From positions 34,722 through 98,721 of the forward strand of contig NZ_WHPN01000420.1 in assembly GCF_009735685.1 (NCBI RefSeq): a stretch of 64,000 nucleotides of DNA, read 5' to 3'. Positions within the stretch are counted from its first letter, which is position 1. The number at the start of each line of letters is the position of its first letter. The position numbers and the translations under genes are program-made. Below are positions 1 to 64,000 of the stretch, one piece after another. A model generated the notes under the pieces. The model was not told the origin of the DNA. It saw only the letters and a program-made list of their open reading frames with translations, and searched no databases. The stretch comes from Streptomyces lycii. GTDB lineage: Bacteria; Actinomycetota; Actinomycetes; Streptomycetales; Streptomycetaceae.

Positions 1-272
1 GGCGGGACCGCGACCGAGAGGGGCCGCCGGGGCCGCTGCGTGTCCGGGGCGGTCAGGGGCCGGGCAGATCAGCCGCGGGACGGATTGCCCGCGGACCGTC
101 GGCCCCCGGCCCGGCACCTGGGGCGCCCGGGCCCCATGCGTATCCGGCGGTCAAGGGCCGGGCGGGTCGCCCGCGGAACCGTCGGCCCCGGCCGGGTCGG
201 GCTGCCGGCCGCCGGGGCCACCTCGCTGCCGGGCCGCCGGAGGCCTCCCGCTGCCCGGGGCGGCCCCGGTGA

Positions 273-677
273 TCAGGCCGTGGGACCCGTGCTCTGGTTT
301 CCGCCCTCCTGCTGGGCGGCCTGCTGCTCCGCCACCGACTCGTGCACGTCCTTCATGTCGAGGCCGCGGGCCTGGCCGATGACGTCCTCCAGCGCGGCCT
401 CCGGGAGCGCGCCGGGCTGGGCGAAGACCGCCACGTTCTCCCGAACGATCATGAGAGTGGGGATCGAACGGATGTCGAACGCCGCCGCCAGCTCGGGCTG
501 TGCCTCCGTGTCGACCTTGGCGAACACCAGGTCGGAGTGGCGCTCGGCGGCCTGCTCGTACACCGGTGCGAACTGGCGGCAGGGGCCGCACCAGGAGGCC
601 CAGAAATCGATCAGGACGAAGTCGTTGTCGGAGACGACCTCGTCGAAGTTCTCCTTGGTCAGCTCGACCGTGCTCAT
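273..677 (-). CDS. trxA: Thioredoxin
   Basis: A 134-residue thioredoxin that reduces protein disulfides in the cytoplasm. The fold starts at residue 1 and carries the redox motif WCGPC with Cys30 and Cys33, the preceding DFWASW strand, and the cis-proline strand SIPTLMI. After about residue 107 there is a 27-residue polar Gln/Glu-rich tail not needed for the fold. The ATG at 677 follows a GTAGGA ribosome site on the minus strand. A SigR-like promoter lies about 45 nt upstream, which fits thiol-stress control as for Streptomyces trx genes. It is divergent from a disulfide oxidoreductase that is not a thioredoxin reductase. The family is certain; which trx paralogue this is cannot be told from sequence alone. 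Confidence 0.95.
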   Translation of the reverse strand: MSTVELTKENFDEVVSDNDFVLIDFWASWCGPCRQFAPVYEQAAERHSDLVFAKVDTEAQPELAAAFDIRSIPTLMIVRENVAVFAQPGALPEAALEDVIGQARGLDMKDVHESVAEQQAAQQEGGNQSTGPTA

Positions 678-726
678 GTGTCCTACCTGCTTCCGAAGAC
701 GTCTGGGGCCGGTGTCCGCTTGCGGA

Positions 727-753
727 AACCAGCAGGGAGCCTGTCCGTATTCC
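727..753 (-). promoter_or_regulatory. Candidate SigR (thiol-stress) promoter of the thioredoxin gene
   Basis: On the minus strand GGAAT (753-749) is followed after exactly 19 nt by GTT (729-727). The Streptomyces SigR consensus is GGAAT-N18/19-GTT. The inferred transcript start, near 720, leaves a leader of about 40 nt before the thioredoxin ATG at 677. Known SigR targets include thioredoxin genes, so motif and gene agree. Confidence 0.75.
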
Positions 754-836
754 GATGTTTCATGTGGCCGACTTGGTGCCACGTTGGAAGGATTGCCGAT
801 GACGGTGGTACCCGACGCGGGAGAGGCCAAGCAGCG

Positions 837-2276
837 ATGAGCGAGACGCCGTACGACGTGGTGGTGATCGGTGCCGGGCCGGTGGGTGAGAACGTCGCGG
901 ACCGGGCCCGGGCGGCCGGGCTGTCCGTGGCGGTGGTCGAGAGCGAGCTGGTCGGCGGCGAGTGCTCCTACTGGGCCTGCATGCCCAGCAAGGCCCTGCT
1001 GCGGCCGGTGTCCGCGCTCGCCGCCGCGCGGGCCGTCGCCGGGTCCCGGGAGGCGGTGACCGGCCCGCTCGACGCCGAGCACGTGCTGCACCGGCGGGAC
1101 TCCTTCACCTCGCACTGGAAGGACGACGGGCAGGTCGAGTGGGTGGAGTCCATCGGCGCCGACCTGGTGCGCGGCCGGGGACGGCTCGACGGGCCGCGGC
1201 GGGTGGCCGTGGACACCCCGGGCGGGGAGACGCTCGTGCTCACCGCGCGGCACGCGGTGGTGGTCGCGACCGGCAGCCGGGCCAAGCTGCCCGGGCTGCC
1301 GGGTCTGGACCGGGCGCGGCCGTGGACCAGTCGGGAGGCCACCTCGGCGCAGGCGGTCCCGGAACGGCTCGCGGTGGTCGGCGGCGGTGTGGTCGCCGTC
1401 GAGATGGCCTGCGCCTGGCAGGCGCTCGGCTCGGCCGTGACGATGCTCGTACGCGGCGAGGGCCTCCTGGAGCGGATGGAGCCCTTCGTGGGCGAGCTGG
1501 TCGCCGAGGGGCTGGCGGACGCCGGGGTGGAGATCCGCACCGGGGTGTCGGTGACCGGCGTGCGGCGCCCGGCGCCCGACAGCACCGTCACGCTGGAGCT
1601 GGCCGGGGTCGGGGAGAGCGAGGCCGACGAGGTGCTGTTCGCCACCGGCCGGGCACCGCGCACCGACGATCTGGGGCTGGAGACGGTGGGCCTCACGCCC
1701 GGGTCCTGGCTGACCACCGACGACTCCTGCCGGGTGACGGACGTCGCGGACGGCTGGCTCTACGCGTGCGGGGACGCCAACGGGCGGGCGCTGCTGACCC
1801 ACCAGGGCAAGTACCAGGCCAGGATCGCCGGAGCAGCGATCGCCGCCCGCGCGCAGGGCCGGCCGGTCCCGGAGGACGACCGCTGGGGCGCGTACGCGGC
1901 GACCGCGGACACCGCCGCCGTCACGCAGGTCGTGTTCAGCGAGCCGGAGGCCGCGTCGGCGGGGCTGACGCTGGCGGAGGCCGAGCACCGCGGGTACCGG
2001 GCGCGTGCCGTCGACACGGACCTCGGGTCGGTCGCCGGCGCGGCGCTGGTGGCGGACGGCTACCGGGGGCGCGCCCGGATGGTCGTCGACCTGGACCGGG
2101 AGGTGCTGCTCGGGGTGACCTTCGTCGGGCACGGGGTGGGGGAGCTGCTGCACGCGGCGACGATCGCGGTGGCCGGGGAGGTGCCGGTGGGACGGCTGTG
2201 GCACGCGGTCCCGGCGTACCCGACGATGAGCGAGGTCTGGCTGCGGCTGCTGGAGGCGTACCGGGACGGGGGCTGA
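837..2276 (+). CDS. FAD-dependent pyridine nucleotide-disulfide oxidoreductase
   Basis: A 479-residue flavoprotein of the dihydrolipoamide dehydrogenase/mercuric reductase family. The N-terminal FAD motif VVIGAGPVGE lies near residues 9-18. The redox pair is in GGECSYWACMPSK (Cys43 and Cys48, CX4C), followed by an NAD(P)-binding GGGVVAVE segment and the ACGD FAD segment. The C-terminal dimerisation domain is present, but it lacks the HPTxSE motif of true lipoamide dehydrogenases; HAVPAYPTMSEV takes its place. The substrate is therefore unknown. The start was chosen at ATG 837, directly before the FAD fold; the longer frame upstream has no family similarity. It is divergent from thioredoxin and may share its stress role, but that is inference. 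Confidence 0.9.
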   Translation: MSETPYDVVVIGAGPVGENVADRARAAGLSVAVVESELVGGECSYWACMPSKALLRPVSALAAARAVAGSREAVTGPLDAEHVLHRRDSFTSHWKDDGQVEWVESIGADLVRGRGRLDGPRRVAVDTPGGETLVLTARHAVVVATGSRAKLPGLPGLDRARPWTSREATSAQAVPERLAVVGGGVVAVEMACAWQALGSAVTMLVRGEGLLERMEPFVGELVAEGLADAGVEIRTGVSVTGVRRPAPDSTVTLELAGVGESEADEVLFATGRAPRTDDLGLETVGLTPGSWLTTDDSCRVTDVADGWLYACGDANGRALLTHQGKYQARIAGAAIAARAQGRPVPEDDRWGAYAATADTAAVTQVVFSEPEAASAGLTLAEAEHRGYRARAVDTDLGSVAGAALVADGYRGRARMVVDLDREVLLGVTFVGHGVGELLHAATIAVAGEVPVGRLWHAVPAYPTMSEVWLRLLEAYRDGG

Positions 2277-2359
2277 CCCCGGGACCCGGCCGGGGCCCGG
2301 GCCACGCGGCCGTGGACACCCGGGCCGCCGCCACGGGGCCGTGGACGCGCCGGTCGCGG

Positions 2360-2998
2360 CTACGAGGCCGTGGACACCCCGGACTGCTGGGCCGGCGGCG
2401 TGCCGGGCACCGGCTCCGTCGTGGACGCGGGCCCGGTCGCGGACCCGGAAGTCGCGGGCGCGGAAGTCGCGGGCGCGGAAGTCGCGGGCGCGGGGCTCGC
2501 GGGCGCGGCGGGCTCCGCCGCCCGCGTGAGCGGCTTCGCGTAGCAGCGGCTGTCCGCCTCGAAGCGGTAGAGGCCGAACTTCTCCGTCGGCTCGTAGCCC
2601 GAGGACGTGTAGAGCGCGATCGCCTCCGGCTGCCTGGTGCCGGTCTCCAGGACCACGCGCCTGCGGCCCGCGGCGCGGGCGCTGTCCTCCAGGGCGGCCA
2701 GGACCCGCCGGGCGAGGCCCCGGCCGCGCGCCTCCGGGACGACGTACATCCGCTTCAGCTCCGCGTCGCCGTCGCGGTTGCCCTCGCCGTTGCGCTCCTG
2801 CGCGCGCCAGCCGCCGGTGGCGACCGGCGTGCCGTCCTCGTCGTACACGAGCAGGTAGATCCCGTGCGGCGGGTCGAACTGGGCCGGGTCCATCTCGGTC
2901 ATGTCCGGCTCGCCGTAGCGCTCGGCGTACTCCAGCTGGACGCGGTCGTTCAGCTTGCGGGCGTCGGGATGGTCGTAGCGCACGGTGCGGATCTGCAT
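2360..2998 (-). CDS. GNAT family N-acetyltransferase with Ala/Pro/Ser/Thr tail
   Basis: A 212-residue acetyltransferase. The GNAT core occupies about residues 1-155, with the acetyl-CoA loop in VVPEARGRGLARRVL and the C-terminal ALYTSSGYEPTEKFG strand typical of the fold. The last 50 or so residues are a low-complexity tail containing the pentad SAPAT repeated, encoded by a 15-bp tandem repeat. The substrate cannot be inferred. ATG 2998 was chosen because the core begins at once (MQIRTVRYDHP); the long in-frame extension upstream runs into the opposite-strand exonuclease gene and is spurious. The 67-bp gap to the divergent exonuclease III gene must hold both promoters. Confidence 0.88.
   Translation of the reverse strand: MQIRTVRYDHPDARKLNDRVQLEYAERYGEPDMTEMDPAQFDPPHGIYLLVYDEDGTPVATGGWRAQERNGEGNRDGDAELKRMYVVPEARGRGLARRVLAALEDSARAAGRRRVVLETGTRQPEAIALYTSSGYEPTEKFGLYRFEADSRCYAKPLTRAAEPAAPASPAPATSAPATSAPATSGSATGPASTTEPVPGTPPAQQSGVSTAS
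2446..2505. repeat. 15-bp tandem repeat in the GNAT tail
   Basis: Three exact copies of CGGAAGTCGCGGGCG (2446-2460, 2461-2475, 2476-2490) and one degenerate copy (2491-2505). The period is a multiple of three, so the acetyltransferase frame stays open and reads as repeated Ser-Ala-Pro-Ala-Thr. Confidence 0.9.
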
Positions 2999-3065
2999 GG
3001 GCGTAATCGTACGGTTGTCCGCTCCTGGGCGCGGAGCCGTGTCCGGATGCCGGTATCGTGCCGGG

Positions 3066-3869
3066 ATGCTCACCGTGACTTCCGTGAACGTGAACGGCCT
3101 GCGCGCCGCCGCCAAGAAGGGCTTCGTGGAGTGGCTGGCGGACACCGCCGCCGATGTGATCTGCCTCCAGGAGGTACGGGCCGAGCCCGGCCAGCTGCCG
3201 GAGGGGATCCGGGCGCCGGAGGGCTGGCACGCGGTGCACGCCCCGGCGGCGGCCAAGGGCCGGGCGGGCGTCTCGCTGTACTCCCGGCGGTCGCCCGACG
3301 CGGTACGGACCGGCTTCGGCTCGACCGCGTTCGACACCTCCGGCCGCTACATCGAGATCGACCTGCCGGGCGTCACGGTCGGCAGCCTCTATCTGCCGTC
3401 CGGCGAGGTGGGCACCGAGCGGCAGGAGGAGAAGGAACGCTTCATGGCGGAGTTCCTGCCGTATCTCGGGGAGCTGCGGGAGCGGGCCGCCGCGGACGGC
3501 CGCGAGGTGCTGGTCTGCGGTGACTGGAACATCGCCCACCAGGAGGCCGACCTGAAGAACTGGAAGGCCAACCGGAAGAACGCCGGGTTCCTGCCGGAGG
3601 AGCGCGAGTGGCTCTCCCGGGTGTTCGGGGAGGCGGGGTACGCGGACGTGGTGCGGCAACTGCACCCGGACGTGGCCGGGCCGTACTCGTGGTGGTCGTA
3701 CCGCGGAAGGGCGTTCGACAACGACAGCGGGTGGCGGATCGACTACCACGTGGCGACGCGGGGGCTGGCGGCGCGTGCGGTCAAGGCGGTCGTCGAGCGC
3801 GCGCCCAGCCACGACCTGCGGTGGTCGGACCACGCCCCGGTGACGGTGGAGTACGCCACCGGCCCGTGA
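3066..3869 (+). CDS. xth: Exodeoxyribonuclease III
   Basis: A 267-residue exonuclease III/AP endonuclease of the DNase I-like phosphatase fold, which repairs abasic sites and blocked 3' ends. It has SVNVNGLRAA at the N terminus, the metal-binding glutamate Glu36 in CLQEVRAE, the catalytic GDWNIAH, the RIDY motif and the terminal SDHAPV. The length is normal (E. coli Xth has 268 residues). ATG 3066 begins exactly at the first beta strand. It is monocistronic, divergent from the GNAT gene. Confidence 0.95.
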   Translation: MLTVTSVNVNGLRAAAKKGFVEWLADTAADVICLQEVRAEPGQLPEGIRAPEGWHAVHAPAAAKGRAGVSLYSRRSPDAVRTGFGSTAFDTSGRYIEIDLPGVTVGSLYLPSGEVGTERQEEKERFMAEFLPYLGELRERAAADGREVLVCGDWNIAHQEADLKNWKANRKNAGFLPEEREWLSRVFGEAGYADVVRQLHPDVAGPYSWWSYRGRAFDNDSGWRIDYHVATRGLAARAVKAVVERAPSHDLRWSDHAPVTVEYATGP

Positions 3870-4005
3870 GCCGTCGCCGCGCGACCGTGCGCGCCTCCGC
3901 ACGCCCGTAAATCCGTGAGCCGCCCGGCGTTTTCCCGGACGTAACCCTTCCGTTGTGCCTAGCCTGGGCGGATCCCCCTACGGTCGCGCGGAAGAGGTCG
4001 TCACG

Positions 4006-4992
4006 ATGCCCCGGAAGAACCTCACTGCCAACAGGGCGGCGCTCGCCCACCGGGCCCGGTACGCCCTGCGTCATCCCGGCCGGGTGCCCCGGTTCCTGCT
4101 GCGGGCCGGCCGGGACGCCTGGCTGCGTTTCCGGTCTCCCGACCATGTCGCGTACTACCGCGCGGTGATGAAGTCCGACACCGCCGGGAGCCCGGAGGCG
4201 GCGGTCGGCAGCAGGAGCCATGACCGCTGGCTGGCGCTGGGCGCCATGCAGTTCGACTACCTGGCTTCGCACGGGCTGCGGCCCGAGCACCGGATGCTGG
4301 AGATCGGCTGCGGCAACCTGCGGGCGGGCTGGCGCTTCATCCAGCACCTCGACACCGGCCACTACTACGGCATCGACATCTCCCCGGACATCCTCTTCGC
4401 GGCACAGGACACCCTCGTCCGGCAGGGGTTGCAGGACAAGCGGCCGACGCTGACGCCGGTGCGCGACCTGACCTTCGCCTTCCTCCCGGACGGGTACTTC
4501 GACGTGGTGCACGCGCACAGCGTCTTCTCGCACTCCCCGCTGTCCGTGATCGACGAGTGCTTCGCCCATGTCGGCCGGGTGCTGTCGCCGGACGGCTGGT
4601 TCGACTTCACCTTCGGCCGTACGGAGGGCGAGGAACACCACGTGCTCCGCGAGGACTTCTACTACCGGACGGAGACCCTGGTCGCCCTCGCGGAGAAGCA
4701 CGGGCTGTCGGCGCGCTTCATGGACGACTGGGAGAAGCTGCCGCACGGACAGTCGAAGATCCGGGTGACGCACGGGCCGGGACGGGCCGAGCGGCCGGGA
4801 ACCGGCGCGCGGCCTGAGGCGGCGGGTACGGAGCCGGAGGCGGACGCGGGGCCGGAGGCGGGCGCGAAGCCGAAAGCCGTGAAAGCCGTGAAAGCCGCGA
4901 AAACTGCCAAGGCGACGAAGAGCGCGAAGGCTGCGAAGGCCGCGAAGGCCCCGGAGAGTTCGAAGACCGCGAAGGCCCGGGTGGCGGACTGA
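4006..4992 (+). CDS. SAM-dependent class I methyltransferase with Ala/Lys-rich tail
   Basis: A 328-residue protein. Residues about 80-250 form a class I methyltransferase: motif I LEIGCGNLRAG, then YYGIDIS, then DVVHAHSVFSH. The first 60 residues are basic and probably helical. The C-terminal 70 or so residues are low complexity, ending in an Ala-Lys repeat (AKAAKTAKATKSAKAAK) that resembles histone H1 or HU-type tails; nucleic-acid or polyanion binding is possible but unproven. ATG 4006 was preferred to the upstream GTG 3955 because a GAAGAGG ribosome site lies 9-15 nt before it. The substrate is unknown. It lies between exonuclease III and a convergent MerR gene. Confidence 0.82.
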   Translation: MPRKNLTANRAALAHRARYALRHPGRVPRFLLRAGRDAWLRFRSPDHVAYYRAVMKSDTAGSPEAAVGSRSHDRWLALGAMQFDYLASHGLRPEHRMLEIGCGNLRAGWRFIQHLDTGHYYGIDISPDILFAAQDTLVRQGLQDKRPTLTPVRDLTFAFLPDGYFDVVHAHSVFSHSPLSVIDECFAHVGRVLSPDGWFDFTFGRTEGEEHHVLREDFYYRTETLVALAEKHGLSARFMDDWEKLPHGQSKIRVTHGPGRAERPGTGARPEAAGTEPEADAGPEAGAKPKAVKAVKAAKTAKATKSAKAAKAAKAPESSKTAKARVAD

Positions 4993-5067
4993 GGCCGGGA
5001 GGCGGCCCCGCTGCCGGAAGCTCCCGGCCGGTCCGGAGGGCTCCCGGCCGGTCCGGAGTCCTCCCGG

Positions 5068-5982
5068 TCAGTCCGGCGGCGGCCCCGGGTCCGGCAGCGA
5101 ATCCGGGTCCTGCGGCGGCTCCGTGCCCGGCGGCCCTGAATCCGGCGGCGGCCCCGGGTCCGGGTTGCCGGCCGGGTGGCCCGGGTCCGGCCTGCGTTCC
5201 CTGCGCCAGTCCTCGATCTCGGCGCGGATGCGGCGTTCCATCGCCATCGACAGCTCCGCCTCCATGACGGTCTCGGCGACCGGTCGCAGCCGTTCGACGG
5301 TCCGGGTGATCCGGGCGAGTTCGCCGGGGCTCAGCGGTTCGGAGGGCTCGGAGGGCTCGGAGGGGTCGAGCACGCGGGACACGACGTGGGTGCGGAAGAG
5401 GCCGGTGAAGAGTTCGGCCAGGGCCTCCGCGTGGCCGCGGACCTCACGGGCGGCGGCGAGTACGGCGGCCAGCGGAACGCCCTCGTCGACCAGCGCGCCG
5501 GACGCCTCCAGCAGTCGCCGGCTGACGTGCACCACCTCGTCGCCGTCCAGCGCGACATAGCCGAGGTCGAGCGTGGCCTGGAGGTTCTCGGTGGTGACCT
5601 CGCCCTCGAAGTGGTCCGCCAGTTCCTCCGGGGTCAGCCGTACCGGGGTCTCCTCCGACCAGGGGACGATGGCGGACTCCAGGCCGAGCAGTTCCCCGAC
5701 GTCCCGGCCGCTCTCGAAGGCGGTGAGGAGGTCGGCGATGCCGCCGAGGGTGTGCCCGCGTTCCAGCAGCGCGGCGATGGTGCGCAGCCGCGCCAGGTGG
5801 TGCTCGTCGTACCACGCGATGCGGCCCTCGCGGCGCGGTGGCGGCAGCAGCTTGCGCTCGCGGTAGAAGCGCAGGGTGCGCACGCTGATGCCGGCCTTGC
5901 CGGCCAGTTCCTCCACCCGGTATTCGCGCGCGCCGCCCTGGCCGGCGACGGCCCCGTCCCGGTCCGTCTCGTCGTTCCCCAC
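5068..5982 (-). CDS. MerR family transcriptional regulator
   Basis: A 304-residue regulator. The winged helix is at about residues 20-88 (YRVEELAGKAGISVRTLRFY, then the wing with AWYDEHHLARL). It lacks the cysteine set of metal-sensing MerR proteins, so the roughly 160-residue middle domain probably senses an organic ligand. The C terminus is Pro/Asp/Gly-rich low complexity (PDPGPPPD), with a triplet SEPSEPSEP before it. It is divergent from the Baeyer-Villiger monooxygenase operon and is its most likely local regulator; that link rests on position only. Confidence 0.88.
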   Translation of the reverse strand: MGNDETDRDGAVAGQGGAREYRVEELAGKAGISVRTLRFYRERKLLPPPRREGRIAWYDEHHLARLRTIAALLERGHTLGGIADLLTAFESGRDVGELLGLESAIVPWSEETPVRLTPEELADHFEGEVTTENLQATLDLGYVALDGDEVVHVSRRLLEASGALVDEGVPLAAVLAAAREVRGHAEALAELFTGLFRTHVVSRVLDPSEPSEPSEPLSPGELARITRTVERLRPVAETVMEAELSMAMERRIRAEIEDWRRERRPDPGHPAGNPDPGPPPDSGPPGTEPPQDPDSLPDPGPPPD

Positions 5983-6091
5983 ACCGGAACCCTATGACCA
6001 TCGCCCGCGGACGCCGTGGGTGCAACCGGCGGTAACTTCTTTTGGCCCACCCCCTACCCACCGGTACGCGACTGCTCTACTCTCCCAATCG

Positions 6092-6109
6092 TGCCAGTGA
6101 TTGCTGGCA
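6092..6109. promoter_or_regulatory. Inverted repeat upstream of the monooxygenase operon
   Basis: TGCCAG-TGATTG-CTGGCA forms a perfect 6-bp inverted repeat in the 196-bp gap between the MerR gene and the monooxygenase start. It may be an operator for the divergent regulator, but the arms are short, and MerR sites normally sit in a 19-20 bp promoter spacer, which was not identified. Confidence 0.4.
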
Positions 6110-6178
6110 TGGTCGCCGGTCCGGCAAGCCGGGCCGAAAAGTCGGCGGCCGAGGGCAACAGCAGTGCGGGAGGCGGGC

Positions 6179-7735
6179 ATGGCGGAGCGGAAACGCGAGC
6201 ACGTGCGGGTGGCGGTGATCGGATCCGGGTTCGGCGGACTGGGGGCCGCGGTCCGGCTGCGCCGCGCGGGGATCACCGACTTCACCGTGCTGGAACGGGC
6301 CGGCTCCGTCGGCGGCACCTGGCGCGACAACAGCTACCCCGGCTGCGCCTGTGACGTGCCGTCGCACCTCTACTCGTTCTCCTTCGCGCCCAACGCCGAA
6401 TGGCCCCGGAACTTCTCCGGCCAGCCGCACATCCGCGCGTATCTGGAGCGGGTCACCGACACCTTCGGGCTGCGGCCGCACATCCGGTTCAACAGCGAGG
6501 TGCTCAGCGCCCGCTGGAACACCGAGGAGCTGCACTGGGAGATCGAGACCAGCGGCGGACCGCTCAGCGCCGACCTGGTCATCTCCGCGACCGGCCCGCT
6601 CTCGGACCCCAAGATCCCGGACATCCCCGGCCTCGGCACGTTCCCCGGCAAGGTCTTCCACTCGGCCCGCTGGGATCACGACTACGACCTCCGGGGCAAG
6701 CGCGTCGCCATGATCGGCACCGGCGCCTCCGCGATCCAGATCGTCCCCGCGATCCAGCCCGACGTGTCCCGGCTGACCCTGTTCCAGCGCACCCCGCCGT
6801 GGGTCATGCCCCGCATGGACCGGAAGATCAGCGGAGTCGAGCGCTGGCTGCACAGCAAGGTGCCGGCCACCCGCGCCCTGCGCCGCGGGCTGCTCTGGAC
6901 GGTCCGCGAACTCCAGGTGCAGGCGTTCACCAAGCACCCGCAGGAACTCGGGCTGGTCGAGAAGCTGGCCAAGTCGCACATGCACCGCGCCGTCAAGGAC
7001 AAGGCGCTGCGGGCCAAGCTCACCCCGGACTACCGGATCGGCTGCAAACGGATCCTGCTGTCCAACAGCTACTACCCCGCGCTGGCGCGGCCGAATGTCG
7101 ACGTCGTCGCCTCCGGCCTGAAGGAGGTCCGCGGCTCCACCCTGGTCGCCTCGGACGGCACCGAGACCGAGGCCGACGCGATCGTCTTCGGCACCGGCTT
7201 CCACGTCACCGACATGCCGATCGCCGAGCGCGTCACAGGCGCGGCCGGCCACACCCTCGCCGAGGCGTGGAAGGACGGCATGGCCTCGCTGCGCGGCGCC
7301 AGCGCGGCCGGGTTCCCCAACTTCCTGACGATCATCGGGCCCAACACCGGCCTCGGCAACAGCTCGATGATCCTCATCATCGAGGCCCAGCTGAACTACG
7401 CGATCGACCATCTGCGGCAGATGGACACCCTGGGCGGCAAGGTCGCCCTGGACGCCCGGCCCGAGGCCGTCGACGCCTGGACCGGCAAGGTGCAGGAGCG
7501 GATGAAGCGCACCGTGTGGAACACCGGCGGCTGCGACAGCTGGTACCTCGACGACAGCGGCCGCAACACCACGGTCTGGCCCGGCACCACCGCCGAGTTC
7601 CGCAGGGCCACCCGGCGGGTCGACCTCGCCGAGTACGACGTGCTGCGCGCCCCCGCCCGCAGCGAACCGGAGCCCGCGGCCGCGGCCGTCTCCGGAACGG
7701 ACAACCCCGGCAGCTCCGAGGAGGCAGTGGCATGA
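6179..7735 (+). CDS. Baeyer-Villiger type flavin monooxygenase
   Basis: A 518-residue NAD(P)H- and FAD-dependent monooxygenase. It has the FAD motif GSGFGGLG near residue 14, and the second dinucleotide motif GTGASAIQ. Between them FPGKVFHSARWD matches the Baeyer-Villiger fingerprint FxGxxxHxxxW(P/D). The expected product is an ester or lactone from a ketone. ATG 6179 lies 8-10 nt after a GGGAGG ribosome site. It is first in an operon coupled by ATGA to an alpha/beta hydrolase and by GTGA to an SDR, an order that resembles mycobacterial mymA-lipR-sadH. The substrate is unknown. Confidence 0.92.
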   Translation: MAERKREHVRVAVIGSGFGGLGAAVRLRRAGITDFTVLERAGSVGGTWRDNSYPGCACDVPSHLYSFSFAPNAEWPRNFSGQPHIRAYLERVTDTFGLRPHIRFNSEVLSARWNTEELHWEIETSGGPLSADLVISATGPLSDPKIPDIPGLGTFPGKVFHSARWDHDYDLRGKRVAMIGTGASAIQIVPAIQPDVSRLTLFQRTPPWVMPRMDRKISGVERWLHSKVPATRALRRGLLWTVRELQVQAFTKHPQELGLVEKLAKSHMHRAVKDKALRAKLTPDYRIGCKRILLSNSYYPALARPNVDVVASGLKEVRGSTLVASDGTETEADAIVFGTGFHVTDMPIAERVTGAAGHTLAEAWKDGMASLRGASAAGFPNFLTIIGPNTGLGNSSMILIIEAQLNYAIDHLRQMDTLGGKVALDARPEAVDAWTGKVQERMKRTVWNTGGCDSWYLDDSGRNTTVWPGTTAEFRRATRRVDLAEYDVLRAPARSEPEPAAAAVSGTDNPGSSEEAVA

Positions 7736-8688
7736 CCCGTCCCGCCCGGCCGACCGATTCGCCCTACGCGCCCGCCGTCGCGGACCGCGAACTCACCGCG
7801 GTATCCGCCGACGGTTCCCGGCTGCACGTCGAACTGCACGGCCCCGAGGGGGCCCCCGCCGTCGTCCTCGTGCACGGCTGGACCTGCTCGACGCTCTTCT
7901 GGGCGCCGGTGATCCGTGAACTCCTGCCGGACCACCGGGTGGTCGTGTACGACCAGCGGGGCCACGGCCGCAGTCCGGCCCCGGGCCCCTCCGGCTACAG
8001 CACCACCGCGCTCGCCGACGACCTGGAGGCGGTGCTCGCGGCCACGCTTTCGCCGGGCGAGCGCGCGGTCGTCGCCGGACACTCGATGGGCGGCATGACC
8101 CTGATGGCGGCCGCCGGACGCCCGTTCCTGGCCGAGCGCGCCGCGGCCGTCCTGCTCGCCAACACCGGCAGCGCCCGGCTGGTGCCGGAGGCCGCCGTGG
8201 TGCCGCTGCGCCCCGGCCGGCTGCGGACCGCGCTGCAGGGCGCGCTGCTCGGCTCCACCCTGCCGCTCGGGCCGGTCACCGCGCTCTCCCGGGCCCTGCT
8301 CAAGTACGGGACGATGGGCCCGCGGGCGTCCCGGGAGCAGTCCGACGCGGTCGCCCGGGTCGTGCACGCCTGCCCGCGCAAGGTCCGCGGCCTCTGGGCG
8401 AAGAAGGTGCTCGCCGTGCTCGACGTCCACGCGAACCTCGCGCGGCTGACCGTGCCCGCGGCCGTCCTCACCGGCAGCGCCGACCGGCTCACCCCGCCGG
8501 TCCTCTCGCAGCGGATCGTGGAGGCCCTGCCCGTCCCGGCCGGTCTCACCTCGTTGCCCGGCCTCGGCCACATGACGCCGGTCGAGGCACCCGACAAGGT
8601 CGCCGGGGTGATCCGCGGCCTGGTCCGGGACCACCTCACCGGTACGGCCGCCGGCGAAGGAACACTGATCAAGGAGGAGTCGGCGTGA
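7732..8688 (+). CDS. Alpha/beta hydrolase (probable esterase)
   Basis: A 318-residue alpha/beta hydrolase. Seen in order: oxyanion segment VLVHGWTCS, nucleophile elbow GHSMGG, acid residue in GSADRLTPP, and catalytic His in GLGHMTP. It starts at an ATGA overlap with the monooxygenase stop, so translation is coupled. In this setting it probably hydrolyses the ester or lactone made by the monooxygenase. No signal peptide is seen; it is probably cytoplasmic. Confidence 0.9.
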   Translation: MTRPARPTDSPYAPAVADRELTAVSADGSRLHVELHGPEGAPAVVLVHGWTCSTLFWAPVIRELLPDHRVVVYDQRGHGRSPAPGPSGYSTTALADDLEAVLAATLSPGERAVVAGHSMGGMTLMAAAGRPFLAERAAAVLLANTGSARLVPEAAVVPLRPGRLRTALQGALLGSTLPLGPVTALSRALLKYGTMGPRASREQSDAVARVVHACPRKVRGLWAKKVLAVLDVHANLARLTVPAAVLTGSADRLTPPVLSQRIVEALPVPAGLTSLPGLGHMTPVEAPDKVAGVIRGLVRDHLTGTAAGEGTLIKEESA

Positions 8689-9578
8689 GCGGACGCAGGA
8701 ACCTGGAGGGCCGGGTCGCGGTCGTCACCGGCGCGGCCCGGGGGGTGGGCGAGCTGCTCGCCCGCAAGCTGGCCGCCCGGGGCGCCAAGGTGGCGCTGCT
8801 CGGGCTGGAGCCGGACGAGCTGAAGCAGGCCTCGGAGCGGATACCGACCGAGTCCGGCCACTGGCACGTGGACGTCACCGACTTCGAGGCGATGGACCGG
8901 GCCGCCCGCGAGGTCAAGGAGCGGTTCGGCAAGGTCGACATCGTCGTCGCGAACGCCGGTGTGGCGACGGGCGGGCCGTTCACGGAGTCCGACGCGGTCT
9001 CCTGGAACCGGGTCGTGCAGGTCAATCTGATGGGCAGCGCCACCACCGCCCGGGCCTTCCTGCCGCTGCTGGAGGAGAGCCGCGGCTATCTGCTCCAGGT
9101 CGCCTCGCTCGCGGCGATCACCCCGGCGCCGATGATGTCGGCGTACTGCGCGTCGAAGTCGGGTGTCGAGGCGTTCGCCCACTGCCTGCGGGCCGAAGTG
9201 GGCTACAAGGGCGTCAAGGTCGGCGTCGGCTACCTCAGCTGGACCGACACGGACATGGTGCGCGGCGCGGACCAGGACGACGTGATGCGCGAGCTGCGCG
9301 CGCGGCTGCCGTGGCCGGCGAACCGCACCTACCCGCTCGAACCGGCCGTCGACCGCATGGTCGCGGGCATCGAGCGGCGCTCGGCGCACGTCTACGGGCA
9401 GTGGTGGCTGCGCGGCATGCAGTCGGTCCGCGGCGTGCTGCCGGCGGTCATCGGCACCGTCGGGCAGCGCGAGATGCGCCGTGCCGCACCGAAGATCGCG
9501 GCGCAGGGCGTGAGCCGGGGCCTGGTCGGCGCCGGTGGCGCCGCGGACCAGAAGTCCCGCGAGGAGCGCGGCGTCTGA
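8685..9578 (+). CDS. Short-chain dehydrogenase/reductase
   Basis: A 297-residue classical SDR. The cofactor motif is TGAARGVG (residues about 16-23), then NAG, then the catalytic Ser in QVASLAA and the YCASK active site. Residues beyond 245 form an extra C-terminal helical region often seen in mycobacterial SadH-like SDRs. The GTG start overlaps the hydrolase stop as GTGA. In this operon an alcohol dehydrogenase role, feeding a ketone to the monooxygenase, is the simplest inference. It is followed by a strong hairpin. Confidence 0.9.
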   Translation: MSGRRNLEGRVAVVTGAARGVGELLARKLAARGAKVALLGLEPDELKQASERIPTESGHWHVDVTDFEAMDRAAREVKERFGKVDIVVANAGVATGGPFTESDAVSWNRVVQVNLMGSATTARAFLPLLEESRGYLLQVASLAAITPAPMMSAYCASKSGVEAFAHCLRAEVGYKGVKVGVGYLSWTDTDMVRGADQDDVMRELRARLPWPANRTYPLEPAVDRMVAGIERRSAHVYGQWWLRGMQSVRGVLPAVIGTVGQREMRRAAPKIAAQGVSRGLVGAGGAADQKSREERGV

Positions 9579-9628
9579 CGTTTCCCACAGTTCCGGGCGG
9601 GGTCGGGATCCGGCCGCCCGGGCACGCG

Positions 9629-9664
9629 CGAGGGCCCCGGAACGGGACAGTTCCGGGGCCCTCG
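9629..9664. terminator. Bidirectional hairpin terminator
   Basis: A perfect 15-bp stem (CGAGGGCCCCGGAAC and its complement) with the 6-nt loop GGGACA. It lies between the convergent SDR gene and the small peptide gene, 50 bp after the SDR stop and 17 bp beyond the peptide stop. There is no clean T run, as is common in streptomycetes. Confidence 0.8.
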
Positions 9665-9680
9665 GTGTTGCGGGTGCAGC

Positions 9681-9926
9681 TCAGGCCTGGAGGCCGGCGC
9701 TCAGGCCGCCCACGCCGACGACGCCGGCGTTCACGCCCGCGCCGGAGGCGTCCACGGCGATGCCGCCGACGGCGGCGTCGACACCGCTCAGGTCGGCGGA
9801 GAGACCGGCCGAGACGACGGCGTTCGCGGACACGCCGGCGGCGATGCCACCGGAGACGCCGTCCAGGTCGGCCTCGGTCAGTTCGGCGGTCTCTACGGAG
9901 AAGTCGTTGCGCATGGGGAGATCCAT
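9681..9926 (-). CDS. Small peptide with double-glycine type leader (RiPP/bacteriocin-like precursor)
   Basis: An 81-residue peptide, or 77 if it starts at the inner ATG 9914, which reads MRNDFSVE and has GGAT 8 nt upstream. The N-terminal part ends in ELTEADLDGVSGG, the classic leader signature of type A2 lanthipeptide-like and double-glycine bacteriocin precursors. The 54-residue core after GG is built of Gly, Ala, Val and Ser. It has three Asp, no Lys or Arg, no Thr and no Cys, so lanthionine rings cannot form. GxxxG spacings (GVNAG, GLSAG) recall helical two-peptide bacteriocins. No modifying enzyme, C39 peptidase or exporter lies nearby. Databases may label such peptides type A2 lantipeptide, but the core does not support that. 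It lies downstream of the tricorn-like protease on the same strand. Confidence 0.7.
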   Translation of the reverse strand: MDLPMRNDFSVETAELTEADLDGVSGGIAAGVSANAVVSAGLSADLSGVDAAVGGIAVDASGAGVNAGVVGVGGLSAGLQA

Positions 9927-9942
9927 TCGTTCTGGGGACGTA

Positions 9943-9963
9943 CACCTGTGTGCGTTACAGGTG
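9943..9963. promoter_or_regulatory. Perfect inverted repeat upstream of the small peptide gene
   Basis: CACCTGT-N7-ACAGGTG, 17 bp upstream of the peptide's outer ATG. A second hairpin with GACGGC arms (9982-9996) lies just beyond. On the minus strand GATAAT near 10036-10041 could serve as a -10. The repeat may be an operator or an mRNA leader hairpin. Confidence 0.5.
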
Positions 9964-10067
9964 CTGGCTGAAATGGAACACGACGGCGCAGCCGTCTCGC
10001 CACTCGCAGTAGTCGCCTTCGCAGGATCATCACATTATCGGGACGCTACCTGACGGTATGCAGCGGC

Positions 10068-13000
10068 TCATGCCGCCGGACCGGCCTCGGCGGGACCGTT
10101 TCCGGCCTTCCCGCCGCTCCGGGGCGGCAGTGGCGGACGGCGGCGGTCGGGGACGTCCGAGTAGTCCGGCGGGGTCGCCGCGGGCTGCTGCTCCAGCAGC
10201 TCCAGCGCCAGCCGCACCGCGTCGTCGAACTGCCGGCGCCGCCCCTCGGCCCAGTCCACCGGGGTGCGTTCCACCTCGAAGTCCGGTTCAACGCCGTGGT
10301 TCTCGACGCCCCAGCCGTACTCCTCGAACCAGGCGGCGTTCATCGGCACGGTGATGACCGTCCCGTCGCCGAGCCGGTGCCGGCCGGTCATCCCCACCAC
10401 GCCTCCCCAGGTGCGCAGCCCCACGACCGGCCCCAGCCCGAGCAGTTTGAAGGCCGCGGTGATCATGTCGCCGTCGGAGGAGGTCATCTCGTCCGCCAGC
10501 GCGACGACCGGGCCGCGCGGCGCGGTCGAGGCGTACGAGACGGGCTCGGCGTTCCGGGTCAGGTCCCAGCCCAGGATGGTGCGGGTGAGCTTCTCCACGA
10601 CCAGTTCGCTGATGTTGCCGCCCGCGTTGCCCCGTACGTCGACGACCAGCGCGGGCTTGGCCATCTCCATCCGCAGGTCCCGGTTGAACTGGGCCCAGCC
10701 GGAGCCGCCCATGTCCGGAATGTGCAGATAGCCGCAGCGGCCGCCGCTCAGCTCGTGCACGACCTCCCGGCGCTTGGCGACCCAGTCCTGGTAGCGCAGC
10801 GGCCGCTCGTCGACCAGCGGCACCACCGCCACCCGCCGCGACGGGCCCTCGCCGCCCTCGGCCGCGGGGGCGGCGCCCTCGGCGGACGGCGGGGTGAAGG
10901 TCAGCTCGACCGTGGTGCCGCCCGCGGCCGCCAGCAGCGGGAACGGCCCGGTCACCGGGTCCACGGCCCGCCCGTCGACATGGGTGAGCACCGAGCCGTC
11001 CGCGATGCCCGTCCCGGCGAGCGGCGACCGGGCCCGGGAGTCCGAGGACTCGCCCGGCAGGATGCGGCCGACGGCCCAGCCGCCGCTCCTGGTGCGGACG
11101 AAGTTGACGCCGAGCAGCCCGATCACCCGCTGGTAGTGCGGCGGCCCCTCGTTGCGGCGGGCGGCGGCCACGTACGCGTGCGAGGTGCCCAGCTCGCCCA
11201 GCACCTCCCGCAGCAGGTCGGCGAACTCGTCGGGGCTGGCGACCCGTTCGACCAGCGGCCGGTACTGCTCCAGCACCCCGTCCCAGTCGATGCCGCTCAT
11301 GCCCGGGTCCCAGAAGTACGCCCGGACGATCCGGCCCGCCTCGTCGTACGCCTGCCGCCACTCGGCCTCCGGGTCCGCCTCGTGCATGATCCGCCGCAGG
11401 TCGAGCGGGACGGTGGTGTCCGCGTCCGGCAGGTCGTTCGACGGTACGGCGCGCAGGTCGCCCTCGTCGTTCAGGACCAGCCGGGTGCCGTCCCCGCTCA
11501 CCGCGAACGAGTCCAGGTGCACCGCCAGCTCGGTGCGCTTGGCCTTGGCGATGTCGAAGTGCTCCAGCGTCGGCCGCCCGCTGGTGTCGGCGGGATTGGC
11601 GAAGGTCTCGCCGAGTGCCCCGGAGATCGGCCAGCGCAGCCACACCAGCCCGCCGCCCGCGACCGGGCGCAGCGAGGAGTACTTCGACGCGGCGACCGGG
11701 AAGGGCGTCACCCGGCTCTCCAGCCCCGCCGCCTCGACCAGCACCGAGCCGTCGCCGCCCAGCTCGTCCGGGTCCAGCCCGCCCGCCGCGGGCCGGCCCT
11801 CCGCCGACAGCGCGAACGGCGAGGGCGTCGTGGAGGACAGCGGCACCAGATACGGGCGGCAGCCGAGCGGGAACGACAGGTCGCCGGTGTGCACGTCGTA
11901 CACCGGGTCGAAACCGCGCCAGGACAGGAAGGCCAGATAGCGGCCGTCGCGGGTGAAGACGGGCTGCTCGTCCTCGAAGCGGCCGTCCGTGACGTCCAGG
12001 ACCAGCCGGTCGGTCAGCCGGGCCAGCTTGATCTGCCGCAGTGTGCGGCCGGTGCCCGGGTGGGACCAGGTGATCCAGTCGGAATCGGGGGAGAAGGCCA
12101 GGTCCCGTACCGGCCCGTTGTCCGAGCGGACCAGCTCCAGCACCTCGCCCGCGCCCTCCGGCAGCGCGTCCGCGATCAGCAGCCGGCCGTCGTGCGAGGC
12201 CACCGCGAGCAGTTCGCCGTCCGGGGAGGAGACCAGCTCGTGCACCCGCCCGAGCTTCCCGGCCGCGATGCGGCGCGGGTCGCGGCCGCCGCTGGCCCGG
12301 GGCAGATGGGCGATCTCGATCGCGTCCTCGCCCTCGGCGTCCGTGACGTACGCGACCTGGCCGGTCGGCCCGAGGATCTCCGGCAGCCGGATCCGTACGC
12401 CCGGGGTGTCGGTGATGGTGCGGGCCGGGCCGTCGCGGTGGGTGAGCCAGTAGAGGCTGCCGCGCACGCAGACGGCGCTCGCCCGGCCGGTGGTGTCCAC
12501 CGACAGCCCGCCCACGTGCGCGGCGGCGGGCACCTGGTAGCGGCGCCGGCCGGCCCGGGTTCCGCCGAGCCGTACGTCCAGCCTGCGCGGTACGCCGGCC
12601 GGGCCGAGGTCGTCGACCAGCCAGATGTCGCCGGCGCACTGGTAGACGACGCGTTCGCCGTCGGTCGCCGCGTGCCGGGCGTAGAAGTCGGGGTGGTCGG
12701 TGTGCCGCCGCAGGTCGGAGCCGTCGGGCCGGCAGGAGTAGAGATTGCCGACGCCCTCGTGGTCGGAGAGGAACGCGATCCGGCCGCCGACGAACATCGG
12801 GCAGTCGAGATGGCCGTTCAGGTCCGGCAGCAGCCGCTCGCCGTGCAGATACATCCGCCCGGTGGCGCCGCCGCGGTAGCGCTTCCAGGCCGCGGGCTCG
12901 TGCGGCGGCTTGCCGGTGAGCAGCAGGGTCTTGTGCTCGCCGTCCGTGTCCGCGCAGGCGATGTTCGACACCGGCCCCCAGGGCAGCCGGCCGCCGGGGC

Positions 13001-13397
13001 CGCCGTCGAGGGGCACCTTGTAGGCCCAGGAGTAGTACGAGAACGGCTCGCCGTGCGAGGCCACGGCGAGGATGTGGCCGTCCGGGTTCCAGCCGCAGAC
13101 CCTGGTGTCGGTGCTGCCCCAGTAGCTGAGCCGGCGGGCGGGGCCGCCCTCGGTGCGGACCAGGTGGATCTCCGGGTCCAGGCTGCGCCAGTTGGTGTAG
13201 GCGATGTGCCGGCCGTCGGGGGAGAAGCGGGGGTGACCGGTGCGGGTCCGGTCGACCGTCAGCCGCCAGGCCCGCTCCGGTTCCGTGCCGGCGGGGGCGA
13301 GAGGGGCCAGCCAGAGGTCGTCCTCGGCCGTGAAGCAGAGGAGATCGCCGTGCAGGTGCGGAAAGCGGAGATACGCGGCATCACTCACCTTTTCCAT
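10068..13397 (-). CDS. Tricorn-like S41 family serine protease
   Basis: A 1109-residue homologue of tricorn protease, close to the family length. The N-terminal two thirds are beta-propeller repeats of the WD40/PD40 type (for example HPRFSPDGRHIAYTNW). A PDZ domain and a C-terminal S41 catalytic core follow, with the nucleophile in MTSSDGDM and the oxyanion segment VVGLRTWGG. It has no signal peptide or membrane segment, so it acts in the cytoplasm, probably trimming oligopeptides released by other proteases. ATG 13397 gives the conserved opening AYLRFPHLHGD. Its C-terminal end lies 141 bp before the small double-glycine peptide gene. Confidence 0.93.
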   Translation of the reverse strand: MEKVSDAAYLRFPHLHGDLLCFTAEDDLWLAPLAPAGTEPERAWRLTVDRTRTGHPRFSPDGRHIAYTNWRSLDPEIHLVRTEGGPARRLSYWGSTDTRVCGWNPDGHILAVASHGEPFSYYSWAYKVPLDGGPGGRLPWGPVSNIACADTDGEHKTLLLTGKPPHEPAAWKRYRGGATGRMYLHGERLLPDLNGHLDCPMFVGGRIAFLSDHEGVGNLYSCRPDGSDLRRHTDHPDFYARHAATDGERVVYQCAGDIWLVDDLGPAGVPRRLDVRLGGTRAGRRRYQVPAAAHVGGLSVDTTGRASAVCVRGSLYWLTHRDGPARTITDTPGVRIRLPEILGPTGQVAYVTDAEGEDAIEIAHLPRASGGRDPRRIAAGKLGRVHELVSSPDGELLAVASHDGRLLIADALPEGAGEVLELVRSDNGPVRDLAFSPDSDWITWSHPGTGRTLRQIKLARLTDRLVLDVTDGRFEDEQPVFTRDGRYLAFLSWRGFDPVYDVHTGDLSFPLGCRPYLVPLSSTTPSPFALSAEGRPAAGGLDPDELGGDGSVLVEAAGLESRVTPFPVAASKYSSLRPVAGGGLVWLRWPISGALGETFANPADTSGRPTLEHFDIAKAKRTELAVHLDSFAVSGDGTRLVLNDEGDLRAVPSNDLPDADTTVPLDLRRIMHEADPEAEWRQAYDEAGRIVRAYFWDPGMSGIDWDGVLEQYRPLVERVASPDEFADLLREVLGELGTSHAYVAAARRNEGPPHYQRVIGLLGVNFVRTRSGGWAVGRILPGESSDSRARSPLAGTGIADGSVLTHVDGRAVDPVTGPFPLLAAAGGTTVELTFTPPSAEGAAPAAEGGEGPSRRVAVVPLVDERPLRYQDWVAKRREVVHELSGGRCGYLHIPDMGGSGWAQFNRDLRMEMAKPALVVDVRGNAGGNISELVVEKLTRTILGWDLTRNAEPVSYASTAPRGPVVALADEMTSSDGDMITAAFKLLGLGPVVGLRTWGGVVGMTGRHRLGDGTVITVPMNAAWFEEYGWGVENHGVEPDFEVERTPVDWAEGRRRQFDDAVRLALELLEQQPAATPPDYSDVPDRRRPPLPPRSGGKAGNGPAEAGPAA

Positions 13398-13640
13398 GGT
13401 TCGGGCGGTGCGGGTGTGTGGCAACTCGTGATGGCGGTGGTCCGGGCGGCTGCGGTGGTCCGGCGGCCGGGAGCCCGGTGATGTTCGCGCTCGTGGTGCC
13501 CCGCGGCGGGCGGCGGCCGGGTCCGGGGCGGCTCGGGCCCTGCCGCGGGGCGCGGGCTTCCGCGGCGGGCGCGGACGCGGCTCCCGCGCGGGGCGCACGA
13601 CTGCGCGCGCCCCCGGGAGAGAACGGCGGGACGCACGCTC

Positions 13641-13668
13641 TTGCGAACCATTCGCAGGTACCTACTAT
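13641..13668 (+). promoter_or_regulatory. cbi operon promoter overlapped by a palindromic operator
   Basis: A -35 TTGCGA (13641-13646) and a -10 TACTAT (13663-13668), 16 bp apart, form a good vegetative promoter. The palindrome TGCGAA-CCA-TTCGCA (13642-13656) overlaps the -35 and spacer, the normal place for a repressor. Since the operon imports cobalt or nickel, a metal-sensing repressor such as Nur is the first guess. The sequence resembles, but does not equal, the published Nur box (tTGCaa-N5-ttGCAA). Confidence 0.65.
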
Positions 13669-13739
13669 CCTTGAGAGGTTCAGCCCGACCGGCGGCGCGG
13701 CGGATCGGCGACCGGAGCCCTCCCCGGGAGTTCCCGCGG

Positions 13740-13778
13740 CTGAGGGCGGCCGGGCACGCCGGGCCCGGCCGCCCTCAG
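13740..13778 (+). promoter_or_regulatory. Strong leader hairpin upstream of cbiM
   Basis: A perfect 16-bp stem (CTGAGGGCGGCCGGGC and its complement) with a 7-nt loop, inside the inferred 5' leader (start near 13675, ATG at 13862). It could be an attenuator or an mRNA stabiliser. No U run follows. Confidence 0.6.
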
Positions 13779-13861
13779 CCCGGGCACCCCCTCGACCCCG
13801 CACACCCACCAGACCCACCAGACCCAGCAGACCCAGCAGCCCCAGCAGAGCGGAGCCCGCT

Positions 13862-14686
13862 ATGCACGTCCCCGACGGGTTCATCGACACCCCCGTATCC
13901 GTGGCCGCCGGTGCCGTCGCCGCCGGTGCCGTCGCGGCGAGCCTGCGCGGTGCGCGGCGCGAACTGGACGACCGGACCGCGCCCCTCGCGGGACTCGTCG
14001 CGGCCTTCGTCTTCGCCGTGCAGATGCTGAACTTCCCCGTCGCCGCCGGCACCAGCGGACATCTCCTCGGCGGCGCGCTGGCGGCGATACTCGTCGGTCC
14101 CTGGACCGGTGTGCTGTGCATCTCCGTGGTGCTGCTCATGCAGGCCGTCCTCTTCGCCGACGGCGGGCTCACCGCACTCGGCGTCAACATCACGCTGATG
14201 GGCGTGGTGGGCGTGACCGTCGCCTACGCCGTCTTCCGCGGCCTGGTCCGGCTGCTGCCGCGGGCCCGCGGTTCGGTCACCGCCGCGTCCTTCCTGGCCG
14301 CCTTCGTGTCCGTACCGGCGGCCGCCGTCGCCTTCACCGGGATCTACGCCCTCGGCGGCACCGCCGACGTCTCGCTCGGCAAGGTCCTCACCGCCATGGT
14401 CGGCGTGCACACCCTGATCGGTGTCGGCGAGGGCGTCATCACGGCGCTCACGGTCGGTGCCGTCATCGCCGTACGCCCCGACCTGGTGTACGGCGCGCGC
14501 GGCCTGACACAGCCACTGCGGCTGTCCGCAGCGGCCGCGGCCGCCCCGGCGCGGCCGGGCGGAAACGGCAACCCGGGCGCCCCGGGCACCACCGGGGCTT
14601 CCGGCACCACCGGCACCACCGGCATCACCGGCGCCGCCGGGACTCCCGGCACCGGCGCCCGGAGCAGCAAGGAGACGAACGCCTGA
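13862..14686 (+). CDS. cbiM: Cobalt/nickel ECF transporter S component CbiM
   Basis: A 274-residue membrane protein that binds and passes Co2+ or Ni2+. The N terminus MHVPDGFID contains the conserved metal-binding His2, which fixes the start codon at 13862. About six or seven hydrophobic helices fill residues 10-215. The conserved QMLNFPVAAGTSGHLLGG segment is present. The last 50 residues are a Gly/Thr/Ala repeat (GTTGTTGITG) not found in the core family. It is first in cbiM-N-Q-O, and TGATG couples it to the next gene. Cobalt and nickel cannot be distinguished from sequence alone. Confidence 0.93.
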   Translation: MHVPDGFIDTPVSVAAGAVAAGAVAASLRGARRELDDRTAPLAGLVAAFVFAVQMLNFPVAAGTSGHLLGGALAAILVGPWTGVLCISVVLLMQAVLFADGGLTALGVNITLMGVVGVTVAYAVFRGLVRLLPRARGSVTAASFLAAFVSVPAAAVAFTGIYALGGTADVSLGKVLTAMVGVHTLIGVGEGVITALTVGAVIAVRPDLVYGARGLTQPLRLSAAAAAAPARPGGNGNPGAPGTTGASGTTGTTGITGAAGTPGTGARSSKETNA

Positions 14687-15084
14687 TGTCCTCCACCGCG
14701 CAGAGCCCCTCGGGGCGTACCGCGAGCGGCACCACCCGGCTGGTCTGGATCATCGGCGTCCTCGCCGCGCTCGTCCTCGCCGGTTTCGTCAGCCACTACG
14801 CCTCCGCCAGCCCCGACGGCCTGGAGAAGGTCGCCGCCGAGCACGGCATCGACGAGAAGGCCGAGGCGCACGCCGCCGAGGACTCCCCGCTGGCCGACTA
14901 CCAGGTCAGGGACGTCGACAGCCCCCGGCTGTCCGGCGGACTCGCGGGCGTCGTCGGCGTCGGCGCGACCCTCGCGGCCGGCACCGGCGTCTTCTGGCTC
15001 GTCCGGCGTCGCGCCTCGGGCGGGCCGGACGGCTCCGGTGACGGCTCCGGTGACGGCTCCGGTGACGGCGGAGACGCGCGCTGA
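14686..15084 (+). CDS. cbiN: CbiN-like PDGLE-domain subunit
   Basis: A 132-residue small membrane protein with two transmembrane helices (about residues 20-40 and 85-105). The PDGLE motif comes directly after the first helix, in SASPDGLEKVAAEHG. PDGLE proteins act as the N component of Co/Ni ECF importers. It ends in three GDGS repeats. The start overlaps the cbiM stop (TGATG). Confidence 0.9.
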   Translation: MSSTAQSPSGRTASGTTRLVWIIGVLAALVLAGFVSHYASASPDGLEKVAAEHGIDEKAEAHAAEDSPLADYQVRDVDSPRLSGGLAGVVGVGATLAAGTGVFWLVRRRASGGPDGSGDGSGDGSGDGGDAR

Positions 15085-15086
15085 CG

Positions 15087-15848
15087 ATGGGCTCGGGCCA
15101 CACCCACAAGCTCTACCGGCACGGCACCTCGCCCGTGCACGGGATGCCGCCGCACTGCAAGATCGCCGCCGTGTTCGGCTTCGTCCTCGTCGTGGTCTCC
15201 ACGCCGCGCGAGGCGTTCTGGGCCTTCGGCGCGTACGCCCTGCTGCTCGCGGGCGTCGCGGCGGCCGCCCGGATCCCGCCCGGCTTCCTGCTGAAACGGC
15301 TGCTGGTCGAGGTGCCGTTCGTGGCGTTCGCGCTGCTGATGCCGTTCGTCGCCGAGGGCCCGCGCACCGAGGTGCTCGGCGTCCAGCTCTCCGTGTCGGG
15401 GCTGTGGGGCGCCTGGAACATCCTGGCGAAGGGCACCCTCGGCGTCGCGGCGTCCGTGCTGCTCGCGTCCACCACCGAGCTGCGGGCCCTGCTGCTCGGC
15501 CTCCAGCGGCTGAGGATGCCGCCGCTGCTCGTACAGATCGCCTCCTTCATGATCCGCTACGGGGACGTGATCGCCGACGAGATGCGCCGGATGCGGATCG
15601 CCCGTGCCTCGCGCGGCTTCGAGGCCCGCGGCATCCGGCACTGGGGCGTGCTCGGCAAGACCGCCGGCGCCCTCTTCATCCGCTCCTACGAACGCGGCGA
15701 GCGGGTGCATCTGGCGATGGTCAGCCGCGGCTACACCGGCACCATGCCCGACCTGCACACCGTCTCCGCGACCCGCGCCCAGTGGGCGCACGCCGCCGCC
15801 CTGCCCGCCGCGGCCCTCGCCGTGTGCCTGATCGGATGGACCCTGTGA
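15087..15848 (+). CDS. cbiQ: Energy-coupling factor transmembrane protein CbiQ
   Basis: A 253-residue T component linking the metal-binding subunit to the ATPase. It has about five membrane helices and the two cytoplasmic Ala-Arg-Gly type coupling segments, ARASRGFEARG and VHLAMVSRGY. The ATG starts 2 nt after the cbiN stop. Confidence 0.93.
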   Translation: MGSGHTHKLYRHGTSPVHGMPPHCKIAAVFGFVLVVVSTPREAFWAFGAYALLLAGVAAAARIPPGFLLKRLLVEVPFVAFALLMPFVAEGPRTEVLGVQLSVSGLWGAWNILAKGTLGVAASVLLASTTELRALLLGLQRLRMPPLLVQIASFMIRYGDVIADEMRRMRIARASRGFEARGIRHWGVLGKTAGALFIRSYERGERVHLAMVSRGYTGTMPDLHTVSATRAQWAHAAALPAAALAVCLIGWTL

Positions 15849-16627
15849 CCCCCGGAACCACCCCGCCCGCACCCTCCCTGGAGGTCGAGGGCCTCGCGTA
15901 CGCCTATCCCGACGGCCACCAGGCGCTCTTCGGCGTCGACCTGACCGTCGCCCGCGGCGAGCGCGTCGCCCTGCTCGGCCCCAACGGGGCGGGCAAGACC
16001 ACCCTCGTGCTGCATCTGAACGGCATCCTCGGCGCGGGCTCCGGCTCCTCCGCGGGCACCGTGCGCGTCGCCGGCCTGCCCGTCGGCAAGCGGCATCTGG
16101 CCGAGGTGCGGCGGCGGGTCGGCATCGTCTTCCAGGACCCCGACGACCAGCTGTTCATGCCCACCGTCCGGGAGGACGTCGCCTTCGGCCCCGCCGCCGC
16201 CGGGCTGCGCGGGGAGGAACTGGACGACACCGTCCGGCGCGCCCTGGAGCGGGTCGGCATGGCCGAGCACGCCGACCGCCCGCCGCACCATCTCTCCTTC
16301 GGGCAGCGTCGCCGCGTCGCCGTCGCCACCGTCCTCGCGATGGAGCCGGAGATCCTCGTACTCGACGAGCCGTCCTCCAACCTCGACCCGGCCTCCCGCC
16401 GGGAGCTGGCCGACGTCCTGCGTTCTCTGGACGTCACCGTTCTGATGGTCACCCACGACCTGCCGTACGCGCTGGAACTCTGCCCGCGTTCCGTGGTCCT
16501 CAGCGGCGGTGTGATCGCCGCCGACGGCCGCACCCAGGAGCTGCTGTGCGACACGGAGCTGATGCGCCGTCACCGGCTGGAGCTGCCCTTCGGGTTCGAC
16601 CCGTCGTCGGTCACCGTGCCCGTCTGA
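15845..16627 (+). CDS. cbiO: Cobalt/nickel ECF transporter ATPase CbiO
   Basis: A 260-residue ABC ATPase. Walker A is GPNGAGKTT, the Q-loop is FQDPDDQLF (typical of ECF A components), the signature is LSFGQRR, Walker B with D-loop is ILVLDEPSSNLD, and the switch His is in VTHD. The GTG at 15845 gives a GTGA overlap with cbiQ and follows GGATGGA; an in-frame ATG at 15836 is an alternative. It is the last gene of the operon. Confidence 0.93.
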   Translation: MTPGTTPPAPSLEVEGLAYAYPDGHQALFGVDLTVARGERVALLGPNGAGKTTLVLHLNGILGAGSGSSAGTVRVAGLPVGKRHLAEVRRRVGIVFQDPDDQLFMPTVREDVAFGPAAAGLRGEELDDTVRRALERVGMAEHADRPPHHLSFGQRRRVAVATVLAMEPEILVLDEPSSNLDPASRRELADVLRSLDVTVLMVTHDLPYALELCPRSVVLSGGVIAADGRTQELLCDTELMRRHRLELPFGFDPSSVTVPV

Positions 16628-16733
16628 CGCCGCCCGGACCGGTCTCCCCGCCCGGCCCCGGTTACCGCGGCGGCGGGTGCACGAGGCACCATGGAAGGTC
16701 GGTGCACGAACGGGTGGCAGGAGAATCAGCGCA

Positions 16734-17909
16734 GTGGTGGACGTCCACGGGACGGTGGCGGACGGCTTCGAGCCGGTCCGGGACGCCTTCATCCGAAACT
16801 TCGCCGAGCGGGGCGAACGCGGCGCCGCCGTGTCCGTCCACCAGGGCGGCCGGCCCGTCGTCGACCTGTGGGCCGGCACCGCCGACCCGTACGGCACCGA
16901 GCCGTGGGCCGAGGACACCGTGCAGGTCCTGCGTTCCGCCGGCAAGGGTGTCGCGGCGGCCGTGCCGCTGATGCTGCACCAGCGCGGACAGCTCGACCTG
17001 GACGCCCCGGCGGGCACCTACTGGCCGGAGTTCAAGGCCGCGGGCAAGGAGCGGGTGCTCGTACGTCACCTGCTGAACCACCGTGCGGGTGTGCCCGTGC
17101 TGGACAGCCCGCTGACCCCGGACGAGGCGCTCGACGGCGTCTCCGGACCGGCGGCCGTCGCCGCCCAGGCCCCCGTGTGGGAGCCCGGCGCCGCGCACGG
17201 CTACCACGCGCAGACGTTCAGCTGGCTGCTGACCGAGCTGGTGCGCCGGGTCACCGGGCGCAGCCTCGGGCGCTGGATCGCCGAGGAGATCAGCGGGCCG
17301 CTCGGGCTCGACCTGTGGATCGGCCTGCCGCAGTCCCGGCAGCACCGGGCGGGCCGGATCGCCGATGTCGAGGCGCCCGCGCCGCCCGCCGCCGCGGGGC
17401 TGCGGGTGCGGCCCAGGCAGTCCGTCGCCGACGCCTACCGCGACCCGGAGTCCCTCACCCGGCGTGCCTTCACCGCGATCGACCCGCTGCCGGACGAGAA
17501 CACCACCGCCTACCGGGCCGCCGAACTGCCCGCGTCGAACGGCACCGGCACGGCCCGCTCCCTGTCCCGCTTCTACGCCGCCCTGATCGGCACGGTGCCG
17601 GGCGCCCGCCGCCCGCTGTTCGTGCCCGCGACGCTCACCATGGCGCGTACGGAGGAGTCCGCGGGGCCGGACCGGGTCCTCGTCGTGCCGACCCGCTTCG
17701 GCCTCGGCCACATGCTGCACGGCCCGGCCTGCCCGCTGCTGGGCTCCGGCTCCTTCGGCCATCCGGGCCGGGGCGGCTCCCTGGGCTTCGCGGACCCGGA
17801 GTCGGGGCTGGCGTTCGGTTACGTCACGAACGGGCTCCAGCGCTCGGTCACGGCGGACCCCCGGGCGCAGGCGCTGATCCGCGCCCTACGGGGCTGCGCG
17901 AGCCGCTGA
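16734..17909 (+). CDS. Beta-lactamase family serine hydrolase (EstB-like esterase)
   Basis: A 391-residue serine hydrolase of the class C beta-lactamase/EstB fold. The nucleophile motif SxxK appears as SAGK in VLRSAGKGV, and the second motif YxA as GYHAQTFSWL, which is the esterase form rather than the YAN of true class C beta-lactamases. A terminal HPGRGGS block replaces KTG. No signal peptide is present, against antibiotic resistance and for a cytoplasmic esterase. The tandem GTG at 16734/16737 follows GGCAGGAG at 16716-16723; the longer frame from 16677 is unlikely. Confidence 0.88.
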   Translation: MVDVHGTVADGFEPVRDAFIRNFAERGERGAAVSVHQGGRPVVDLWAGTADPYGTEPWAEDTVQVLRSAGKGVAAAVPLMLHQRGQLDLDAPAGTYWPEFKAAGKERVLVRHLLNHRAGVPVLDSPLTPDEALDGVSGPAAVAAQAPVWEPGAAHGYHAQTFSWLLTELVRRVTGRSLGRWIAEEISGPLGLDLWIGLPQSRQHRAGRIADVEAPAPPAAAGLRVRPRQSVADAYRDPESLTRRAFTAIDPLPDENTTAYRAAELPASNGTGTARSLSRFYAALIGTVPGARRPLFVPATLTMARTEESAGPDRVLVVPTRFGLGHMLHGPACPLLGSGSFGHPGRGGSLGFADPESGLAFGYVTNGLQRSVTADPRAQALIRALRGCASR

Positions 17910-17992
17910 GCGGGCCGGGCCCTAATTCGCCGTGCCCAGGGGCTGAGGCATGCCCCGGGCACGCCGCCCGGCGCCCGGTGAGGGCGCGGGGG

Positions 17993-18245
17993 TGCGCTGG
18001 CGGGCGGGTGCGTTGGCCCGGGCGTGCGCTTGCCCGGGGATGCGCTTGCCTGGGGGTGCGCTTGCCTGGGGGTGCGCTTGCCCGGGGGTGCGTTGGCCTG
18101 GGGGTGCGCTGGCCCGAGCGTGCGCTGGCGCGGGGTGCGTTGGCCCGGGCCTGCGCTGGCGCGGGGTGTGCTGGCGCGCGGGTGCGTTGGCCCGGGGGTG
18201 CGTTTGCCTGGGGGTGCGCTGGCGCGGGGGTGCGCCGGCCCGGGG
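17993..18245. repeat. 16-bp tandem array, 16 copies
   Basis: Sixteen consecutive units of 15-16 bp, consensus TGCGYTKGCCYGGGGG, starting at 17993, 18009, 18025, 18041 and so on. Two neighbouring copies (18041 and 18057) are identical; others differ by one to four bases. The strong G-richness of one strand could allow G-quadruplexes. Confidence 0.9.
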
Positions 18246-18293
18246 TGTGCTTCGGGCGCTCGGGCCATCCCGGGTGCCGGGGGCGGGCCCTCC

Positions 18294-18400
18294 GGGAGGG
18301 GGTCTTCCACCGCATATTTACGGCCGCCCGAACCGGTGGCTTCGACGGTCATCCTCTTTGCGCGGCCACACATACACGTAAGCGTGGAAGACCCCCTCCC
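18294..18400. repeat. 107-bp element with perfect 17-bp terminal inverted repeats
   Basis: GGGAGGGGGTCTTCCAC (18294-18310) is matched exactly by its complement at 18384-18400, enclosing 73 bp that is AT-richer than the surroundings. No target-site duplication is obvious. It resembles a small MITE or a cruciform-forming intergenic element. Confidence 0.75.
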
Positions 18401-18648
18401 TACGGACCCACCCCCTCCCGTATCGATGGCGGCTGCGGGCCGTCGTCGGGCGCGCCGCCCTGCTTTCGCTTTGCCGCGCTCGCGACCGTACCGGCACGTT
18501 CCGGGCGTATTCGACTCGTTCCGGCCGCGGGGACGCGGCGGGCTCCGGTGGGCCTCCGGGGTTGCGTCCCGGCCCGGCCGGGCACACAGGCCCCGACCCC
18601 ATTCAGGGGTGATCAAGCGGTCGGGCGGACGGACGGAGGCGGACGGCG

Positions 18649-19617
18649 ATGGGGCGGTTCGACGGATACGGCGTGCTGGTCACGGGCGCCGGGCGGGGCA
18701 TCGGCGAGGTGGTGGCGCGCCGCCTCGCCGGCGAGGGCGCGCGGGTGCTGGTCACCGATCTCGACGCGGGCCGGGCGGAGGGCGCGGCGGCGCGGGTGCG
18801 CGCGGCGGTCCGGCCGGCCGACCCGGGCGGGGGACTCGATTCCGGGACCGGTACCGCCACCGGTCCCGGATCCGGGGTGGGGGGCGGACCGTCCATCGCT
18901 CCCGGACCCGCCACCGGGCTCGGGCAGGTCACCGCCCCCGGGACCACTACCGGGCCACGGCCCGCCGCGCCCGGGCCCGCCACCGGCCACGGCACGGGGA
19001 CGGCCGAGGCCCACGTCTGCGACGTCGGCGACCAGGCGTCGGTGGACGCGGCGGTGGCGTACGCCGTCGCCCGGTTCGGCTCGCTGGACGTCCTCGTCAA
19101 CAACGCCATGTCCTGCACCCCGGACACCCCGCTCATCGAGGACCAGCCCGAGGACGCCTGGCAGCGGGACCTGGACACGACGCTCACCGGCGCGTTCCGC
19201 TGTGTCCGCGCCGCCATGCCGCACCTGGCCGACGCCGGGGGCCGCGGCGCGGTGGTGAACATCGGCTCCGTCAACGGCCACCAGGACTTCGGGAATCACG
19301 CCTACAGCGCGGCCAAGGCCGGACTGGCGAGCCTGACCCGCACCCTGGCGGTGCAGTCCGCCGAGCGCGGTGTCCGGGTCAATCTGATCGCGCCCGGCAC
19401 CGTCCGCACCCCGAACTGGGACGGCCGCGAGGACGCGCTGGAGCGCGCCGCGCGGGTGTATCCGCTGGGCCGGGTCGGGCGGCCGGAGGACATCGCGGCC
19501 GCCGTGGCGTTCCTGGCCTCCGCCGACGCCTCGTGGATCACGGGCGTGACCCTGCCGGTGGACGGCGGCCTGCTGATCAGCAACGCCGCGCTGCGCCAGG
19601 CCTTCCGGGGCGACTGA
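18649..19617 (+). CDS. SDR family oxidoreductase with low-complexity insertion
   Basis: A 322-residue SDR, about 65 longer than the usual 250-260. The cofactor motif is TGAGRGIGE near residue 12. The core resumes with HVCDVGD at about 122, then NNA, the catalytic Ser in NIGSVNG and YSAAK, and the terminal PVDGG. Between the second beta strand and the acidic CDV loop lies a roughly 63-residue Gly/Pro/Thr/Ala insertion (residues about 57-119) that no family member needs. The frame is intact, so the protein could fold with a surface loop. The substrate is unknown. Confidence 0.87.
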   Translation: MGRFDGYGVLVTGAGRGIGEVVARRLAGEGARVLVTDLDAGRAEGAAARVRAAVRPADPGGGLDSGTGTATGPGSGVGGGPSIAPGPATGLGQVTAPGTTTGPRPAAPGPATGHGTGTAEAHVCDVGDQASVDAAVAYAVARFGSLDVLVNNAMSCTPDTPLIEDQPEDAWQRDLDTTLTGAFRCVRAAMPHLADAGGRGAVVNIGSVNGHQDFGNHAYSAAKAGLASLTRTLAVQSAERGVRVNLIAPGTVRTPNWDGREDALERAARVYPLGRVGRPEDIAAAVAFLASADASWITGVTLPVDGGLLISNAALRQAFRGD

Positions 19618-19689
19618 CGGCGGCTCCCGAACCGCTACCGGGAGATGCCGTACGGAAGTACCGGGGCAGATGCGCAGGACGGGCGCGTG

Positions 19690-19819
19690 CGTACGGAAGT
19701 GCCGTACGGAAGTGCCGTACGGAAGTGCCGTGCGGAGGCGCCGTGCGGAGGTGCCGTGCGGAGGTGCCGTACGGAGGTGCCGTGCGGAGGCGCCGTGCGG
19801 AGGCGCCGTGCGGAGGCGG
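19690..19819. repeat. 13-bp tandem array, 10 copies
   Basis: Ten units of consensus CGTRCGGARGYGC fill most of the 304-bp gap between the SDR and the EamA gene. Copies at 19690, 19703 and 19716 are identical. Several units contain the palindrome CGTACG. No gene is seen in the gap. Confidence 0.88.
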
Positions 19820-19921
19820 TGCGTGGCCCGGCGGTCCCGGCCTCCCGGCCCGGTCCTCCGGGCCCGCGCTCTCGGCCCGGTGCGTCGTCGGCCGGCGGAC
19901 CGCGCCCCGGACACCGGCGAT

Positions 19922-20773
19922 TCAGCCCGCGCGGAGCATCAGGGCGATCCCCGCCGCCATCAGCGTCGCCGCCGCGACGCGCGGGGCGCCGAACCGCTCC
20001 TTGAAGACCAGCGCGCCGATCGCCGCGCCCACGACGACCGAGGACTCCCGCAGGGCGGCGACCGGCGCCAGCGGTGCCCGGGTCTGGGCCCAGAGCACCA
20101 GGCCGTACGCGACGGTGGAGAGCGCACCGCCGAGCAGGCCGCGCACCACGAAGGGCCGGACTCCGGCGAGCAGTTCACCGCGCCGGGCCGCCAGGGCGTA
20201 CAGCGGTATCGGCAGGCTCTGGAGCATCAGCAGCCAGGCGGTGTAGCCGAGCGCGGTGCCGGCGGCGCGCACCCCGAGGCCGTCCACGACCGTGTACGAG
20301 GCGATGGCCAGGCCGGTGCCCACGGCCGCCACGACCGCCGCCCGGCGCGGGCGGGCACCGGATCCGCGCGCGTCCCACAGGGCGAGGCCCATCAGCCCCG
20401 CGCCGGCCGCCGCCACGCCCGCAGTCTGCCGGGCGTCCGGGCGCTCTCCCACGAACACCAGGGCGAGCACGGTGACGACGAGTGGCGCGGTGCCGCGGGC
20501 GATCGGGTACACCTGCCCGAAGTCGCCCAGCTCGAACGACCGCATCAGCAGCAGCATGTAGAGCAGATGGATCAGCACCGAGGCGATCAGATACGGCCAT
20601 GCGGCGGCGGCCGGGAGCGGCACGAACCAGACGAGCACCCCGACCACGGCCAGTTCCCCGGCGCCGACCAGGGTGAAGGCGAGCAACTGGTCCTTGATGC
20701 CGTGCGCGATGGCGTTCCAGCTCGCGTGCAGCACCGCCGCGGCCAGCACCGCGGCGGTGACCAGCGGCGTCAC
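19922..20773 (-). CDS. EamA/DMT family permease
   Basis: A 283-residue membrane protein with ten predicted helices arranged as two EamA halves. Examples are AVLHASWNAIAHG near the start and GERPDARQTAGVAAA at the end of half one. The typical role is export of a metabolite or amino acid; the substrate is unknown. GTG 20773 overlaps the upstream YbaK stop (GTGA) and begins at the first helix; the longer frame adds non-homologous Arg/Pro sequence. Confidence 0.85.
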   Translation of the reverse strand: MTPLVTAAVLAAAVLHASWNAIAHGIKDQLLAFTLVGAGELAVVGVLVWFVPLPAAAAWPYLIASVLIHLLYMLLLMRSFELGDFGQVYPIARGTAPLVVTVLALVFVGERPDARQTAGVAAAGAGLMGLALWDARGSGARPRRAAVVAAVGTGLAIASYTVVDGLGVRAAGTALGYTAWLLMLQSLPIPLYALAARRGELLAGVRPFVVRGLLGGALSTVAYGLVLWAQTRAPLAPVAALRESSVVVGAAIGALVFKERFGAPRVAAATLMAAGIALMLRAG

Positions 20774-21255
20774 GCAGAGCTGTCCCGGACGTCGGCCAGG
20801 GTGCCGTCGGCGTACCGGATCAGTTCCCGGGGCGGGAGCGGGAAGACGGTGTGCGGAGTGCCGGCCGCCGCCCACACCTCGTCGTGCTCCAGCAGGCGCC
20901 GGTCGGCCAGCACCCGTGAGCGGACGGCGTGGCCGAAGGGCGGCACGCCACCGATCGCGTAACCCGTGGTGGCACGCACCAGGTCCGCGTCCGCCCGGCG
21001 GACCTTCTCGGCGCCCAGCTCGGCCCGTACCAGCTCGGTGTCGACGCGGGAGGCGCCGTCGACCAGGACCAGCACGGGCTGTCCGTCCGCCTCGAACATC
21101 AGCGACTTGACGATCTGGGAGAGCTGGCAGCCGATGGCTGCCGCCGCCTCCGCGGCGGTCCGGGTGGCGTCCGGGAAGCGCCGTACGCGGGCTTCCAGTC
21201 CCAGTTCACTGAGGGCTGCGGCGAAACGGGGGTGCGCGGTGTCCGGTGTCGTCAT
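20770..21255 (-). CDS. YbaK/EbsC family aminoacyl-tRNA deacylase
   Basis: A 161-residue YbaK-like protein that would hydrolyse mischarged tRNA. The catalytic lysine region is QLSQIVKSLMFEADG, followed by LVLVDGASRVD and the GYAIGGVPPFGH loop typical of the family. The start ATG overlaps the DUF397 stop as ATGA. Which misacylated tRNA it edits is not predictable. Confidence 0.9.
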   Translation of the reverse strand: MTTPDTAHPRFAAALSELGLEARVRRFPDATRTAAEAAAAIGCQLSQIVKSLMFEADGQPVLVLVDGASRVDTELVRAELGAEKVRRADADLVRATTGYAIGGVPPFGHAVRSRVLADRRLLEHDEVWAAAGTPHTVFPLPPRELIRYADGTLADVRDSSA

Positions 21256-21524
21256 GGCCCGACCGTAACGGTTGGTGTAGGGGCCACGCGACGGGGTTCC
21301 GGGAGGTGCACCGCCCTGCTCGCCTTACCCAGGGGGCAGAGTTCGCCCTTCTTGACTCCGCGTATCAATGCTTTCAGGGAGGAGGGTGTGGTCGCCACCG
21401 TGACGGCCGGTGCGTCACTTTCCCGAATCGCTACTGTGTGTCCGGCTGAGCAAACCTCGATGCAGTGGTTCCCGTCGGCACCGCCGGAAAAGGAAGACTT
21501 CTGCCAGTTTATTATCTCTGGCAT
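21252..21524 (-). CDS. DUF397 domain protein
   Basis: A 90-residue protein. Residues 1-62 match the DUF397 pattern, with W-x-KSSFSGG, HCIEVC, AIRESDAP and IRGVKKGEL. These short proteins are partners of DUF5753/XRE regulators in Streptomyces (bldB-neighbourhood type pairs). A 28-residue tail unusual for the family extends to an ATGA overlap with ybaK. Base composition is lower in GC than the neighbours, as expected for an acquired pair. Confidence 0.85.
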   Translation of the reverse strand: MPEIINWQKSSFSGGADGNHCIEVCSAGHTVAIRESDAPAVTVATTPSSLKALIRGVKKGELCPLGKASRAVHLPEPRRVAPTPTVTVGP

Positions 21525-21535
21525 AACCGGACCTT

Positions 21536-22219
21536 TCAGGTGTCCAGCACTACTTTGTTCATGAAGTCTCGTGATCGTGCAGGGTTGACTGAGTGCTTCT
21601 TGATTTCTTGATAAAGATGGCGGTGCTTGTTCAGGTGATCTTCGTCCACCAGAAGCACCCCGCCGTGGGCGGCATCCAAGTGTACTGAGTCCAACTGTGG
21701 TACCTGTGCGCCGATGTGCAGCATCGAGTAGCCTGCGTTCGAGAACCCGTCGGTGTCGAAAGGTACTACTCGTACGCAGACGCGTTCTCGTTCCGAAGCT
21801 TCGATGAGTTTCCGAAGCTGGGCGCGGGCAATTCTCCTGTCTGCGGCGCGAATGCGCAGGGCTGATTCATGGATCACCACTTCGAACGTGAGGTGCGAGG
21901 ATCGGTCCAGCACCTGCTGCCGCCGCATCCTGAATGCAACGCGTGTGTCGATGTCCTGCTGCGACTGACCGGGCGATACCTGGCTGAAAAGCGCTCGTGC
22001 GTGGTCTTCCGTCTGAAGCAGCCCAGGGATTTGTGTGATCTCAACGCTGTGCAGGGACATCGCATGATGCTCCGGCTCCGCGATGTCGAGATTCCCTTGA
22101 GGCAGCACACCTCGATGGTCTTCCCACCAGCCCCTCTGCCGGCCGCGCGTCATCGCTGCAAGCGCCTCGATGAAGTCCGGTTCCGTGCACCCGTAGTAGA
22201 GCCTTGCCCACCGCTGGGA
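21536..22219 (-). pseudogene. DUF5753 regulator lacking its N-terminal HTH domain
   Basis: The frame encodes a near-complete DUF5753 domain: RGWWEDHRGVLP, then QIPGLLQTEDHARALF, the MRRQQVLDR stretch, HESALR and VRVVPF. In full members an XRE helix-turn-helix of about 70 residues precedes this. Here the frame is closed by TGA at 22220-22222, and no helix-turn-helix is visible in any frame upstream. The first in-frame ATG is 22153 (205 residues). Either the gene has lost its 5' part or it encodes a ligand-domain-only protein. It pairs with the DUF397 gene 11 bp downstream. Confidence 0.6.
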
Positions 22220-22333
22220 TCATCACCCCGTACGTCCGGACCTCTTCGGCGCCGTCTCGAAGGTGGTCTGGTGCGAGATCGGTCGCGCGGCTGCCCCCTG
22301 CACGTGACCGGAAGACCACCACACGGATCGCGC

Positions 22334-22370
22334 CGCTGTGTCTCACCTCGTCGAGAGGTGGAACACAGCG
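22334..22370. terminator. Hairpin downstream of the PBP gene
   Basis: CGCTGTGT and ACACAGCG form an 8-bp outer stem enclosing a 6-bp CACCTC/GAGGTG inner stem with a small internal mismatch. It lies about 155 bp beyond the PBP stop on the minus strand and could end its transcript. The rest of 22220-22525 holds no gene. Confidence 0.55.
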
Positions 22371-22525
22371 GTCCCGTCAGCGTGGGGCCGCAAGCGCCAT
22401 GGATCAGCCGTCAGGTCAGGACTCGCCGCAGCTGAAGGCGCCGTCGGCGGCAACCAGCGCACAGCATCGCAGCGACCGGAACGGCCGCAGCGGCCGGCGG
22501 AGGCACGCGAAGGAAAAGGAAGGGG

Positions 22526-24178
22526 TCAGCCCGCCGAGCCCAGGATCTTGGCGACGACCGGGCCCGCCGAGGAGCCGCCGTGGCCGCCCTGCGGCACGAC
22601 GGCCGCCGCCGCTACGTCGCCGCGGTACGCGGTGAACCAGCCGTTCGGCTTCTTCTGGCCGTCGACCTCCGCCGAGCCCGTCTTGCCGCCGATGTCCCCG
22701 CCGAGCCCGGCCATCGCCTCCGCTGCGGTGCCCGAGGTGGCCGTCAGCCGCATCAGGCCGCGCAACTGCTCGGCCGTGCCGCCGGACATGGTGCGCGGGG
22801 CCTTCGCGAGCTTCCGGTCGTCGACCGACGCGGGGACCAGCACCGGCTGCCGGAAGACGCCGGACTTCACGGTCGCCGACACCGACGCCATGGTCAGCGG
22901 ATTCATCCGGACGCCGCCCTGGCCGATCAGCGACGCGGCCTTCGGGGCGTCCTTCTGCACGGGCACGGCGCCGTCGAACGTCGTCACGCCCGTCTGCCAG
23001 TTCAGCCCGATGCCGAAGACGTCCCGGGCCTGCTTCGTCAGGGCGTCGTCGGCGAGCTTCTCGGCCTGGGTGATGAAGGCGGTGTTGCAGGAGCGGGCGA
23101 AGCTCTGCGAGAAGGTGCCGTTCTTGATCTCGAACTTGTCGAGGTTCTGGAACTTCCAGCCCCCGTACTCGGCGTACTTGGGGCAGGGGTGCGCCTTCTC
23201 CGGCGACGCCAGGCCCTTTTCCAGCAGCAGCGAGGTGCTCACGACCTTCATCGTCGACCCCGGGGCCAGCGAGCCCTGGAGCGCGATGTTGTAGCCGTCG
23301 GCCGGGGTGTTGGCGATCGCCAGGATCTCCCCGGTGCTGGGCTGGACCGCGACGGCCGCCGCCTTGGGATGTCCGGCCACGGCCTTCTCGGCCGCCGCCT
23401 GGAGCCCGGCGTCGAGCGTCGTCTCCAGCTCGCCCGGCACGCCCTCGGCCAGCTCCTTCAGCGTCTTGTCGGGCTCCTTGTCGCCCTCCTCGCGCTGCAC
23501 GAACACCTCGACGGCCGGCTTGCCGCCCGCCTTGTCGCCGTACCGCTCCCGCAGCGCGGCCAGGATGTTCGCGAGCTGCGGGTGGTCCTCCTTGGTCAGC
23601 TCCCGGCCGTCCCGGTCGACCGCCTTGATCGGCGGGGCCTTCGACTCGCCGGTGACCAGGGTGTCGCCCTCGCCCAGCTCGGGGTGGACGACGGAGGGCT
23701 GCCACTCGACGAGCGGCTTGCCGGTGGTCTTGTCGCGGACGACGGTCAGCGCCGATTCGTACGCCAGCGTGGAACTCAGCGGTGCCGTGCGCCCCTCGCT
23801 CTCGTACGCGATGTCGGCGGTCACGGCGAACGGCACCTTCGCGCCGGACGGAGTGCCCGGCTTCAGGGCGACCTTCGCGACGTGCGCGTCCTTCCGGTAG
23901 CCCGTCAGGGCGGCGGCGGCGGCCGTGCTGTCGTCGGTGAGCGCGGCGGCCTTGCGCGGCTCGCCCGCCGCCCAGGCCGCGAGGAAGTCCCGCGCGGTGT
24001 CACGGACCTCCGCCGCGCTGGGCGGGCCCGTCTTCACCTCTTCGTCCTGGGCACCGGCCGAGGCCGTCGACGCGCTGCCGGCGGGTTCGGACACGAAGTC
24101 GTAGACGCCGTAACCGGCGACGCCGACCACCGCGGTGAACACACCACCGATGACAGCCGTCCTGGTGCCACTGCGCAT
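22526..24178 (-). CDS. Class B penicillin-binding protein (MecA_N-type transpeptidase)
   Basis: A 550-residue membrane-anchored transpeptidase that crosslinks peptidoglycan. One N-terminal helix (residues about 8-28) anchors it outside the membrane. An NTF2-like MecA_N domain follows (RDFLAAWAAGEPRKAAALT), then the transpeptidase. The catalytic SxxK is GSTMK, SxN is SCN in ARSCNTAF, and KTG is GGKTGSAE. ATG 24178 precedes the signal anchor; the frame extends upstream through a tandem repeat and is not coding there. Such PBPs often act in sporulation or apical growth of streptomycetes. Confidence 0.92.
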   Translation of the reverse strand: MRSGTRTAVIGGVFTAVVGVAGYGVYDFVSEPAGSASTASAGAQDEEVKTGPPSAAEVRDTARDFLAAWAAGEPRKAAALTDDSTAAAAALTGYRKDAHVAKVALKPGTPSGAKVPFAVTADIAYESEGRTAPLSSTLAYESALTVVRDKTTGKPLVEWQPSVVHPELGEGDTLVTGESKAPPIKAVDRDGRELTKEDHPQLANILAALRERYGDKAGGKPAVEVFVQREEGDKEPDKTLKELAEGVPGELETTLDAGLQAAAEKAVAGHPKAAAVAVQPSTGEILAIANTPADGYNIALQGSLAPGSTMKVVSTSLLLEKGLASPEKAHPCPKYAEYGGWKFQNLDKFEIKNGTFSQSFARSCNTAFITQAEKLADDALTKQARDVFGIGLNWQTGVTTFDGAVPVQKDAPKAASLIGQGGVRMNPLTMASVSATVKSGVFRQPVLVPASVDDRKLAKAPRTMSGGTAEQLRGLMRLTATSGTAAEAMAGLGGDIGGKTGSAEVDGQKKPNGWFTAYRGDVAAAAVVPQGGHGGSSAGPVVAKILGSAG

Positions 24179-24274
24179 CGAAGAAACCCCCACAGCCCCT
24201 CGGATCAGTCGCTCCCGCCCGGTACAAGGGGGCGACGCGGCGCACTCTACGGCATGCGGGTGACAGGTCCGCCG

Positions 24275-24369
24275 GGTGCCACAAGCGGTGCCACAAGCGG
24301 CGTCACGAGCGGTGTCACGAGCGGCGTGACGAGCAGTGCCACAGGCGGTGGCCGAGCGGTGCCACCCAC
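24275..24369. repeat. 12-bp tandem repeat between PBP and DUF998 genes
   Basis: About eight units of consensus GGTGYCACRAGC. The 382-bp divergent gap holds this array and both promoters, but no gene. The 12-bp period keeps spurious long frames open. Confidence 0.8.
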
Positions 24370-24560
24370 GTGCCCGGGCGTGCCGGTCGCGGGCTGCACG
24401 CCGTGCCCGGGTGCCGGTCGCGGTGCCCGGGCGGTTGCCGCGGGCGGTGTTCGGGCCGCCGGCGCCGGCGTGGGCCGCGCCCGCCGCCCCGCGGCGCTTC
24501 ACGGAAGCTTCACGGTCGCTCTCGTACGCGCCACATGCCGCCCCGGTTGGCTCCCGGGTC

Positions 24561-25208
24561 ATGGAGGGCCTTCGCATCACACGGAATCTCGCGGTCGCCG
24601 GCTTCGCCGGTTCACTGGCCGGCGCCGCCGCCCTGCACATCGGCTGGGCGCACCGGGTCGACACCGTCCGGCACACCTTCAGCGACTACGCGCTGAGCGA
24701 CGGTGCCGGCCCGGTCTTCACCGGCACCGTCGCCTGCCTCACGGCCGGATCGACGGTCCTGCTCGCCGGAATCGTACGGTCCGGGCTGCCGGTCGGTGCC
24801 CCGGCGAGGGCCCTGCTGGGCGCCTGGTGCGGCGGGCTGGCGCTCACCGCGGTCTGCCGGACCGACCCGCCGGACGGTGCCCCCACGGTGCGCGGCCTGG
24901 TGCACCGGTACGCGGCGGGCGCCGCCCTCGCCGCGCTCCCGGCCGCCGGGCTGCTGATCGCCGGGCGCCTCGACGGACTGCCCGGCCGGCGGGCGACGGC
25001 GAGATCGCTGCGCCGCACGTCCTGGGCCGGAACGGCCGCCGGGCTCGGCTTCCTCTGCGCGCACCTGTGCACCACCGCCCCGGACACCCCGGCGAGGCGC
25101 TCGGTCAGCCGCTGCCTGGGCCTGGCCGAGCGGGTCACCCTCGGCCTGGAGACGGGCCTGCTGTTCCTGCTGGCTGGTGTGCTCCGCACGGACGGGACAG
25201 GCACATGA
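24561..25208 (+). CDS. DUF998 family membrane protein
   Basis: A 215-residue protein with six hydrophobic helices and the DUF998 opening HTFSDYALSDGAG. Family members are often found beside glycosyltransferase and sensor genes; their activity is unknown. ATG 24561 was chosen because the region upstream is Arg/Pro-rich noise. ATGA couples it to the next gene. Confidence 0.8.
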   Translation: MEGLRITRNLAVAGFAGSLAGAAALHIGWAHRVDTVRHTFSDYALSDGAGPVFTGTVACLTAGSTVLLAGIVRSGLPVGAPARALLGAWCGGLALTAVCRTDPPDGAPTVRGLVHRYAAGAALAALPAAGLLIAGRLDGLPGRRATARSLRRTSWAGTAAGLGFLCAHLCTTAPDTPARRSVSRCLGLAERVTLGLETGLLFLLAGVLRTDGTGT

Positions 25209-26479
25209 TCTGGTGCGCCGTCGTCCTGGCCGTCCTGAACTCCTGCTGTTTCGCGGCCGGTACGCGCCTTCAGCACGGCGGGTCCGCGGAACCGGAGCCG
25301 CTCCTGCGGGCGATGCGGCGGCCCCGCTGGCTGGCCGGTCTCGCGCTGATCGCGCTGGGCGGGGCCTGCCAGCTCGCGGCCATGCAACTGGCCCCGCTGA
25401 CCGTGGTCCAGCCGGTGGGCGTGCTCGGCATCGTGATCGGCGTGGTGTGGGGCCTCCGGGCAGGCGGGGTCCGGCCGGGGTGGCGTACCGGCTGCGGGCT
25501 GGCGGCGATCCTCGTCGGGGCGGGGACGTTCGCGGTGCTGGCCGCGCTGCACACCGTGCCCGCCCCGGTCACCACGGACGCGCAGATCCGGGCCGGCGCG
25601 GCGGTCTGCGCGGCGGCGGTGGTCTGCCGCCTGGCCGGTGGCGTGCTCGGCGGCCGGGCCCGGTGCCTGGTCCTGGGGGTGGGCGGGGGCGCCGCGTACG
25701 GCTACGCCTCGGTGCTGGCCCGGGCCGCCACGGAGCGGTACGCGGAGCACGGTGTGAGCGCGGGCCTGCTCGGCACGCTCTCCGCTCTGGCGGCGACGGT
25801 CCTCATCGGCTTCTGGCTCGTGCAACGCGCCTACGCCGACGGCCCGCCGGAGACCACGGTGGCGAGCATCACCGTCACGGACCCGATGGTCTCGGTCGCC
25901 ATCGGCATCGGCCTGCTCGGCGAGGCCCCGGACCTGACCGTTTCGACCGCGGGCTGGGGGCTGGCCTGCGCGGCCCTGGCGGCCGCCGGAGTCGTCGGCC
26001 TCGCGCGGGACGTCCCCGCCGGCCGCTCGGGGAACCGCCTGGCCGGACCGGGACCGCCCTCTCCCGGCATGCCGGACCCCGCGCCGCCGGCCCCGCGGCC
26101 TCCCGCCGCTGCCCCGCACCCCGCCCGTTCTCCTTCCTCCTCTCCCTTCTCCTCGTCCCCTTCTCCCGATCCGTCGCCGTCGCCGTCGCCATCTCCAACC
26201 CCATCACCATCACCACCCCCCTCGCCGTCACCCGTCCTCTTTCCCTTCCCCTCTCCCTCTCCCTTTCCGGGTCCCCTTCCGCACGACAGGAGCACCTCAT
26301 GGCCACCGGTCCCCGGCAGCGCATCGTCATCGGCGCGGACACGTATCCCCCCGACGTCAACGGAGCCGCCAACTTCGCCCATCGCCTGGCCGACGGTCTC
26401 GCCCGCCGGGGCCACGACGTCCATGTGGTCGCTCCCCACCCGGGCGCCGGTCCGGAGCGCGTCACGGCCGGCGGTGTGA
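25205..26479 (+). CDS. EamA/DMT-like permease with Pro/Ser tail overlapping the next gene
   Basis: The first 280 residues have nine or ten hydrophobic helices with the pattern of DMT-type transporters (for example QLAPLTVVQPVGVLGIVIG). From residue about 295 the protein is Pro/Ser low complexity (SPSPSPSPTPSPSPPP), encoded by a pyrimidine tract. The frame stops only at 26479, 181 bp inside the glycosyltransferase gene. Either the tail overlaps truly or a frameshift in the tract lost an earlier stop. The substrate is unknown. Confidence 0.75.
   Translation: MIWCAVVLAVLNSCCFAAGTRLQHGGSAEPEPLLRAMRRPRWLAGLALIALGGACQLAAMQLAPLTVVQPVGVLGIVIGVVWGLRAGGVRPGWRTGCGLAAILVGAGTFAVLAALHTVPAPVTTDAQIRAGAAVCAAAVVCRLAGGVLGGRARCLVLGVGGGAAYGYASVLARAATERYAEHGVSAGLLGTLSALAATVLIGFWLVQRAYADGPPETTVASITVTDPMVSVAIGIGLLGEAPDLTVSTAGWGLACAALAAAGVVGLARDVPAGRSGNRLAGPGPPSPGMPDPAPPAPRPPAAAPHPARSPSSSPFSSSPSPDPSPSPSPSPTPSPSPPPSPSPVLFPFPSPSPFPGPLPHDRSTSWPPVPGSASSSARTRIPPTSTEPPTSPIAWPTVSPAGATTSMWSLPTRAPVRSASRPAV
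26128..26280. repeat. Pyrimidine-rich tract
   Basis: Over about 150 bp the + strand is almost all C and T, with CTCC, CCGTCG and CCATCA micro-repeats. Such purine/pyrimidine asymmetry can form triplex DNA and is prone to slippage. It ends 18 bp before the glycosyltransferase start. Confidence 0.85.
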
Positions 26480-27558
26480 CGGTGCACCGGCTCCGCTCGC
26501 ACCGCACCCCGTTCCATCCCACCTTCCGGGTCTGCCTGCCCCCGCAGATTCGCGGCTCCGCCGCCCGGCTGCTGGACCGCATCGCGCCCGACGCGGTCCA
26601 TGTGCAGTCGCACTTCGCGGTGGGCCGGACCCTGGTCGGAGCCGCACGCCGCAGAGGTGTTCCCGTGGTGGCGACCAATCACTTCATGCCGGAGAACCTC
26701 ATCGGCTACGCCCCGCTGCCGGACCGCTTCGCCGCGGCCGCGTGCAAGCCGGCCTGGCGCGATCTGGTACGGGTCTTCCGGCACGCCCAGGTCGTCACCG
26801 CCCCCACGCCCCGCGCCGCACGACTGCTGCCCGAGCACGGTCTGGGCCGCACCCCGCTGGCGGTGTCCTGCGGACTGGACCTGGACCGGTTCGCACAGCC
26901 CGCGGCGGAGCGGACGGACGAACGGCTGCGCGTGCTGTTCGTGGGCCGGCTGGACGCCGAGAAGAACGTGCAGGACATCCTGCGCGCCCTGCCGCGGCTC
27001 CCCGCCGGGCTCCCGGTCACGGCCGAGATCGTGGGCGACGGGTCCCGCCGCGGCGAACTGGAGGACCTGGCCCGCGCACTCGGTGTCGCGGACCGTGTCA
27101 CCTTCCACGGCCTGGTGGCGGACCAGGAGGTGCTGGACGCCTACGCCCGCTGCGACGTGTTCTGCATGCCCGGCACCGCGGAGCTGCAGAGCCTGGTCAC
27201 CATGGAGGCCATGGCGGCCGGCAAACCCGTCGTCGCCGCCGACGCGATGGCCCTGCCGCACCTGGTGCACCCCGGACGCAACGGGCTGCTCTATCCGCCC
27301 GGCGACATCCCGGCCCTGGCCGCGGCCCTCGCCTCGGTCCTCGGTGACGCCGGCATGCGGACCCGCATGGGGGAGGCCGCCCGCGGGATCGTGGCGCGGC
27401 ACGACATCGGGCACACTCTTGACACCTTCGAAACCCTCTACCGGGAGGCCGCCGAGGCGGCCCGCCGCCTTCCGAAGCCCCGTGACAGGAGAGAGCCCCG
27501 TGACAGGAGGGTCCGTGGCAGCGAGAGTCCCGAGTACGCGGCGCATTCTGGTCGTTGA
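26299..27558 (+). CDS. GT4-type glycosyltransferase
   Basis: A 419-residue GT-B glycosyltransferase. The N-terminal acceptor domain opens with DTYPPDVNGAANF. The donor domain has FVGRLDAEKN and the EX7E motif in TAELQSLVTMEAM. Similarity is greatest to PimA/PimB- and SqdX-like enzymes that glycosylate membrane lipids, so a lipid acceptor is likely but not shown. A CAGG-AG ribosome site precedes ATG 26299. The C-terminal 30 residues are basic and overlap the response regulator gene by 59 bp. Confidence 0.9.
   Translation: MATGPRQRIVIGADTYPPDVNGAANFAHRLADGLARRGHDVHVVAPHPGAGPERVTAGGVTVHRLRSHRTPFHPTFRVCLPPQIRGSAARLLDRIAPDAVHVQSHFAVGRTLVGAARRRGVPVVATNHFMPENLIGYAPLPDRFAAAACKPAWRDLVRVFRHAQVVTAPTPRAARLLPEHGLGRTPLAVSCGLDLDRFAQPAAERTDERLRVLFVGRLDAEKNVQDILRALPRLPAGLPVTAEIVGDGSRRGELEDLARALGVADRVTFHGLVADQEVLDAYARCDVFCMPGTAELQSLVTMEAMAAGKPVVAADAMALPHLVHPGRNGLLYPPGDIPALAAALASVLGDAGMRTRMGEAARGIVARHDIGHTLDTFETLYREAAEAARRLPKPRDRREPRDRRVRGSESPEYAAHSGR
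27476..27509 (+). repeat. Duplicated start region of the response regulator
   Basis: AGCCCCGTGACAGGAG occurs at 27476-27491 and again at 27494-27509. Each copy carries an in-frame GTG (27482, 27500) and an AGGAG ribosome site that serves the next GTG (27500 and 27515). Confidence 0.85.
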
Positions 27559-28258
27559 CGACGAGCCGAAGATCCGGATGACGCTGCGCGGCTATCTGGA
27601 GGCGGACGGCTTCGAGGTGCTGGAGGCGCCGGACGGCCCGTCGGCTCTCGCCGCGGTCGCCCGGGAACGGCCCGACCTGGTGGTGCTCGACGTCATGCTG
27701 CCCGGCCTCGACGGGTTCGAGGTGCTGCGCCGGATCCGGGCGGCCGGCCAGGTGCCCGTCATCCTGCTCACCGCCCGGGCGGAGGAGGTGGACCGGGTCA
27801 TCGGGTTCACCGCGGGCAGCGACGACTACGTCACCAAGCCGTTCAGCCCGCGTGAACTCGCGCTGCGGGCCCGGGCCGTGCTGCGGCGCGCCGAGGGCGC
27901 CGAGCAGGCCGAGGAGGACCCGGCGTTGCGGTTCGACGGTCTGGTCGTCGATCCGGACACCCGCACGGTCGTCGCCGACGGCGACCGGGCGGTGGAACTG
28001 TCGGCGCTCGACTTCGACCTGCTGCTGGCCATGGCCCGCGCGCCGGGCCGGGTGTTCACGCGCCGGGGGCTGATCGAGCACGTGTGGGGCCGGGACTTCT
28101 TCGGCGACGAGCGCGTGGTGGACGTGCACATCCGTACGCTGCGGCGCGCGCTCGGGGACGACGCGAACGCGCCCCGGTTCGTCGGCACGGTACGCGCCAT
28201 CGGCTACCGCTTCCTCGCCCGTCCCGCCGCCGGGCCCGCCGGGACCCGCCGGCCGTGA
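27500..28258 (+). CDS. OmpR-family response regulator
   Basis: A 252-residue two-component regulator. The receiver has the acidic pair in LVVDDEPK, phospho-acceptor Asp in VVLDVMLPG, the LLTA threonine and the KPF lysine. A winged-helix DNA-binding domain follows (FTRRGLIEHVWG, VDVHIRTLRRAL). GTG 27500 has AGGAG 8 nt upstream; 27482 and 27515 are alternatives because the start region is duplicated. It is partner of the histidine kinase downstream. Confidence 0.92.
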   Translation: MTGGSVAARVPSTRRILVVDDEPKIRMTLRGYLEADGFEVLEAPDGPSALAAVARERPDLVVLDVMLPGLDGFEVLRRIRAAGQVPVILLTARAEEVDRVIGFTAGSDDYVTKPFSPRELALRARAVLRRAEGAEQAEEDPALRFDGLVVDPDTRTVVADGDRAVELSALDFDLLLAMARAPGRVFTRRGLIEHVWGRDFFGDERVVDVHIRTLRRALGDDANAPRFVGTVRAIGYRFLARPAAGPAGTRRP

Positions 28259-28398
28259 AGGCTGTGAGGCCCGCGAAACCCGCCGAGCGCGGTGAGGCAG
28301 CGAAGGCCGTGAAGGCGGCCGGCCCCGCTGGGGCCGCGAAGCCCGTTGAGGCAGCGAAGGCCAACGAGGCCCGCCGGGCCCGTTGAGCCGGAGAAGGC
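28259..28398 (+). repeat. Ala/Lys-type repeat tract after the response regulator
   Basis: The gap is made of GTGAAGGCC-like 9-bp motifs. In a frame shifted from the regulator it reads as an open Ala-Lys-Val tail (AKAVKAAGPAGAAKPVEAAK), like the tail of the methyltransferase at 4006. A frameshift near the regulator stop may have cut off such a tail. Confidence 0.6.
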
Positions 28399-29871
28399 GT
28401 GGAGGCGGAGACCGTGTGGGCCGTGGACATGATGAGGGCTGTGAGGGCTGTGAGGGCTGTGAGGGCTGTGAAGGTCGCGAGGGCTGTGAGGGCTGCGAGG
28501 GCCGTGAAGGTCGCGAGGGCCGTGAAGGCCGTGAAGGCCGTGAAGAACGCGGGAGCGCCGAAGAGCGCGACCGGGCCGCGGAACGGGACGCTCCAGCGGG
28601 CTCTGGCCGCCCTCGTCCCCACCCCGGCCCGCCGTCTGTCGAGCCGCCTGGTGCGGCGGCTGCCGCCGCTGCCGCTGACGCTGCGCCTGGCGCTGTCCCA
28701 CATGACCGTCCTCGTCGTGGCGTTCATCGCGATGAACCTCGCCAGCGACCGCTTCGCCGACGGTTACGGGCCCGGCGCCATGGCACCCCCCGGCCTCCCG
28801 TCGTTGCCCGAGGCCGGGTCGCTGACCGAGGCCGCGTCGCAGGCCCAGGTCGCGTGGCTGACCGAGGCCGTGTGGGCGGCCCGGGGCGGCGGGGACGCCG
28901 AACTCGACCAACTCTTCTGGGCCGCGCTGGTCGTCGGTCTGGCCGCGGCGCTGGTCCTGTCGCTGATCTTCTCGCGGTTTCTGCTGCGGCCCCTGCGGCA
29001 GGTCCGCGCCGCGACCCACCGACTCGCCGACGGGCACTACGACGAGGTGCTCGACGTCCCCCGCGAGCCGGGACTCGCCGCCCTGGTGGAGGACGTCAAC
29101 CGGCTCGCGACCGCCCTCGCCGACGTCGAACGCCGCCGCGCCCGGCTGGTCTCGGAGATCGCCCACGAGATGCGCACCCCGATCACCACGCTCAGCGGCC
29201 AGATCGAGGGCATGGCCGACGGCATCTTCACCGCCGACGACGCCATGTTCGCCTCCCTCACCGACGACCTCGCCCGGATGCGGCGCCTCACGGACGACCT
29301 GTCCAGCCTGTCCCGCGTGGAGGAGGGCGCCTTCACCCTGCGCCGGACGCCCACCGACGTGTCCGCCCTGGCGGAGAGCACCGCGGAGCGGCTGCGCCCC
29401 CAGTTCGACGACGGCCGGGTCGCGCTCACCGTGGCCCCGGGCCCGCCGGTCACGGCCCTGCTCGACCCGGACCGCGTCGCCCAGGTCCTGGTCAACCTCC
29501 TGGGCAACGCGCTGGCCGCCAGCGATCCGGGCGACCGGGTCTCGGTGACCGTGCGCTCCGGCCACGACCCGGTGCCGTACGCCGAGTTCGCCGTCCGGGA
29601 CGAGGGGATCGGCATCGCCGAGCAGGACCTGGAGCGGGTCTTCACCCGCTTCGAACGGGTCGAGCATCCCGGACGCGCGGCCCCCGCGGGCGGCAGCGGC
29701 ATCGGTCTGACCATCGCCCGCGGCATCGTCCGCGCCCACGGCGGCGACATCACGGCCACCTCCGCCGGGCCGGGCCGGGGCGCGGTCTTCACCGTCCGGC
29801 TGCCCCTGCGGCCGGGCACCGGTTCCGCCGGGACCGCCGCCGGGACCGCCGGCACCGTGACCGGCGGTTGA
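28399..29871 (+). CDS. Sensor histidine kinase
   Basis: A 490-residue HAMP histidine kinase. Two membrane helices (about 100-118 and 172-194) enclose a short extracytoplasmic sensor. HAMP comes next, then the H-box SEIAHEMRTPITT, the N-box NLLGNALAA, and the G-boxes DEGIGIAEQDL and GGSGIGLTIA. The first 50 residues are an odd basic repeat (AVRAVRAVRAVKVARAV) encoded by 9-bp GTGAGGGCT units. GTG 28399 has GGAG 5 nt upstream, so the repeat is probably translated; a start nearer the first helix is possible. Confidence 0.9.
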   Translation: MEAETVWAVDMMRAVRAVRAVRAVKVARAVRAARAVKVARAVKAVKAVKNAGAPKSATGPRNGTLQRALAALVPTPARRLSSRLVRRLPPLPLTLRLALSHMTVLVVAFIAMNLASDRFADGYGPGAMAPPGLPSLPEAGSLTEAASQAQVAWLTEAVWAARGGGDAELDQLFWAALVVGLAAALVLSLIFSRFLLRPLRQVRAATHRLADGHYDEVLDVPREPGLAALVEDVNRLATALADVERRRARLVSEIAHEMRTPITTLSGQIEGMADGIFTADDAMFASLTDDLARMRRLTDDLSSLSRVEEGAFTLRRTPTDVSALAESTAERLRPQFDDGRVALTVAPGPPVTALLDPDRVAQVLVNLLGNALAASDPGDRVSVTVRSGHDPVPYAEFAVRDEGIGIAEQDLERVFTRFERVEHPGRAAPAGGSGIGLTIARGIVRAHGGDITATSAGPGRGAVFTVRLPLRPGTGSAGTAAGTAGTVTGG

Positions 29872-29912
29872 CGGGGGCGCCGGGCCGGTCCCGGGCGGCG
29901 CCCCCGTCCCGG

Positions 29913-31721
29913 CTAGACCCAGGTGTCCAGCCACATCCGGTCCTGCCAGTCCCCGATCGGGACCGGCTGCCCGGTGTAGAGCGGGAAGAAGTAGACGAAG
30001 CTCCAGACGACCAGCAGTACGAGCACCCCGGCCGCGACCGCGCCCACCACCCGCCGCCGCTCCGAGGCCCCCGGCGGCCCGAGCAGCGCGCCGGTCGTCA
30101 TGGCCACCGCGAGGCAGAGGAACGGCACGAACACCACCGCGTAGAAGAGGAAGATCGTCCGCTCCTGGTACAGGAACCAGGGCAGCCAGCCCGCGACGAC
30201 CCCGCACAGGATCGCGCCCGCGCGCCAGTCCCGGCGGAAGCCCCAGCGGTAGACCATGTACAGCAGCGCGAACGCCGCCGCCCACCACAGCACCGGCGTG
30301 CCGAGCGCCAGCACCTCGCGCGCGCACTTGTCGGCGGTGTCCGCCGGGCAGCCGTCCTTGCCGGGCTCCGGCGACTCGTAGAAGTAGGAGACGGGGCGGC
30401 CCAGCACGATCCAGGACCACGGGTTCGACTCGTAGGTGTGCGGCGAGGTCAGGCCGACGTGGAAGTTGTAGACCTCCGTCTGGTAGTGCCACAGGCTGCG
30501 CAGCGACTCCGGCACCCAGGTCATGTCGAACCGCGGCAGCGGCAGCTTCCAGCCGGTCAGCGGCACCGGCAGCGAGTCCGGCGAGACGCCCGCGCGGCCC
30601 TGCGCCCAGTCCCGGAAGTAGCCGCCGCGGGTGACGAACCAGCCGGCCCAGGAGGCGACGTACGTCAGCACCGCGACCGGCACGACCGACACGAACGCGG
30701 GCAGCGCGTCCCGGCGCAGCATCGAGCGGTACGGCCGCCGGGCCCCGGCCGTGCGGCGCGCCCCGGCGTCCCACAACACGGTCAGCAGCCCGAACGCGAC
30801 CAGCACGTACAGACCGTTCCACTTCGTCGCGAAGGCCAGCCCGAGGCACAGCCCGGCCGCCAGCCGCCACGGCCGCGCCCCCAGCCGCAGCCGGTCACCG
30901 ACCGCCGCGTCCGGCCGTACGCCGCCGTCGTCGGTCACCGGCAGCGCGGCCGCCAGCCGGGCCCGCGCCCGGTCCCGGTCGACCAGCAGACAGCCGAAGG
31001 CCGCCAGCACCCAGAACATCACGACCAGGTCCAGCAGCGCGGTGCGGCTCATCACGAAGTGCAGCCCGTCCACGGCGAGCAGCCCGCCCGCCAGGCAGCC
31101 GAGCGCGGTGGACCGGAACAGCCGCCGCCCGATGCGGCACACCAGCAGCACGGACAGCGTGCCGAGCACCGCGGGCATGAACCGCCAGCCGAACGGCGTC
31201 AGCCCGAACATCCACTCGCCGAGGGCGATCGTCCACTTGCCGACCGGCGGGTGCACCACATAGCTGTGCTCCGGGCTCAGCGGAATCCGCGGCGGGTCCT
31301 GGAGGATCTGCTCGTTGGCGTTCTTCGGCCAGCTGCCCTCGTAGCCGTACTGGAGCAGCGACCAGGCGTCCTTGGCGTAGTACGTCTCGTCGAATATCAC
31401 CGCTTCCGGGCTGCCGAGCTGCCAGAAGCGGAGCAGCCCCGCGAGCAGCGCGACCAGCAGCGGTCCCACCCAGGCCGACCAGCGCACGAACCGTTCCGCG
31501 GTGAGCGGGTCCAGTCCGAGCATGGTCCACACCCTCGTGCCCGCGGCGCGGTAGGGGGGCACCAGCCGGTCGCGGACGGTCGTCCGGGGCCGGCCGACGT
31601 GCCCGAAACGGCGCAGCCGCAGCTGCCAGCTGGTCGTCCCGGCCTCCTGGGCGGTGGCGCCGGAGGGCTGCTCGCGGAGCTGCTGTGCCTGCGGGGGCCC
31701 TGTCGCGGTGTCACTGGTCAC
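29913..31721 (-). CDS. pmt: Protein O-mannosyltransferase (Pmt, GT39)
   Basis: A 602-residue polytopic membrane enzyme that moves mannose from polyprenyl-phosphate mannose to secreted proteins. It has eleven or so helices; the catalytic acidic pair Asp-Glu is in the first outer loop (AVIFDETYYAKDA), with VHPPVGKW further on. The N-terminal 60 residues are cytoplasmic. It is minus strand, divergent from the SARP gene. In many streptomycetes pmt faces rsmI directly. Confidence 0.94.
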   Translation of the reverse strand: MTSDTATGPPQAQQLREQPSGATAQEAGTTSWQLRLRRFGHVGRPRTTVRDRLVPPYRAAGTRVWTMLGLDPLTAERFVRWSAWVGPLLVALLAGLLRFWQLGSPEAVIFDETYYAKDAWSLLQYGYEGSWPKNANEQILQDPPRIPLSPEHSYVVHPPVGKWTIALGEWMFGLTPFGWRFMPAVLGTLSVLLVCRIGRRLFRSTALGCLAGGLLAVDGLHFVMSRTALLDLVVMFWVLAAFGCLLVDRDRARARLAAALPVTDDGGVRPDAAVGDRLRLGARPWRLAAGLCLGLAFATKWNGLYVLVAFGLLTVLWDAGARRTAGARRPYRSMLRRDALPAFVSVVPVAVLTYVASWAGWFVTRGGYFRDWAQGRAGVSPDSLPVPLTGWKLPLPRFDMTWVPESLRSLWHYQTEVYNFHVGLTSPHTYESNPWSWIVLGRPVSYFYESPEPGKDGCPADTADKCAREVLALGTPVLWWAAAFALLYMVYRWGFRRDWRAGAILCGVVAGWLPWFLYQERTIFLFYAVVFVPFLCLAVAMTTGALLGPPGASERRRVVGAVAAGVLVLLVVWSFVYFFPLYTGQPVPIGDWQDRMWLDTWV

Positions 31722-31773
31722 CGCGCCATCGTAGGGAACGCGGCCGGGCGACTCGCGGGCCGCCGCCGTGCGA

Positions 31774-31800
31774 GCCGGGCCGGCGGTGCGCCGGCCCGGC
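31774..31800. other. Hairpin upstream of pmt
   Basis: A perfect 11-bp stem, GCCGGGCCGGC with its complement, around the loop GGTGC. It lies 53 bp before the pmt start in the 263-bp divergent gap. It may lie in the pmt leader; its role is unknown. Confidence 0.5.
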
Positions 31801-31936
31801 CGCGGCCGGCCGCAACCGCCTTCCCCGCGACGACGGGTGCTCGGTTGTCGGCCACTTTGCTCGACGAGTCTTGGCCAATCCTTGGCTGAACATTGAATTA
31901 GCTGGTGGGGGCGGGTATTCGTGTCCTTCGGGCGGG

Positions 31937-31975
31937 TCTGATCGCGGGGTCTGATCGCGGGGTCTGATTGCGGGG
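31937..31975 (+). promoter_or_regulatory. Three 13-bp direct repeats before the SARP gene
   Basis: TCTGATCGCGGGG occurs at 31937 and 31950 and with one change at 31963, ending 9 bp before the ATG. SARP proteins bind direct repeats, so self-regulation is possible. The spacing of 13 bp is not the usual 11 or 22, and the site is late for an activator. Confidence 0.5.
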
Positions 31976-31984
31976 GTACGGGCG

Positions 31985-34957
31985 ATGACTGTCGGATTCA
32001 CGCTGCTCGGTCCGGTCGAGGCGGTCGCCGACGGACGGCAGCTCGACCTCGGCCACGCCCGGCAGCGCTCCGTACTGGCGGTGCTGCTCGCCGAGGCGAA
32101 CCGTGCCGTGCCGACCGGGGAACTCGCCGACCGGGTCTGGGGAAACCGGTCGCCGCAGCGCCACCGCAACACGCTGCACAGCTATCTCTCCCGGATCCGG
32201 CAGGCCCTGGAGGCCGCCCGGGACGCGGGCGGCGACGCGACCCTGGAGCGGCAGCCGGGCGGCTACTGCCTCACCGTCGATCCGGACTCCGTGGACCTGC
32301 ACCGCTTCACCGCCCTGCTCGCGCGGGCCCGGGCGAGCGGAACGGACGAGGAGGCGGCCGCCCTCTTCGAGCAGGCCCTCGGCCTGTGGCGCGGCGAGGC
32401 CCTGGCCGGCCTGGACACCCCCTGGTTCGGAGCGCTCCGCGACACCCTGCACCAGCAGCGGTCCGCCGCCGCACTCGACCGCAACGACGCCCTGCTGCGC
32501 TGCGGCCGGCACGGCCCGCTGCTGCCCGTTCTCACCGCCGACGCGCGCGCCGACCCGCTGGACGAGCGTCTCGCCGGACAGCTGATGCTGGCGCTCCACC
32601 GCTGCGGCCGCCCGGCGGACGCCCTCGCGTACTACCGGGAACTGCGGTCGCGGCTGCGCGCCGAACTCGGCATGGACCCCAGCGCGCCGCTGCGGGAACT
32701 GCACCAGCAGATCCTGACCGCGGACCCCGGCCTGACCCTCGTACCCGGCCCGCGCACCGCTGCCGGCACCGGGGCCGGAGCGGGACCGGGCACCGCGGCC
32801 GGCACGCCGCCGCCCCGCCAGCTCCCGGCGCCGCCGCCGCTGTTCACCGGGCGCGACGGTGAACTCGCCGCGCTCACCGCCGCCCTCGCCCCCGGCGGCG
32901 ACGGGGCCGCGGCGGACGCCCTCGCGATCGGGGTGATCGGCGGCATCGGCGGGGTCGGCAAGACCTGGCTGGCCGTGCGCTGGGCCCACGACCATCTCGA
33001 CCGGTTCCCCGACGGACAGCTGTACGTGAACCTCCGGGGCTTCGACCCGTCCGCCCCGCCCGTGCCGCCGGCCTCCGCCATCCGGCAGCTGCTCGACGCC
33101 CTGGACGTGCGCCCCGCCTCGGTCCCGCCGGACCCCGAGGCGCTCGCCGGGTACTACCGCGGCCTCCTCGCCGACCGGCGCATGCTGATCCTGCTGGACA
33201 ACGCGCGCGACGCCGAGCAGGTCCGCCCCCTGCTGCCCGGCGGCACCGGCTGCACCGTGCTCGTCACCAGCCGGAACCGGCTCGGCTCGCTCGTCACCAC
33301 GCACGGCGCCCGCACGCTCCCGCTCGGCTCCCTCCCCGCTCCCGAGGCCCGCGCGCTGCTCACCCGGCACCTCGGGCCGCAGCGGATCGCCGCCGAGCCC
33401 GACGCGGTGTCCGCGCTGCTGGAGCACTGCTCCGGCCTGCCGCTCGCGCTGGGTGTCGTGGCCGCCCGGGCCGCCGCGCACCCCGGTTTCCCGCTCGCCG
33501 GGCTGGCGGGTGAGCTGCGCGAGTCCGCCGACCGCCTCGACGCCCTCGGGGACGCCGACCTGACAGCCGATCTTCGTGCCGTCTTCTCCTCCTCGTACCA
33601 CGCCCTCGGCGAGGAGGCGGCCCGGCTCTACGGGCTGCTGGGCCTGGTGCCGGGACCCGACTGCGGGCTGCACGCGGCGGCCTCGCTCGCCGCGACCACC
33701 CCCGCCCGCGCCCGCGTGCACCTGCGGGAACTCGAAGCCGCCCATCTGGTCGAGCAGCACGCGCCCGGCCGGTACCGGATGCACGACCTCGTACGCCTGC
33801 ACGCCGCCGAACGCGGAAACCCGGAGGGGCCGGACGACGCCCGCGACGCGGCCGTACGGCGCCTGGTCGACTTCCATCTGCACACCGGCCTGGCGGCGAA
33901 CCGGTTGCTGGACGGCGTGCACACGCCGTTCGCGCCGGAGCCCGCCCCGCCCGCCCCCGGCTGCGTGCCCGCGCCGCTGCCGGACACGGCGGCGGCCCTG
34001 GCCTGGCTCGAGACCGAGCATCCCGGCATCCGGGGGGCCCAGCTGCTGGCCCTGGAACAGGGCCGGTACGCCCCCGTCTGGCAGCTGGCCTGGACGCTGA
34101 TCCCCTTTCACTGGGGCGGCGGCCGGTTCCGGGAACACCTCGACGTCTGGCGCACCGGTCTGACCGCCGCCGAACGCGCGGGTGACCCGCTCGCCGAGGC
34201 CCTGGCGCACTGGCGGCTCGGGCAGGCGTGCTCCCATCTCGGGCGCGGCCCCGACGCCTTCCGCCATCTGCGCCGCGCGCTCACGCTGTGCGAGCGGTCC
34301 GCCGACACCGCGGGCCGGGCCCATGTGCACCGCACCCTCGGCTGGGTCAGCGAGCAGCAGGGCGACGAGCAGGGGGCGCTCGCCCACGCCCTCCGCGCCC
34401 TGCGGCTCTACCGGCGGCTCGGCAACACCGGGTGGCTGGCGGGCCAGCTCAACGCCGTGGGCTGGTGCCACGCCCAGCTGGGCCGGTACGAGGAGGCGCT
34501 GACCCACTGCGAGGAAGCCCTCGCCCTGTTCCGCAAGGCGGACGGGGACGCGGGTACCGCCTCGACCCTGGACAGCCTCGGCTACATCGCGCACCGCCTG
34601 GGCCGGCCCGCCGACGCCGTCGGCCACTACCGGGAGGCCCTCGCCCTCTTCCGGAACACCGGGAACGTCTACGACGAGGCCGACACCCTGGCCCGCCTCG
34701 GGGACGCGCTGGAGGCACTGGGCCGGCACGCCGAGGCCCGCGCGGCGCGCGAGGAGGCCGTCGGCCTCTACCGGGCCCAGCGGCGGTCGGAGGAGGCCCG
34801 GCGGACGGCGGAGCGGCTGGGTGACCGGCGGGCGGCCGGGCCGGAGCGGGAGCCGGAGCGGGAGCCGGAGCGGGAGCCGGAGCCGGGGCCTGAGCGGCAG
34901 CCGGAGCAGGAGCGGCAGCCCGAGCAGGAGCGGCAGCCGGAGGCCGGGCAGCGCTGA
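31985..34957 (+). CDS. AfsR/SARP family regulator (BTAD - NB-ARC - TPR)
   Basis: A 990-residue regulator. A winged-helix DNA-binding domain covers about residues 1-95 (TLLGPVEAVADG, LADRVWG), then the BTAD domain to about 250. The NB-ARC ATPase follows, with Walker A GGIGGVGKTW near 319-328, and TPR repeats from about 690 to 950. The tail is a repeat of Glu-Arg-Glu-Pro and Glu-Gln-Glu-Arg-Gln-Pro units. The length and layout match AfsR-type global or pathway regulators of secondary metabolism. No biosynthetic cluster is in the window, so its targets are unknown. The next gene starts 31 bp after its stop. Confidence 0.92.
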   Translation: MTVGFTLLGPVEAVADGRQLDLGHARQRSVLAVLLAEANRAVPTGELADRVWGNRSPQRHRNTLHSYLSRIRQALEAARDAGGDATLERQPGGYCLTVDPDSVDLHRFTALLARARASGTDEEAAALFEQALGLWRGEALAGLDTPWFGALRDTLHQQRSAAALDRNDALLRCGRHGPLLPVLTADARADPLDERLAGQLMLALHRCGRPADALAYYRELRSRLRAELGMDPSAPLRELHQQILTADPGLTLVPGPRTAAGTGAGAGPGTAAGTPPPRQLPAPPPLFTGRDGELAALTAALAPGGDGAAADALAIGVIGGIGGVGKTWLAVRWAHDHLDRFPDGQLYVNLRGFDPSAPPVPPASAIRQLLDALDVRPASVPPDPEALAGYYRGLLADRRMLILLDNARDAEQVRPLLPGGTGCTVLVTSRNRLGSLVTTHGARTLPLGSLPAPEARALLTRHLGPQRIAAEPDAVSALLEHCSGLPLALGVVAARAAAHPGFPLAGLAGELRESADRLDALGDADLTADLRAVFSSSYHALGEEAARLYGLLGLVPGPDCGLHAAASLAATTPARARVHLRELEAAHLVEQHAPGRYRMHDLVRLHAAERGNPEGPDDARDAAVRRLVDFHLHTGLAANRLLDGVHTPFAPEPAPPAPGCVPAPLPDTAAALAWLETEHPGIRGAQLLALEQGRYAPVWQLAWTLIPFHWGGGRFREHLDVWRTGLTAAERAGDPLAEALAHWRLGQACSHLGRGPDAFRHLRRALTLCERSADTAGRAHVHRTLGWVSEQQGDEQGALAHALRALRLYRRLGNTGWLAGQLNAVGWCHAQLGRYEEALTHCEEALALFRKADGDAGTASTLDSLGYIAHRLGRPADAVGHYREALALFRNTGNVYDEADTLARLGDALEALGRHAEARAAREEAVGLYRAQRRSEEARRTAERLGDRRAAGPEREPEREPEREPEPGPERQPEQERQPEQERQPEAGQR

Positions 34958-34988
34958 ACCTGTCACCGGGCCCTGCGAGGATGGCCGG

Positions 34989-35888
34989 GTGACAGGAACG
35001 CTCGTACTGGCAGGAACACCCATCGGCGACACCGCGGACGCGCCGCCGCGGCTGGCCCAGGAGCTGGCGGGCGCCGACGTGGTGGCCGCCGAGGACACCC
35101 GGCGGCTGCGGCGGCTCACCCAGGCGCTGGGGGTGCGGCCGGGCGGGCGGATCGTGTCGTACTTCGAGGGCAACGAGGCGGCGCGCACCCCCGAACTGGT
35201 GGAGGAGCTGGCGGGCGGGGCGCGGGTGCTGCTGGTGACGGACGCCGGGATGCCGTCCGTGTCGGACCCCGGCTACCGGCTGGTCGCGGCGGCCGTGGAG
35301 CGGGGTGTGCGGGTCACCGCCGTGCCGGGACCGTCCGCCGTGCTGACCGCGCTCGCGCTGTCCGGGCTGCCCGTGGACCGGTTCTGCTTCGAGGGCTTCC
35401 TGCCGCGCAAGGCCGGTGAACGGCTGGGCCGGCTGCGGGAGGCCGCCGGCGAGCGGCGCACCCTGGTCTACTTCGAGGCGCCGCACCGGCTCGACGCCAC
35501 GCTCGGGGCCATGGCGGAGGTCTTCGGCCCACAGCGGCGCGCCGCGGTCTGCCGGGAGCTGACCAAGACGTACGAGGAAGTGCGCCGCGGCCCCCTGGCG
35601 GAGCTAGCGGAGTGGGCCGCGGAGGGCGTACGGGGTGAGATCACCGTGGTCGTCGAGGGCGCCCCGGAACCGGGCCCGCAGGAGCTGGGCCCGGCCGAAC
35701 TGGTCCGCCGGGTCCGGATTCGCGAGGAGGCGGGGGAGCGGCGCAAGGAGGCGATCGCGGCGGTCGCGGCCGAGGCGGGGCTGCCGAAGCGTGAGGTGTT
35801 CGACGCGGTGGTCGACGCCAAGAACGCCGAGAAGGCAGGGAACGCAGGGAACGCCGGGAAGGCAGGGAAGGCCAAGAACGCCGAGTAG
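34989..35888 (+). CDS. rsmI: 16S rRNA (cytidine1402-2'-O)-methyltransferase RsmI
   Basis: A 299-residue tetrapyrrole-methylase-fold enzyme modifying C1402 in the ribosomal P site. It has TPIGDTADAPPR, AEDTRRLRRL, the loop TDAGMPSVSDPGYR, PGPSAVLTALALSGLP and ELTKTYEE. The length is normal apart from a low-complexity tail (KAGNAGNAGKAGKAKNAE). GTG 34989 was chosen at the first strand TLVLAGTPIGD; the long upstream frame is a shadow of the SARP tail repeat. Confidence 0.94.
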   Translation: MTGTLVLAGTPIGDTADAPPRLAQELAGADVVAAEDTRRLRRLTQALGVRPGGRIVSYFEGNEAARTPELVEELAGGARVLLVTDAGMPSVSDPGYRLVAAAVERGVRVTAVPGPSAVLTALALSGLPVDRFCFEGFLPRKAGERLGRLREAAGERRTLVYFEAPHRLDATLGAMAEVFGPQRRAAVCRELTKTYEEVRRGPLAELAEWAAEGVRGEITVVVEGAPEPGPQELGPAELVRRVRIREEAGERRKEAIAAVAAEAGLPKREVFDAVVDAKNAEKAGNAGNAGKAGKAKNAE

Positions 35889-36309
35889 GCCGGGAACGCC
35901 GGGAACGCCGAGGCCGGGAAGGCCGACGAGCCGAGCGGGCCGAGGCGGGCTGAGCGGGAGCGGCTGAGCAGGGGAGCGGGAGCGGCTGAGCAGGGGAGCG
36001 GGAGCGCGGGCGAGCAGGGGGGAGCGGGCCGGGTGGGGGCGGGGGCCGGTCGGTCCGGAACGCCGGGCGGGACGAGAAGAAGAGTGACGGAAACGTCCGG
36101 CCGAAATTCAGGGCGGGTCAGGGCAATTCGGGCTCCGGATGGAGAATTTCGGGAGCAGGATGTCAGTCGCGCGTGCTGTGATGGTGGCGGGCCCGGGCGA
36201 ATCGGCCCTCCCCGGTGTTCCCGTACCGGATCGTCACCGCAAGATCTCCTGACGGTGAGCGGCGCGACGGCGGCCTGATCTCTTCAGCTCCTGTGAGGTG
36301 TGCTCGACC
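35889..36309. other. Intergenic region with repeats and inverted repeat
   Basis: No gene is seen. The GGGAACGCC motif of the rsmI tail continues past the stop. A 22-bp unit (AGCGGGAGCGGCTGAGCAGGGG) then repeats two to three times at about 35950-36015. Further on, CCGAAATTC (36101-36109) and its exact complement (36144-36152) form an AT-rich inverted repeat 34 nt apart, about 160 bp before the MFS start. Confidence 0.65.
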
Positions 36310-37824
36310 ATGAACAACCCCGTGCGCGGCGGGACCGCGGACCCCGGCGTCGATTCCGGTGCGCCGCCCCCGCAGGCCAACGTCCTGATAGGCGTGCTGG
36401 TCGTCTCGGCCTTCGTGATGATCCTCAACGAGACGATCCTGAGCGTCGCCCTGCGCGACCTCACCGTCGACCTCGGGGTCTCGACCACGACGACCCAGTG
36501 GCTGACCAGCGGCTTCCTGCTGACCATGGCCGTCGTCATACCCATCACCGGCTTTCTGCTCGAACGATTCACCGCGCGCCAGGTCTTCCTCGCCTCGCTG
36601 ACGCTGTTCAGCACCGGCACACTCGTCAGCGCCCTCGCGCCCGGGTTCGCCGTGCTGCTGGCCGGCCGGGTGGTGCAGGCGTGCGGCACGGCGGTGATGC
36701 TGCCGCTGCTGATGACCTCGGTGATGCGCCTCGTACCGCCCCGCAAGCGCGGCGCGACGATGGGGACGATCAGCATCGTCATCGCGGTCGCCCCCGCCGT
36801 GGGACCGACCGTGGGCGGCGCCGTGCTGGCCTCGCTCGGCTGGCGCTGGATGTTCTGGATCGTGCTGCCGCTGGCCGTGGCCGCCCTCGCGGTGGGCGCC
36901 GTCCGGATGCGCCTGGACAGCGAGACCCGGAAGGTGCCGCTGGACGTGCCCTCGGTGCTGCTGTCCGCCGTCGGCTTCGGCGGTGTCCTCTACGGCCTGG
37001 CCTCCGTCGGCGAGTCCGGCGGGGAGCACGCGGTGCCCCCGTGGGTGCCGGTGCTGATCGGTCTGGCCGCGCTGGCCGTGTTCGTCGCGCGGCAGCTCCG
37101 GCTGCAGCGCCGGGACCTCGCGCTGCTCGATCTGCGCCCGTTCAAGGTCCGCGCCTTCACCGTCGCCCTGATCCTGTCCGCGCTGCTCTTCATGTGTCTG
37201 CTGGGCGTCGGGTCGATCATGCTGCCGCTGTACCTCCAGACGGTGCTGGACACCAGCACGTTCGTCAGCGGCCTGGCCGTCCTTCCCGGCGGGCTGCTGC
37301 TGGGTCTGCTCGGCCGGCCCGTTGGCCGGCTGTTCGACCGCTTCGGGGCCCGCCCGCTGGTCGTGCCCGGCGCGCTCTCCATGGCGGTCTCGCTCTGGCT
37401 GATGGCGCTCCTCGGCGAGGACTCGCCGCTGGCCGCCGTGATCGCCATCCACGTGCTGCTCATGGCGGGCCTCGGGCTGATGATGACGCCGCTGATGACG
37501 GAGTCCCTCGGCTCGCTGCCCGAGCATCTCCACTCCCACGGCAGCGCGATCCTCGCCACCCTCCAGCAGGTCTCCGGGGCGTTCGGCACGGCCGTGTTCG
37601 TCACCGTCGCCTCGCTCGGCACCTCCGCGCCGTCGGGCGCGCCGGACGCCGGGGGCCTGCGGGCCGCGTTCGTCGTCGCCGGAGTCATCGGCCTGCTCGC
37701 CTTCCTCGCCTCGCTCTTCGTCCGCCGCTCTCCGGGCCCCGGCCGGGAGGTCACCCCGCCGGTGGCGGCCCCGGACGACGCCGGAGCCGAGCGGGAGCCC
37801 TCCGGGACGGCTTCGGGAATCTGA
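36310..37824 (+). CDS. MFS transporter, DHA2 drug:H+ antiporter family
   Basis: A 504-residue exporter with 14 predicted helices. Motif C-like VAPAVGPTVGGAVLASLGWRW and the first-helix MILNETILSVALRDL (motif D1-like) identify the EmrB/QacA (DHA2) group. It probably exports a toxic or secreted small molecule, perhaps one controlled by the nearby SARP, but this is inference. ATG 36310 has GTGAGGTG 8-15 nt upstream. Confidence 0.9.
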   Translation: MNNPVRGGTADPGVDSGAPPPQANVLIGVLVVSAFVMILNETILSVALRDLTVDLGVSTTTTQWLTSGFLLTMAVVIPITGFLLERFTARQVFLASLTLFSTGTLVSALAPGFAVLLAGRVVQACGTAVMLPLLMTSVMRLVPPRKRGATMGTISIVIAVAPAVGPTVGGAVLASLGWRWMFWIVLPLAVAALAVGAVRMRLDSETRKVPLDVPSVLLSAVGFGGVLYGLASVGESGGEHAVPPWVPVLIGLAALAVFVARQLRLQRRDLALLDLRPFKVRAFTVALILSALLFMCLLGVGSIMLPLYLQTVLDTSTFVSGLAVLPGGLLLGLLGRPVGRLFDRFGARPLVVPGALSMAVSLWLMALLGEDSPLAAVIAIHVLLMAGLGLMMTPLMTESLGSLPEHLHSHGSAILATLQQVSGAFGTAVFVTVASLGTSAPSGAPDAGGLRAAFVVAGVIGLLAFLASLFVRRSPGPGREVTPPVAAPDDAGAEREPSGTASGI

Positions 37825-37834
37825 CGGGACCGGA

Positions 37835-37858
37835 CCGCGGCGGGCCGCGCCGCCGCGG
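37835..37858. terminator. Hairpin after the MFS gene
   Basis: A perfect 9-bp stem CCGCGGCGG around GCCGCG, 10 bp after the MFS stop. No T run follows. Confidence 0.55.
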
Positions 37859-37974
37859 CCCGCGTCCGGACGGACGCCCGGAACGGAGCCTTCCGGCGAA
37901 CGGGACCGCGGGCCGCCGAAGGTCTATCGTGAAAGGAAGCCCTCCCTGTGGCAGGGCCGTTCCGCCGCGGGGAG

Positions 37975-37991
37975 CTTGTCCGCTGGACAAG
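37975..37991 (+). promoter_or_regulatory. Inverted repeat before the zinc-ribbon gene
   Basis: CTTGTCC-GCT-GGACAAG lies directly against the GAGGAG ribosome site of the next gene (start 38002). In RNA it would form a hairpin touching the ribosome site; in DNA it could be an operator. Confidence 0.5.
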
Positions 37992-38001
37992 AGGAGCCGG
38001 C

Positions 38002-38688
38002 ATGAGTGAATACGCAGGCACTTCGCGCGGCGTCCCCCCGCGACCCGCGCCCGCACCGCCGCCGTCCGCAGAGCCACCGCCGTCCGGCCGGCCGCCACCC
38101 GGGCAGTCACCACCCGGTTCGTCTCCGTCCGGACCGCCCGGAGCGTCGGCATCGTCTCCGTCCGGACCGCCGGGAGCGTCCCGGTCCGGGGCCCCGGCGG
38201 GGACCGCGGCCGATTCCGCGCCCGAGGTCGTGCACGAGGCGTACTCCTTCGCGTGCATGCGGTGCGGCCACGGTTGGGAGGAGTCGTACGACATCGCGCA
38301 CCACCGCGACGGCTCCGGCCGCCCGTACGTCGTCTACTACGCGCACGGCCGCCGCGTCCCGTCCCCGCTGACCCGGCCCAGCTGCACCCTGTGCGGGGGC
38401 TCGGTGGTCCGCATCATGCGCTCGGGCCGGGTGGAATCCGCGCGCGGCGGTTCGCTGTTCGAGCAGGCCGTGCCGATGGCCGGGCCGCTGTTCGTACCGG
38501 AGCCGCCCGGGCAGGGCCCCGTGCCGCCGTCGCCCCTGTCCGGTGCGATGAGCGAGCAGAGCGAGCGGCGGCCCCCGCGGACACGGGGAGCCGGGGCCGC
38601 GCCGCCGGGCGGCGAAGCGGCGGGAGAGAGTGGCCGGCACCGGAATTTCGCCGACCTGCTGCACGTCTTCCAGCGCGGACGCCACTGA
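38002..38688 (+). CDS. Conserved hypothetical protein with zinc-ribbon
   Basis: A 228-residue protein. Residues 1-75 are Pro/Ser/Gly low complexity with a repeated SPSGPPGAS unit. The middle holds two CxxC pairs (CMRCGHGWEE and CTLCGG) about 45 residues apart, a likely zinc ribbon. The C terminus ends in RNFADLLHVFQRGRH. ATG 38002 follows GAGGAG. It has no membrane segment. Function is unknown; a nucleic-acid or protein-binding role would fit. Confidence 0.8.
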   Translation: MSEYAGTSRGVPPRPAPAPPPSAEPPPSGRPPPGQSPPGSSPSGPPGASASSPSGPPGASRSGAPAGTAADSAPEVVHEAYSFACMRCGHGWEESYDIAHHRDGSGRPYVVYYAHGRRVPSPLTRPSCTLCGGSVVRIMRSGRVESARGGSLFEQAVPMAGPLFVPEPPGQGPVPPSPLSGAMSEQSERRPPRTRGAGAAPPGGEAAGESGRHRNFADLLHVFQRGRH

Positions 38689-39333
38689 CAGGGGCCGCGG
38701 ACGCGGCTGAAACCGGAGCGCGCGGACCCGGTCGAAACCGGAGCGCGCGGACGCGGCTGACGGGAGCGCGCGGACGCGGCTCGCCGGAACGCGGGAACGC
38801 GGGAACGTCCGGGCGAACGCGGGCACGGTGCTGATGCGCGACCGAGCGAAGGGCGTGGACGGGCCGGCCGGGTTGGCCCGGGGCGGCCTCGGACGTCGGG
38901 TGCTGTCCCCGGAGTTCCTGTGCCGTCCTCCATGGAGCCGTGCCAGTCGGGGTGGTCCGGGGCCAGGTCGAGCACGGTGGCGGAGTGCGCGCGCAGGCTC
39001 GGCGCCCCCCGGAGTTCCTGTGCCGCCACCGGGATTCCGGCGATCCCGAGACCCCGGACCGGCTCCGAGCCCGGACCGGCTCCGAGGTCGGACCGGCTCC
39101 GAGGTCCCGGGCCTGCCCTGAGACCGGGCGACCGCGAGAGCCCGGGCGACTGCGAGAGGAGCGAGCCGACCGCGAGAGCCCGGACTGACCGCGAGAGCCC
39201 GGACCGGTCGCGAGGGACCCAGCCGACCGCGAGAGCCCGGACCGGTCGCGAGAACCCGGGTCGCCCGGAGAGCCACGTGGGAGCGCCCGGGCCCCGGTCC
39301 GGTTCCGTGCCGGCTGCCCGTAAAATCGCGGGT
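38689..39333. other. Repeat-rich gap without a supportable gene
   Basis: At 38695-38790, units of roughly 27 bp (CGGAGCGCGCGGACGCGGCTGA) repeat. The 19-bp sequence CCCCGGAGTTCCTGTGCCG occurs at 38907-38925 and at 39007-39025, exactly 100 bp apart. At 39120-39265 a degenerate ACCGCGAGAGCCCGG unit repeats. A minus-strand frame between the 19-bp copies reads like a protein fragment (LRAHSATVLDLAPDHPDWHG) but has no start or context. Confidence 0.6.
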
Positions 39334-40242
39334 ATGGCGGCAGCGAGTTCAGGCACAGGTGGCAAGTCCAAGCGCGACGACAAGTCCGTACCGCCGCCGC
39401 TGCCCGAGCCGCTGCGAGTGCCGGCCGCGGACTCGCACACGCATCTCGACATGCAGTCCGGCACCGTCGGGGAAGCGGTGGAGAAGGCCGCTTCGGTGGG
39501 CGTCACCACCCTGGTCCAGGTCGGCTGCGATGTCGCGGGTTCCCGTTGGGCGGCCGAGACGGCCGCCGAGCACGACGCGATCCTGGCGACGGTCGCCCTG
39601 CACCCCAACGAGGCCCCGCGGATCGTCCTCGGAGATCCCGACGGCTGGTCCCGGCAGGGCCCGCGCGAGCCAGGCGGCGGGGCCGCGCTCGACGCGGCGC
39701 TGGCCGAGATCGACGCGCTCGCCGCGCTGCCGCAGGTCAGGGGCGTCGGTGAGACCGGCCTCGACCACTTCCGCACCGGTCCCGAGGGCATGGCCGCGCA
39801 GCAGCTGTCCTTCCGCCGCCACATCGACATCGCCAAGCGGCACGGCAAGGCACTCGTCATCCACGACCGGGAGGCGCACGAGGACGTGCTGCGCATCCTG
39901 GACGAGGAGGGCGCGCCGGACACGGTCGTCTTCCACTGCTTCTCCGGCGACGCGGAGATGGCCAAGATCTGCGCGGACCAGGGCTATCTGATGTCCTTCG
40001 CCGGCAACGTCACCTTCAAGAACGCGCAGCCGCTGCGCGACGCGCTCGCCGTCGCGCCGCCGGAACTGCTGCTGGTCGAGACCGACGCGCCCTTCCTGAC
40101 CCCGGCGCCGTACCGCGGACGGCCCAACGCGCCCTATCTGATTCCGGTCACCTTGCGGGCCATGGCCGAGGTCAAGGGGATGGACGAAGACGCGCTGGTC
40201 GCGGCGGTCGCGGCGAACACCGAGCGGGCCTTCGGCCGCTGA
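39334..40242 (+). CDS. tatD: TatD family metal-dependent hydrolase
   Basis: A 302-residue TIM-barrel hydrolase/DNase. Metal ligands are seen in ADSHTHLD (HxH), GVGETGLDH (Glu), VIHDREAH (His), VFHCFSG (His) and VETDAPFL (Asp). The first 30 residues are basic and Ser/Gly/Pro-rich, beyond the usual start. ATG 39334 is the start nearest to the family pattern. It begins the conserved run tatD-rpf-ksgA-ispE. Confidence 0.93.
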   Translation: MAAASSGTGGKSKRDDKSVPPPLPEPLRVPAADSHTHLDMQSGTVGEAVEKAASVGVTTLVQVGCDVAGSRWAAETAAEHDAILATVALHPNEAPRIVLGDPDGWSRQGPREPGGGAALDAALAEIDALAALPQVRGVGETGLDHFRTGPEGMAAQQLSFRRHIDIAKRHGKALVIHDREAHEDVLRILDEEGAPDTVVFHCFSGDAEMAKICADQGYLMSFAGNVTFKNAQPLRDALAVAPPELLLVETDAPFLTPAPYRGRPNAPYLIPVTLRAMAEVKGMDEDALVAAVAANTERAFGR

Positions 40243-40271
40243 CCGGGCACCGCCCGCACCCCCCAGTTCCC

Positions 40272-40323
40272 AATACGCAGCGTATTCATGTGATTTGGGA
40301 GAGTGACGGTCCTCCGCTACAGT
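40272..40323 (+). promoter_or_regulatory. rpf promoter with upstream palindrome
   Basis: A -35 TTGGGA (40295-40300) and a -10 TACAGT (40318-40323) are 17 bp apart. The palindrome AATACG-CAG-CGTATT (40272-40286) lies 8 bp upstream of the -35, an activator-like position. The start near 40330 excludes the in-frame ATG-like start at 40303. Confidence 0.65.
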
Positions 40324-40353
40324 CCGCCGCGACCGCCGGACCAGTGGAGCGTC

Positions 40354-42960
40354 GTGAGCACATACCAGGGAAGCCACCGCGCTGAGCGCCGAGGCGGGCC
40401 CCCGCGCGCCGCCGGACCCGAGACCGAACCGGATCCCCGGCCGGATCCCGATCTCTCCGCGTGGCCCGCGACCCGCGCGACGGGCGCGCCACGCGTGCCG
40501 GCCGGCCGGCACGCCCGCCCGGTGCCTCCGTCCCCGCCGCCGCCTTCGCCCCCGCTCCCGAGATCCGCCGACGACCGGAACCGTCCCGGCGGCGGGTCGT
40601 CGTACGGCGGTGGGGCCTGCGGCGCCGACGCGTCGCCGGGCGGTGCGTTGCCGGGTGGTGCGTTGCCGGGTGGTGCGTCGTACGGCGGTGGGGCGTACGG
40701 CAGTTCCGGGTACGGCCGTGGGGTGAACGGCGGTCCCGTGTACGGCAGCCCGGCGTACGGCGGTCCGGCTTACGGCGGTCCGGCTTACGGGGACGGGCCG
40801 TACGGCGGCCCGGGCTGCGCGACTCCGTCGCACGGGAGTTCACCACAGGATGCCCCGGCGCGCGGCCGCTTCACGGACGCCGCCCCGGCCGCCCCCGGCC
40901 GGACGGCGAACGGCGGCGTCCCGAGCACGGGCCCGGCGAACGCTTCGGCGAGCACCGGTCCGGCGAACACGGGACGGGTGAGCACCGGTCCGGTGAGCAC
41001 CGGTCCTGCGAACAGAGGGCCGGAGTGCGGTGCCGCCGGACGCGGAGCTTCCGCGGGCGGCGCTCCGGGACCGGCCGCGTTCGCCCGGAGCACGCCCGCC
41101 CCCGGCACGCCCGTCCCCGGCCGTTTCGGCCCGCCGCCCGACCGGAGCGGTCCCGCCGGCCCGGGGTACGGTCCCCCGCCCACGGTCCGCGTCCCCCCGT
41201 ACGGAACCGCCGAGCCCCCGCCGCGCGCCTTCCCCCGGCCGCCGGAGCGGCCCGGACCGGCCGGCGGCCACCACCGGTCCGGCGGTCCGGGCGGTACCGG
41301 CGCGACCGGTGGTACCGGCGCCGCCGGTACCACCGACACCGGCGTGACCGGCGCGACCCGCGGTACCGGCGCGGCGACCGGCTTCGGTGCCCGGCCCGAT
41401 GGCGGCCGCCCCGCTCCGGACCCCGGTGCCCGCCCCGGCAACCCCCGGCCCGCCACCGGCTTCGGCCCTCCGGCCCCGGGCTTCGCCCCTCCCGCCCCCG
41501 GCTTCGGCCCCCCGGCCGACCGCTTCGGTCACCCGGCCGCCGACGGCTTCGGTCCCGCCGACCGCTTCGGTCACCCGGCCGACGGCTTCGGGGCCGCGCC
41601 CCGCCTTCCGGACCCGCCGTCCCGCCGGACCCCGGCCGCGCCGCCCACTCCGTACACCCACCCGCCGTACGACCCGTCCAGCGCCCGCACCGAGCCGCAG
41701 GTCCCGCTGCCCCGGCAGTACCCGGCGGCCGTCCAGGCCGACACCCTCGCCTACACCGTCGCGGGTCTGCCCCTCGCCCCGTCCGCCCCCGCCGCCCCGC
41801 CCGGGCCGGAACGGGGCGGCCGCGCCGCCGCCCGGCACGCCGCACGCCGCAAGCGCGGCATGCCCGGGCCCGCCGACCTGCGGCGGTTGCTGCCGCGCGC
41901 GCTCGTGCTCGCGTTCCTGGCCGGCGGCACCTGCGCCTTCGTCAGCGACGACAAGGAGGTGCGGCTGCGGGTCGACGGCGAGCCGCGCACCCTGCACACG
42001 TACGCCGACGACGTGGACGAACTGCTCGACGACGAGGGGCTGCGCCTCGGCCCGCACGACGTCGTCGACCCCGTGCCCGGCGGAAGCCTGACCCACGGCG
42101 ACGAGATCACCGTCCGGCACGGGCGCCCCCTCGCGCTCACCCTCGACGGGAGGAGCCGCCGCGCGTGGGTCACCGAGAACACCGTCGAGGGCGTGCTGCG
42201 CGAACTCGGGGTGCGCACCGACGGCGCGTATCTGTCGCTGCCGCCCCGCACCCCGGTCCCGCGCGGCGGGCTCGCGCTGGAGGTGCGCACCGAACGCGCC
42301 GTGACGTTCCTGTCCGACGGCCGCGAGCGCACCGTCCGCACCAACGCCGCCACCGTGCGCGAGGCGGTCGAGGCGGCGGGCATCGTGCTGCGCGGCCTGG
42401 ACACCACGTCCGTCGACCCGGAGAGCTTCCCCCGGGACGGCCAGACGGTCACCGTCATGCGGATCACCGGCAGCCGGGAGACCCGCGAGGAGCCCGTTCC
42501 GTACCGCACGGTCGAGCGGGAGGACCCCGGGCTGTTCCGCGGCACCGAGGTGATCGACCGGTACGGCAAGCCGGGCGTGAAGCGCGTCACCTACGCCGTG
42601 CGCACCGTCAACGGCGTGCGGCAGAAGCCGAAGGCCGTGCGCACCGAGACCGTCCGGGAGCCGGTCACCCACGTGGTCCGCACCGGCACCCGGCCGCTGC
42701 CCGCCCGCGTGCCCGGCGCGGAGGGCCTGAACTGGACGGCGATGGCCCGCTGCGAGTCCGGCGGCCGGCCGGACGCGGTCGACGTTTCCGGCCGGCTCGG
42801 CGGGCTCTACCAGCTCAGCACCGGCACCTGGCACCGGCTCGGCGGCACCGGCCGCCCGCAGCACGCGTCCGCCGCCGAGCAGACCTACCGCGCCAAGAAG
42901 CTGTACGTGCGACGGGGGGCGGCACCCTGGCCGGAATGCGGCCGTAAGCTTCACGAGTGA
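40354..42960 (+). CDS. rpfB: RpfB-like resuscitation-promoting factor with giant N-terminal low-complexity region
   Basis: An 868-residue cell-wall hydrolase. The first 500 residues are Pro/Gly/Ala low complexity, with YGGPAYGG and STGPxST repeats. One membrane helix follows (about 515-530), then three DUF348 repeats, a G5 domain, and the Rpf lysozyme-like domain (about 790-868) with catalytic Glu801 in ARCESGG. Known RpfB-type proteins are about 350-450 residues, so the N-terminal half is extra and should lie in the cytoplasm. GTG 40354 follows GGAG and suits the promoter. It is coupled to ksgA by GTGA. Confidence 0.9.
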
Positions 42961-44066
42961 GCACGAGCAGCCCCCCTCCCGACGAGCCCGGCCCCCTGCT
43001 GGGCCCCGCCGACGTCCGCGAACTCGCCGCAGCCCTGGGCGTACGCCCCACCAAGCAGCGCGGCCAGAACTTCGTCATCGACGCCAACACGGTGCGCCGG
43101 ATCGTCCGCACCGCCCAGGTGCGCCCGGACGACACGGTCGTCGAGATCGGGCCGGGGCTCGGCTCGCTCACCCTCGGGCTGCTGGAGGCGGCCGCCCGTG
43201 TCGTCGCCGTCGAGATCGACGACGTGCTCGCCGGGGCGCTCCCCGCGACGGTCGCCGCCCGCGTCCCGGACCGCGCCGACCGGTTCGCGCTGGTGCACTC
43301 CGACGCGATGCGGATCACCGAACTCCCCGGCCCGCCGCCGACCGCGCTGGTCGCCAACCTGCCGTACAACGTCGCCGTACCGGTGCTGCTGCACATGCTG
43401 GAGCGCTTCCCGAGCGTCGAACGGGTCCTCGTCATGGTCCAGTCGGAGGTCGCCGACCGGCTCGCGGCGGCGCCGGGCTCCAAGGTGTACGGGGTGCCGT
43501 CGGTGAAGGCCGCCTGGTACGCGCGGGTCAAGCGCGCCGGGGCCATCGGCCGGAACGTCTTCTGGCCCGCGCCCAACGTCGACTCCGGGCTGGTGTCGCT
43601 GGTCCGCCGGGCGGAGCCGCTGCCGACGAAGGCGACCCGCGAAGAGGTGTTCGCCGTCGTCGACGCGGCGTTCGCCCAGCGGCGCAAGACGCTGCGCGCG
43701 GCGCTCGCGGGCTGGGCGGGCTCCGCCGCGGCTGCCGGTGCCGCGCTGACCGCGGCGGGCATCTCCCCGCAGGCGCGCGGCGAATCGTTGACCGTGGAGC
43801 AGTTCGCGGCGATCGCCGAGCACAAGCCCGTACGCGCCGCGACGCCCGGTGGCGCGGCCGGCGGCAGCCCCGGCGGCAGCTCCGGAACGCCGCCGTCCGC
43901 CGGCACGGCGGCCGATGACACCCCCGGACCGCCTCCGACCGCCGGCACGGCCGGCGACAGTCCGGCGACAGCGGCCGCCGGTGAGGCCGGTGACCGTCCC
44001 GAAGCGACACGGCCCGGCGGCGCGGCCGGTGACCGTCCCGAACCGCCGCAGGAGAACGCCCCGTGA
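42957..44066 (+). CDS. rsmA: 16S rRNA dimethyladenosine transferase
   Basis: A 369-residue KsgA/RsmA that dimethylates A1518 and A1519. It has [20 protein letters not shown] and the catalytic NLPYN. About 290 residues form the enzyme; the last 80 are Gly/Ala/Pro/Thr low complexity with the repeated AGDRPE unit. It overlaps rpf (GTGA) and ispE (GTGA), so the genes are translated together. Confidence 0.95.
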
Positions 44067-45037
44067 CCGTGTCCGCCGCCCCCGCCGTCACCGTCCGCGT
44101 GCCCGCCAAGGTCAACGCCCAGCTCGCCGTCGGCGGGCTGCGCCCCGACGGCTTTCACGACCTGGCCAACGTCTTCCTCGCCGTCGGCCTGTACGACGAG
44201 GTCACCGCCGCCCCGGCCGACGAGCTGACCCTCACGGTCAGCGGCCCGGACGCCGCGCAGGTGCCGCTGGACCGCGGCAACCTCGCGGCCCGCGCCGCCG
44301 AGGCGCTCGCAGCCCGGCACGGTGTCGAACCGGACGTCCGGCTGCACATCGCCAAGGACATCCCCGTCGCCGGCGGCATGGCGGGCGGCAGCGCCGACGC
44401 CGCCGGGGCCCTGCTGGCCTGCGACGCCCTGTGGGGCACCGGCGCGAGCCGCGCCGAACTCCTCGGCATCTGCGCGGAACTGGGCAGCGACGTGCCGTTC
44501 AGCCTGGTCGGCGGCGCCGCGCTGGGCCGGGGCCGGGGCGAACGGCTCACCCCGCTCGACGTCGGCGGCACCTTCCACTGGGTGTTCGCCGTCGCCGACG
44601 GCGGCCTGTCCACCCCGGCCGTCTACCGCGAGTGCGACCGGCTGCGGGAGGTGTCCGGCGGCGGCGCGACCACGGCGGACGTCCCCGACCCCGAACCGTC
44701 CGCCGCGCTCCTCGACGCCCTGGCCGCCGGGGACACCGACGCGCTCGCCGCCGCCCTGACGGCGGGCGGGTCCAGCAACGACCTCCAGGCCGCGGCCGTC
44801 TCGCTGCGGCCCTCGCTGGCGGACACGCTGGCCGCGGGCACCGGGGCCGGCGCCCTCGCCGCCGTCGTCTCCGGATCCGGGCCGACCTGCGCCTTCCTGG
44901 CCCGCGACGCGGCGTCCGCCGACGCGCTCGCCACCGCCCTGACCGCGTCCGGAACCTGCCGCAGCGCCCGCCCGGCCACGGCTCCGGCAGCGGGCGCGAC
45001 GATCCTCCCGGCGGAACGGGGCGTGACCGCGCACTGA
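44063..45037 (+). CDS. ispE: 4-diphosphocytidyl-2-C-methyl-D-erythritol kinase
   Basis: A 324-residue GHMP kinase of the MEP isoprenoid pathway. It has the substrate motif [22 protein letters not shown], the ATP loop [15 protein letters not shown] and the C-terminal [12 protein letters not shown]. In most IspE proteins the first motif reads AKxNL; here Asn-Ala-Gln is a small change. It starts with a GTGA overlap with rsmA. Confidence 0.95.
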
Positions 45038-45187
45038 CCGGCGCCACGGGGCGCCCGGCGGCCGGGAGCCGCCGGGCGGTGCGTACGGCCCTGCCCCGCA
45101 CGGGCCGGTGCCCCGGGGCCGCGCGCCCGCGATCTGAGTACCGCTACGGATACCGGTGAGTAGCCGGTGCCCGTAGCGTCGTGCGGC

Positions 45188-45544
45188 ATGGAGATCACCG
45201 AGAACGGGGACCCGGGCCGCCGGCCGCGGGGCGGGCGGAACGCCGCGGACCGGGCGGGACTGGCCGCGCTCGCCCTCCTGGTGCTGGGCACCGGGGCCTT
45301 CGTCGGGCTGCTCGGGCCGCTGCTCGCGATCGCCTGTTCGTCCTGCCAGGACGGCGTCCGCAGCCCCCTGGTGTTCGGCGAGGCGATCGTCGTCATCGCG
45401 CGGGCCGTGCTGCCGCTCGCGGTGCTGGGCACCCTGGTGGCGATCTTCCATCCCCGGGGCGGCGCCCGGGCGGGCGGCACCGGACTGCTGGTGCTGGTCC
45501 TCATCTTCGTACTGATGCTGTTCCTGGGCCGCTTCGGCGGCTGA
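45188..45544 (+). CDS. Small membrane protein of unknown function
   Basis: A 118-residue protein with three hydrophobic helices (about 25-45, 60-80 and 95-113). A CSSC pair (IACSSCQDG) sits just after the first helix, probably outside the membrane. No family is recognised. ATG 45188 was chosen since upstream codons are not membrane-like. It lies between ispE and the ABC-F gene. Confidence 0.75.
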   Translation: MEITENGDPGRRPRGGRNAADRAGLAALALLVLGTGAFVGLLGPLLAIACSSCQDGVRSPLVFGEAIVVIARAVLPLAVLGTLVAIFHPRGGARAGGTGLLVLVLIFVLMLFLGRFGG

Positions 45545-45633
45545 CCCGCGCGGACGGTGCACCCCGCGGTGGCGACTACCCTGGGCACCGATCGACATCG
45601 AGTGCCGCCCGGCGGCACGGAAGCGGGAGCGGA

Positions 45634-47460
45634 ATGGCCACGAACCTCGTCAATCTGGAAGCCGTCGGAAAGGTGTACGGCACCCGTGCACTGCTCGACG
45701 GTGTCTCCCTCGGCGTCAGCGAGGGCGACCGGATCGGCGTCGTCGGCCGCAACGGTGACGGCAAGACCACCCTCGTCCGGATCCTCGCCAAGCTGGAGGA
45801 GGCCGACGACGGCCGGGTCACCCACGCCGGCGGGCTGCGGCTGGGCGTGCTCACCCAGCACGACTCGCTGGACCCCGCGGCCACCGTCCGGCACGAGGTG
45901 ATCGGCGACCTCGCCGACCACGAGTGGGCGGGCGACGCCCGGATCCGCGACATCCTCACCGGTCTCTTCGGCGGCCTCGACCTGCCGGGCTTCCCGCAGG
46001 GTCTGGACACCGTGATCGGCCCGCTGTCCGGCGGAGAGCGGCGCCGGATCGCGCTCGCGCAGCTGCTCATCGCCGAGCAGGACGTGATCGTCCTCGACGA
46101 GCCGACGAACCACCTCGACGTCGAGGGCATCTCCTGGCTCGCCGGACACCTCCGCGCCCGCCGCTCCGCGCTCGTCGTCGTCACCCACGACCGCTGGTTC
46201 CTCGACCAGGTCGCCACCCGCATGTGGGACGTGCAGCGCGGCGCCGTGCACGAGTACGAGGGCGGCTACTCCGACTACGTCTTCGCGCGGGCCGAGCGTG
46301 AGCGCATCGCCGCCACCGAGGAGACCAAGCGGCAGAACCTGATGCGCAAGGAGCTGGCCTGGCTGCGGCGCGGCGCCCCGGCCCGCACCAGTAAGCCCCG
46401 CTTCCGGATCGAGGCGGCGAACGAGCTGATCGCCGACGTCCCGCCGCCCCGGGACACCGCCGAGCTGATGAAGTTCGCGAACTCCCGGCTGGGCAAGACG
46501 GTCTTCGACCTGGAGGACGTCACCGTCCGGGCCGGTTCCAAGGAACTGCTGAAGCACCTCACCTGGCAGCTCGGCCCCGGCGACCGCGTCGGGCTGGTCG
46601 GCGTCAACGGCGCCGGGAAGACCTCCCTGCTGCGGGCGATGGCGGACGCCGCGTACAGCGACGGCGAACGGCAGCCCGCGGCCGGGCGGGTCAAGGTCGG
46701 CCGGACGGTGAAGCTGGCGTACCTCTCCCAGGAGGTCGCCGAACTCGAACCCACCTGGCGGGTCCTGGAGGCCGTGGAGCACGTCCGGCAGCGGGTCGAC
46801 CTCGGCAAGGGCCGGGAGATGACCGCCTCGCAGCTGTGCGAGAAGTTCGGCTTCACCAAGGAGAAGCAGTGGACCCCGGTCGGTGACCTGTCCGGCGGCG
46901 AGCGCCGCAGGCTGCAGATCCTGCGGCTGCTGATGGACGAGCCCAACGTCCTCTTCCTCGACGAGCCGACCAACGACCTCGACATCGAGACCCTGACGCA
47001 GCTCGAGGACCTCCTCGACGGCTGGCCGGGCTCGCTCGTCGTGATCAGCCACGACCGCTACTTCCTGGAGCGGACCACCGACCGCGTCCTCGCGCTGCTC
47101 GGCGACGCCACCCTGCGGATGATGCCGCGCGGCATCGACGAGTATCTGGAGCGCCGCCGGCGGGTCGCCGAGGCCCAGGCGTCCGCGCCCGCGGCCGTCG
47201 CCTCCGCCGCTTCCGGCAAGCAGAAGCCGGCGGGTTCCACGGCGGGCGGCAAGGACGCGCGCGCCGCGAAGAAGGAACTCCAGCGGATCGAGCGGCGGTT
47301 GGACCGGATCAGCGAGCAGGAGGCGAAACTGCACGCCGGAATCGCCGAGAACGCCACGGATTTCGAGAAGGTGGCGAAGCTCGACACGGAGCTGCGGGAA
47401 CTGGCCGCCGAGCGGGACGATCTGGAAATGCGCTGGCTGGAACTGGCCGAGGACGCCTGA
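45634..47460 (+). CDS. ABC-F family ATPase
   Basis: A 608-residue soluble protein with two ABC domains and no membrane segment. Walker A motifs are GRNGDGKTT and GVNGAGKTS, each domain has the signature LSGGERRR, and Walker B segments read DEPTNHLD and DEPTNDLD. The P-site linker lies at about 235-280. A C-terminal coiled coil (RIERRLDRISEQEAKLHAG) with an Ala/Lys-rich hinge points to the Uup-like group acting on the ribosome. It is conserved downstream of ispE in streptomycetes. Confidence 0.93.
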   Translation: MATNLVNLEAVGKVYGTRALLDGVSLGVSEGDRIGVVGRNGDGKTTLVRILAKLEEADDGRVTHAGGLRLGVLTQHDSLDPAATVRHEVIGDLADHEWAGDARIRDILTGLFGGLDLPGFPQGLDTVIGPLSGGERRRIALAQLLIAEQDVIVLDEPTNHLDVEGISWLAGHLRARRSALVVVTHDRWFLDQVATRMWDVQRGAVHEYEGGYSDYVFARAERERIAATEETKRQNLMRKELAWLRRGAPARTSKPRFRIEAANELIADVPPPRDTAELMKFANSRLGKTVFDLEDVTVRAGSKELLKHLTWQLGPGDRVGLVGVNGAGKTSLLRAMADAAYSDGERQPAAGRVKVGRTVKLAYLSQEVAELEPTWRVLEAVEHVRQRVDLGKGREMTASQLCEKFGFTKEKQWTPVGDLSGGERRRLQILRLLMDEPNVLFLDEPTNDLDIETLTQLEDLLDGWPGSLVVISHDRYFLERTTDRVLALLGDATLRMMPRGIDEYLERRRRVAEAQASAPAAVASAASGKQKPAGSTAGGKDARAAKKELQRIERRLDRISEQEAKLHAGIAENATDFEKVAKLDTELRELAAERDDLEMRWLELAEDA

Positions 47461-47678
47461 CCGCGCGGGCAGGCCACGGGCGCGTCACGGGCAGGTCTCA
47501 GCTGTTCGATAGCAGTGCGACCGATTCCCTGCGGGGTCCGGCCCGGGTGATAGAAAGAACTCCGCTCGCCCTGCCGTCGGCGGGCGGGTCGTGTCCGATT
47601 CACTCCGATCTCAAGGGATTTCCGGGGGATCGCGGGGGAGACAGATCGGGCCATGTGCCCGCGTGAAGAGGAATGCCG

Positions 47679-49601
47679 ATGTCACAGCCGCCCCAGCCGC
47701 CCAACCAGCCTCCCGGCTCCGCCGGAGGCGACGACCCGCAGCAGGGCGGCGCGCCCGGGCAGGGATCCGCCCCCGGTTTCGGAGCCCCGCAGCAGCCGTC
47801 GCTGGACAAGTCCCCGCAGGGCGACGGGCAACAGCCGGGCGGCCACCCCGGGCAGCTGCCGGGTCAGGCCCCGCCGCCCCCGGCGCAGCCCCCGCAGATG
47901 CCCCCGCCCCCGCCCGCCGGCGGCTTCGGTGCCCCGGCCGACCCTCCGCCCGGCGGCTTCGGCGCGCCCACCCCGCCGCCCGGCGACGCCCAGCAGCCGG
48001 GATACGGCTATCCGGGCCCGCAGCCCGGTTACGGCTACCCGAGCCCGGACCAGCAGCAGCCCGGTACCCAGCCTCCCGGTTACGGCTATCCCGGTCAGCA
48101 GCAGCCGTACGGCCAGCAGCCCTACGGCCAGCAGCAGTACGGCATGTACCCGCCCACCGGCCCGATGCCCGCCCCGGGCGCCCGGCCCGGCGGCCAGGCC
48201 GCCAAGCAGCGCATGATGATCGTCATCAGCGCGGTGGTGGCGGTGCTGCTCATCGTGGGCGGCGGCATCTGGTTCGCGAGCAGCGGTGACGACGACAAGA
48301 AGGACGAGGCCGGGAACTCCTCCGGCGGCTCGGGCGGTGGCGACAAGGGCGACGCCAAGGGCGGCAGCGGCGGCAACAAGCCGGAGAACGTCAACGGCAA
48401 GCTGCTGTACACGGTCCCGAAGCCGGAACTGACGGACGTCACCACGCTGGACGGCCTGTGGGTCACCGACCAGACCTTCGCCAAGGGCTCGAAGGACTCC
48501 GTCCTCGGCCTGGACAAGGACACCGGCAAGGAGAAGTGGAAGATCGAGCTGGACGGCCAGCTCTGCTGGTCCTCGAAGCACGCCACCGAGGACGGCAAGG
48601 CCGCGGTGGTCTTCCAGGAGGCCAAGATCGGCAAGGACGGCCGGTACCAGCCGTGCAGCCAGGTGGCCCTGCTCGACCTCAACGCGGGCAAGAAGGTCTG
48701 GCAGAAGTCCGTCAAGGTCGGTGACGAGTACGTCAAGTTCGACGAGGTGACCATCGGCCGGGGCGTGGTCGCGGCCGGCGGTCTCGACGGCGGTGCCGCC
48801 TGGAAGGTCGACGGCGGCAAGGAACTGTGGAAGCCGGACCAGACCTCCGAGTGCGAGGACGCGGGATACGCCGGCGGCGAGGCCCTGGTGGCCGTCCGCA
48901 GGTGCGGTTCCTACGACTCCCCGTCGTACGAGATCCAGAAGCTCGACCCGGCCTCCGGGAAGCCGCTGTTCTCGTACGAGGCGCCGGACGGCCTCGAGGG
49001 AGTGAGCATCGTGTCCACCAATCCGGTGGTCATCGCCATCCGGGCCGGCGACATCCGGGTCTCGGACTTCATCGCGCTCGACGACAAGGGCAAGATGCGG
49101 AGCCGTATCCCGGCCGAGAAGGACAAGTACACGATGGACTGCGACCTCGCGGTCGAGGCCTGCAAGATGATCGCGGTCGGCAACGACTCGCTGTACCTGC
49201 CGACGGCGGAGCACGAGAGCCAGTCCGAGGACTACGGCCGGACCAACGAGATCGTCGCCATCGACCTCGCCACCGGCAAGCCCAAGGGCCAGGCCGAGGC
49301 GGGTGGCCGGCAGGTGATGGCGCCGCTCCAGATGGACGGCGACAACATCATCGCCTACCAGGAGTCGACGTTCGACCAGGGCGGCCGGGTCGTCAGCATC
49401 GACCCGAAGACGTTCAAGCACACGGTCCATCTCAAGAACCCCTCCTCGCAGGTCGACCTGGAGTCCAACTACCGGCTGTCGCTGAGCGTCGAGGCGGTGT
49501 ACGCCGACGGGCGGCTCTACATGGGCAAGACCATGCTCTCCGAGCGGGATTCGAGCAGCGACCAGAAGGAGCACCTCGCGGTCGTCTTCGGCGCGGAGTG
49601 A
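47679..49601 (+). CDS. Membrane-anchored PQQ-like beta-propeller protein
   Basis: A 640-residue protein. Residues 1-175 are Pro/Gln/Gly-rich with PGYGYP and QQPYGQQ repeats. A single helix (about 179-200) anchors a Gly/Ser/Asp linker and an outer PQQ-like propeller (TGKEKWKIELDG, AGKKVWQKSV, DGGKELWKPD). Cys pairs in the outer domain suggest disulfides. The layout (long cytoplasmic disordered head, outer propeller) is common in Streptomyces; function is unknown. ATG 47679 suits the GAAGAGG site better than ATG 47673. Confidence 0.87.
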   Translation: MSQPPQPPNQPPGSAGGDDPQQGGAPGQGSAPGFGAPQQPSLDKSPQGDGQQPGGHPGQLPGQAPPPPAQPPQMPPPPPAGGFGAPADPPPGGFGAPTPPPGDAQQPGYGYPGPQPGYGYPSPDQQQPGTQPPGYGYPGQQQPYGQQPYGQQQYGMYPPTGPMPAPGARPGGQAAKQRMMIVISAVVAVLLIVGGGIWFASSGDDDKKDEAGNSSGGSGGGDKGDAKGGSGGNKPENVNGKLLYTVPKPELTDVTTLDGLWVTDQTFAKGSKDSVLGLDKDTGKEKWKIELDGQLCWSSKHATEDGKAAVVFQEAKIGKDGRYQPCSQVALLDLNAGKKVWQKSVKVGDEYVKFDEVTIGRGVVAAGGLDGGAAWKVDGGKELWKPDQTSECEDAGYAGGEALVAVRRCGSYDSPSYEIQKLDPASGKPLFSYEAPDGLEGVSIVSTNPVVIAIRAGDIRVSDFIALDDKGKMRSRIPAEKDKYTMDCDLAVEACKMIAVGNDSLYLPTAEHESQSEDYGRTNEIVAIDLATGKPKGQAEAGGRQVMAPLQMDGDNIIAYQESTFDQGGRVVSIDPKTFKHTVHLKNPSSQVDLESNYRLSLSVEAVYADGRLYMGKTMLSERDSSSDQKEHLAVVFGAE

Positions 49602-49627
49602 GCTGAGGGCGGCACAGGCTTTCCCGA

Positions 49628-49659
49628 AAGGGCCCGGCGGATCTGTCCGCCGGGCCCTT
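49628..49659 (+). terminator. Strong hairpin terminator
   Basis: A perfect 14-bp stem (AAGGGCCCGGCGGA and complement) around TCTG, 26 bp after the propeller gene stop. Confidence 0.85.
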
Positions 49660-49852
49660 CCCGGTTGCCCGCCGGTGCGTTTCGGCGCGGGCACGGATGC
49701 CCCGGCGGACGGACCCGGCCGGTTTCGGTCCCGAATGGCCGGTAATTCGGCATTCCGGCGGCCTTCTCCACAGGAGAGGGCGCGAGACGGCGGGTGAGCG
49801 TGTAGCTTCCGGGGGCAAGGGGCCCGGGGGCTTCCGGGGACTGGGGGAGCTC

Positions 49853-50602
49853 ATGGGCGTACGGCTCATCGTCGTGGACGACCACCGACTGCTGGCGGAG
49901 GCACTGGCCTCGGCCCTGAAACTGCGCGGGCACCGTGTGATCGCGGCCGCCGCGCCGAGCGGCGGGGCGGCCGAACTCGTGGTCAACCGGGCACCGGAGG
50001 TGTGTCTGCTGGGCACCGCGGCGCCCGCGGAGCCGGGCACCTTCGACCCGGTGTTGCGCATCAAGCGGGACCGTCCGCAGGTGGCGGTCGTCGTGCTCGG
50101 GCCGGTGCCGAGCCCGCGCGGCATCGCGGCGGCGTTCGCCGCGGGCGCCTCCGGTTACGTACGGCACGACGAGCGCATCGAAGGGGTGGAACGGGCCATG
50201 GTGAAGGCCCGTGCCGGTGAGGCGGCGGTGGCGCCGCAGCTGCTCCAGGGCGCGTTCGCGGAACTGCTCAACCCGGTGGCGCAGCCCGACGACGAGGCGA
50301 CCCGGCTGCTGCGGATGCTCACGCCCCGGGAGATCGAGGTGCTGGTGCGGGTCGCGGAGGGCGAGGACACCCGGGTGATCGCGGCGGGCATGGGCATAGC
50401 GCCGAGCACGGCCCGCACCCATGTGCAGCGGGTGCTGATGAAGCTCGGCGTGGGGTCCCGGCTGGAGGCGGCGGCGCTGGCGGCGCGCACCGGACTGCTC
50501 GACCGCGCGGCACATGCCGCGCGGGCGGAGCGGGAGCCGGAGGACGCGGGCCGCGGCGCGGTGCCCCTCGCGCGGAACGGCGCGGCGCCGGACACGGGAT
50601 GA
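49853..50602 (+). CDS. LuxR-type response regulator with a degenerate receiver
   Basis: A 249-residue protein. The receiver opens normally (RLIVVDDHRLLAEALA), but the phospho-acceptor site, usually LLD, reads EVCLLGTAAPAE with Gly in place of Asp. The conserved Lys is also replaced (GYVRHD). The C terminus has a clear LuxR HTH (LTPREIEVLVRVAEGEDTRVIAAGMG). It is therefore an atypical, probably phosphorylation-independent regulator. ATG 49853 has GGGGGAG upstream. No kinase gene is adjacent. Confidence 0.88.
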   Translation: MGVRLIVVDDHRLLAEALASALKLRGHRVIAAAAPSGGAAELVVNRAPEVCLLGTAAPAEPGTFDPVLRIKRDRPQVAVVVLGPVPSPRGIAAAFAAGASGYVRHDERIEGVERAMVKARAGEAAVAPQLLQGAFAELLNPVAQPDDEATRLLRMLTPREIEVLVRVAEGEDTRVIAAGMGIAPSTARTHVQRVLMKLGVGSRLEAAALAARTGLLDRAAHAARAEREPEDAGRGAVPLARNGAAPDTG

Positions 50603-50716
50603 CCCGCGTCCGGACACCGCGCGGCGCTCCGGTGCCCCGGCGCTCCGCCGGGCAGGACCCGCCCGGTCCGGCGGGACGGGCCCCGGGCCGGGACCCGTCG
50701 TCCCGTCCGCCCCGGG

Positions 50717-51070
50717 TCAGCCCCGGCCGCTCGTCCCCGGCTCGCCGGCCGGGTCCTCGCCCGGGCCGTCCGGGTCCGCGGGCAGCGGCGGTGTCGGGAC
50801 GGCCGTCGGGCGCAGTTTGAGCCAGACCAGGAAGAAGACGCCGAGGGCCAGCATGCCCAGGCCGGTCCACAGGTTGATGTTGATGTCCTGGGCCTTCTTC
50901 AGGTCGGCTTCGGTGGCGGTCAGCCCGGCGATCGTCACGATCACGCCGTAGACGACGAACAGGCCGCCGATGATGCGGCGTACGTCGAAGAGCCGGGCCG
51001 CGGTGGCGGACTCCCGCTCCAGCTCCTCCACCTGGCTCTGGTAGTCACTCTCGTGCTGGTGGTCACTCAT
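50717..51070 (-). CDS. Small membrane protein paired with the symporter
   Basis: A 117-residue protein with two helices (about 34-54 and 70-88), a soluble acidic N terminus and a Pro/Asp/Gly tail. It lies 19 bp after the symporter stop on the same strand, so it is likely an accessory subunit. No characterised family is recognised. Confidence 0.8.
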   Translation of the reverse strand: MSDHQHESDYQSQVEELERESATAARLFDVRRIIGGLFVVYGVIVTIAGLTATEADLKKAQDININLWTGLGMLALGVFFLVWLKLRPTAVPTPPLPADPDGPGEDPAGEPGTSGRG

Positions 51071-51089
51071 GCTGCGGACTTCTTTCCGG

Positions 51090-52760
51090 TCAGAAGGAGA
51101 ACGGGATGTAGCAGACGGCCGCGAGGACGATGGCGCCCCAGCCGAGCAGGGCCGGCTTGCGGTACCACGCGTCGTCGCCCTCCGCCGGGAGTTCCTCCAT
51201 GCCCGGGGACGTCGTGCCGTAGACGAGGCCGGCCAGCGCCGCGGCGGGCTTGGGCTTGGTGACCATGGTGACGACGAGCATCACGACGCCGCCGACCACG
51301 AAGGCGACGATCGAGGACACGAAGTTGGCGCCCTGGTCGCTCGGGATGTCCAGCACCCCGCCCTTGTAGAACCAGAAGTAGTTGATCATCGCGGCGACGG
51401 TGCCCGTCAGCAGGCCCCAGAAACCGGCGGCCGGTGTGGTCCGCTTCCAGAACATGCCGATGATGAACACCGCGAACAGCGGGACGTTGAAAAACGAGAA
51501 CAGCGTCTGCAGGTAGTTCATGATGTTGCTGAAGCTGGCGGCGATGAAGGCCGTGCCCATGCCGATCAGCACACCGACCGCGGTGATCACCCGGCCCACC
51601 TGGAGGTAGTGCCGGTCGGAGCGGCCCTTCTTCAGGTACGCGGCCCAGATGTCGTTGGTGAAGACGGTGTTGAAGGACGAGACGTTGGCGGCCATACCGG
51701 CCATGAAGGCGGCGAGCAGACCGGTCACGGCGACGCCCAGCACACCGTTCGGCAACAGGTCGCGCATCAGCACCGGGATCGCGTCGTTGTACTGGAGCCC
51801 GCCCTCGGTCCTGCCCAGCGTCGGCTCCATCACCAGCGCGATCAGCCCGGGCACGACGACGACCATCGGGATGAGGATCTTCGGGAAGGCGGCGATGAGC
51901 GGGGTGCGCTTGGCGGCGGAGGCGTTCTTCGCGGACAGGGCGCGCTGCACCTCGGCGAAGTTGGTGGTCCAGTAGCCGAAGCTCATCACGAAGCCGAGGC
52001 CGAGGACGATGGTCAGCCAGTTGGCGCCGAGCGGGTTGGCCGAGCCGATGCCGGTGCCCTCCCAGGCGGAGAGGAAGGCCCCGCCCTTGCTCTCGGTGAG
52101 CGAGTCGGTGAGTCCGTCCCAGCCGCCGACCCGCTTCAGGCCCACGACCGTGAGCGGGATGAGGGCGGCGAGGATCACGAAGAACTGGAGCACCTCGTTG
52201 TAGATCGCCGAGGAGAGACCGCCGAGCGTGATGTACGCGAGCACGAAGAGGCCAGCGACGACGATGGCCACCCACTGCGGCCAGCCGAGGAGCGCCTCCA
52301 GCACGATGGCCATCGCGTACAGGTTGACGCCCGCGATCAGCACGGCGGAGACCGCGAAGATGACCGCGCTCAGCAGGTGCGAGGACGGCCCGAAGCGGTG
52401 CAGCAGGAACTCCGGGACGGAGCGGACCTTCGATCCGTAGTAGAACGGCATCATCACCAGGCCGAGGAAGACCATGGCCGGGATGGCGCCCACCCAGTAC
52501 CAGTGCACGGTGTACATGCCGTACTGGGCGCCGTTGGCCGCCATGCCCAGGATCTCGGTGGCACCGAGGTTGGCCGCGACGAAGGCGAGGCCGGTGATCC
52601 ACGCGGGGAGGGAGCGGCCGGAGAGGAAGAAGTCGAGGCTGGTCTTCACGCTGCGCCGGGCGGCGAAGCCGATCCCGAGCACGACGACGAAGTAGATCGC
52701 CAGGATGGAGTAGTCGAGCCAGTTGGTGGGGAGCCGTAGCCCTTCGGCCAGGTAATGCAT
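51090..52760 (-). CDS. Sodium:solute symporter family transporter (probable galactose/sugar uptake)
   Basis: A 556-residue SSS/SGLT transporter with about 14 helices. Family segments include GLAFVAANLGATEILGMA and the FNTVFTNDIW region. The 3' partner is a small membrane protein. Its divergence from galTEK makes galactose or a galactoside the likely substrate. ATG 52760 begins with the outer helix-leading sequence MHYLAEGLRLPTNWLDYS. Confidence 0.92.
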   Translation of the reverse strand: MHYLAEGLRLPTNWLDYSILAIYFVVVLGIGFAARRSVKTSLDFFLSGRSLPAWITGLAFVAANLGATEILGMAANGAQYGMYTVHWYWVGAIPAMVFLGLVMMPFYYGSKVRSVPEFLLHRFGPSSHLLSAVIFAVSAVLIAGVNLYAMAIVLEALLGWPQWVAIVVAGLFVLAYITLGGLSSAIYNEVLQFFVILAALIPLTVVGLKRVGGWDGLTDSLTESKGGAFLSAWEGTGIGSANPLGANWLTIVLGLGFVMSFGYWTTNFAEVQRALSAKNASAAKRTPLIAAFPKILIPMVVVVPGLIALVMEPTLGRTEGGLQYNDAIPVLMRDLLPNGVLGVAVTGLLAAFMAGMAANVSSFNTVFTNDIWAAYLKKGRSDRHYLQVGRVITAVGVLIGMGTAFIAASFSNIMNYLQTLFSFFNVPLFAVFIIGMFWKRTTPAAGFWGLLTGTVAAMINYFWFYKGGVLDIPSDQGANFVSSIVAFVVGGVVMLVVTMVTKPKPAAALAGLVYGTTSPGMEELPAEGDDAWYRKPALLGWGAIVLAAVCYIPFSF

Positions 52761-52927
52761 GGATCACTCTCTTCCGGCGGGCTGGGGGTGGGGCCCCGCG
52801 GCGCGCGGTCGGTGCTCTGCAGTTGTCGGTACAGTGCGATTGTTGTCTTGTGGTAAAGCTTGTTGGATTATGTTTAGTGCAGGTTTCGGGCGCAAGCAGC
52901 CCGGGCGAAGAACGCCAAGGAGTTCTG
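52761..52927. promoter_or_regulatory. Divergent gal promoter region
   Basis: A 167-bp gap between the symporter and galT. The 52836-52880 part is AT-rich and repeats TTGTTG (GATTGTTGTCTTG, then GCTTGTTGGATTATG). Such repeats are plausible operator sites for a DeoR- or ROK-type gal regulator. Clear hexamers were not assigned. Confidence 0.5.
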
Positions 52928-53995
52928 GTGAAGAAGACCGCGACCCGTCTCGCGGACGGCCGCGAACTGCTCTATTACGACGCGCGGGACGACACCGTGC
53001 GCGACGCGGTGGACCGGCGGCCGCTCGACGCGGTCAACACGGCCTCGGAGATCAGGCGCGACCCGCTGCTCGGTGACGCGGTGGCCGTCGCCTCGCACCG
53101 GCAGGGCCGCACCTACCACCCGCCGGCCGACGAATGCCCGCTCTGCCCGTCCCGGGACGGCAGGCTCAGCGAGATCCCGGACGCCGACTACGACGTGGTG
53201 GTCTTCGAGAACCGCTTCCCCTCGCTCGCCGGGGACACCGGACGCTGCGAGGTCGTCTGCTTCACCTCCGACCACGACGCCTCCTTCGCGGATCTCACCG
53301 AAGCTCAGGCGCGGCTCGTCCTCGACGCCTGGACCGACCGGACGGCCGAGCTGTCCCGGCTCCCCGCCGTCCGGCAGGTCTTCTGCTTCGAGAACCGGGG
53401 CAAGGACATCGGCGTCACCCTGGGCCATCCGCACGGCCAGATCTACGCGTACCCCTTCGCGACGCCGCGTACCGAACTGATGCTCCGTTCGCTGGCGGGC
53501 CATCAGGAGCGGTCCGGGCGCAACCTCTTCGACGACGTGCTCGCGGACGAGCGGGCGGACGGCAGCCGGATCGTGCTGGCGGGCGAGCACTGGACGGCCT
53601 TCGTGCCGTACGCCGCCCACTGGCCCTACGAGGTCCACCTCTACCCGAACCACCGGGTGCCCGACCTGCCCGCCCTCGGCGAGGCGGCCCGCGCGGAGTT
53701 CCCCCGGGTCTACCTCGAACTGCTGCGGCGCTTCGACCGGGTCTTCGGGACCGGCGAGCCGCCCACCCCGTACATCTCGGGCTGGCACCAGGCGCCCGTC
53801 GCGGGCTGGGAGGGCTGGGACCGGCTCCCGGTGGACCGTGACGCCTTCGCCCTCCACCTCGAGCTTTTCACCATCCGCCGCACTTCCGGCAAGCTGAAGT
53901 TCCTCGCGGGTTCCGAATCCGGCATGAACGTGTTCATCAACGATGTGCCGCCGGAGACCGCGGCGGACCGACTGCGAGAGGTTGCGAGCGCGTGA
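52928..53995 (+). CDS. galT: Galactose-1-phosphate uridylyltransferase
   Basis: A 355-residue Leloir enzyme. The active-site motif GHPHGQIY holds the nucleophilic His; CPLCPS and related ligands bind zinc. GTG 52928 has AAGGAG 5 nt upstream. It is first gene of galT-galE-galK, with galE starting inside its stop (GTGA). Confidence 0.95.
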   Translation: MKKTATRLADGRELLYYDARDDTVRDAVDRRPLDAVNTASEIRRDPLLGDAVAVASHRQGRTYHPPADECPLCPSRDGRLSEIPDADYDVVVFENRFPSLAGDTGRCEVVCFTSDHDASFADLTEAQARLVLDAWTDRTAELSRLPAVRQVFCFENRGKDIGVTLGHPHGQIYAYPFATPRTELMLRSLAGHQERSGRNLFDDVLADERADGSRIVLAGEHWTAFVPYAAHWPYEVHLYPNHRVPDLPALGEAARAEFPRVYLELLRRFDRVFGTGEPPTPYISGWHQAPVAGWEGWDRLPVDRDAFALHLELFTIRRTSGKLKFLAGSESGMNVFINDVPPETAADRLREVASA

Positions 53996-55059
53996 GCGAG
54001 AAGAAGTATCTGGTCACCGGAGGCGCCGGCTATGTGGGCAGCGTCGTCGCCGCCCACCTGCTGGAGGCCGGACACCGGGTCACCGTGCTCGACGACCTGT
54101 CCACCGGGCACCGCGAGGGCGTCCCGGCCGGTGCCGAGTTCGCGCGGGGCCGCATCCAGGACCTGACGGCGGAGCAGCCCCCCGTGACGCTCGACGGCTC
54201 CTACGACGGGGTGCTGCACTTCGCGGCGTTCTCCCAGGTCGGCGAGTCCGTCACGGATCCCGAGAAGTACTGGCGCAACAACGTCGGCGGCACCGTGGAG
54301 CTGCTGACCGCCATGCGCGCCGCGGGCATCGGCAAGCTCGTCTTCTCCTCCACCGCCGCCACCTACGGCGAGCCGGAGTCGGTCCCGATCACCGAGTCCG
54401 ACACCACCGCGCCCACCAGTCCGTACGGCGCCACCAAGCTGGCCGTCGACCACATGATCGCCGGCGCGTGCGCCGCACACGGCCTCGCCGCCACCTCGCT
54501 GCGCTACTTCAACGTCGCCGGCGCCTACCGCGCGGCCGACGGCGTCACCTACGGCGAGCGGCACGACCCGGAGTCCCACCTCATCCCGCTCGTCCTCCAG
54601 GTCGCCCAGGGCCGACGCGACGCCATTTCCGTCTACGGCGACGACTACCCGACCCCCGACGGCACCTGCGTCCGCGACTACATCCACGTCGCCGACCTCG
54701 CCGAGGCCCACCTCCTCGCCCTCGGCGCCGCGACCCCCGGCGAGCACCTGGTCTGCAACCTCGGCAACGGCAACGGCTTCTCCGTCCGCGAGGTCGTCGA
54801 GACCGTCCGCCGCGTCACCGGCCACCCGGTCCCCGAGGTCGCGGCCCCGCGCCGGGGCGGCGACCCCGCCGTGCTCGTCGCGTCCGCCGACCGCGCCCGG
54901 GACCGCCTCGGCTGGAAGCCCCGCCGCGCCGATCTGGCCGGCATCGTCGCCGACGCCTGGGCGTTCTGCACCGGCCGCGACGCGGACGGCGCCGGGCACA
55001 CATCCGCCGGTGGCCCCGGACACGGCACCGGGCACGACTCCGGGAACGGCACCGCATGA
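53992..55059 (+). CDS. galE: UDP-glucose 4-epimerase
   Basis: A 355-residue extended SDR. It has the NAD motif TGGAGYVGS, the catalytic Thr/Ser region STAATYGEPE and YGATK. The C-terminal 25 residues are a Gly/His/Thr repeat (GPGHGTGHDSG). The overlap with galT is GTGA and with galK ATGA. Confidence 0.95.
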   Translation: MSEKKYLVTGGAGYVGSVVAAHLLEAGHRVTVLDDLSTGHREGVPAGAEFARGRIQDLTAEQPPVTLDGSYDGVLHFAAFSQVGESVTDPEKYWRNNVGGTVELLTAMRAAGIGKLVFSSTAATYGEPESVPITESDTTAPTSPYGATKLAVDHMIAGACAAHGLAATSLRYFNVAGAYRAADGVTYGERHDPESHLIPLVLQVAQGRRDAISVYGDDYPTPDGTCVRDYIHVADLAEAHLLALGAATPGEHLVCNLGNGNGFSVREVVETVRRVTGHPVPEVAAPRRGGDPAVLVASADRARDRLGWKPRRADLAGIVADAWAFCTGRDADGAGHTSAGGPGHGTGHDSGNGTA

Positions 55060-56222
55060 CAGGAGAAGCAGGCGTGACCGAGCAGCTCGAGCCCGCCTTC
55101 CGGGACCTCTACGGCACCGGGCCGGAGGGGGTGTGGGCCGCGCCCGGCCGGGTCAATCTGATCGGCGAGCACACCGACTACAACGACGGCTTCGTGCTGC
55201 CGCTGGCCCTCCCGCACACCGCCCGCGCGGCCGTCGCCCGCCGGGACGACGGCGTGCTGCGGCTGCACTCCGCCGACGTCGGGGGCGGCGTCACCGAGCT
55301 GCGGCTCGACGAGCTGGAGCCCGGCGGCGTCCAGGGCTGGGAGGCGTACCCGGCCGGGGTCGTCTGGGCGCTGCTCGACGCCGGTCACCCGGTCACCGGG
55401 CTGGACCTGCATTTGGCGTCCACCGTCCCCACCGGCGCCGGGCTCTCCTCGTCCGCCGCGCTGGAAATCGTCACCGCGCTGGCCGTGAACGACCTGTACG
55501 ACCTCGGCCTCCAGCGGTGGCGGCTGGCCCGGCTCGCGCAGCGCGCGGAGAACGTCTTCGTCGGCGTGCCCTGCGGGATCATGGACCAGACGGCGTCCGC
55601 CTGCTGTACCGAGGGCCACGCCCTGCATCTCGACACCCGGGACCTCGGGCAGCGCCAGGTCCCGTTCGACCTCGCCGCCGAGGGGCTGCGGCTGCTGGTC
55701 GTCGACACCCGCGTCAAGCACCAGCTGGGCGACGGGGCGTACGCGAACCGGCGCTCGGCCTGCGAGAAGGGCGCCGCCCTGCTGGACGTGCCCGCGCTGC
55801 GCGACATTCCGTACGAGGAACTGGCCGGGGCCCTCGCCCGGCTGGACGACCCGGTCCTGCGTCGCCGGGTGCGGCACGTCGTCACCGAGAACCACCGGGT
55901 CGAGGAGGTCATCGGCCGGCTGGAAGCGGGTGACCCGCGCGCCATCGGCCCGCTGCTGACCGCGGGGCACGTCTCGCTCCGTGACGACTTCGAGGTCTCC
56001 TGCCCCGAGCTGGACCTGGTGGTGGCGTCGGCGGAGGACGCCGGTGCGCTGGGCGCCCGGATGACGGGCGGCGGATTCGGCGGTTCGGCGGTCGTGCTCG
56101 TGGAGGAGGACGGGGCCGAGGAGGTCGGCAGGGCCGTCACGGCGGCCTTCGCGGCCCGGGGGCACCGCGCGCCGCGCGTGTTCACGGCCGTACCGGCGGC
56201 GGGGGCGCGCCGGCTGGCGTAG
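55056..56222 (+). CDS. galK: Galactokinase
   Basis: A 388-residue GHMP kinase phosphorylating galactose. It has the galactokinase signature GRVNLIGEHTDYNDG, the ATP loop PTGAGLSSSAALE and the C-terminal MTGGGFGGSAV. The ATG at 55056 gives an ATGA overlap with galE; an in-frame GTG at 55074, with AGGAG 9 nt upstream, is equally possible. It is the last gene of the operon. Confidence 0.95.
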   Translation: MTGEAGVTEQLEPAFRDLYGTGPEGVWAAPGRVNLIGEHTDYNDGFVLPLALPHTARAAVARRDDGVLRLHSADVGGGVTELRLDELEPGGVQGWEAYPAGVVWALLDAGHPVTGLDLHLASTVPTGAGLSSSAALEIVTALAVNDLYDLGLQRWRLARLAQRAENVFVGVPCGIMDQTASACCTEGHALHLDTRDLGQRQVPFDLAAEGLRLLVVDTRVKHQLGDGAYANRRSACEKGAALLDVPALRDIPYEELAGALARLDDPVLRRRVRHVVTENHRVEEVIGRLEAGDPRAIGPLLTAGHVSLRDDFEVSCPELDLVVASAEDAGALGARMTGGGFGGSAVVLVEEDGAEEVGRAVTAAFAARGHRAPRVFTAVPAAGARRLA

Positions 56223-57070
56223 GGACTGGTTCCGCGGGGGTCCGCGGGTTCTGCGGTGCGACGGGGCCGGTCCCAGGGATCCGCCGGGCCGGTCCCATGG
56301 ATCCTCGGGGCGGCCCACGGACCCGCCGGTGTGCCTGTCCGGGCCCGCGGATCCGCGGGGCGGTTCCACGGATCCGCTGGGGCGGGTCCCGCGGATCAGC
56401 CGGGGCGCCTGGCCGCGCCCCGCGGATCCGCGGGGCGCGGCACCGCGTACGCTCCGGCGGGCTCCGGCGGGGCCCGGTGGGCTCCGGCGGGGCCCGGTGG
56501 GCTCCGGCGGGCGCGCGGTCCGTGGCCGGGGGCCTGCCCGCGCTCTCTCCTCCGCCCGCCGCTGCCCGCGCCCGGGTTCCTGCCCGATAGGGCTCTTCCT
56601 GCCGGTTTCCCCGCCGGCCCCCGGCGGTTCCCCCGGTTGCCGGGGGTTCTCTCCGGAGCCTTGCAACTGCACGGAGCGCACACCGATCCGCCGCCCTCGG
56701 AGATCCACACCCTGCCCCCGGCGGCTTCCGAGCGCGGCGCGACCGGCCCGGATGTGGCCGCCGCGACGGACCCTGTTGATTTCTGTCGCTGGATGCAACA
56801 GCAAACACAGCAAGAACAGCGAAGGCACGTTCGGGCCCGAACACTTTCGCCAATCCACTTCCCAGGCCGGTCCTTCGCCGTACGCTGATGCACAGCACCG
56901 GTGGGGGCCGGTGTTCATTTCAGGGGGCGAGACAGTCGGGTACGGCGCCCGGGGCGGGGTGACATCGCGGCACGGCGGCGGCCGGTCGCGGGACCTCCGC
57001 ACCGTCAGGGCGGGGGGATCCGCCTCGGGCGTCGTGCCCGCTCTGCCCGTGTCGAGGCATGGGAGTCGCT
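56223..57070. other. 848-bp gene-free region with palindromes and repeats
   Basis: 56230-56530 is full of GGATCC-centred repeats, including a 16-bp perfect palindrome (56344-56359) and a perfect 30-bp palindrome (56412-56441). A 20-bp GGCTCCGGCGGGGCCCGGTG unit then repeats three times. 56750-56900 is AT-richer and carries the palindrome GTTCGGGCCCGAAC (56829-56842), which may regulate the next gene. Confidence 0.7.
56412..56441. terminator. Perfect 30-bp palindrome after galK
   Basis: Fifteen bases on each side of the GATC centre (56425-56428) match exactly. RNA would form a very stable hairpin without a usual loop. It lies 190 bp after the galK stop and may end the gal transcript. Confidence 0.55.
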
Positions 57071-57886
57071 GTGACACGTATCCGGGTGCTGGTGGTGGAC
57101 GATCACCGCATCTTCGCCGAGTCGCTGGCCGCTGCGCTCGCCGCCGAACCGGATGTGGACGTGGCGGCGGCCGGCAGCGGGCCCGCCGCGCTGCGTTCGA
57201 TGGAACGGGCCGCGGCCGAGGGCCGGCGTTTCGACGTGATGCTCGTCGACGCCGACCTCGGCGGTGCCGCCGGGGGAGCGGCCGGCGGTGGCGCCGGTCC
57301 GGGCGCCCCGGTGCCGCCGGCGCCCGGAGTGCCCTCCGGCGCTGCCCGCGGCGGTGCCCGCGACCCGGCCGCCGAGGTCGCCCTGGACGGCATGGCCCTG
57401 GTCACCCGGGTGCGGGACGCCCGGCAGGGGGTCCGTACGGTCGTGCTGGCCGAGCGGGACGATCCGCGCCGGGCGGCCGCCGCGCTCCAGGCAGGCGCGT
57501 TCGGCTGGGTCGCCAAGGACTGCTCGCTGTCCCGGCTGCTGTCCGTGATCCGCGGAGTGCTGCGCGACGAGACCCATCTGCCGCCGGCGCTGCTGACCGG
57601 GGTGCTGCGGGAGCTGACGGCGGCCCGCAAGCACCGTACGGAGAGCGAGCGGCTCGTGGAGTCGCTGACGCCGCGCGAGCGCGAGGTGCTGCGCTGCATG
57701 GTCGCGGGGCTGGGCCGCAAGGCGGTGGCCGAGCGGCTCTTCCTCTCGCCGCACACCGTCCGCACCCACATGCAGAACGTGCTGGGCAAGCTCGGGGTGC
57801 ATTCGACGCTGGCGGCGGTGGCGCTGGCCCGGCGGGCCGGGGTCGGCCCGGTGGAGGATCTTCCGGCGGTGGGCAGCGCGGGCTGA
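57071..57886 (+). CDS. LuxR-type response regulator with an insertion in the receiver
   Basis: A 271-residue NarL-type regulator. The receiver has the acidic pair in VVDDHR, phospho-acceptor Asp60 in MLVDADLGG and the Lys in WVAKD. Directly after Asp60 a roughly 40-residue Gly/Ala/Pro insertion (about 66-104) interrupts the fold before DGMALV. The HTH is LTPREREVLRCMVAGLGRKAVAERL. GTG 57071 follows GGGAG at 5 nt; ATG 57059 is too close to its only possible site. No kinase is adjacent. Confidence 0.88.
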   Translation: MTRIRVLVVDDHRIFAESLAAALAAEPDVDVAAAGSGPAALRSMERAAAEGRRFDVMLVDADLGGAAGGAAGGGAGPGAPVPPAPGVPSGAARGGARDPAAEVALDGMALVTRVRDARQGVRTVVLAERDDPRRAAAALQAGAFGWVAKDCSLSRLLSVIRGVLRDETHLPPALLTGVLRELTAARKHRTESERLVESLTPREREVLRCMVAGLGRKAVAERLFLSPHTVRTHMQNVLGKLGVHSTLAAVALARRAGVGPVEDLPAVGSAG

Positions 57887-58044
57887 GCCGCGCCGCGGGC
57901 CGTTCAGCCACTGGGTCGGGGCCGTGTCGGGGGCCGGGACGGGGGCGGGCGGTTCGGCCGCCGGGTCCGGGCCGTCGTGTCCCGGGGCCGGGGCGGGTCC
58001 GGGCCGCGCCCGGGGTCCGGTGCCGTGGTGTCCCGGTGCCGGTA

Positions 58045-58542
58045 TCAGCCCGGCAGGTTGTCGAAGGGTGCCGTCAGCTGCCGCAGCAGCCCCGCGAGTT
58101 CACCCCGCTGGACCGCCGACAGCTCGGCCAGGATGGCCCGTTCCTGGGCCAGCAGCCCGGCCAGCGAGCTGTCGGCGCGGTCGCGCCCCTCGGCGGTGAG
58201 CCGCACCAGCACGCCGCGCCGGTCGCTGGGGTCGGGCAGCCGCTCGACGAGGCCCTTCTTGGCGAGCCGGTCGATGCGGTTCGTCATGGTGCCGGAGGTG
58301 ACCAGCGTCTGGGTGAGCAGCTGGCCCGGTGAGAGCTGGTACGGGGCGCCCGCGCGGCGCAGCGCGGTGAGGACGTCGAACTCCCAGGGCTCCAGGCCGT
58401 GCTCGGCGAAGGCGATCCGCCGGGCCCGGTCGAGATGGCGTGCGAGCCTGCTGATGCGGCTCAGCACCTCCAGCGGCTCCACGTCGAGGTCCGGACGCTC
58501 CCGGCGCCACGCAGCGACCAGCCGATCGACCTCGTCCTCCAT
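58045..58542 (-). CDS. tamR: MarR family regulator TamR
   Basis: A 165-residue winged-helix repressor. It has the MarR core EPWEFDVLTALRRAG and wing DPSDRRGVLVRLT. It is divergent from tam, the same pairing as in S. coelicolor, where TamR controls trans-aconitate methyltransferase and responds to citrate-type ligands. ATG 58542 starts the first helix. The gap carries a matching operator. Confidence 0.9.
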   Translation of the reverse strand: MEDEVDRLVAAWRRERPDLDVEPLEVLSRISRLARHLDRARRIAFAEHGLEPWEFDVLTALRRAGAPYQLSPGQLLTQTLVTSGTMTNRIDRLAKKGLVERLPDPSDRRGVLVRLTAEGRDRADSSLAGLLAQERAILAELSAVQRGELAGLLRQLTAPFDNLPG

Positions 58543-58575
58543 GCGGATCAGTGTAGTAGGTCTGTCGACATGAAG

Positions 58576-58608
58576 TCTCTTGATGTCGAGTCTCTTGTCA
58601 TCAAGAGA
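58576..58608. promoter_or_regulatory. TamR operator region
   Basis: TCTCTTG-TCAT-CAAGAGA (58591-58608) is a perfect 7-bp inverted repeat. An extra half site TCTCTTGAT lies at 58576-58584, giving a direct-plus-inverted layout. The site lies in the 165-bp divergent gap, where it can control both genes. Confidence 0.85.
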
Positions 58609-58707
58609 TAATCGGTGCCACAGTGGGCACCGGTCGGCGCGAGGGCGCTCCGCCGTCCCGCGGCCCGCACCGCACCGACCGTACCCGCCGGCGAGGGGGC
58701 TCCATCC

Positions 58708-59541
58708 ATGCACGCGCCCGTCTGGGACCCGCAGCAGTATCTGCGTCACTCCGGCCACCGCGCCAGGCCCTTCCACGACCTGCTCCAGCGGATCCCCGAC
58801 CCGCCCGCCCGCGGCCGCCCGGCCCGTATCGCCGACCTGGGCTGCGGCCCCGGCAACGTCACCGCCCTCCTCGCCGAGCGCTGGCCCGGCGCGCACATCA
58901 CGGGGTACGACAACTCCCCCGAGATGCTCCGGCGCGCGGCCGCACACGCCGGGCCCACGCCCGGCGGCGGCAGGATCGACTTCCGCCCCGCCGACGCGGC
59001 CGGCTGGGTGCCGGACGAACCGCAGGACCTGATCGTCTCCAACGCCACCCTGCAGTGGGTCCCCGGGCACACCGGGTCGTTCGCCGCCTGGACCGGCGCG
59101 CTCACCCCCGGCGGCACCTTCGCCTTCCAGGTCCCCGGTAACTTCGCCGCCCCGAGCCACACCCTGCTGCGCGAGCTGTGCGCCGACGCGCGGTGGCGCG
59201 ACCGGCTCGGGCCGCGGACGGCCCGGCCGGCCGCCGTGCGCGAGCCCTCGGACTATCTGGCGGTGCTCACCGGCCTCGGCTGCGAGAGCGATGTCTGGGA
59301 GACGACGTATCTGCACCTCCTCGAGGGCGCGGACCCGGTCCTGGACTGGGTCAAGGGCACCGCTCTGCGCCCCGTGCTCACCGCCCTGGAGGACGACCCG
59401 GACGCCCGGGAGGAATTCCTCGGGCAGTACCGGGACCTGCTGCGCGCGGCCTATCCTCCGGGTCCGCACGGCACGGTCTTCCCGTTCCGCCGCGTCTTCG
59501 CCGTCGCCCGCAAGCCCGCCACCGACCAGCAGGAGGTCTGA
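58708..59541 (+). CDS. tam: trans-Aconitate 2-methyltransferase
   Basis: A 277-residue class I methyltransferase that esterifies trans-aconitate, an inhibitor of aconitase. It has YLRHSGHRARPFHDLL, the SAM loop DLGCGPGNVT and SNATLQWVPG, all typical of Tam. ATG 58708 opens the family pattern WDPQQYL. It is coupled by TGATG to a VOC gene. Confidence 0.93.
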   Translation: MHAPVWDPQQYLRHSGHRARPFHDLLQRIPDPPARGRPARIADLGCGPGNVTALLAERWPGAHITGYDNSPEMLRRAAAHAGPTPGGGRIDFRPADAAGWVPDEPQDLIVSNATLQWVPGHTGSFAAWTGALTPGGTFAFQVPGNFAAPSHTLLRELCADARWRDRLGPRTARPAAVREPSDYLAVLTGLGCESDVWETTYLHLLEGADPVLDWVKGTALRPVLTALEDDPDAREEFLGQYRDLLRAAYPPGPHGTVFPFRRVFAVARKPATDQQEV

Positions 59542-59906
59542 TGCTCGCCGCAGTCGATCACGTCCAGCTCGCCGCCCCGCCCGGAAGCGAGGAGGCCCTG
59601 CGCGCCTACTACACCGGTGCGCTCGGCATGACGGAGATCCCCAAGCCGGAACCGCTCGCCTCGCGCGGCGGCTGCTGGTTCACCGCCGGGCCCGTGCAGC
59701 TGCACCTCGGCATGGAACCGGACTTCCGGCCCTCGAAGAAGGCCCACCCCGGTCTGCGGGTCACCGGCATCGACGCGTTCGCCGCGCGGCTGGAGGCGGC
59801 GGGCGCGAAGGTCGTCTGGAACTCCGAGCTGCCGGGCCACCGGCGCTTCTACTCCGAGGACCCCGCCGGCAACGTCCTGGAGTTCCTGGAGCCGGACGCA
59901 GGGTGA
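59541..59906 (+). CDS. VOC (glyoxalase/dioxygenase) family protein
   Basis: A 121-residue vicinal-oxygen-chelate protein. The opening VDHVQLAAPPG and closing EDPAGNVLEFLEP are typical; metal ligands would be His7, His near 58 and the terminal Glu. The substrate is unknown; its coupling to tam suggests a shared stress condition. Confidence 0.9.
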   Translation: MLAAVDHVQLAAPPGSEEALRAYYTGALGMTEIPKPEPLASRGGCWFTAGPVQLHLGMEPDFRPSKKAHPGLRVTGIDAFAARLEAAGAKVVWNSELPGHRRFYSEDPAGNVLEFLEPDAG

Positions 59907-59924
59907 GCGGGCGGGCGGCCGGAC

Positions 59925-60035
59925 GTGCGTGAGCCGGACGCCGGGCGGGCCGGACACCGGGGGAGCCGGGTGCGTGAGCCGGACGCCGGGCGGGCCGGAC
60001 ACCGGGGGAGCCGGGTGCGTGAGCCGGACGCCGGG
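59925..60035. repeat. 45-bp tandem repeat
   Basis: Two full copies (59925-59969 and 59970-60014) and a 21-bp partial third copy. Each contains GTGCGTGAGCCGGACGCCGG. It lies in the gap between the VOC and TetR genes. Confidence 0.88.
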
Positions 60036-60130
60036 TGAGCCCGGGCCCGCCCGCGGGTGAGGCAGGCTTCCCGGTGAACCCGGCCTCCTGGTGAGCCCGG
60101 CCCCCGGTGAGCCCGGCCGCGGCAACGGAG

Positions 60131-60175
60131 ACACCGGCGGGACCGGGCCCGGAAGCCCGGCCCCGCCGGTGTTTT
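60131..60175. terminator. Bidirectional terminator
   Basis: A 17-of-18 bp stem (ACACCGGCGGG.CCGGGC and complement) with the loop CCGGAA, followed by TTTT. It serves the convergent VOC and TetR transcripts. Confidence 0.88.
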
Positions 60176-60193
60176 CCCTCTGCTCACGGAGCG

Positions 60194-60895
60194 CTACGCC
60201 TTGCGGTGTCCTATCAGCCGCGGCTTCTGCTCCAGCCCGTCCAGGCCGTGCCACGCGAGGTTCACCAGATGCGCCGCGACCTCGGCCTTCTTCGGCTTGC
60301 GGACGTCCAGCCACCACTGGCCGGTCAGCGCGACCATGCCCACCAGGGCCTGTGCGTACAGCGGCGCCAGCTTCGGGTCGAAGCCGCGCGCCTTGAACTC
60401 CAGCCCGAGGATGTCCTCCACCTGGGTCGCGATGTCGCTGATCAGCGAGGCGAAGGTGCCGGTCGACTGGGCCACGGGGGAGTCCCGTACCAGGATCCGG
60501 AAGCCGTCCGTATACGTCTCGATGTAGTCCAGCAGCGCGAACGCCGCCTGCTCGCACAGCTCCCGCGGATGGCCGGCGGTCAGGCCGTTGGTGACCATCT
60601 CCAGGAGTTTGCGCATCTCGCGGTCGACCACGACGGCGTACAGGCCCTCCTTGCCGCCGAAGTGCTCGTACACCACCGGCTTGGACACCCCGGCCTTCGC
60701 CGCGATCTCCTCCACCGACGTGCCCTCGAAGCCCTTCGCGGCGAACAGGGTACGGCCGATGTCCAGCAGCTGTTCGCGGCGCTCCTTGCCCGTCATGCGG
60801 ACCCGCCTGCCCCGTCTGCCACCCCCGGACGCGGGCTTGGACGCGGTCTTGCTCTGCTCGCTGCTGCTTCCATCGATGGCCACGCGGTCAATCAT
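60194..60895 (-). CDS. TetR family regulator
   Basis: A 233-residue repressor. The HTH lies at about residues 37-85 (RREQLLDIGRTLFAAKGFEGTSVEEIAAKAG), after a basic 34-residue leader. Its ATG overlaps the desaturase stop (ATGA), so it probably controls its own operon and membrane-lipid unsaturation through a fatty-acyl ligand. Confidence 0.92.
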   Translation of the reverse strand: MIDRVAIDGSSSEQSKTASKPASGGGRRGRRVRMTGKERREQLLDIGRTLFAAKGFEGTSVEEIAAKAGVSKPVVYEHFGGKEGLYAVVVDREMRKLLEMVTNGLTAGHPRELCEQAAFALLDYIETYTDGFRILVRDSPVAQSTGTFASLISDIATQVEDILGLEFKARGFDPKLAPLYAQALVGMVALTGQWWLDVRKPKKAEVAAHLVNLAWHGLDGLEQKPRLIGHRKA

Positions 60896-61890
60896 GCCGC
60901 CTTGGCGGCATGGTCCTCACGTGAGTTACCGCTCTTGCGCCGGGAGTCGATCCGGGCGGCGCTCGGCCAGCGCACGTCGTACGCCCATCCGGCCTTCTCG
61001 AACCAGCGGATCAGCCGGGCGCTGGAGTCGATCTGGCCGCGCTCCACGCCGTGCCGCGCCGACGTCGGGTCGGCGTGGTGCAGGTTGTGCCAGGACTCGC
61101 CGCAGGAGAGGACCGCCAGCCACCAGACGTTGCCGGAGCGGTCACGGGACTTGAACGGGCGCTTGCCCACCGCGTGGCAGATCGAGTTGATCGACCAGGT
61201 CACGTGGTGCAGCAGGGCCACCCGCACCAGCGAACCCCAGAAGAAGGCGGTCGCCGCGCCCTGCCAGGACCAGGTCACCAGGCCGCCCACCAGCGGCGGG
61301 ATAGCCAGCGACACCACGGTCCAGAGCACGAACTGGCGGGAGATCCGGCGGATCGCCGTGTCCTTGATCAGATCGGGCGCGTACTTCTGCTGCGGGGTCT
61401 GCTCCTCGTCGAACATCCAGCCCATGTGGGCCCACCACAGGCCCTTCAGCAGCGCGGGCACCGTCTCGCCGTACCGCCAGGGGGAGTGGGGATCGCCCTC
61501 GGCGTCGGAGAACTTGTGGTGCTTGCGGTGATCGGCCACCCAGCGCACCAGCGGCCCCTCGACGGCCATCGACCCGGCGAGCGCCAGCGCGATCCGCAGC
61601 GGCCGCTTCGCCTTGAAGGAGCCATGGGTGAAATAGCGGTGGAAGCCGACGGTGATGCCGTGGCAGCCCAGGAAGTACATGCCGGCCAACAGCCCGAGAT
61701 CCAGCCAGCTCACCCCCCAGCCCCAGGCCAGCGGCACCGCCGCGACGAGCGCCGCGAACGGCACCGTGATGAAGAGGAGCAGTGTGATCTGCTCGATCGA
61801 TCTCTTGTTGTCGCCGCCCAGCGTGGCGGACGGAAGAGGGGCGGGATCGGGGGCCTGGGGGGCGTCGATGACTTCGGGACCTGCGGTCAT
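60892..61890 (-). CDS. Acyl-CoA (delta-9) desaturase
   Basis: A 332-residue integral membrane di-iron desaturase. The three His boxes are HRYFTH, HRKHH and HNLHH, with four helices. It introduces a double bond into acyl-CoA for membrane lipids. ATG 61890 has GTGAGG 9 nt upstream; GTG 61905 is an alternative. The operator region lies directly upstream. Confidence 0.94.
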
Positions 61891-61924
61891 GGGGGTGTAC
61901 CTCACCGAACGGGGGCATGGCTAC

Positions 61925-61950
61925 GGTTGCGTAACCTACGGCATCGTAAG
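61925..61950. promoter_or_regulatory. Probable TetR operator of the desaturase operon
   Basis: CCTACG-GCAT-CGTAAG (61935-61950) is a 6-bp palindrome with one mismatch. GGTTGCGTAACC (61925-61936) is an overlapping near-palindrome. Such tandem GTAA/CGTA sites suit the TetR regulators of fatty acid desaturases in actinobacteria. Confidence 0.65.
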
Positions 61951-62080
61951 TATGGCAGTGCTCGCTCTGCGGTCAACAGGGCTGTGGATAACCCGTGCGG
62001 CTGGGCACTTATCCTGGGGGCGCCGGACAGCGCGGTCCGCACCCCGCCCGAAGTGCTCATCCATGCAAGGAGCCGCACCT

Positions 62081-64000
<1,920 letters not shown>

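What the first reader, a model, noticed from the sequence alone, without database searches (positions are those of the whole stretch)
9681..9926. Cysteine-free double-glycine leader peptide beside a tricorn-like protease
The sequence shows a leader ending ELTEADLDGVSGG and a 54-residue Gly/Ala/Val/Ser core without Cys, Thr, Lys or Arg. Known double-glycine precursors are lanthipeptides, Nif11 types or bacteriocins; this core cannot form thioether rings and is not cationic. No export or modification genes are nearby. I infer either a helix-forming (GxxxG) secreted peptide or an orphan precursor handled by distant enzymes. The upstream tricorn-like protease may degrade it.
Basis: partly seen in the sequence, partly recalled or inferred. 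Interest (0 to 1): 0.7.

Follow-up and report, generated by a model that had tools for sequence, protein, structure and literature searches.

The report
Unlinked Streptomyces double-glycine export peptide
This small gene is a stray member of a Streptomyces family of almost cysteine-free, probably secreted peptides that nearly always occurs together with one particular peptide exporter, and most family genes sampled share a short DNA signal in front of them.

Summary
The ORF is real, on the minus strand (start better at 9914, 77 aa: 23-aa leader MRNDFSVETAELTEADLDGVSGG, 54-aa core without C, T, K, R). It belongs to a family seen, among genomes sampled, only in Streptomyces and close kin. A family profile finds members in 144 of 199 genus genomes; the NHLM-type exporter ATPase/peptidase (TIGR03796) passes its cut-off in 145; 141 have both. 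Of 150 listed peptide genes 118 lie beside that exporter. The window gene is unlinked, but its genome carries an operon on another contig: paralogous peptide, HlyD, C39-ABC, ABC2, followed there by a P450 gene not found after ABC2 in 32 other operons.

A second finding: CGTGCTTTGATCCW occurs 97 times in 199 genomes (reversed control 0); 93 of 97 lie just upstream of a family gene. The window gene has only a degenerate copy.

Most likely it is a peptide cleaved and exported in trans by the NHLM exporter, probably unmodified; its role is unknown. Tricorn is not linked to it and GxxxG is not enriched. I found no description of the family in the papers searched; one 'type A2 lantipeptide' in print may be a member, unverified.

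The parts
9681..9914 (-). Precursor gene (stop codon included), 77 aa; alternative upstream ATG at 9926
9846..9914 (-). 23-residue leader MRNDFSVETAELTEADLDGVSGG (L-12, L-7, V-4, G-2, G-1)
   Evidence: 33.7 bits, 0 of 2000 shuffles as good
9684..9845 (-). 54-residue core, no C/T/K/R, Gly/Ala/Val/Ser-rich, anionic; predicted mature peptide
   Evidence: weak positional similarity to the family
9922..9928 (-). GAATGGA, ribosome-binding-like site resembling the family's GAAGGGA
10023..10035 (-). Degenerate copy of the family's upstream element (ATGTGATGATCCT, 9 of 13 to GTGCTTTGATCCT; readable as GTGAT--GATCCT)
   Evidence: GC-matched random segments reach its score in 89 of 4000
9980..9995 (-). 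Terminator-like hairpin between the tricorn stop and the peptide start; could end tricorn transcription or lie in the peptide's 5' leader
   Evidence: consensus scan; 1 found, shuffles mean 0.2
9630..9663. Perfect 14-bp inverted repeat between the converging peptide and SDR genes, possible bidirectional terminator (no T run; not flagged by the scan)
   Evidence: sequence
10068..13598 (-). Tricorn-like protease neighbour (TolB-propeller and S41-like matches); no sign of a functional link
8685..9578 (+). SDR dehydrogenase neighbour; no sign of a functional link

Best explanation
The gene encodes an unlinked precursor of a Streptomyces family of hydrophobic peptides that lack Cys and mostly lack K and R. 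Its leader is recognised and cut after Gly-Gly by the C39 domain of the NHLM-type exporter encoded on another contig of the same genome, and the 54-residue core is exported in trans through ABC1/ABC2 with the HlyD-like protein, most likely without modification. Shown: family membership of the leader, the exporter with its own paralogous precursor in this genome, genus-wide co-occurrence and adjacency, an upstream element shared by most family genes sampled. Inferred: recognition, cleavage, export, absence of modification, and that this particular gene is expressed. Least certain: what the peptide does (membrane-active antagonist, surface or self-assembling peptide, or signal).
For: Own genome: L037 (G000:C313) holds the paralogous precursor, HlyD (TIGR03794, 162 bits, cut-off 156.2), ABC1 (TIGR03796, 1012, cut-off 853.3) and ABC2 (TIGR03797, 890, cut-off 709.4). 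ABC1 has Cys74 and His147 in C39-like contexts and a following Asp-Pro and aligns over 66-771 with PDB 4ry2, an ABC-type bacteriocin transporter (E 1.7e-91). Genus: 141 of 144 peptide genomes have ABC1 over cut-off and 141 of 145 ABC1 genomes have the peptide, among 199 (Fisher 8e-39, ignoring relatedness). In 80 named loci, picked by likeness to an operon-type peptide, HlyD follows the peptide gene in 80 of 80 and ABC1+ABC2 in 77 of 77 with enough DNA. Leader changes more slowly than core (dN/dS 0.28-0.37 against 0.59-0.86). Unlinked members are common: 27 of the 150 listed places, all 32 non-adjacent ones having been checked for HlyD or contig ends.
Against: No expression, cleavage or secretion data. 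The core aligns weakly (6.7 bits; 25 of 2000 shuffles as good). The upstream element of this gene is degenerate (9 of 13; shuffled orphan upstreams reach 9 in about 20%). No homologue closer than 44-52% identity in 392 genomes, so it could be a decaying stray copy. In this genome a P450 gene on the same strand follows ABC2 (L037 1210-2643), a possible tailoring enzyme. I did not search the genome for modifying enzymes other than LanM. Operon and gene lie on different contigs of a draft.
Confidence: 0.7

Rival explanations
1. A recently stranded, decaying copy: once co-regulated and exported, its promoter element and core have drifted and it is now silent.
For: Degenerate element, weak core match, found at this locus in one genome only among those seen, no close homologue in 392 genomes.
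Against: Intact frame and leader, GC3 0.92, a plausible ribosome site; a C/K/R-free core is kept. Some MRNDF-like relatives carry a variant element too (GTGATCTCATCCT in L033, L239, L242, L243).
Confidence: 0.2
2. A precursor of a modified natural product: an enzyme, for instance the P450 beside this genome's exporter, alters the core before export.
For: P450 gene directly after ABC2 in the own operon. NHLM exporters elsewhere accompany modified precursors (PMC2887384, passages read). Weak matches to ATP-grasp-target and lantibiotic leader models.
Against: The P450 is absent after ABC2 in 32 of 32 other operons checked (1.2-4.9 kb each), and no modifying gene is common to the 80 loci in up to 6 kb upstream. 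No Cys in 58 of 60 cores; no LanM over cut-off here; leader-model matches of the window are below their cut-offs.
Confidence: 0.15
3. Not a coding gene, or an accidental GG motif.
For: High-GC DNA holds many long chance ORFs.
Against: Held-out HMM 45 bits, leader beats 2000 of 2000 shuffles; codon-position GC fits this frame and neither of two overlapping ORFs.
Confidence: 0.02

Closest known systems
NHLM/NHLP export system (TIGR03794, TIGR03796, TIGR03797; Haft et al. 2010, PMC2887384, passages read)
   Same: The same three exporter genes, own-genome scores over the cut-offs; several precursors per genome.
   Different: Leader is short (21-24 aa) and matches neither the nitrile-hydratase-like nor the Nif11-like precursor models; no modifying gene shared by the operons; cores almost all lack Cys.
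C39-domain exporters with double-glycine substrates (PDB 4ry2, ABC-type bacteriocin transporter; known to me as PCAT1, recalled)
   Same: ABC1 aligns over residues 66-771; leader has the L/L/V/GG pattern.
   Different: Accompanied by a second ABC protein and an HlyD-like protein; here far from the substrate gene.
Type-A lantibiotic Pfam PF04604 and the database name 'type A2 lantipeptide'
   Same: 9 of 26 members hit PF04604 at E up to 1, best 1.2e-4. One paper names a Streptomyces 'type A2 lantipeptide' in a region that also lists Peptidase_C39 and a p450 (PMC13047742, section 3.5 read); possibly a member, not verified.
   Different: Cys-free cores, no LanM over cut-off here: the name would be wrong for this family. 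The window peptide itself has no Pfam match.
Unmodified class II bacteriocins with GG leaders (Pfam Bacteriocin_IIc PF10439)
   Same: 7 of 26 members hit the model at E up to 1, best 0.004; Gly/Ala-rich hydrophobic core.
   Different: Window core anionic; no conserved immunity-like neighbour among called ORFs.

Membership tests
C39/NHLM-exported double-glycine precursors | Leader ending in GG with hydrophobic residues at -12, -7, -4 | tested here: met
   Sequence; alignment; held-out leader score. The positional rule is recalled.
C39/NHLM-exported double-glycine precursors | Genomic association of the family with the exporter | tested here: met
   the window gene itself is unlinked.
C39/NHLM-exported double-glycine precursors | Cleavage after GG and export | not testable with these tools
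   Needs biochemistry.
NHLP / Nif11-type precursors | Leader matching the NHLP or Nif11 precursor models | tested here: not met
   No such model among the hits to E 1 for 26 members or to E 10 for the window.
Lanthipeptide | Cys in the core | tested here: not met
   No Cys; 58 of 60 family cores, the window's included, have none.
Lanthipeptide | LanM in the genome | tested here: not met
   Best 95 bits, cut-off 304; other synthetase classes not tested.
Class II bacteriocin | Cationic core, immunity gene, killing activity | tested here: inconclusive
   Core anionic; no conserved extra neighbour among called ORFs; activity not testable.
ATP-grasp target RiPP (TIGR04497) | Score over the curated cut-off of 32 | tested here: not met
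   16.8 bits.
Element-marked Streptomyces regulon described here | GTGCTTTGATCC-like element about 60-170 nt before the start codon | tested here: inconclusive
   Window copy 9 of 13, PWM 5.0, reached by 6 of 3976 window segments but 89 of 4000 GC-matched segments.

The most novel reading that the evidence does not exclude
About seven in ten Streptomyces species run a dedicated, undescribed peptide-secretion regulon: one NHLM-type exporter serves several scattered genes for unmodified, cysteine-free, mostly K/R-free hydrophobic peptides, and a single 13-14-bp promoter-like element marks almost nothing else in the genome. The product would be a conserved trait of the genus (surface, developmental or antagonistic peptide), not an occasional bacteriocin, and the window gene is a fresh recruit or stray of it.
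Probability: 0.5. Interest if true: 0.75.

Novelty: new variant of a known kind. Interest (0 to 1): 0.6.

Why it matters
Streptomyces is among the best studied bacterial genera, yet a peptide-plus-exporter pair present in 141 of 199 sampled genomes has, in the papers I could search, no described function, and its peptides may be filed under a lantibiotic name they cannot deserve. The shared upstream element gives a way to list much of the regulon by sequence alone and to look for its regulator, and the one-exporter, many-scattered-precursors layout can be tested with a single exporter deletion and mass spectrometry.

Tried and rejected
Helix/GxxxG idea: 2 motifs against 2.3 expected. Fold: AlphaFold2 on alignment A1 gave pLDDT 53, pTM 0.20, so no fold search was made. 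Tricorn link: not supported. Lanthipeptide: not supported. P450 as a general partner: the own operon has one, 32 of 32 other operons checked have none after ABC2. RNA structure between element and start codon: single-sequence folds show hairpins and mean z is -1.47 over 95 UTRs with 34% below -2, against mononucleotide shuffles, but alignment folds gave 0 of 3 and 4 of 12 pairs with double changes, on alignments that misplace the 3' arms: inconclusive. Rfam: no match in 4 loci. The first genome-contig scan, with the window peptide alone, found no relative. A guess at a Streptomyces coelicolor locus (SCO0753-0756, from memory) was only a paper search (listing seen, nothing read) and came to nothing. 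Promoter scan of 9400-10200: no sigma-70 consensus. Paper searches without a description of this family: (open-licence PMC library only; passages of PMC2887384, PMC13047742 and PMC3951391 seen, one section of PMC13047742, otherwise listings).

Rows and limits: one search used the 150 peptide places listed (the list was cut) and the ABC1 rows over cut-off listed. Of 32 non-adjacent places, five are operon-linked after all: G081, G163, G002 and G150 break at contig ends with HlyD beside them, and in G180 HlyD and the start of ABC1 follow; 27 remain; 80 operon loci gave 73 distinct peptides, 72 after removing similar upstreams; 34 loci taken as orphans gave 31 peptides, one of which (L232, G180) one search showed to be operon-linked, leaving 30; 60 distinct peptides caught by a GG-leader pattern. 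One search counted 89 of 97 sites (minus-strand distances approximate); 4 more (G119, L280, L281, L282) were added by reading translations; the G119 gene looks frame-shifted in the core. The gene callers see only ORFs of 60 or 80 aa and more, and the loci mostly end within ABC2. dN/dS used pairs with pS 0.02-0.5.

Full report
What is there. Homologues start at the window's Met5, in most cases 6-10 nt after a GAAGGG-like site; the window has GAATGGA 7 nt before it. The gene is therefore best taken as 9914-9681: a 23-residue leader MRNDFSVETAELTEADLDGVSGG and a 54-residue core without C, T, K or R. Codon-position GC (0.77, 0.55, 0.92) fits this frame and neither of two overlapping ORFs. A held-out profile gives 45 bits to the whole peptide and 33.7 to the leader (0 of 2000 shuffles as good), but only 6.7 to the core (25 of 2000 as good).

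The family. Similarity search from the window peptide found matches in 90 of 199 genus genomes, its own included, at E 0.01. The consensus leader is MN..PQVET.EISDADLDNVSGG. Of 60 distinct cores, 2 have Cys, 3 have K or R, none has Trp; Gly, Val, Ala, Thr and Leu make up about three quarters. A profile finds members in 144 of 199 genus genomes and in 22 of 296 genomes across the class, all 22 in the window's genus, 1 of 114 genera. Of 465 relatives in named genomes the best 80 are listed: Streptomyces apart from two Actinacidiphila records and one labelled Kitasatospora aureofaciens.

The exporter. The own-genome paralogue (L002, G000:C313) stands directly before an HlyD-like protein matching TIGR03794, then TIGR03796 and TIGR03797, all over the cut-offs. 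ABC1 carries Cys74 and His147 in C39-like contexts and aligns over residues 66-771 with PDB 4ry2. ABC1 passes its cut-off in 145 of 199 genomes; 141 have ABC1 and peptide, 3 peptide only, 4 ABC1 only, 51 neither (the Fisher P of 8e-39 ignores phylogeny). The three peptide-only genomes are one 79%-complete assembly (G001) and two with full-size but sub-threshold ABC1 matches (G119, G180); HlyD stands beside the peptide in both of the latter. Of 150 listed peptide places 118 lie within 6 kb of ABC1; of the other 32, five are operon-linked on closer look and 27 are not. In 80 named loci, found with an operon-type query, HlyD follows in 80 of 80 at 300-443 nt from the peptide start.

Modifying genes. 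Upstream of the peptide no gene is common to the 80 loci; one neighbour is shared by 38 and another by 34 (ORFs of 60 aa and more, up to 6 kb). After ABC2 no called gene is shared by more than 8 of 32 operons (1.2-4.9 kb). Against my reading: in the window's own genome a cytochrome P450 gene follows ABC2 on the same strand (L037 1210-2643; its match to the RiPP P450 ApyO model is 51 bits, cut-off 525). It has no counterpart after ABC2 in the 32 other operons, so it is not a family feature, but a local tailoring role is open. I infer that in general the peptides leave unmodified.

The element. Upstream of the operon precursors lies GTGCTTTGATCC[TA]: 69 of 72 dereplicated operon upstreams match at least 12 of 13 positions of GTGCTTTGATCCT and 72 of 72 at least 10. 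Of 30 unlinked precursors, the window's included, 25 match at least 10 and 20 at least 11. Shuffled upstreams reach 10 in 2.3-2.8% and 11 in 0.2-0.3% (one of the 31 'orphans' counted there was later found operon-linked). Since the motif was first noticed in part of these sequences, the stronger check is the genome scan: CGTGCTTTGATCCW occurs 97 times in 86 of 199 genomes, the reversed pattern never. 89 sites lie about 70-142 nt before a listed family gene and four more before family genes found by reading the DNA (G119, whose core looks frame-shifted, and L280, L281, L282). The other four are G106:C34, G072:C13, and G115 and G066, where the same oxidase-like gene follows. A TTGG about 20 nt before CGTG makes an extended -10 promoter one possible reading; the regulator is unknown.

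The window gene and the element. Its best match is 9 of 13 at 10035-10023, readable as the consensus with two bases missing. Its matrix score is reached by 6 of 3976 random window segments but by 89 of 4000 GC-matched segments; a matrix with two columns left out, tried after the fact, is reached by 4 of 1481. This is suggestive only. The own operon scores 13.6 with GTGATTTCATCTG at -148. In one search the consensus with one mismatch had a single match in this genome, not at either peptide gene.

Where it sits. SDR and tricorn genes converge here as in other Streptomyces. A 1-kb probe matched 391 of 392 genomes; in the rows listed every other genome's match starts at query position 665 or later, beyond the peptide gene. 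None of 29 fetched loci has a GG peptide there; many have an unrelated small charged protein in the gap. No homologue closer than 44-52% identity appears in 392 genomes. The gene looks like a local, lineage-specific placement.

Mechanism. Shown: leader family, exporter with its own precursor in this genome, genus-wide co-occurrence, dispersed members, an element shared by most sampled. Inferred: the C39 domain cuts this leader after GG and the core leaves through the NHLM exporter in trans. The role is open; cores evolve faster than leaders (dN/dS 0.59-0.86 against 0.28-0.37) yet keep their composition, which fits a membrane-active or a surface peptide. I lean slightly to a secreted, membrane- or surface-active peptide, without direct evidence.

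Known or new. The exporter is a known kind (PMC2887384, passages read). The precursor models defined there are nitrile-hydratase- and Nif11-like; this family matches neither. Some members hit the type-A lantibiotic model PF04604 (9 of 26 at E up to 1), which may be the source of the name 'type A2 lantipeptide' (one Streptomyces example in PMC13047742, section 3.5; membership not verified). I found no paper describing the family or the element in the searches, which cover open-licence PMC papers only. I rate it a new variant of a known kind.

Noticed in passing
L251 and L278 (G115, G066): The exact element also stands before an oxidase-like gene in two genomes in which the family profile found no peptide (one search hits do not include them).
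   Followed up: partly
L037:1210-2643 (own genome, G000:C313): A cytochrome P450 gene follows the exporter's ABC2 on the same strand; no counterpart after ABC2 in 32 other operons.
   Followed up: partly
L101, L103, L111, L118 and others, SDR-tricorn gap: In many other Streptomyces the gap holds a small, highly charged protein starting like MGIKDQFQDKA (CsbD-like by eye), not seen in the window.
   Followed up: no
L056:7953-8198: An unlinked family member whose core carries repeated PGL units, collagen-like.
   Followed up: no
L035, L064: Two unlinked members have one Cys in the core; they and several others end in TTS-like tails.
   Followed up: no
5' leaders of operon precursors, e.g. L175:1682-1824, L186:2147-2286: A CCCCTT-like stretch upstream could pair with the GAAGGG ribosome site, hinting at translational control.
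   Followed up: partly
G191, G009, G099: Some genomes hold four or five family matches with one NHLM ABC1 over the cut-off.
   Followed up: no
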